Origin: a virus
Virus record (IMG/VR): IMGVR_UViG_3300044631_001443
Coordinates: 1-20,171 of that record
Length of the DNA stretch: 20,171 nucleotides
Reading direction: 5' to 3' (one strand)
The notes beneath the pieces were generated by a model, which ran no database searches, had not been told where the DNA came from, and saw only the letters and a list, made by a program, of their open reading frames with translations. A program made the position numbers and the translations under genes. Below, piece by piece: positions 1-20,171 of this stretch; position 1 is the stretch's first letter, and every line of letters begins with the position of its first letter.

Positions 1-205
1 ACTGCTGCCGCTGTCCGGCGCTGAGCGTGTGGCCAGCCTGCAGAACGAAGGCACGGTGACGCACCGGGTGCGGATGCGGTACACGCCCGGCCTGAAGCCG
101 AAGATGAGGCTTGCAAGCGAGGGCCGCACGTTTGAGATCGACTCGGTCGTAGAGCGTGGCCGACGCGAGGAGCACGAACTGCTGGTCACGGAGGTCGTTG
201 ATTGA
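1..205 (+). CDS. Phage head-tail adaptor (SPP1 gp16-like), 3' part only
   Basis: The open frame enters from the left edge at base 2 and ends at a TGA at 203-205, leaving 67 C-terminal residues. The tail of the protein (SGAERV, then VRMRYTPGLKP, then GRTFEIDSVVERGRREEHELLV) follows the pattern of the phage head-tail joining family (Phage_H_T_join): a small beta-rich neck protein that closes the portal channel and connects head to tail. The N-terminus is outside the window. The stop overlaps the next start (TGATG), so the two are translationally linked. The position directly before an HK97-gp10-like gene fits the usual neck gene order. The family call rests on pattern and context, not on a search. 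Confidence 0.7.
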   Translation, partial: LLPLSGAERVASLQNEGTVTHRVRMRYTPGLKPKMRLASEGRTFEIDSVVERGRREEHELLVTEVVD

Positions 206-798
206 TGGCTGTGCAGCTGGGCATGTCGGTTGACGGCGTCAAGGAAGTCCTGCAGGGCTTCCAGGCGTTGCCAATCGGGCTGCAGCGAAAGTACCTGCGG
301 GCCTCGGTCAACAAGGTCACCAAGCCATATGTGCAGCCAGTGAAAGCCCTGATTGCCCGTGGGCCGACCGGAAACCTCAAGCGGTCGGTGGGCGTGGTTA
401 CGGAAGCCAAGGTTAAAGGCAAGACGCAGACCGCCGTGCTTGGGTTCCGGCGTGGTGATAAGAGCGGCCAGAACGGCAAGGCGTCTGGCTATCACGCCTG
501 GTGGATTGAGAATGGCGTGAAGACGCGGACGCCAAAGAACGGCCGAGCACTTAAGGTGCCGATGGCCATGGCCAAGAAATACAAGTACCTGATGGGCAAG
601 GTGTCTCTGGTTGGCGGTGATGACGGCGGGTCGATCTTCTTTCGTCAGGTGCGTGGCTTCGCCGGCACTGGGAAGTTTGCGGCATGGGCCGACCAGACGC
701 TGCCACGCATCCGAGACGCCCTGCAGACCGAGCTCGTCAGCGCTCTGGCCAAGGCAGAAGCCGAGGCAATGCGGCGTGCGGCTAAGAGGTTCAAATAG
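205..798 (+). CDS. HK97 gp10-like neck/minor tail protein
   Basis: A 197-residue protein of the HK97-gp10 type, which acts at the head-tail junction in siphoviruses. Visible signatures are an N-terminal helical part, a central PTGNLKRSVGV segment (the tG.Lr.Si motif of the family) and HAWWIENG near residue 100 (the H..e.G motif). The C-terminus is a long basic and alanine-rich helix. The ATG at 205 overlaps the previous TGA. A TTG at 202 could add one residue, but the ATG is preferred. The stop TAG at 796-798 overlaps the GTG start of the next gene. The protein is somewhat longer than the common ~140-residue members, with extra sequence between the two motifs and the C-terminal helix. Confidence 0.72.
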   Translation: MAVQLGMSVDGVKEVLQGFQALPIGLQRKYLRASVNKVTKPYVQPVKALIARGPTGNLKRSVGVVTEAKVKGKTQTAVLGFRRGDKSGQNGKASGYHAWWIENGVKTRTPKNGRALKVPMAMAKKYKYLMGKVSLVGGDDGGSIFFRQVRGFAGTGKFAAWADQTLPRIRDALQTELVSALAKAEAEAMRRAAKRFK

Positions 799-1211
799 TG
801 GCCACCGTCACTCACATCGACGAGTCCCTGCTGCAGGTGCTGACGGCCGATGCCGAAGTGGCCATGCAGGCCGGCAGCCGCATCTACCAGGTGCAAGCCC
901 CGCAGGGTACGGCGTTCCCGTGCATCGTGTTCGCCCGCGACTCGCAGCTCAAGACGCCGTTCACGCACATGCTTGGGGCCGGTAGTTTGATCCGTGCGAC
1001 GTACACGTTTTCCTGCATCTCCGACAACCTGCTCGAGGTGCGAAACCTCGCTCGGGCCGTAAAGGCAGCCCTACAATACAAGAGCACGTCTGCCATCCGC
1101 CTGGCATCCTGCGTGAGCGAGGACGACCAGACAGAGCCGGCAGCGAGCGGGGAGCAGCTCCCCATCTACCGCACGGATTTGTCAGTAGAAGTCACATACA
1201 GTGAACCCTGA
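798..1211 (+). CDS. Tail completion protein (DUF3168/gp17-like)
   Basis: A 137-residue protein starting at a GTG that overlaps the previous stop (TAGTG). It begins with a helical segment (ESLLQVLTADAEV), then RIYQVQAPQGTAFPCIVFARDS, where a Pro-rich turn precedes a strand. It ends with an IYRTDLSVEVTY strand. This is the layout of DUF3168-type tail terminator/completion proteins, which cap the head-proximal end of the tail tube. Its place between the gp10-like gene and the tail tube gene is the standard one. The family assignment is from layout and synteny. Individual residues are weakly conserved in this family. Confidence 0.6.
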   Translation: MATVTHIDESLLQVLTADAEVAMQAGSRIYQVQAPQGTAFPCIVFARDSQLKTPFTHMLGAGSLIRATYTFSCISDNLLEVRNLARAVKAALQYKSTSAIRLASCVSEDDQTEPAASGEQLPIYRTDLSVEVTYSEP

Positions 1212-1228
1212 GCAGGGAGGCTCAGACC

Positions 1229-1639
1229 ATGGCGAATGACATCGGACAGGGCACGTTTGTCACGTTCGGCGGCATCGTTGGCGCTGCCGCGACGCACTAC
1301 AAAGTCAACAGCGTCTCGCTCGGTGGCGTGTCGCGTGACGTGGTCGACGCCTCGCACTTGCTGACCACCGGTGGCAAGGAGTTCATCGGCAGCGAGTACT
1401 ACGACCCGGGCGAGCTGACGCTCGAGATCCACCATGACCCTTCGCTCAACCCGGTCAACCTGCTGACCAACGTGAGCACCTCCCAGGTCTGCACCATCAT
1501 CTTCGCCAACGGCGGAGCCAGCACGGCGAAGTGGTCCGCCTATGGATTTGCGTCAGCCTTCGAGGCGTCGGCCCCCAAGGACGACATGATGACCGGCAGC
1601 TTGACCATCAAGCTGAGCGGAACCCTGAACGTCGGCTAG
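1229..1639 (+). CDS. Major tail tube protein
   Basis: A 136-residue protein with GGAGG-like ribosome binding sequence around 1213-1219 and ATG at 1229. The pattern VNSVSLGGVSRDVVDASHL, then a GGKEFIGSEYYDPGELTLEIHHDP stretch and a C-terminal DDMMTGSLTIKLSG strand is typical of lambda gpV/TTP-type tube proteins: beta-sandwich subunits stacking as hexamer rings around the tape measure. It lies between the tail completion gene and the tail chaperone genes, the conserved siphovirus order. It is small for the family and shows no added Ig-like domain. Confidence 0.8.
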   Translation: MANDIGQGTFVTFGGIVGAAATHYKVNSVSLGGVSRDVVDASHLLTTGGKEFIGSEYYDPGELTLEIHHDPSLNPVNLLTNVSTSQVCTIIFANGGASTAKWSAYGFASAFEASAPKDDMMTGSLTIKLSGTLNVG

Positions 1640-1658
1640 TCAGTAGGAGGCGCGGACT

Positions 1659-2009
1659 GTGGCTCTCACACGTGAGCAGATCAAGGCTAAGCGTGGCGTT
1701 CGGCCACGTGTTGCCGTGGACGTACCTGAACTGGGCACGGTCTACGTTGCCAAAATGACTGCCAAAGACCGCGATGCTTTCGAGCAGATGGTCACCGGCG
1801 GCAAGGTAGGCGGCGTCAACCTGACCAACATCCGGGCACGGTTCGTAGCCCTGGTATGCGTCAACGAGGACGGCACCACGATGTTTGAGGAGGCTGACGC
1901 CGAGTGGCTCGGCGAGCTCGACACGGACATCGTGCAAGCCATCGTCGACGAAGGCTTCAAACTCAACGGCATCGGTGGCAACGCACTGGAGGACGCCACA
2001 AAAAACTAG
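1659..2009 (+). CDS. Tail assembly chaperone, upstream frame (gpG-like)
   Basis: A 116-residue protein starting at GTG 1659, with AGGAGG at 1645-1650. The central part (AKMTAKDRDAFEQM, then NIRARFVALVCVNEDG and FEEADAEWLGEL) is the pattern of siphovirus tail assembly chaperones that bind the tape measure before tube polymerisation. It ends in an A AAA AAC heptamer in the correct reading phase immediately before the TAG stop, so a fraction of ribosomes should slip -1 into the next frame (see the frameshift site). Genes of this family commonly make a short and a frameshifted long product, equivalent to lambda gpG and gpGT. Confidence 0.78.
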   Translation: MALTREQIKAKRGVRPRVAVDVPELGTVYVAKMTAKDRDAFEQMVTGGKVGGVNLTNIRARFVALVCVNEDGTTMFEEADAEWLGELDTDIVQAIVDEGFKLNGIGGNALEDATKN

Positions 2010-2086
2010 AGCGCCGCCCGATCATGCAGTTCCTCTACCGCCTGGCCCTGAAGCTTGGCATCTGGAACGTCGAAGATCCGGGCGGC
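2000..2086 (+). promoter_or_regulatory. Programmed -1 ribosomal frameshift signal
   Basis: The heptamer A AAA AAC occupies 2000-2006 and is phased as X XXY YYZ in the upstream chaperone frame, directly before its stop at 2007-2009. After a 6-nt spacer, GCCGCCCG at 2013-2020 pairs perfectly with CGGGCGGC at 2079-2086. Three more pairs follow (2021-2023 with 2075-2077) across a single bulged C at 2078. Slippage enters the frame that reads CTA at 2006 and runs to the TAA at 2312-2314, giving a fusion of about 218 residues. Heptamer type, phase, spacer and stem all match known -1 frameshift elements. The long loop (about 51 nt) is the only unusual part. Confidence 0.82.
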
Positions 2087-2314
2087 CTGGCTGAAACGAT
2101 GAGCGTCGACCAGTTGTACGGCTGGATGGCTGCATTCACGTTGATGCCGTTTGGCGACGAGTGGCTGAGGGACGCGGTACTAATGGCTCAGCAGTACAAC
2201 GCCAACCGTCCCAAGGGCAAGCCGGCCCTGAAGCCGTGGGACTTCATGCCTGTCGAGCAGCGTCCGCAAACGCAGGACGAGATGTGGCGAATCCTCCAGC
2301 AGGTGAGGACATAA
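2024..2314 (+). CDS. Tail assembly chaperone, downstream frame (gpT-like)
   Basis: This frame encodes 96 residues from ATG 2024. Most product is probably made as the C-terminal part of the -1 frameshift fusion that begins at 1659. No convincing ribosome binding site precedes 2024, which supports that reading. The sequence LYRLALKLGIWNVEDPG, then SVDQLYGWMAAFTLMPFGDEWLRDAVLMAQQYN matches the common layout of the T-like domain (similar to minor-tail-T/DUF4035 proteins): an opening helix, a Leu-Trp helix, then a P-G turn and a helix ending in an Asn. In the lambda model the T domain recruits the tube protein to the chaperone-coated tape measure. Confidence 0.72.
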   Translation: MQFLYRLALKLGIWNVEDPGGLAETMSVDQLYGWMAAFTLMPFGDEWLRDAVLMAQQYNANRPKGKPALKPWDFMPVEQRPQTQDEMWRILQQVRT

Positions 2315-2317
2315 GCC

Positions 2318-3892
2318 ATGGCTGCGAAAAACTTCGGCCGCGTCAACGTCTCGATCACCGCCAGCACTGGTGGGCTGACCGCCGGCTTGAGCCGGGCCGG
2401 CAAGCAAATGCAGTCGTTTGCTGGCACGGTGTCCTCAACGCTCAATCCGCTGCGAATGCTGTCGAGTGTTGCCCAGAGCACTTTTGGTCAGCTCGCCCTG
2501 TTCTCCATGGCCCGCGGCGCGGTCAACACCTTGACCGGCATGGCGTCCGCAGCGTCCGAGAACATCGACGTCCAGAGCAAGCTGAGTCGTCGGCTCGGAA
2601 TGACGTACGGCGAGCTGGCAGGGCTTAAGCTGGCTGGAGACTTGGCTGGCGTTGGCATCGAGTCCATCGCTGCTGCGATGACTAAGTCTGACGTGGCCAT
2701 GCAGAAGGCGGCCGGCGGCTCCAAGGCTGCGAATGCTGCCTTTGCTACGCTTGGGCTCAGCGTTGACAAACTGCAAGGCATGAGCGCGGCAGATCGTTTT
2801 TCCGCCATCGCGGAGTCTATCTCTGCCCTGCCAACATCGGCCGAGAGGGCAGCGGCAGCCGTCGCGCTCTTTGGTCGGTCTGGCGCTCAGCTGCTGCCAC
2901 TCTTTGAGCAAGGTGCGGGCGGCATTGCTCGAGCACGAGAAGAGGCCGAAAAGTTTGGGCTGGCGTTAACTAATGCGCAAGGTCAGAACGTCGAGGAAAT
3001 GAATGACTCGTTTACCCGGGTCTATTCAGCCATCCAGGGCATAGTGCAGCAAGTCGTGGCGCACCTTGCCCCAGCAATCACGGCGATCGCCAAGCAGTTC
3101 ACCGACTTCGTCGGCAGCGTGGGCGGGGCCAACATTGGCCAAGCGATCGGAGAGGCGCTACTGCAAGGCGCGAGGTTTCTCGCGCAGATCGGTGACTACC
3201 TGATTCAGAACTTTGGCGGGGTGTTTGCGTACCTGACGCAGATCGGCGCACAGTGGGGCGAAGTCTTTGATCTAGGCAACCGCGTCGCATCGTTTTTTGG
3301 TGCGGTGGGAGATACGCTGCAAGCCGTTTTCGGCGTCATCATTCTCGGCATTACTGGCCCAGTCGAGAGCCTCATAGGTGCTGCGAAAACAATCGGAGAT
3401 GCGCTGTACCTTGACACGTCTAGCCTGGACTCGGCGCTCGCTGGCATGGAGGCGTTCAACAACAAGATCACTGAGGACATCAGCGCCAACGGCAAGTCTG
3501 CGTATAAGGGCTTCCGTGATGCGCTCTCGGCCGACGCAGCGCCTGTCGGCGAGGCTATCGCAGGACCGCTGACTGCCACTCTGGACAGTGCAATTGCGCA
3601 CGCTCGAGCCGCTGCGGCTACGGTAGACGAGAAGACGCAGGGCAGCGTGCGCAAGGTATTGGACACTGAGGTCAAGGCTACCGTTAACACGGATGCGCTC
3701 AAGGCTATCGTGGTTGGTACGTCCGAAGGCGAAGCGTTCCGCAACTCGCTCCTGCGTGGCGCGGACCCGCGGAACGCTGGTGCGGAGGAAGAGAAGCGAA
3801 CAGCGGACGCAACCGAAGAGACGGCCGCCGGCGTTGACGAGCTCGTCTCAATTATGCGCGACCAGTTCGCAATCGCGGAGATTACGGTGTAG
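2318..3892 (+). CDS. Tail tape measure protein
   Basis: A 524-residue protein starting 3 nt after the chaperone stop. The N-terminus (GRVNVSITASTGGLTAGLSRAG) and the segment around residues 100-200 (GVGIESIAAAMTKSDVAMQKA, then LSVDKLQGMSAADRFSAIAESISAL and AVALFGRSGAQLLPLF) are characteristic of phage tape measure proteins. A hydrophobic central region with Gly/Ala-rich segments (about 240-360) could hold membrane-active helices. The C-terminus is charged and helical. The tape measure sets tail length, and at the usual ~1.5 Angstrom per residue this one predicts a tail near 75-80 nm. It is short for the family and shows no lytic transglycosylase or peptidase domain. Confidence 0.88.
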   Translation: MAAKNFGRVNVSITASTGGLTAGLSRAGKQMQSFAGTVSSTLNPLRMLSSVAQSTFGQLALFSMARGAVNTLTGMASAASENIDVQSKLSRRLGMTYGELAGLKLAGDLAGVGIESIAAAMTKSDVAMQKAAGGSKAANAAFATLGLSVDKLQGMSAADRFSAIAESISALPTSAERAAAAVALFGRSGAQLLPLFEQGAGGIARAREEAEKFGLALTNAQGQNVEEMNDSFTRVYSAIQGIVQQVVAHLAPAITAIAKQFTDFVGSVGGANIGQAIGEALLQGARFLAQIGDYLIQNFGGVFAYLTQIGAQWGEVFDLGNRVASFFGAVGDTLQAVFGVIILGITGPVESLIGAAKTIGDALYLDTSSLDSALAGMEAFNNKITEDISANGKSAYKGFRDALSADAAPVGEAIAGPLTATLDSAIAHARAAAATVDEKTQGSVRKVLDTEVKATVNTDALKAIVVGTSEGEAFRNSLLRGADPRNAGAEEEKRTADATEETAAGVDELVSIMRDQFAIAEITV

Positions 3893-3894
3893 GC

Positions 3895-4860
3895 ATGGCC
3901 ATTACAGATGCACGCATCCTTCGCTCGGTCAAGATTACGGAAGCCAAGAGCGACAAGGGCAGTATTCAGTTTTCTGCCAGCGAGGATTATCTAATCCTCT
4001 GCAATGCCAAGAACCCAAACTTTCACGAGATAATGGAGGACAGAACGGCATGGCCTAATCTGGGCAACGTGCCACTGCCTCAGATAGACGATCAGCTAGT
4101 TATCAGCGGCAAGACGCTGTACGTGACGACGCGCGACCTGTCCCATTACAAGGACAACGAACGCGCTGTAGTCATGTCCGTGCGATACGACGCAAAGGAC
4201 GAAGAGGCCGGCAGTGGTGGTGATCCGTCTTCTGGAGACCAAGATGCGTGGGCGCGTGTGACCGTGCAGAGCGTGACGGTTACGAAGCCCGCGCGCGGCT
4301 ACAAGTCTCTCAATGCAACAGTAGACGCAGATCCAAGGCTGCAGCGTCCGCCGGTGAACTCAGTTGGCGAACCAGTTGACGGGCTTGAGGAAGAAGCCTC
4401 TTTGCTGCGGTTCAGCTACACAAACACAATCGCTCCAAACCCAAACTTTCGTGCTCTGGCTGGCTATGTCAACAAGTGCAATCGCTCCGCGATGTCCATA
4501 CTTGGAGTCAGCTGTAGCTTTTACACAGTGCGGTGCACCGGGTTTAACGCGCAATATGACCAGAAGAATAACGTGTGGTCGGTGAGCGTTGAGCTGCTAT
4601 ACAACCCGCAAGGCTGGGAGATCACGTACTACAACGTAGGATTCAACGAAGTCATAGATGGCAGACGTCGCGCGATCGTTGACTTTCGAGGCAATCCGAT
4701 CAGCGCGCCAGTGCCGTTGAGGGCAGACGGCACGCAGGAGTTGCCTGGCATTGACGATTCGGAATCGTCAGAGACAGCAGGAGGCGCTTCCTCTACTCGC
4801 GTTCTGTATCCTTATATCTCGACTGACCTGCAATCATTGTTCAGGCAGTCCAACATTTAG
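3895..4860 (+). CDS. Putative distal tail/baseplate protein, unknown family
   Basis: A 321-residue protein whose ATG lies 2 nt after the tape measure stop. I do not recognise a named family. It looks largely beta-stranded, with many alternating hydrophobic stretches (VRYDAKDEE, VTVQSVTVTKPARGY, VWSVSVELLYNPQGWEITYYNVGF) and few helices. Position immediately after the tape measure is where distal tail (Dit) or tail-tip proteins are normally encoded, so a tail-tip role is a reasonable inference. The DNA is visibly less GC-rich than the neck genes, and this lower composition continues through about 6240. Confidence 0.55.
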   Translation: MAITDARILRSVKITEAKSDKGSIQFSASEDYLILCNAKNPNFHEIMEDRTAWPNLGNVPLPQIDDQLVISGKTLYVTTRDLSHYKDNERAVVMSVRYDAKDEEAGSGGDPSSGDQDAWARVTVQSVTVTKPARGYKSLNATVDADPRLQRPPVNSVGEPVDGLEEEASLLRFSYTNTIAPNPNFRALAGYVNKCNRSAMSILGVSCSFYTVRCTGFNAQYDQKNNVWSVSVELLYNPQGWEITYYNVGFNEVIDGRRRAIVDFRGNPISAPVPLRADGTQELPGIDDSESSETAGGASSTRVLYPYISTDLQSLFRQSNI

Positions 4861-4870
4861 AGGTTGACCC

Positions 4871-5251
4871 GTGGCCAAAGAAATAACGGTCCAGTGTTCG
4901 CTTAATGTCAACAATGGCTTTTACTCAGATTCTTTTGCGTCTGGCAGCCCACAGTTCGATCAGACGACGCAACTGTCTGCCGGCGGTGTCCTGCAGATTG
5001 GCACGGCCACGGAAACGCTTTCGCTCGGCGAAGTGACGACAGCCGGGTATGCCGTGTTCCGCAACTTGTCAACTGCGACTGCAGGAACGGCGTACATCGC
5101 CTTGGGCGCGTATGTCGGCACAAACCTGCACGAGTTTGTTTCTCTGCGGCGAGGCATGCCAGCCTTGCTGCCGCTGAAGTCAGACGTGGCCGTCGCTGCG
5201 AAGGCATATGGCGAGCCAGTCCGAATGCAGTTCATTGTTCTGTCGGAGTGA
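4871..5251 (+). CDS. Small beta-rich tail-associated protein, unknown
   Basis: A 126-residue protein beginning at GTG 4871, ten bases after the previous stop. No family is recognised. It is rich in Thr, Ser, Ala and Gly with alternating strands (TETLSLGEVTTAGYAVFRNLS, then GTAYIALGAYVGTNLHEFVSL) and ends in a strand (VRMQFIVLS). That is the composition of a compact virion-surface or tail-tip beta protein. It is one of a run of tightly packed genes, so co-expression with the tail module is near certain, and a structural role is inferred from that alone. Confidence 0.5.
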   Translation: MAKEITVQCSLNVNNGFYSDSFASGSPQFDQTTQLSAGGVLQIGTATETLSLGEVTTAGYAVFRNLSTATAGTAYIALGAYVGTNLHEFVSLRRGMPALLPLKSDVAVAAKAYGEPVRMQFIVLSE

Positions 5252-5254
5252 GCC

Positions 5255-5755
5255 GTGACGTCTTTTGGATTTAACGCATCCGACGCTAAGCGAATCGGCG
5301 ACGTTGTCCGTGCGGTCGAGCATCGGCAAAACACCACGATCAAGCTGGCCGCCAATGAGGCTGGCCGTGCCGTGCCGGGTGTTCGTCTGCTTATCGGAAA
5401 GTACCAAGGGACAAGCTGGCCACGCGAAACGACGGCTCTTGTCACGCTGTACAGCGGCGATGCTGGCTCCGTTGAGACGGTCGGCACAGTCGTCGCCTAC
5501 AACCACTACATCACATTTGCCGCGCAAGCAAATCAGTGTGATCAGCATTGGGTGTCCCTTGGCCACAACGGGTATGCATGGCACCCAGTGGATTCGCAAA
5601 GCGACTGTGACAACTGCATGCTTGAGCTTGGCGGCGTAGATTTTCGCGTGTTTCCCAACTATCAGCCGACTGCCACGCAGATCCTGGGGCACGACAACAG
5701 CGGCTGCGTCGAGTGGATTGATGTGTTTACATGCTCTACGTCGGCGTGCTCATGA
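5255..5755 (+). CDS. Hypothetical protein in tail module
   Basis: A 166-residue protein starting at GTG 5255 and separated from the previous stop by 3 nt. The family is unknown. The first half has an Arg/Val helix and a strand-rich core (GRAVPGVRLLIGKYQ, then TTALVTLYSGDAGSVETVG). The second half contains a cluster of Cys and His (CDQHWVSLGHNGYAWHP, CDNCMLELGG) and ends in CSTSACS. This could be a small metal site or disulfide region in a tail-tip protein. The stop overlaps the next ATG (ATGA), so the two are translationally coupled. Confidence 0.5.
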   Translation: MTSFGFNASDAKRIGDVVRAVEHRQNTTIKLAANEAGRAVPGVRLLIGKYQGTSWPRETTALVTLYSGDAGSVETVGTVVAYNHYITFAAQANQCDQHWVSLGHNGYAWHPVDSQSDCDNCMLELGGVDFRVFPNYQPTATQILGHDNSGCVEWIDVFTCSTSACS

Positions 5756-6246
5756 CGACCTTAGGCGCGCGACTACTGTCAGGCAACCGCATTCGTGCAG
5801 TGCAGGACGGCGGCACAGTGGTCATCGTCTTGTCGGAAGAGGCCGATAGCACGCCATGCAAGTGCTGTGCTCCTGACTGTGAGACAACTGTCGCTGTGGC
5901 GGTCTCGTTCTGCGGCATGAGCATCAACTTGACTGTGCCGATCCCGGGCTCTGCGAGCGGAAACACCGCAAAGCCCGAGCCAGATCAAAGCTTTCTTAAC
6001 GTCGACGCCTCTATAGCGTGTGGCACTTGTGGCTGGCTGCTCACCATCACCGTGTGTGGCTACTGCGAAGAGACGAACATTTTTGCGAGCGACGGCTTTT
6101 ACGCAACCATTCCCTTTAGTGACACTGCGGAGCCAGGCTCAAACGAGTGTTGCTATTGCCCAACCGTAGGGGCTGTAGACCTCTGCTGCTTCGGAGAGCA
6201 GTTCGGCATACCCTGCGTTACAACTGCGACGGCTGAAGTCGAATGA
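5752..6246 (+). CDS. Cysteine-rich hypothetical tail-module protein
   Basis: A 164-residue protein. The ATG at 5752 is chosen because it forms an ATGA overlap with the preceding stop; an in-frame ATG at 5731 is less likely. It contains about 15 cysteines in clustered pairs: CKCCAPDC near residue 35, ACGTCGW and VCGYCEE in the middle, then NECCYCP and LCCFG near the C-terminus. No named family is recognised. The spacing suggests either several zinc-binding knuckles or a disulfide-stabilised extracellular fold. It follows another protein with C-terminal cysteines, and both sit in the tail block. Virion or host-surface interaction is a guess from context. Confidence 0.5.
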   Translation: MTTLGARLLSGNRIRAVQDGGTVVIVLSEEADSTPCKCCAPDCETTVAVAVSFCGMSINLTVPIPGSASGNTAKPEPDQSFLNVDASIACGTCGWLLTITVCGYCEETNIFASDGFYATIPFSDTAEPGSNECCYCPTVGAVDLCCFGEQFGIPCVTTATAEVE

Positions 6247-6965
6247 TCATCTTCACGGCAACCGATTGGCGGCCTGAGTTGGCCGAGGTCTGGTGTGCGG
6301 CGGTAAGCGCGACTCTAAGTACGCCTCACCAGGCTACCGTGCTGTGGCACAGCAAGGAGCCTTCTTGTGAGTGCGATAAGAAATTCATTGCGGTGTCCGG
6401 GGCTAACGTCAGCATTATGGTGATGCGGCTTCAGTCCCCGCTGGCGGGCGTGCGGATGTTCCTCGAGGAGGACATGATTCCGGTGCGGCCGTGGAGCGTC
6501 GACGATTACCCTGGCCGATTGGTTGCTGCGCAGGGCAACACGCATGGCCAGCCGTGGCCGGCTTTGACCATCATGCGCGACGCTGGCCAGCCTGCCACCA
6601 CGATCGTGCCGCAGCGGTTTGTTCGAGATGGCGGCTGCCCCGACTGGCTGCCGGCGGATCTCTGCGAGCCTGCGCTACGGGCCAACGCCAAGGTTCTAGG
6701 CGACCACTTTCTGCACCTCGACAAGATGTACCGCGCCGATGTGCCAGAGGCTGCCGCCAAGAACGAGCTGCTGGAATTGCTGCGGCTGCGGTTTGCTGAC
6801 GCTAAGCCAGCTAAGCGTGGCCTTGGCGACATAGTTTCGGCCGGGCTGTCCGCCATCGGAATCACGCCCGAGCGTGTTAGCAAAGCTCTTGGCGTGAAGG
6901 ACTGCGGATGCAAGGGCAGGGCCGAGGCCCTCAATGCACTTGGCCGCCGGCTCGGAATCGGTTGA
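6243..6965 (+). CDS. Hypothetical protein with C-terminal Cys knuckle
   Basis: A 240-residue protein starting at an ATGA overlap. The first ~110 residues alternate strands and helices (MIIFTATDW, ATVLWHSKE, VRMFLEEDMIPVRPW). This is slightly reminiscent of a nucleotide-sugar transferase fold with an acidic EED site, but I would not assign that. The C-terminal 50 residues (RGLGDIVSAGLSAIGITPERVS, then KDCGCKGRAEALNALG) form a self-contained motif: an amphipathic helix followed by C-x-C-x2-R-x3-LN. I recall similar C-terminal tails on phage and planctomycete hypothetical proteins, which suggests a targeting or zinc-binding module. Function is unknown. Confidence 0.5.
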   Translation: MIIFTATDWRPELAEVWCAAVSATLSTPHQATVLWHSKEPSCECDKKFIAVSGANVSIMVMRLQSPLAGVRMFLEEDMIPVRPWSVDDYPGRLVAAQGNTHGQPWPALTIMRDAGQPATTIVPQRFVRDGGCPDWLPADLCEPALRANAKVLGDHFLHLDKMYRADVPEAAAKNELLELLRLRFADAKPAKRGLGDIVSAGLSAIGITPERVSKALGVKDCGCKGRAEALNALGRRLGIG

Positions 6966-6999
6966 CAGGCTCGCCATAGTGCGGGCGAAAGGACTTCCG

Positions 7000-7284
7000 A
7001 TGCCCGAGGACCACGACGTCACCATCGACGGCAAGCGGTGGCTGTTGCGGTTCACCAAGCTCACGGGCGATGCGTGCGGGTGGACGTACTTCGACAACGC
7101 TCAGCGGCCCCGGATTCTGATTGACGAGCGGCTGCGTGGTGGTGCCCGCCTCGAGACGATCGTGCACGAGCTGCTGCACGCAAGCCTCGGGCCGAGCATT
7201 AGCGAAGAGGCAGTGACCGAGGCGGCAAAGGTGGTGCGGAGAACGCTGACCAACCTTGGCTACAAGGAGGTGCCCCGTGGGTGA
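7000..7284 (+). CDS. Small HExxH zincin-like protein
   Basis: A 94-residue protein. The ATG at 7000 is preferred because AAAGGA at 6988-6993 precedes it; a GTG at 6979 is also in frame. Residues 52-59 read TIVHELLHA, a classical HExxH zinc-metallopeptidase motif, and SEEAVTEA about 12 residues later could supply a third acidic ligand. Beyond that the protein is only a beta hairpin (DGKRWLLRFTKL, then RPRILIDERL), like a minimal SprT/ImmA-type zincin. A peptidase acting on a host or phage protein is possible, but at this size it could also be a degenerate or regulatory version. It sits between tail genes and a metallophosphoesterase. Confidence 0.6.
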   Translation: MPEDHDVTIDGKRWLLRFTKLTGDACGWTYFDNAQRPRILIDERLRGGARLETIVHELLHASLGPSISEEAVTEAAKVVRRTLTNLGYKEVPRG

Positions 7285-7525
7285 CGTCGTGGCTGACATT
7301 AAGTCGCTGATCCCCGCAAGCGTCCAGCATCGTCGCTGGTTTGATCGGGAAGACAAGAAGCAGGCCGAGATCATTCGCGTCATTGCCGAAGCGTGGTTGG
7401 CGGGTGAGTTTGGCACGGTCGCTCGTCACGTTGCTCCGGCAATCTCTCAGCGTCTAGGGGAGTCGGGCGTGCACGTTAAACCCAACACGGTGCGAGAATG
7501 GCTCACAAGCCTAAAGCGGTCGTGA
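7277..7525 (+). CDS. Small HTH-like protein
   Basis: An 82-residue protein. The GTG at 7277 is chosen because AAGGAGG at 7264-7270 lies six bases upstream; it overlaps the zincin stop by 8 nt. The sequence is helical (KKQAEIIRVIAEAWLAGEFGTVARHVAPAI), and its C-terminal part (VHVKPNTVREWLTSL) resembles the recognition helix of small helix-turn-helix proteins. No family is named with confidence. Its end overlaps the next gene by 28 nt. Possible roles are DNA binding or an adaptor for the neighbouring phosphoesterase. Confidence 0.5.
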   Translation: MGDVVADIKSLIPASVQHRRWFDREDKKQAEIIRVIAEAWLAGEFGTVARHVAPAISQRLGESGVHVKPNTVREWLTSLKRS

Positions 7526-8580
7526 CCGAGATCCTGGCTGGGGTGCATGCCCAGCAGCAGCTCCAGGCCGACGCCGAGCTTGCCAGGCTGCGGGCTGAGG
7601 TGTCTGGCCTACGGTCCAAGTACAAGACGGCCCTTGAGCAGATCGACCGCGAGCGTGAGCGGGGCGACCGTTTCACAGCGTTGCAAGGCGTAACGCCCGT
7701 GGCCCTACCCAAAACCGGTAGGCCCAAGACGCGGGCCAAGCACGACGCCACGGCCATCCTGATGCTGTCGGACATCCACTGCGAAGAGCGGGTGCTGCCC
7801 GAGACCGTCAACAACGAGAACGACTACTCGCTTGACGTATGTCAACTGCGAATGGCCGAGCTGGAGGAGCGGTTTTTGGATTGCCTCGAGCACGAGCGGA
7901 ACCAGGCTGACATCCGGCGCGTGGTCATCTGGCTGGGCGGCGACTTTATCACGGGGCACATCCACCCGGACTGCGTCGAGGTGGCCCAGCTCTCGCCAAT
8001 GAACGCCACCCGATGGATTGCCGACCGGCTGCGGGGCCTGATCAACAGCGTCGCCCAGAACGCCGACGAGGTTGTCGTCTGCACCAACGCCGGCAACCAC
8101 GGGCGAAGCACCGAGAAGAACCGCATCGCCACGGAGCTCGAGCACTCGTGGGAACAGATGATGTTTTTCACGTTGGCGCGTGAAGAGACCAACAAAAACG
8201 TGCGGTGGCAGATTGCAGAAGGGCACCTTGGCTACGTCGACTTGGATGGGTTCACGCTGCGCACGACGCACGGCCACAGCATCCGGTACGCGGGCGGCGT
8301 CTACGGCCTGGCCCTGCCGGCGAGCAAGGCGATTGCCCGATGGGATGCAGGGCGCAAGGCAGACCTGACGATCTTCGGGCACTACCACTGCTGGGGCTGG
8401 CTGCGTGGTGCTCGCTACGTCGCCAACGGCAGCGTCATTGGACATTCGCCATACGCTGAGCGAGTTGCTTCACCGGAAAGGCCGTGCCAGGGCATGGCCA
8501 TCGTGGATCACGGCCGGCATGAGGTGACGCGGGCTTACCCGCTGTTCTGCGACAGGGATCTCAGAAAGGCCAAGGAATGA
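7498..8580 (+). CDS. Metallophosphoesterase, phage type
   Basis: A 360-residue protein with all metallophosphoesterase signatures in order: SDIH at residues 91-94, GGD at 147-149, GNH at 199-201, HGH near 258-260 and GHYH at 294-297. The first ~75 residues form a charged coiled coil (ADAELARLRAEVSGLRSKY), an N-terminal addition common in phage-encoded members. The enzyme should be a two-metal phosphodiesterase or phosphatase. Phage homologues are found near DNA-metabolism or packaging genes, and their substrates are mostly unknown. The start at ATG 7498 overlaps the upstream gene by 28 nt, and the stop overlaps the next ATG (ATGA). Confidence 0.88.
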   Translation: MAHKPKAVVTEILAGVHAQQQLQADAELARLRAEVSGLRSKYKTALEQIDRERERGDRFTALQGVTPVALPKTGRPKTRAKHDATAILMLSDIHCEERVLPETVNNENDYSLDVCQLRMAELEERFLDCLEHERNQADIRRVVIWLGGDFITGHIHPDCVEVAQLSPMNATRWIADRLRGLINSVAQNADEVVVCTNAGNHGRSTEKNRIATELEHSWEQMMFFTLAREETNKNVRWQIAEGHLGYVDLDGFTLRTTHGHSIRYAGGVYGLALPASKAIARWDAGRKADLTIFGHYHCWGWLRGARYVANGSVIGHSPYAERVASPERPCQGMAIVDHGRHEVTRAYPLFCDRDLRKAKE

Positions 8581-9077
8581 CCACGACGTTTGAAGACGCC
8601 AACAAGGCGATGCGGGCGGCAGTGCGTGAGCGGCTTGCAAACACCGACCCCAGCGACGAAAAGTTGATCGGGTACAAGCTCGACCAAGGCGACTCTGAGC
8701 CGACGCCGTGCTGCGAGGGGCGGCCCATGCGTGGCGACTCGCTCCTGCGGGACGGCACACACCCGACCAGCCAGGCTTTCTACGACTTGTGCGACAGGCT
8801 CAAGGCCATGCACGCTGGCAAGTCACAGGACTACGGCTGCCCGTCTGGGAACGACCCTCTGGCCAACATTCGCAACGGTGCCGCGTTCGTGGGTATCGAG
8901 CCGTGGAAGGGTGCCATGGTGCGGCTCAGCGACAAGGTCACCCGGCTCGCCACGTTCAACGCTACGGGCCGTCTCGGTCACGAAGGCGTGGAGGACACGC
9001 TGCTTGATCTGGCGTCCTACAGCCTGCTGGCGTTGCTGCTGTACCAGGAGGAGCAGGGTGGCTCAGCCGCTGACTGA
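8577..9077 (+). CDS. DUF1599-type nucleotide-modification-associated protein
   Basis: A 166-residue protein starting at an ATGA overlap. The C-terminal half (HAGKSQDYG near residue 80, DPLANIRNGAAFVGIEPWKG, MVRLSDKVTRLATF, then GVEDTLLDLASYSLLALLLY) matches the nucleotide modification associated domain 1 (DUF1599), which is related to all-alpha NTP pyrophosphohydrolases of the MazG/dUTPase-2 kind. The Asp/Glu/Lys positions expected for metal-nucleotide binding are visible. The N-terminal ~65 residues, with a CCEGR motif, are extra and unassigned. A role in trimming or sensing the nucleotide pool fits its position before a DNA methyltransferase gene. Confidence 0.72.
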   Translation: MTTTFEDANKAMRAAVRERLANTDPSDEKLIGYKLDQGDSEPTPCCEGRPMRGDSLLRDGTHPTSQAFYDLCDRLKAMHAGKSQDYGCPSGNDPLANIRNGAAFVGIEPWKGAMVRLSDKVTRLATFNATGRLGHEGVEDTLLDLASYSLLALLLYQEEQGGSAAD

Positions 9078-9249
9078 GGACGACCTGGTCCGCATGGAGC
9101 ACCGGGCTCGCAAGTTCCAGGGTGCCTACACGGGCACCTCGGGCACGCTGGCGGCCGACGTGCTCAGGCTGCTGGCGGAGCGGGCTAGGCTCCTGTGCGA
9201 GTTGGCCAGGGCCGAAGAACGGGTCACGTACTGGCAGGGTCGAGACTGA
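9058..9249 (+). CDS. Small helical hypothetical protein
   Basis: A 63-residue protein starting at GTG 9058, with AGGAGGAG at about 9046-9053 immediately upstream. It overlaps the DUF1599 gene by 20 nt. It is almost entirely helical, with a charged heptad-like C-terminal half (LRLLAERARLLCELARAEERVTY), so it may form a coiled coil. No family is recognised. It is the last gene of the rightward block that began in the tail module. Confidence 0.5.
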   Translation: MAQPLTEDDLVRMEHRARKFQGAYTGTSGTLAADVLRLLAERARLLCELARAEERVTYWQGRD

Positions 9250-9322
9250 GCCGGGCGGCGGGTTGAGGTCGGCGTAGGGTCATCCTTTCCCCCGCGACGC
9301 CTCCCCGCTTGCTCGGCTCTGT

Positions 9323-9352
9323 TTGACGTTGCCTTCAATCTGGTGGCATGTC
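9323..9352 (+). promoter_or_regulatory. TTGACG / CTGGTGGCATGTC start element of the methyltransferase gene
   Basis: TTGACG at 9323-9328 lies 19 nt before the methyltransferase ATG, and the start codon sits inside CTGGTGGCATGTC. The arrangement and 23 of 30 bases recur at 20035-20064 before the rusA-like gene. TTGACG is a good -35, but no good -10 occurs at the standard spacing, so a sigma-70 promoter reading is incomplete. No ribosome binding site is seen, so translation may be leaderless. The remaining part of the 9250-9347 gap is GC-rich and shows no convincing terminator. Confidence 0.4.
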
Positions 9353-10601
9353 TTGGACGATCCACCACGGCGACTGCCGCGCAGTCATGGCCACACTCGA
9401 CGCCGCGAGCGTTGACGCCATCGTGAGCGATCCGCCATACGGCCTGTCGTTCATGGGCAAGGGCTGGGATCACGGCGTGCCGGGTGTGCAGTTCTGGACC
9501 GAAGCCCTCCGCGTGGCGAAGCCAGGAGCCCACCTGCTCGCGTTCGGCGGGACACGCACCTATCACCGGCTCGCCTGTGCCATCGAGGACGCGGGCTGGG
9601 AGATTCGTGACTGCGTGATGTGGGTCTACGGCAGCGGCTTCCCCAAGTCGCACGACGTGAGCAAGGCGATTGACAAGGCGGCTGGGGCGGAGCGGGAGGT
9701 GATCGGTCCACCGACGCCGGGCGGACAAGGCAATGGCAACGCATACGGGGCAATCACTCGACCTCCCGCAACGGCTCCCGCAACGGCTCCCGCAACGGCT
9801 TGGCAAGGCTGGGGCACGGCCCTGAAGCCCGCGTGGGAGCCGATCATCGTGGCCCGCAAGCCGCTCGTCGGCACCGTCGCGGAGAACGTGCTGCGGCACG
9901 GCACCGGCGGGATCAACGTGGATGGGTGCAGGGTCGGGACAGATGGCGGATGCCAAACTTCCCAGCCTTGCGAATCAAAAAAAGACGGGCCTGGATTTAC
10001 AAGCTATTCATTTCCTTCGCCACGGGCTGACGGCCTTGGCCGTTGGCCCGCCAACCTGATCCACGACGGCAACGACGAGGTGGTGGGGCTGTTTCCGCAG
10101 ACGAAGACGGGCGTTTGCCCAGCCGACGGTGCAGGCGGATATGAAGGCGGGCTTCGAAGGCGCGACGAACGTCCCGCAATGAATGGCGGCGACTCCGGCT
10201 CACCCGCTCGCTTCTTCTACTGCGCGAAAGCGAGCAAGGCGGATCGGGATGAAGGTTGCGGAATGCTCGATGAGCGCGAGCCGAGACACGCTTACGGAGC
10301 GGGACTAAACACGGCGACAAAGCTGGTGACCGAAGAACAAGTGAAACGAGGAGAGGTGTCGAGGGAGAATCGCCGCAACCATCACCCCACCGTGAAGCCC
10401 ACCGCCCTCATGCGTTACCTCTGCCGCTTGGTGACGCCACCCGGCGGCATCGTGCTCGACCCGTTCTGCGGCAGCGGCTCCACGGGCAAGGGGGCCGTGC
10501 TGGAGGGCTTCCGGTTTATCGGCATCGAGCGCGAGGCCGAGTACGTCGAGATCGCCAAGGCCCGCATCGCAGCGGCGACGCCAAAGGGCACGCTGTTCTA
10601 G
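9348..10601 (+). CDS. DNA methyltransferase, beta class (N4-C/N6-A)
   Basis: A 417-residue S-adenosylmethionine-dependent DNA methyltransferase. The catalytic DPPY is at residues 28-31 (motif IV) and the cofactor-binding DPFCGSGSTG at 371-380 (motif I), preceded by HHPTVKPTALM. Catalytic-first order defines the beta class, which modifies the exocyclic amino group of adenine or cytosine. A long central region (about 100-340) would carry target recognition and includes a PATAPATAPATA stretch encoded by a 12-nt tandem repeat. No restriction partner is adjacent, so it is an orphan enzyme, likely protecting phage DNA from host restriction or marking it for regulation. The stop TAG at 10599-10601 overlaps the convergent DUF551 stop. 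Confidence 0.9.
   Translation: MSWTIHHGDCRAVMATLDAASVDAIVSDPPYGLSFMGKGWDHGVPGVQFWTEALRVAKPGAHLLAFGGTRTYHRLACAIEDAGWEIRDCVMWVYGSGFPKSHDVSKAIDKAAGAEREVIGPPTPGGQGNGNAYGAITRPPATAPATAPATAWQGWGTALKPAWEPIIVARKPLVGTVAENVLRHGTGGINVDGCRVGTDGGCQTSQPCESKKDGPGFTSYSFPSPRADGLGRWPANLIHDGNDEVVGLFPQTKTGVCPADGAGGYEGGLRRRDERPAMNGGDSGSPARFFYCAKASKADRDEGCGMLDEREPRHAYGAGLNTATKLVTEEQVKRGEVSRENRRNHHPTVKPTALMRYLCRLVTPPGGIVLDPFCGSGSTGKGAVLEGFRFIGIEREAEYVEIAKARIAAATPKGTLF
9765..9800 (+). repeat. 12-bp tandem repeat, 3 copies
   Basis: CCCGCAACGGCT is repeated three times without mismatch at 9765-9776, 9777-9788 and 9789-9800, inside the methyltransferase gene. It encodes a Pro-Ala-Thr-Ala linker. Being a multiple of three, copy-number change by slippage would lengthen or shorten the linker without frameshift. 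Confidence 0.9.
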
Positions 10602-10804
10602 GCCGCCGGCGGATCTTCTGGTAAAGGCATCCAATAAGTTGGCGAGACTGCGTCTTCGTATTGCGCATCAAATGCCCAGTGCCCGTTAAACATGAACGCT
10701 CCAACTGTGTGCGGGTGCTCGTGATTGTGGCACGGCACGAACGTCAGTACGCGACGGCCAACGGCCGGCAATTGCTCGTCGACTGGTATCCATTTGCGTT
10801 TCAT
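10598..10804 (-). CDS. DUF551 domain protein
   Basis: A 68-residue protein read leftward, starting MKRKWIPVDEQLPAVGRRVLTFV and ending TYWMPLPEDPP. The W-I-P-V-x-E-x-L-P opening and the (T/Y)xW-M-P-L-P closing are diagnostic of DUF551, a small domain frequent in phages and prophages with no established function. An in-frame GTG at 10819 would add five residues; neither start has a strong ribosome binding site. It begins less than 30 nt after the integrase stop and is probably co-transcribed with it. Its stop and that of the methyltransferase share the palindrome CTAG at 10598-10601. Confidence 0.8.
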   Translation of the reverse strand: MKRKWIPVDEQLPAVGRRVLTFVPCHNHEHPHTVGAFMFNGHWAFDAQYEDAVSPTYWMPLPEDPPAA

Positions 10805-10832
10805 ACGAAGAATATCCACTTTCGTGATGAGT

Positions 10833-11765
10833 CTACGCCGCCGGCCTATCCCCGTCGCCCGGCTCGCCCAAGTCGAGCGGCGGCAGGAAGTCCAAGGCCG
10901 ACTCCACCCCGGTGATCCGCTCGTCGTAGTAGTGGGTCTCGGCCATCTCCTCGCTGCTGTGGCCCAGCTGCTTTTTGGCCGACTTGCCCGCCTTCTTGAG
11001 GTATGAGGCCGTCGCTTTGCGGATGCTGTGGAACGGGTGGTACGGCACGCCGGCCGAGCGGCACAAGACCTTGAGCGAGGCGTAGCAGCTCAGGATCTTG
11101 CGGTCCTCCAGCCAGGGCCACACAAGGGCCTCTGGCGGCCCCTTCTGCGTGGCCATGAGCCTGGCCAGCTCGGGCGTGATCGCCCGCGTAATCGTGTCCT
11201 GGCGGCCCTTGCGGGTGGCGGCCAGGAACGTAAGCGTGCACCGCTCTAGGTCTACTTCCCTCCACCGCAGGGCCAGCACGGCCCCGATCCGCTCGCCGGT
11301 CTGGAACATGGCCTGCAGTTTCGTGAGCCAGTACCAGGCCGCTGGCTTGCCTGCTACGGTCCCCTTGCGGTGTCGGGCGGCTCGGACCAGGGCGCTAAGT
11401 TCGTCGGCCGTGTAGGCCACGGGGCGGGGCTTAGGGACGCGGGGGCGGGCGTAATCGGGGAACTCGAGCAGCTCGCCGTTCGACTTTTTCCACCGCTTCT
11501 TTGCCAGCCACGTCCACAGGCTGCGAAGGTGAGCCGAGTCTTTGGCCAAGCTGGCGGGAGAAATCATCTTGTACCGGCTGTGCTGGGTGGTCTGCCGCCA
11601 ACGCAGGAACTTGGCCGCCGTCAGGTCGTCGAGATCGTCGACCGTGGGCTCGTGGCCGATGAAGTCCCGGAACCTGTCCAGCGTGGCTTCGTACATGGCG
11701 GTCGTGCGGTCGCAGAGATTCTTGAGCGGCGCGACACGGTCTTTGAGCAACTCTCTGAGGGTCAT
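10833..11765 (-). CDS. int: Tyrosine recombinase (phage integrase)
   Basis: A 310-residue protein read leftward. ATG 11765 is chosen because AAGGAG (top-strand CTCCTT at 11773-11778) lies seven bases upstream; an upstream in-frame start at 11789 lacks this. A SAM-like N-terminal core-binding domain covers about residues 5-95. The catalytic domain shows the full set: Arg159 in TGERIGAVLAL, Lys186 in TRKGRQD, His246 and Arg249 in FHSIRKA, His269 in LGHSS, and the nucleophile Tyr279 or Tyr280 in ETHYYD. It integrates and, with an excisionase, excises the phage. No obvious integron-specific insertion is seen before the HxxR box, so it should not be mistaken for IntI. Confidence 0.93.
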   Translation of the reverse strand: MTLRELLKDRVAPLKNLCDRTTAMYEATLDRFRDFIGHEPTVDDLDDLTAAKFLRWRQTTQHSRYKMISPASLAKDSAHLRSLWTWLAKKRWKKSNGELLEFPDYARPRVPKPRPVAYTADELSALVRAARHRKGTVAGKPAAWYWLTKLQAMFQTGERIGAVLALRWREVDLERCTLTFLAATRKGRQDTITRAITPELARLMATQKGPPEALVWPWLEDRKILSCYASLKVLCRSAGVPYHPFHSIRKATASYLKKAGKSAKKQLGHSSEEMAETHYYDERITGVESALDFLPPLDLGEPGDGDRPAA

Positions 11766-11797
11766 CGTGCGTCTCCTTTTTTGGGCCAAGGGACGCT

Positions 11798-11825
11798 AGT
11801 CTAGCGTACGTGTACAGTTGTCCAA
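11798..11825 (-). promoter_or_regulatory. Candidate leftward integrase promoter
   Basis: Read leftward, TTGGAC (11825-11820) and TAGACT (11803-11798) are separated by 16 nt, giving a start near 11791 and a short leader to the integrase ribosome binding site. The -10 lies inside the perfect palindrome GCTAG-T-CTAGC at 11795-11805, next to two GTAC palindromes (11806-11815), so repressor control is plausible. Confidence 0.4.
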
Positions 11826-11972
11826 TCTGCACCCCGTCCGCTGGAACAATCTGCCCTTGGCGGGCTGTTTCATACTGTACAGACTTTCGAGTGCCAGAGG
11901 CAAGGCGAGGCCCGGCAGGCGTCGTTTCGGACGGCCCGCCGGCGGCTTGCGAATACTTCCGTCGGCGTTGGT

Positions 11973-12000
11973 TTGACGCATCTAACGCTGCCGATACATT
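11973..12000 (+). promoter_or_regulatory. Rightward promoter with embedded CTAACG operator (copy 1)
   Basis: TTGACG at 11973-11978 and TACATT at 11995-12000 are 16 nt apart. Between them lies CTAACGCTGCCGATA (11982-11996), the first of three similar elements. Transcription would begin around 12007, at or next to the ATG at 12008, so the excisionase-like mRNA may be leaderless. Confidence 0.6.
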
Positions 12001-12007
12001 CTGGGGC

Positions 12008-12253
12008 ATGGTTGTGGCATCGCCGGACAAAGAGTGGCTGACAGTGTCCGAGGCAGCAGAGGCCGCCGGCTGCACGGAGGGCTGGATACGCCTGCTGCTG
12101 GGGCGCGGCGACCTGGCCGGCTGGAAGGCAGGGGAGCGGGCCTGGCTGGTCGATGCTGCCGCAGCTCGAGCCCTGCGGGGATCCCTGTCCACTCGCAGCG
12201 TGGGCCAGCGCGAGACGAAAAAGCCCGCCAGCAAACGCCGGAAATCTCGGTAG
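12008..12253 (+). CDS. Excisionase-like HTH protein
   Basis: An 81-residue protein. Residues 10-58 (WLTVSEAAEAAGCTEGWIRLLL, then GRGDLAGWKAGERAWLVDAAA) form a MerR/Xis-type winged helix-turn-helix: the opening L-T-V-x-E-A-A, the recognition helix after TEGWIRLL and the final G-x-R-x-W-L-V-D wing are all present. The C-terminus is a basic Lys/Arg-rich tail. In phages such proteins act as recombination directionality factors or repressors, and the position facing the integrase supports the former. ATG 12008 is chosen because the promoter -10 ends at 12000. The transcript would start almost at the ATG with no ribosome binding site. Confidence 0.72.
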   Translation: MVVASPDKEWLTVSEAAEAAGCTEGWIRLLLGRGDLAGWKAGERAWLVDAAAARALRGSLSTRSVGQRETKKPASKRRKSR

Positions 12254-12286
12254 TTTGTGCCGCCAAAAAATCTTTACGGGATGCTC

Positions 12287-12316
12287 TTGACGGCCAACTA
12301 ACGATACCGCTAGTGT
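12287..12316 (+). promoter_or_regulatory. Rightward promoter with CTAACG operator (copy 2)
   Basis: TTGACG at 12287-12292 and TAGTGT at 12311-12316 are separated by 18 nt that include CTAACGATACCGCTA (12298-12312). It would drive the 23-residue frame at 12367 and genes beyond. The remaining parts of the 12254-12587 gap hold only the small frame, copy 3 and the promoter at 12532. Confidence 0.5.
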
Positions 12317-12366
12317 GCCGCTCGTCATCACGGTGGTGACAGGCACGACCCGACACAGGTGGTGCG

Positions 12367-12438
12367 ATGAACGCTGAGGTCTGGTTTGAGCTGCTGCTGG
12401 TGGTGTTGCGGATCTTCGCCGCTGGCCAGTTTGGTTGA
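12367..12438 (+). CDS. Possible 23-residue membrane peptide
   Basis: ATG 12367 to TGA 12436-12438 encodes MNAEVWFELLLVVLRIFAAG and three more residues. A hydrophobic helix fills most of it. AGGTGG at 12357-12362 is a fair ribosome binding site and the copy-2 promoter lies about 50 nt upstream. It could be a real micropeptide or a leader frame whose translation influences downstream expression. The stop overlaps the copy-3 promoter -35. Without conservation data this stays tentative. Confidence 0.35.
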   Translation: MNAEVWFELLLVVLRIFAAGQFG

Positions 12439-12462
12439 GAGAACTAACGCTACCGCTATGCC
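12435..12462 (+). promoter_or_regulatory. Rightward promoter-like element with CTAACG operator (copy 3)
   Basis: TTGAGA at 12435-12440 and TATGCC at 12457-12462 are 16 nt apart, with CTAACGCTACCGCTA at 12444-12458 between them. Spacing of the repeat from the -35 (3 nt) is the same as in copy 1. The -10 is weak. Confidence 0.45.
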
Positions 12463-12531
12463 GTGCGTGTACAGGAATACGACTCCTCAAACCCATGTTT
12501 TTCCCGAGCGCCACGCACTAAAAAAAGTCGC

Positions 12532-12559
12532 TTGACCTTTATGTGGACGGGCGTACATT
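12532..12559 (+). promoter_or_regulatory. Early rightward promoter
   Basis: TTGACC at 12532-12537 and TACATT at 12554-12559 are separated by 16 nt, the best -35/-10 pair in the window along with 11973-12000. It lacks the CTAACG element of the three promoters to its left. It lies about 20 nt before the ribosome binding site of the gene at 12588 and is probably the main promoter of the recombination/replication operon. Confidence 0.6.
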
Positions 12560-12587
12560 ACGCCACCCAAACACGCAGGAGGCCCCC

Positions 12588-12821
12588 ATGCAGACGAATG
12601 ACCCCCACCATCTGGAAGCCGCTGCTGCCTCGGTCGCCATGGCCGAGTTCTACGGCAGCGTCTGGAAGCCCAAGCCCGGCGACCGTGTTCGCTGCCCGCG
12701 GGCTTTCGGCGGCGGCTACCAGGACGGCGTGGTCGTCGGCCCGGATCGGGACGGCTACCTCATCGACACCGCCGAGGGCCGGCTGCTGATGTACCTCGAG
12801 GAGCTTGAGCGGATTCGCTGA
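12588..12821 (+). CDS. Small early protein with SH3-like pattern
   Basis: A 77-residue protein. AGGAGG at 12577-12582 sits five bases before ATG 12588. The second half (WKPKPGDRVRCPRAFGGGYQDGVVVGPDRDGYLIDTAEGRLLMYLEELERI) reads like a small five-stranded SH3/KOW-like barrel: K-P-G-D-x-V-x-C start, G-x-V-V-G-P turn, G-R-L-L-x-Y-x-E-x-L-E end. Similar small domains in phage early regions are often of unknown function. It is the first gene after the early promoter. Confidence 0.6.
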   Translation: MQTNDPHHLEAAAASVAMAEFYGSVWKPKPGDRVRCPRAFGGGYQDGVVVGPDRDGYLIDTAEGRLLMYLEELERIR

Positions 12822-12926
12822 CCACAGGAGACCCGGTGGAACCGGGGACGCAAGGACGCAGAGAGCGGCCGACGCAGGACGGGGACGCCGCTGGTTTTAA
12901 GGACGCAACACGAAAGGACACGACCC
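12822..12926. other. Leader of the recT gene with hairpin and GGACGC repeats
   Basis: A 105-nt gap. CCCGGT (12832-12837) and ACCGGG (12841-12846) form a six-pair hairpin with a GGA loop. It is not followed by a T run, so it is not a standard terminator. GGACGC recurs at 12846, 12854, 12883 and 12901. The hairpin may tune expression of the recT gene downstream; this is inference. Confidence 0.35.
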
Positions 12927-13724
12927 ATGAGCACAGAGCTCAGCACTAACACGACGCCCGCCAAGGGGCTGGCATTGCAGACCATGGCCGACGCCATGAA
13001 GTTCGGCGAGATGGTGGCGGCGAGCGACTTCGCCCCGAAGGATTTCCGAGGAAAGCCGGCCAGCTGCGTGCTCGCCATCCAAGCCGGGGCCGAGATCGGG
13101 CTGAGCCCGATGCAGGCCCTGCAGTCGATTGCCGTGGTCAACGGGCGGCCGAGCATCTTCGGTGACGCCGCCCTGGCCGTGGTCAAGGCGAGCCCGGTCT
13201 GCGAGTACGTCACCGAGTCGGTTGACGGTGACGGCGAGCAGATGGTGGCCACCTGCACCGCCAAGCGACGAGGCTACCCGACGCCCACGGTGGTGAAGTT
13301 CACCGTGGCAGACGCCAAGAAAGCCGGGTTGTGGGGCAAGAGCGGCCCGTGGACGCAGTACCCCAAGCGGATGCTGCAGCTGCGGGCGAGGGGCTTTGCC
13401 CTGCGTGACGCCTTCCCGGACGTGCTCAAGGGCTTGGTGACGGCCGAGGAGGCCCAGGACTACCCAGCCGTTCCGGTGACGACTGAGCCGGTCGTCGTGC
13501 GTCCTGCACCGACCCAGCCTGCAGAGGAGCGTGCCGACCCGTACGAGGTGGCCAAGGCCGCCATCGACGTCGAGAAGGACATTGCCAAGCTCAATGCCAT
13601 GCGGACCCGCATTGACCAGCGGCTCAAGCAGGGCACGTTCACGCCGTTCCAGGCCGACGAGCTGCTCGACCAGATACACGCCCGCGTGGAGTTCCTTGAG
13701 GCCGAGAGCGAGGTGACTGCATGA
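12927..13724 (+). CDS. recT: RecT-family single-strand annealing protein
   Basis: A 265-residue protein with the RecT core: SPMQALQSIAVVNGRPSIFGDAALAVVK near residues 52-80, the TCTAKRRGYPTPTVVKFTVADAKKAGLWGKSGPW block near 110-145, and YPKRMLQLRARGFALRDAFPDVLKGLVTAEEAQDY near 148-182. Each block holds the family's conserved residues. The last ~80 residues are a Pro-rich linker and a charged helical tail, probably for partner binding. RecT coats single strands and anneals homologous DNA, supporting phage recombination and replication. No exonuclease (RecE/YqaJ type) gene is recognised in the window. AAAGGA precedes the ATG. The stop overlaps the next start (ATGA). Confidence 0.9.
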   Translation: MSTELSTNTTPAKGLALQTMADAMKFGEMVAASDFAPKDFRGKPASCVLAIQAGAEIGLSPMQALQSIAVVNGRPSIFGDAALAVVKASPVCEYVTESVDGDGEQMVATCTAKRRGYPTPTVVKFTVADAKKAGLWGKSGPWTQYPKRMLQLRARGFALRDAFPDVLKGLVTAEEAQDYPAVPVTTEPVVVRPAPTQPAEERADPYEVAKAAIDVEKDIAKLNAMRTRIDQRLKQGTFTPFQADELLDQIHARVEFLEAESEVTA

Positions 13725-13966
13725 ACTGGCGGATTCCGGTCGGCAAGCAGTCGGTTGTCGGTGTGTCCAACGCTGTCGAGATCGTTCACAGCCGCCTGGC
13801 CTACATCCACGAGAAGGGCGGGCAGTGCAACCAGCGGAAGCTGCTCGAGGAGGCGCTGCAGTACGCGACGCTACTGCGTGAGTGGGCTAGGGCCAATCAG
13901 CCGGTTTACGAGCACAAGGACACAGCAGACAGGAACGGCAAGCCCGGACCAATGAGTGACGGCTGA
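13721..13966 (+). CDS. Small hypothetical protein coupled to recT
   Basis: An 81-residue protein beginning at an ATGA overlap with recT. Two helices are likely (VGVSNAVEIVHSRLAYIHEKGGQCNQ and KLLEEALQYATLLREWARAN), followed by a polar tail. No family is recognised. Tight coupling suggests it works with RecT or is simply carried with it. Confidence 0.5.
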   Translation: MNWRIPVGKQSVVGVSNAVEIVHSRLAYIHEKGGQCNQRKLLEEALQYATLLREWARANQPVYEHKDTADRNGKPGPMSDG

Positions 13967-14137
13967 GGAGATCACACAACGGCCCGCCCTGGCCGCAGCC
14001 GCTGCTTCATCCGGCGACATGGGCAGCCCAGCAGAAGGTGGCTCGTAACCGCTGCAGTCGAGGCCGCACACCTCCATGCCGGTGGTGACTCGACCGGATG
14101 CCGCACGACACGCGGCCAATACACAGGGACGTGAGAC
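13967..14137. other. 171-nt gap with no convincing gene
   Basis: Between the recT-coupled gene and the winged-helix gene. It contains two tiny + strand frames: GTG 13956-14048 (30 residues) and ATG 14076-14141 (21 residues, its stop overlapping the next ATG). A minus-strand frame at 13871-14119 also covers it. None has a clear ribosome binding site. It may be a decayed gene or an untranslated spacer. Confidence 0.3.
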
Positions 14138-14440
14138 ATGAGCGACTACTACAGCGAGAGCGTGGCGGACCTACCGCTCTTCCGGCGTACCGATCCAGTT
14201 ACGTCGAAGATCGCCGGCACCATGGCCCGCGAGTTTCGCGGCGACCATGAGCGGAAGATCCTCGAGGCGCTGGCCGCTGGGACTGGAACGAAGGACGAGA
14301 TCGCCGGCCGCTGCGGGCTGAGTGAGCAGCAGGTCGCACGGCGCATGCACGGGCTCGCACGGGCCGGGCTGGTGGAGACGACGGGCACGACCAGGCCGTC
14401 AGCCAGCGGGCGGCCTGAGCGGGTGTGGAGGGCCGTCTGA
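14138..14440 (+). CDS. Winged-helix DNA-binding protein
   Basis: A 100-residue protein. The N-terminal RRTDPVTSKIAGTMAREFRGDHERKIL and the following TKDEIAGRCGLSEQQVARRMHGLARAGLVETTG make a MarR/ArsR-like winged helix with a clear recognition helix, ending in a RPSASGRPERVW wing. This D-P-x-T-S-x-x-A opening is a recurring phage pattern. It probably regulates the early operon or acts in replication. The stop overlaps the next ATG (TGATG). Confidence 0.72.
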   Translation: MSDYYSESVADLPLFRRTDPVTSKIAGTMAREFRGDHERKILEALAAGTGTKDEIAGRCGLSEQQVARRMHGLARAGLVETTGTTRPSASGRPERVWRAV

Positions 14441-15069
14441 TGCCGAGCTACGGGACCATCATTCTGACCAAAGCATCAGACATTCCTGAACTTAGCCGCA
14501 CTGAATGGCTGGCGAATGAGCGGGGGTACAGGCGCGGATATTGGGATGGAGTTCTTGCTGCATGCAATCTGATTTGCAACGGATCGACGGAGCACACAGT
14601 GCGGCTTTGGCTTTTCCGCGAACTAAAAGAATGGGTTGCGGAATCTCGGCGTGAGGAATGTGCGCTTGAGTATCCGCCATATTGCCCGCCGCGCCGGTCA
14701 GAGCAAGAAGCCCAGGTTGGCATCGGCGCGTGCGTTCCTGTCGCATCGCTTGGCTTTAGTTACTGCTATGCCATAGGGGATGGGCACGGGAACGTAAAGA
14801 TTGGCACCGCCGACGACGTGCGTAAGCGCATAAAGCAATTGCAGACGGGCAATCCGAGCCGTCTGTATCTGGTTGCGTTTGTCAGGCTGCCTTCACGCAA
14901 CGCTGCCGAATCTGTCGAGCGCTACGCACATCAAGACAACGCATCAGATCGCGTTGGCGGCGAGTGGTTCTCAATGTCTGACTCTTGCTCTGTCCAAGTT
15001 TTGCTTGAGAGCTGTGTTGCGTGCGGATACGACGTCAGCCCTGTCGAAGTTGAGTCGCGCGTTTATTGA
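14440..15069 (+). CDS. T5orf172/GIY-YIG-related protein
   Basis: A 209-residue protein; ATG 14440 overlaps the previous TGA. Residues 108-178 form a T5orf172/MUG113 GIY-YIG-type domain: YCYAIGD (Tyr108, Tyr110), VKIGTADDVRKRIKQLQTGNP (Arg128), AAESVERYAH (Glu160) and GGEWFSM. GIY-YIG folds are nucleases, and the T5orf172 branch is common in phages, often fused to DNA-binding or repressor domains. Here the N-terminal 100 residues are a separate helical region of unknown kind. The DNA is visibly less GC-rich than its neighbours and has different codon preference, which suggests recent acquisition as a cargo gene within the operon. Confidence 0.75.
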   Translation: MPSYGTIILTKASDIPELSRTEWLANERGYRRGYWDGVLAACNLICNGSTEHTVRLWLFRELKEWVAESRREECALEYPPYCPPRRSEQEAQVGIGACVPVASLGFSYCYAIGDGHGNVKIGTADDVRKRIKQLQTGNPSRLYLVAFVRLPSRNAAESVERYAHQDNASDRVGGEWFSMSDSCSVQVLLESCVACGYDVSPVEVESRVY

Positions 15070-15076
15070 GGCACGG

Positions 15077-15892
15077 ATGTCTTCTTGGTTCCCATTCTTT
15101 GGCCGTGACTTTCTGACCGCCACCAGCGGCTGGACAGCCGAGGAACGTGGCCACTACGTGACGCTGCTGATTGTGCAGTGGGAGCAGGGCGGCCTGCCCG
15201 ACGACACGACGCGGCTCGAGCTGATCTCGCCCGGCCTGGCCGGGTGCTGGAAGACGGTGCAGGAAAAGTTTCCGAAGTGGAAGGACGGCAAGCGCCGGAA
15301 CATCCGCCTGGAACACGAACGATCCAAGTCCCACGAAAGGAGCGAGCGGGCTCGTCAGTCTGCCTCCAAGCGTTGGGAATCTGGCGTGTCAGTCGGTGAC
15401 CAGCATGAGCCGGCCAAGCCACCGGATATGCCCGAGCAATGCGAACGCATATGCCCGAGCATTGCTGGGGCAGATGCTCCCATGTCCATGTCCACAAAGG
15501 GTTCTTCTTCTTCCGCACGCGAGGAGCTTTGGCCGAGGCTGCGGGAGGCATGGAACACCGGCTGCGGGGTCCGCTGGCGGTCCTCCAGGCCGTCAGACAC
15601 CGTCAAGGCCGCATTGGCCGAGGACGGCTGGATTGAGACGGCAGTGCAGGCGATTGAGCACTTGCCGAAGTGCCGGTATTTCACCGACCCGGTGACGCTG
15701 AACCAGTTCTGCAAGCCGGGCTTTGTGGACGAGGTGCTGGGCGGCAAGTGGAACAACCCAAAGCGGCCCGCTGGCAAGGCTGGCCGCGACTTCGGTGACT
15801 CACCGGCACCGCCGAAGGTGTTCACCGGCGAAGTGGCCGAAGCGTTTGAGCGTACGCGTAGAAAACTAGCAGCAGCCAAGGAGGGCACATGA
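15077..15892 (+). CDS. DUF1376 replication-initiator-like protein
   Basis: A 271-residue protein; ATG 15077 is chosen because longer frames run through the previous gene. The N-terminal segment (WFPFFGRDFLTATSGWTAEERGHYVTLLIVQWEQGGLPDDT) is the DUF1376 domain, typical of phage replication proteins in the lambda-O position. A basic helical linker follows, then a polar Pro/Ser/Cys stretch (about 105-150). The C-terminal region (LAEDGWIETAVQAIEHLP, YFTDPVTLNQFCKPGFVDEVLGGKW) is the usual C-terminal helical module of such proteins. The linker coding region carries a direct repeat with inverted parts that resembles origin iterons. Neighbouring clamp and recombinase genes support a replication role. 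Confidence 0.72.
   Translation: MSSWFPFFGRDFLTATSGWTAEERGHYVTLLIVQWEQGGLPDDTTRLELISPGLAGCWKTVQEKFPKWKDGKRRNIRLEHERSKSHERSERARQSASKRWESGVSVGDQHEPAKPPDMPEQCERICPSIAGADAPMSMSTKGSSSSAREELWPRLREAWNTGCGVRWRSSRPSDTVKAALAEDGWIETAVQAIEHLPKCRYFTDPVTLNQFCKPGFVDEVLGGKWNNPKRPAGKAGRDFGDSPAPPKVFTGEVAEAFERTRRKLAAAKEGT
15426..15465 (+). repeat. Iteron-like 17-bp direct repeats (candidate origin)
   Basis: ATATGCCCGAGCAATGC at 15426-15442 is repeated with one mismatch as ATATGCCCGAGCATTGC at 15449-15465, a period of 23 nt. GCAATGC and GCATTGC also form an inverted pair. Their position inside the linker-coding part of a replication-initiator-like gene is the same as in lambda, where the O gene carries its own origin iterons. 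Only two good copies are seen. Confidence 0.4.
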
Positions 15893-16125
15893 CCACCGAT
15901 ACGCAGACCGAGCCACTGCCGCTCACCGCTAAGCAGCGTGAGGTGTTTGAGTGGATCAAGGCAAACATGGCGTACTACTCGCCGGCTACGAGAGAAATCG
16001 CTGCGGCTTTTTCTTTCAAGTCACCTAACGGCGTGACGTGCCATCTGAAGGCACTGGAACGCAAGGGATACATCCGCATGGCGAACGGCAAGCCGCGTGG
16101 GATTGAGGTGGTGCATGGCAACTGA
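15889..16125 (+). CDS. LexA-type DNA-binding domain protein without peptidase
   Basis: A 78-residue protein, ATGA-coupled to the DUF1376 gene. LTAKQREVFEWIKANMAYYSPATREIAAAFSFKSPNGVTCHLKALERKGYIRMANGKPRGIEV is an almost complete LexA winged-helix domain: the T-x-x-Q-x-x-V start, the SPATREIAAAF-x-F-KSPNGVTCHLKALE recognition region and the G-Y-I wing. The cleavable linker and the Ser-Lys S24 peptidase domain are absent, and the stop is clean. It may bind LexA-like operators without being inactivated by RecA, or serve as a constitutive regulator of the early genes. Confidence 0.82.
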   Translation: MTTDTQTEPLPLTAKQREVFEWIKANMAYYSPATREIAAAFSFKSPNGVTCHLKALERKGYIRMANGKPRGIEVVHGN

Positions 16126-16357
16126 CAACCCATATCCGGCCCCGGCACCGCTGGTGCTGGCTGACATGTGTGCCATGCACGCCTGGTCGGACGAGCTCGA
16201 TGACCACAGCCGCAAGCTGCTGGAGTGGGCCGCCGACACCATCCGCCTGGTGGTGCGTCGCAACGCTCAGCTCAGCCACGACCGCGACCAGGCCGAGGCC
16301 GATGCGGCCCACCTGTTCACGCTGCACTACGGGCAGCAGAAGGGCGGTGCCGCATGA
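16115..16357 (+). CDS. Small hypothetical protein
   Basis: An 80-residue protein from ATG 16115, overlapping the LexA-like gene by 11 nt. It is acidic and helical (MHAWSDELDDHSRKLLEWAADTIRLVVRRNAQLSHDRDQAEADAAHLFTLHY) with a possible coiled coil. No family is recognised. It is ATGA-coupled to the next gene. Confidence 0.5.
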   Translation: MATDNPYPAPAPLVLADMCAMHAWSDELDDHSRKLLEWAADTIRLVVRRNAQLSHDRDQAEADAAHLFTLHYGQQKGGAA

Positions 16358-16527
16358 CCGTCTCCGAGTTCACCTGCATCGCTCTTGGAATGCTGTTCAA
16401 CGTTCTGACATTTGCCCTCGGGTGTGCCGTGGGCGTTTCCCTGGTGAAGAGAAAGGACTCTCACAATGACCGCAACCGCTACGAAGACGAAGGCTTCCGG
16501 TACTACAGTCAAGATTCCCAAGAGTGA
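16354..16527 (+). CDS. Small single-span membrane protein
   Basis: A 57-residue protein starting at an ATGA overlap. Residues 5-31 (EFTCIALGMLFNVLTFALGCAVGVSLV) form one strong transmembrane helix, followed by a basic KRKD stop-transfer signal and a polar tail. The last 62 nt overlap the sliding clamp gene in another frame. A small membrane protein in a phage early region may inhibit superinfection or anchor a complex. A holin is possible but unlikely outside a late operon. Function is unknown. Confidence 0.5.
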   Translation: MTVSEFTCIALGMLFNVLTFALGCAVGVSLVKRKDSHNDRNRYEDEGFRYYSQDSQE

Positions 16528-17575
16528 GCTGCTTGACGCCCTGGTGGCGATTAACCACGCCACGCCGGCCCGACCCGCGAAGCCGATCCTGGCCAACTGC
16601 AGGATTGGTGACGGGCTCGTCACCGGCACGGATCTCGAGGTGCGGATTGACCGCACGATCGCTGAGCATTGCGAGCCGTTTCTTGTGCCGCACGCCAGGC
16701 TGCTGGCCATCGTGCGTGCCGCCACGGGCGACGAGGTGACGCTCACGGCCAAGGGGCCGAGCGTGACCGTCCGATGCGGCGGCGGATCGTGGACGCTGCC
16801 CACGGAGGACGTGGCCGAGTATCCGACGTGGGAGCCGGGTGAGATGCAGGCAGTGTGCCGGCTGCCTGCGGACCAGTTCGCACGGGCCGCTAAGGCCACT
16901 ACCTACGCCACGGACAGCGAGTCCAGCCGCTACGCCCTCGGGGCGGTGCTGATTGAGGTGAAGGGCGGAAACCCGACGTGGGTGGCCACTGACGGCCGGC
17001 GGCTCGCGTGCGTGGAGACCGAGACAGACCAGGCGGTTGACGACCGGCAGACGCTGGTGCCGCGCCGGGTGTTGGACATCGTGGCCGGCATGGCCACGGG
17101 GGACGGCAGCGTTCAGGTTGAAGCCAACGCCAAAGATGTCCAGTTCACGCTTGACGGCGTTACGGTCACGGGCCGGCTTGTCGAGGGCCGCTTCCCCCGG
17201 TGGCGTGACGTTGTGGGCGAGCCGGAAGGTGAAGCCACGGTCCTCGAGGTGGGCGAGCTGCTCGCGAGCGTGCGGGCTGCCGCCATCGTGACCAGCGAGC
17301 AGAGCAAAGGCGTGGACTTGGTGTGGACGGCAGACACGCTCGTGATATCTGGCCGGTCTAGCGAGTACGGCGAGAGCACCGTGAAGTGCTCGATGGTGGC
17401 GGCCGGCTCGACGAGCACCACCAAGGTCGACCCGAGGTACGTGGTCGAGTTCCTGAAGTCCATTCCTGCCGACGAGGAGCCGCAGGTCAACGTCTACGCC
17501 ACGGACCCGCAGAGCCGGGTGCTTCTTAAGTGCGGCCCGTACACGGGAGTCATCATGCCGCTTGCTAAGGAGTGA
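16466..17575 (+). CDS. dnaN: DNA polymerase III beta subunit (sliding clamp)
   Basis: A 369-residue protein with the sliding clamp layout: three repeated clamp domains of about 120 residues. Markers are LLDALVAINHATPARPAKPILANCRI and TGTDLEVRIDR in domain 1, WVATDGRRLACVE closing domain 2, and LVEGRFPRWRDV with the terminal YTGVIMPLAKE in domain 3, the standard G-x-x-x-x-I-M-P-L ending. It is full length, with none of the hydrophobic-pocket region obviously deleted. AAAGGA lies upstream of ATG 16466. The clamp encircles DNA and tethers polymerases. Phage-encoded clamps of the bacterial type are uncommon. No phage polymerase or clamp loader is seen in the window, so it may redirect host polymerase III. 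Confidence 0.92.
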   Translation: MTATATKTKASGTTVKIPKSELLDALVAINHATPARPAKPILANCRIGDGLVTGTDLEVRIDRTIAEHCEPFLVPHARLLAIVRAATGDEVTLTAKGPSVTVRCGGGSWTLPTEDVAEYPTWEPGEMQAVCRLPADQFARAAKATTYATDSESSRYALGAVLIEVKGGNPTWVATDGRRLACVETETDQAVDDRQTLVPRRVLDIVAGMATGDGSVQVEANAKDVQFTLDGVTVTGRLVEGRFPRWRDVVGEPEGEATVLEVGELLASVRAAAIVTSEQSKGVDLVWTADTLVISGRSSEYGESTVKCSMVAAGSTSTTKVDPRYVVEFLKSIPADEEPQVNVYATDPQSRVLLKCGPYTGVIMPLAKE

Positions 17576-17579
17576 TGCC

Positions 17580-17948
17580 ATGAGAGCAGGACGCCAAAAG
17601 TGCGTTGTCGACGTGCCGCTGATGTTCAAGCTGTGGCACGACGACACGCTGCGAACCGAGGAAGTCGCACTGCGGCTGAAGCTCAGCACTGGGATGCTCA
17701 GGACCGTGGCCAAGCGGCACGGCCTGCTGCATCGGGTGTCGGTGCCCAGTGGCGAAATCCACGAAGCACCGTCAGACGCCGAGGAGCTGCTATCGCAGGA
17801 CTCGCTCGCCCTGTCGCCGTGGGTTGCGGCTAGGGCGGCGATGTTCAGGCGTGAGAAGGAGCAGCGAGGCGAGCCAGCACGGCTGGAGATCGGCGTCACC
17901 ACGCTGGTCACGTCCGGGCCGCGCCGCCGGCTGGCTCGGATGGAGTGA
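17580..17948 (+). CDS. HTH-containing hypothetical protein
   Basis: A 122-residue protein. ATG 17580 follows AAGGAG at about 17567-17572 and lies 4 nt after the clamp stop. Residues 17-50 (FKLWHDDTLRTEEVALRLKLSTGMLRTVAKRHGL) look like a homeodomain-like helix-turn-helix of the type that follows W-x-x-x-x-T-x-x-x-I-A in phage regulators. The remainder is polar with an Arg-rich end. Its stop codon lies inside the first attC-like site. Confidence 0.6.
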   Translation: MRAGRQKCVVDVPLMFKLWHDDTLRTEEVALRLKLSTGMLRTVAKRHGLLHRVSVPSGEIHEAPSDAEELLSQDSLALSPWVAARAAMFRREKEQRGEPARLEIGVTTLVTSGPRRRLARME

Positions 17949-17995
17949 GAACGCCAGCGATCAGCGGCCCGTCCGCTGCATCGCTTGGTTCTGTG
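17946..17995 (+). repeat. attC-like site A
   Basis: R'' is GAGAAC (17947-17952). L'' is GCGATCAGCGG (17957-17967), which pairs with L' CCGCTGCATCGC (17973-17984) across a 5-nt loop, leaving one unpaired C in L' (G on the other strand). R' is GTTCTGT (17988-17994). The stem also overlaps the stop codon of the upstream gene. The 3' arm GTTCTGTG matches the complement of the next site's R'' (CACAGAAC). Confidence 0.58.
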
Positions 17996-18013
17996 ATCGC
18001 AAAGGAGACGACG

Positions 18014-18220
18014 ATGGGCGACATTGCTAAAGACGAATGGGGCCGCATGGTGCGAGTCACCGGCTTTCGCGGCGGCTACCTCGTCTGCGAGCGAATCGAC
18101 AAGTACGGCCGCAAGAACGGCGGCATGGCGATGTATTGCGATAGCGAACTCAAACCGGCGAAGTTGTCGAAACGGCCAGCGAAGAAAGCGGCCAAGCGGA
18201 AAAGCAAGGCGAGCAAGTAG
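18014..18220 (+). CDS. Cassette ORF 1: small basic hypothetical protein
   Basis: A 68-residue protein. AAAGGAG lies just before ATG 18014, directly after attC-like site A, and the stop TAG abuts site B. The first 45 residues form a small beta-rich part (RMVRVTGFRGGYLVCERIDKYG, then MAMYCDSEL). The end is a Lys/Ala/Arg-rich tail (KRPAKKAAKRKSKASK), suggesting nucleic acid binding. No family is recognised. One short gene with its own ribosome binding site filling the space between two sites is the usual integron cassette layout. Confidence 0.55.
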   Translation: MGDIAKDEWGRMVRVTGFRGGYLVCERIDKYGRKNGGMAMYCDSELKPAKLSKRPAKKAAKRKSKASK

Positions 18221-18313
18221 CCACAGAACACGCAGGATCAGCGGCTCGCGACCGCTGACGAAACTACACCCGCAGACGGCATCGCGAGTCCGCTGCATCC
18301 GCTGGTTCGCTGG
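18221..18313 (+). repeat. attC-like site B (long, best formed)
   Basis: R'' CCACAGAAC (18221-18229), spacer ACGCA, L'' GGATCAGCGG (18235-18244), a 45-nt variable part, L' CCGCTGCATCC (18290-18300), spacer GCTG and R' GTTCGCTGG (18305-18313). L'' and L' pair fully except for one extra C in L'. The variable part extends the stem (CTCGCGA with TCGCGAG). The site begins at the base after the stop codon of cassette ORF 1. Confidence 0.62.
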
Positions 18314-18333
18314 CGTAGAGGAGAGGATGAACG

Positions 18334-18627
18334 ATGATTGACGCAGTATTTGCATCGGTTGGCATGAAAGAACTGTTTCGGTTTCTGGCGTTGTTTATTC
18401 TGGTTGTGGCCGGGTGGTTACTGTCGGCGTTTCTCGCGTTTCGATTGCACTTCGCCAACGACACCATTCGTATGCTGCGGGCCAACGCCCTTGCGGTTAC
18501 GCCAGAGGAGCGACAGGCGATGTGGCGAGCGGTTGCGATCTTGAATGGCGGTCAACAGGTTGGCCCTGACACGCCGCTCGCTGGTGATGCCGCCACCATT
18601 CGCGGTCTGCTGGAGAGATTGAAGTAG
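18334..18627 (+). CDS. Cassette ORF 2: single-span membrane protein
   Basis: A 97-residue protein with GAGGAGAGGA before ATG 18334. Residues 12-37 (ELFRFLALFILVVAGWLLSAFLAF) form a strong transmembrane helix. The C-terminal soluble part (LAVTPEERQAMWRAVAILN, ending DAATIRGLLERLK) resembles the C-termini of the two proteins encoded at 18676-19149 and 19599-19898, so this is a membrane-anchored member of a small local family. The DNA is markedly less GC-rich than the clamp gene. It is bounded exactly by sites B and C. Function is unknown. Confidence 0.55.
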   Translation: MIDAVFASVGMKELFRFLALFILVVAGWLLSAFLAFRLHFANDTIRMLRANALAVTPEERQAMWRAVAILNGGQQVGPDTPLAGDAATIRGLLERLK

Positions 18628-18721
18628 CCAGCGAACACGCGAGATCAACAGCCGCGAACAAAGGAGGCGGCAACTATGAGCGACGAGAATGAGCGGTCTG
18701 TTGCATCGGCTGGTTCTGTGG
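18628..18721 (+). repeat. attC-like site C (carries the next gene's start)
   Basis: R'' CCAGCGAAC (18628-18636), spacer ACGC, L'' GATCAACAG (18643-18651), L' CTGTTGCATC (18698-18707), spacer GGCTG and R' GTTCTGTGG (18713-18721). L'' and L' pair with the same single unpaired C as in sites A and B. Two base pairs of the shared stem have both partners changed relative to A and B (CAGCGG/CCGCTG to CAACAG/CTGTTG). The 46-nt loop contains AAGGAGG and the ATG of the next gene. Confidence 0.6.
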
Positions 18722-19149
18722 CGGGCGGCAATGACCTTATTGATCGACTAAGCGACCTGTCTGGCGACGTTGGCCGATGGGGCGGAAAAACGATTGGAGA
18801 AGCCATTGCCGAGATTGAACGCCTCCGTGAAGCCATTCGCCGCCTCGCTGACCAAGACGCCACGCTGTCGGTTCAGGGCGGCAACGTGATTGTGGAGATG
18901 GATGCCGCGCGAGAAATGCCGATGCCGTCTGATCCATTCTGCGTCGAAAGCGGGCCGTTTCTCGGACGCATTATCGGCATTGAGGGGATCGCTAGTCTAC
19001 GGCTTACAGATGCCGAGCGTGAAGCGTTGAGTGCTGCTATAGCAACGGCCCAAGATGCAGTTGATAAAAAGTTGCTTGGCTGGGAGGCCGACGAGGCAAC
19101 AGCCTCCACGCTGCGAAGCATGCTGGAGCGGCTTGGAGGAGAGCAATGA
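18676..19149 (+). CDS. Cassette ORF 3a: coiled-coil protein with site-encoded N-terminus
   Basis: A 157-residue protein. Its ribosome binding site (AAGGAGG) and first ~15 codons (MSDENERSVASAGSV) lie within attC-like site C. The resemblance to the protein encoded at 19599 starts right after, at NDLIDRL. The middle (AEIERLREAIRRLADQDATLSV) is a coiled coil that is nearly identical in that protein. The C-terminus (LTDAEREALSAAIATAQDA, TLRSMLERLGG) is shared with the other family members. A ~35-residue insertion is unique to this copy. No named family. The stop overlaps the next ATG. Confidence 0.55.
   Translation: MSDENERSVASAGSVAGGNDLIDRLSDLSGDVGRWGGKTIGEAIAEIERLREAIRRLADQDATLSVQGGNVIVEMDAAREMPMPSDPFCVESGPFLGRIIGIEGIASLRLTDAEREALSAAIATAQDAVDKKLLGWEADEATASTLRSMLERLGGEQ
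18820..18906 (+). repeat. Diverged duplicate segment, copy 1
   Basis: An 87-nt segment of the 18676 gene, starting CGCCTCCGTGAAGCCATTCG, matches 19686-19772 at roughly 80% identity without gaps by eye. It encodes LREAIRRLA-x-QDATLSV and the following strand. It marks an ancestral gene duplication rather than a mobile repeat. Confidence 0.65.
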
Positions 19150-19376
19150 GGCAGTCTGTTGCCGCTGCTCTTGTTGCGCTGGCCGCTTTTGTGTGCGAAC
19201 ATCGCGGCCAAGAGTACACGCTTAATCACGGAGACAGCGTGTTGTTCTGGCTGGCCGACGAGCAGCCAGTGCGAAGCGGCGTTGTCCTCGTCTTGCGCGG
19301 CGGCTACCGCGTGATAAACAGCAGAATAGGTGTTGTCGATTTCCGCGATGTGGAGTGGTGCTATGGCAATTATTGA
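19146..19376 (+). CDS. Cassette ORF 3b: small hypothetical protein
   Basis: A 76-residue protein, ATGA-coupled to the previous gene. The first 17 residues (MRQSVAAALVALAAFVC) form a short hydrophobic segment that could be a signal peptide, perhaps lipoprotein-like at Cys17 although the lipobox is weak. The remainder is a compact beta structure (YTLNHGDSVLFWLADEQPVRSGVVLVLRGGYRVI). No family is recognised. It could be a small exported or membrane-tethered protein. Confidence 0.45.
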   Translation: MRQSVAAALVALAAFVCEHRGQEYTLNHGDSVLFWLADEQPVRSGVVLVLRGGYRVINSRIGVVDFRDVEWCYGNY

Positions 19377-19437
19377 CAGAATCACCATGCTTCAGCAACG
19401 GATTGAAAAACTGGAGCGGAACGGAATGGCGAGGTGA
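19363..19437 (+). CDS. Possible 24-residue coiled-coil peptide
   Basis: ATG 19363 to TGA 19435-19437 encodes MAIIDRITMLQQRIEKLERN and four more residues, a single amphipathic helix with heptad spacing of Ile/Leu. The start overlaps the previous gene's end and GGAG is just upstream. It ends 4 nt before the next start. Tight packing favours a real gene, but it is very short. Confidence 0.35.
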   Translation: MAIIDRITMLQQRIEKLERNGMAR

Positions 19438-19441
19438 GGTG

Positions 19442-19606
19442 ATGGGATGGACGCATCTAATCTGCGTGTGCGCCGGGTCGTTTATTGGTTCGCTTCTGGC
19501 GACCGTTTTCTTGAATCGGAGACGGTATCGCCTAGAGCAGGCGTATCTCTGGGCGATGCGGATTCGACAACCCGGTCGCGGAAGGAGTTTTAGCGAACAT
19601 GAGTAA
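19442..19606 (+). CDS. Cassette ORF 3c: small membrane protein
   Basis: A 54-residue protein from ATG 19442 (GAGGTGAGGT upstream). Residues 3-24 (WTHLICVCAGSFIGSLLATVFL) form one transmembrane helix followed by an Arg-rich cytoplasmic segment (NRRRYRLEQAY). This resembles the other one-span proteins at 16354 and 18334 in layout only. The stop overlaps the next gene by 8 nt. Function is unknown. Confidence 0.45.
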   Translation: MGWTHLICVCAGSFIGSLLATVFLNRRRYRLEQAYLWAMRIRQPGRGRSFSEHE

Positions 19607-19898
19607 CGACATTCTTGAGCGGCTGCGAGACTACGACAGGCATTGCAGCGACGCTGACATTGACGAGGCAGCCGACGAGATTTTCCGCCTCCGCGAAGCC
19701 ATCCGCCGCCTCGCAGAGCAGGACGCCACGCTGTCGGTCTGCGAGGGCAACGTGACGGTGACGGTCGATGCCACGCTCACCGACGCGGAGCGGGAGGCGG
19801 TGGAGCGAGCGGTCGGCTTTTGCGAATGCACCACCTCACCGCTGCCGACATCACAGCAGATCGTCACCCTGCAACGCCTGCTGGAGCGGACGAAGTGA
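19599..19898 (+). CDS. Cassette ORF 3d: coiled-coil protein, paralogue of 18676 product
   Basis: A 99-residue protein with AAGGAG before ATG 19599. It shares NDILERL, FRLREAIRRLAEQDATLSV, LTDAEREAVERAV and a C-terminal TLQRLLERTK with the 18676 product, and the last two segments with the 18334 product. No named family is recognised. It is followed at once by the degenerate site D. Small repeated coiled-coil genes of this kind could be adaptors or inhibitors, but there is no direct evidence. Confidence 0.55.
   Translation: MSNDILERLRDYDRHCSDADIDEAADEIFRLREAIRRLAEQDATLSVCEGNVTVTVDATLTDAEREAVERAVGFCECTTSPLPTSQQIVTLQRLLERTK
19686..19772 (+). repeat. Diverged duplicate segment, copy 2
   Basis: This is the partner of 18820-18906, without gaps by eye. 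It lies within the 19599 gene, and most differences are at third codon positions, so the protein motif is under selection in both copies. Confidence 0.65.
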
Positions 19899-19924
19899 CC
19901 ACAGAACCAGTGTTTTCCTGGTTC
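19899..19924 (+). repeat. Collapsed attC-like site D
   Basis: CCACAGAAC (19899-19907) directly follows the stop of the 19599 gene and is the exact complement of site C's R' (GTTCTGTGG). GAACCAG (19904-19910) and CTGGTTC (19918-19924) form a perfect 7-bp inverted repeat with a 7-nt spacer. The L''/L' arms are missing, as if the inner hairpin had been deleted. Confidence 0.45.
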
Positions 19925-20034
19925 CCGTTAGCAACGCCCGCCGTCGTGATAACGCGCGGCGGCCAGCGTGACGCACGGGCGAAACGCACGCGGCCCGGTG
20001 CTACCACGCCGCCGGTCGTGATAGCCACGCTCGC

Positions 20035-20064
20035 TTGACAATGTCGCCACTCTGGCGGCATGTC
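20035..20064 (+). promoter_or_regulatory. TTGACA / CTGGCGGCATGTC start element of the rusA-like gene
   Basis: TTGACA at 20035-20040 lies 19 nt before ATG 20060, which is inside CTGGCGGCATGTC. This is the same geometry as at 9323-9352. The upstream 19925-20034 stretch is GC-rich with two similar GTCGTGATA-containing segments (19943-19951 and about 20015-20023) and no gene. Confidence 0.4.
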
Positions 20065-20171
20065 GATCACGTTCAGCATTCCCGGCAATCCCGTGCCGCA
20101 GCCAAGGACAAAGGTCTGCGTGCGGAATAACAAGCCACACGGGTACGTGGAAAAAAAGCACCCGATCCACG
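20060..20171 (+). CDS. rusA: RusA-like Holliday junction resolvase, 5' part only
   Basis: ATG 20060 opens a frame that runs off the right edge after 37 codons. MSITFSIPGNPVPQPRTKVC, followed by PHGYVEKKHPI, matches the N-terminus of RusA-family resolvases (F-x-I-x-G-x-P-V-x-x-x-R, then a short strand with Lys/His). RusA cuts four-way junctions, resolving recombination intermediates before packaging, and would complement the phage RecT. There is no ribosome binding site, so a leaderless start is possible. The catalytic Asp residues are beyond the window. Confidence 0.7.
   Translation, partial: MSITFSIPGNPVPQPRTKVCVRNNKPHGYVEKKHPIH

Follow-up and report, generated by a model that had tools for sequence, protein, structure and literature searches.

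Co-variation of a small winged helix-turn-helix protein with putative promoter-spacer operators in the control region of a phage family

Gene order and conserved layout of the control region

The window, as we call the whole stretch of DNA analysed here, is the 20,171-base IMG/VR record IMGVR_UViG_3300044631_001443, in which tail genes and a DNA methyltransferase are followed by a minus-strand integrase. Beyond the integrase the genes run rightward and code for a small helix-turn-helix (HTH) protein (the 12008 protein), a RecT-like protein, a primosomal-like protein, a LexA DNA-binding domain that stands alone, and a sliding clamp (Table 1). No tRNA was found within the record, and Rfam gave no matches in 11700-13000.

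Table 1. Features of the control region and its neighbors in the window
Feature	Position	Strand	Remarks
Tyrosine integrase	10833..11789	-	PF00589, E 3.1e-9; divergent from the 12008 HTH gene
Promoter 1, TTGACG-16-TACATT	11973..12000	+	equivalent promoter in 62/62 loci
Putative operator 1, CTAACGCTGCCGATA	11982..11996	+	spacer of promoter 1
81-aa winged-HTH protein gene, proposed autorepressor	12008..12253	+	
Promoter 2, TTGACG-18-TAGTGT	12287..12316	+	equivalent site in 57/62 loci
Putative operator 2, CTAACGATACCGCTA	12298..12312	+	spacer of promoter 2
23-aa hydrophobic peptide ORF, conserved	12367..12438	+	between sites 2 and 3; similar ORF in 23/62 loci, window included
Promoter 3, TTGAGA-16-TATGCC	12435..12462	+	read from sequence; -10 poor
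Putative operator 3, CTAACGCTACCGCTA	12444..12458	+	spacer of promoter 3
Promoter 4, TTGACC-16-TACATT, without operator	12532..12559	+	same kind in 50/62 loci
RecT-like annealing protein, early gene	12927..13724	+	query for finding relatives
Stand-alone LexA DNA-binding domain, 78 aa	15889-16125		domain match 1.1e-22

Related loci were gathered by RecT searches of IMG/VR, one search with the LexA-like protein and one in which a RecT alignment was run against bacterial genomes. The 177 loci compared include many that represent the same contig twice; 109 of them carry RecT and a small HTH gene that can be recognised and has a start, and a further 11 have an HTH match without a usable start. Deduplication left 62 distinct loci, namely the window itself, a contig from a Phycisphaerales MAG (L214) and 60 further viral contigs. 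A collection-wide scan was additionally made with CTAACGNTACCGCTA as query, and its loci enter none of the counts. Across the 62 loci a single layout recurs, comprising the integrase, the divergent small HTH gene, sites 2 and 3 of the operator described below, and RecT. Their HTH proteins, 77-116 aa long, form 14 groups when clustered at 60% identity. A Burkholderiaceae MAG locus (L213) has RecT and none of this layout. The stand-alone 78-aa LexA DNA-binding domain is present in many relatives, and several (L006, L024, L026, L031 and others) have long C runs (TTGCCCCCCCCCC) upstream of RecT. A comparison with 50,697 annotated phage records gave no match to the 12008 protein, and the literature library that we searched showed no paper on this protein-operator system.

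A dyad between -35 and -10 of three rightward promoters

The first-pass annotation had reported a motif, CTAACGMTRCCGMTA, between a TTGA-type -35 and a -10-like hexamer at three rightward promoters; read from the sequence, the -35/-10 pairs begin at 11973, 12287 and 12435. A scan of the 20,171-base record recovers both the motif and its placement: copies without mismatch lie at 11982, 12298 and 12444, all on the plus strand, and nowhere else. The motif has exactly three copies in the record and is not common elsewhere; the annotation had named a motif common elsewhere in the genome as the outcome that would refute its proposal. Allowing up to three mismatches gives 6 matches against 1.7 expected, a number reached in 1 of 100 shuffles. 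The 15-bp copies are thus borne out, but their sequence is more aptly given as a dyad, TANCG-N4-CGNTA. Of 48 distinct site-2 sequences, 44% show complementarity in five or more of the six arm pairs that flank an N4 center, as against 4% of shuffles; the largest clade, clade 0, is without the N4 dyad. Exactly three dyads each are found in all five TACCG-type records searched in full, of 10 to 40 kb (L004, L056, L058, L070 and L075, with L056 and L058 identical in the control region), and exactly three sites each in all four TAACG-type records so searched, window included. The whole records L007, L008 and L010 contain one perfect dyad each, their other sites being imperfect, and eight records of the L055 group have 1 to 3 dyads per record under a strict pattern.

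A sigma-70 promoter scan flags promoter 1 and the promoter at 12532 only (2 found against 1.0 expected), and the case for promoters 2 and 3 therefore rests on the layout conserved in relatives; the 57 loci with an equivalent of promoter 2 include three of clade 6 that do not fit. Promoter 1 is the HTH gene's own promoter, so that the sites overlap both this promoter and the early promoters downstream. Its spacer is 16 bp long in 56 loci, 17 in five and 18 in one, and the distance from its -10 to the ATG of the HTH gene is 6-7 nt in 56, 10 in five and 14 in one of the 62. In the window the ATG lies 7 nt past the -10; given this closeness, the mRNA of the HTH gene is predicted to be leaderless or nearly so.

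In the window, only 33 bp separate the HTH stop codon from promoter 2, and between promoters 2 and 3 there is only the 23-aa hydrophobic peptide ORF, the first clear ORF past site 2. This peptide has a C-terminal R-I-x-A-A-G-x-G, is often preceded by a good Shine-Dalgarno sequence, and terminates at a stop codon within the -35 of promoter 3. The fourth promoter lacks the motif, as had been noted at the outset, and has motif-free counterparts in most of the loci (Table 1); it lies nearer to RecT than the operator-bearing promoters. A palindrome, GGCGTACATTACGCC, covers its -10 (12545-12562), and parts of this palindrome recur in those relatives that have promoter 4.

The putative operators co-vary with the 12008 protein

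Four HTH proteins of the window, those at 12008, 14138, 15889 and 17580, had been listed as candidate repressors. Co-variation across the relatives singles out the 12008 protein; the other three receive little support from it or none, that at 17580 being represented at only 9 loci. Used as a query, the degenerate site 1 separated own from other regions poorly, and we therefore took site 2, which could be located in 57 of the 62 loci from where it lies and from the form of its promoter. The site-2 core matches elsewhere in the locus's own early region at a mean of 13.6 of 17 positions, as opposed to 11.3 when loci are permuted (57 loci; sd 0.16; largest of 2000 permutations 11.95), and in 31 of the 57 the match is unequalled by any locus of another HTH clade. 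Operator similarity follows HTH protein similarity with a Mantel r of 0.61 (p 0.001; 54 loci, the 57 less the three of clade 6). The corresponding values are 0.18 for the 14138-like proteins (n=21), -0.08 for the 17580-like proteins (n=9), 0.09 for the integrase (n=48; partial r 0.01 given the HTH protein), 0.12 for RecT (n=51) and 0.27 for the sliding clamp (n=24). Likewise, the operator arms require 8 changes on the HTH tree of 32 loci, and 16, 18 and 16 on the integrase, RecT and LexA-like trees of the same loci.

The protein and the operators also change together between close relatives. L012, L015 and L018 share integrases that are 99%, LexA-like proteins 99-100% and RecT proteins 96-98% identical, yet their HTH proteins are only 23-42% identical and their site-2 operators agree at just 7-8 of 18 bases. 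The Phycisphaerales locus L214 has operators of the type found in L077, and its HTH protein is 46% identical to that of L077. There are two exceptions: in clade 6 (L278, L288 and L292) site 2 matches its own region worse than those of others, and for L363, whose HTH protein is 59% identical to that of L078, the scan performed turned up no matching operator. Physical linkage of the HTH gene to sites 1 and 2 accounts for part of the co-variation.

Of 62 positions in the HTH protein, the one that shares most mutual information with base X of the operator arm TaXCG is residue 32, which lies in the predicted recognition helix; an arginine there coincides with C at this arm base in 14 of 15 distinct rows. 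When relatedness is allowed for the association is not significant, with 2-3 independent pairs that agree and none that disagrees.

Fold of the 12008 protein and comparison with other regulators

The structure model of the 12008 protein is a winged helix-turn-helix, at modest confidence (pLDDT 72.7). Its best fold matches are BldC (Z 7.6) and the Pukovnik Xis (Z 7.1), both under the tool's warning Z of 8, followed by MerR regulators. In the profile libraries excisionases come nearest, the protein scoring 21.7 bits with TIGR01764 (excisionase; curated cut-off 28.8) and 21.2 bits with HTH_17 (cut-off 27), both below the cut-offs; at E 0.01 these two profiles match 15 and 17 of 29 members. The MerR family shares a related winged-HTH fold, and its operators have the geometry seen at these sites, a dyad with a short center within the promoter spacer. 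However, MerR promoters have spacers of 19-20 bp, whereas those found here are 16-18 bp and none is of the long kind, and the 81-aa chain is without an effector domain. The operators of lambda-type CI/Cro systems likewise overlap early promoters, and their cassettes are swapped between relatives; here, by contrast, one small protein is present and no CI/Cro pair is seen in the region.

A candidate one-protein immunity system

The first-pass annotation had suggested a lysis/lysogeny control circuit. All the evidence is consistent with an operator shared within the control region of a temperate phage; that the 12008 protein is the lysogeny repressor, and not a Cro- or Cox-like regulator, is what we infer beyond this. 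We propose, at a probability of about 0.7, that the region encodes a one-protein autorepressing immunity system, in which the 81-aa protein would determine specificity and recognise TANCG-N4-CGNTA in the 16-18 bp spacers of promoters 1-3. By occupying these dyads it would exclude RNA polymerase. At site 1 it would repress its own gene and thus be autoregulatory, at sites 2 and 3 it would shut off the early rightward transcripts, and the prophage would thereby be kept silent. Promoter 4 would lie outside its control and stands nearer to RecT, so that RecT may not be silenced in the lysogen by the 12008 protein alone, which weakens the lysogeny reading. The protein and its operators are proposed to travel together as an immunity cassette, so that close relatives would differ in specificity.

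Since the 12008 protein resembles excisionases, the main rival is a role like that of Cox or Apl: it would chiefly be a recombination directionality factor that also represses promoters, with the lysogeny repressor encoded elsewhere, perhaps outside the 20-kb fragment. The similarity to the excisionase and HTH_17 profiles, albeit below their cut-offs, the Pukovnik Xis among the best folds, and the position of the gene next to the integrase all speak for such a role. Predicted fold and position beside the integrase are also what the protein has in common with Apl, Cox and Xis of 186, P2 and Pukovnik, and Apl too represses promoters; the sites of known directionality factors, though, are direct repeats in tandem, spaced by 10-11 bp (PMC7498355), and are located at att and between promoters. 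In most clades the sites here are instead single dyads in promoter spacers, and tandem direct repeats one helical turn apart were not found among the clades other than clade 0, whose sites are not dyads. Moreover, the operators do not track the integrase once the HTH protein is accounted for. We regard a directionality factor as unlikely, if the most serious of the alternatives.

It is considerably less probable that the true binder is a third protein, encoded elsewhere in the genome and co-varying with the HTH cassette. The record is a fragment and each genome was compared only in part, which gives such a protein somewhere to lie, but it would call for a second co-varying gene, whereas site 1 belongs to the HTH gene's own promoter and, in the window, the 33-bp gap and the 23-aa ORF are the only room nearby. 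Least probable of all, and only barely to be entertained, is binding by the LexA-like protein of the phage (15889) or by the host LexA. The match of the former to the LexA DNA-binding domain is strong, but the operators do not follow it (Mantel r 0.08, p 0.106, n=39), and LexA-like proteins that are 99-100% identical stand beside different operators. As to the host LexA, the dyad and the promoter-4 palindrome occur in none of 30 lexA upstream stretches, which were returned from 61 genomes searched, all of one class, and of which those of L388 and L391 are cut at the wrong place.

The autorepressing immunity system that we favor may be compared with the Cluster A mycobacteriophages (L5, Bxb1 and TipsytheTRex), where the repressor and its cognate stoperator sites also diverge together and set heteroimmunity (PMC6550527, PMC9283540). 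Those phages differ in having more than 20 asymmetric 13-bp sites genome-wide, bound in L5 by a 183-residue repressor as a monomer, as against three sites, mostly dyads, and a protein of ~80 aa here. The odds appear evenly balanced that the system represents an undescribed class of phage immunity, in which a near-leaderless, ~80-aa repressor of excisionase-like fold would be the sole, autoregulated master acting through three spacer operators, its recognition helix and operators having diversified into at least seven operator-arm types and its cassettes having been exchanged across a large phage family. The proposed system would amount to a minimal lysogeny switch made of one protein, in phages of a poorly studied bacterial phylum, with many natural specificities readable from sequence alone. 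From contigs of uncultured phages one could then predict, in a testable way, which phages would be immune to which others, and the matching proteins and operators of the family would serve as a natural collection for learning how this small fold reads DNA.

Host range and possible attachment sites

The phage family probably infects Planctomycetota, to judge from two MAG contigs (L214 and L215) and L363, a genome drawn from the class of the L215 genome. RecT matches are sparse, being found in only 2 and 4 of 397 genomes in each of two classes, starting genomes included. Part of the loci have an element resembling a tRNA 3' end between site 3 and promoter 4; L010, whose integrase is 91% identical, is without it. 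The sequence GTTCGACTCCCCTCAT lies within a tRNA-Ala gene wherever it occurs, which is in 3 of 98 genomes from one class and in none of 101 from another. At 12462-12485, between site 3 and promoter 4 of the window, TGTACAG adjoins CGACTCC, which resembles a tRNA T-arm, and TGTACAG repeats also lie in the gap between the integrase and the HTH gene (11797-11900); both are possible attachment or integrase sites.
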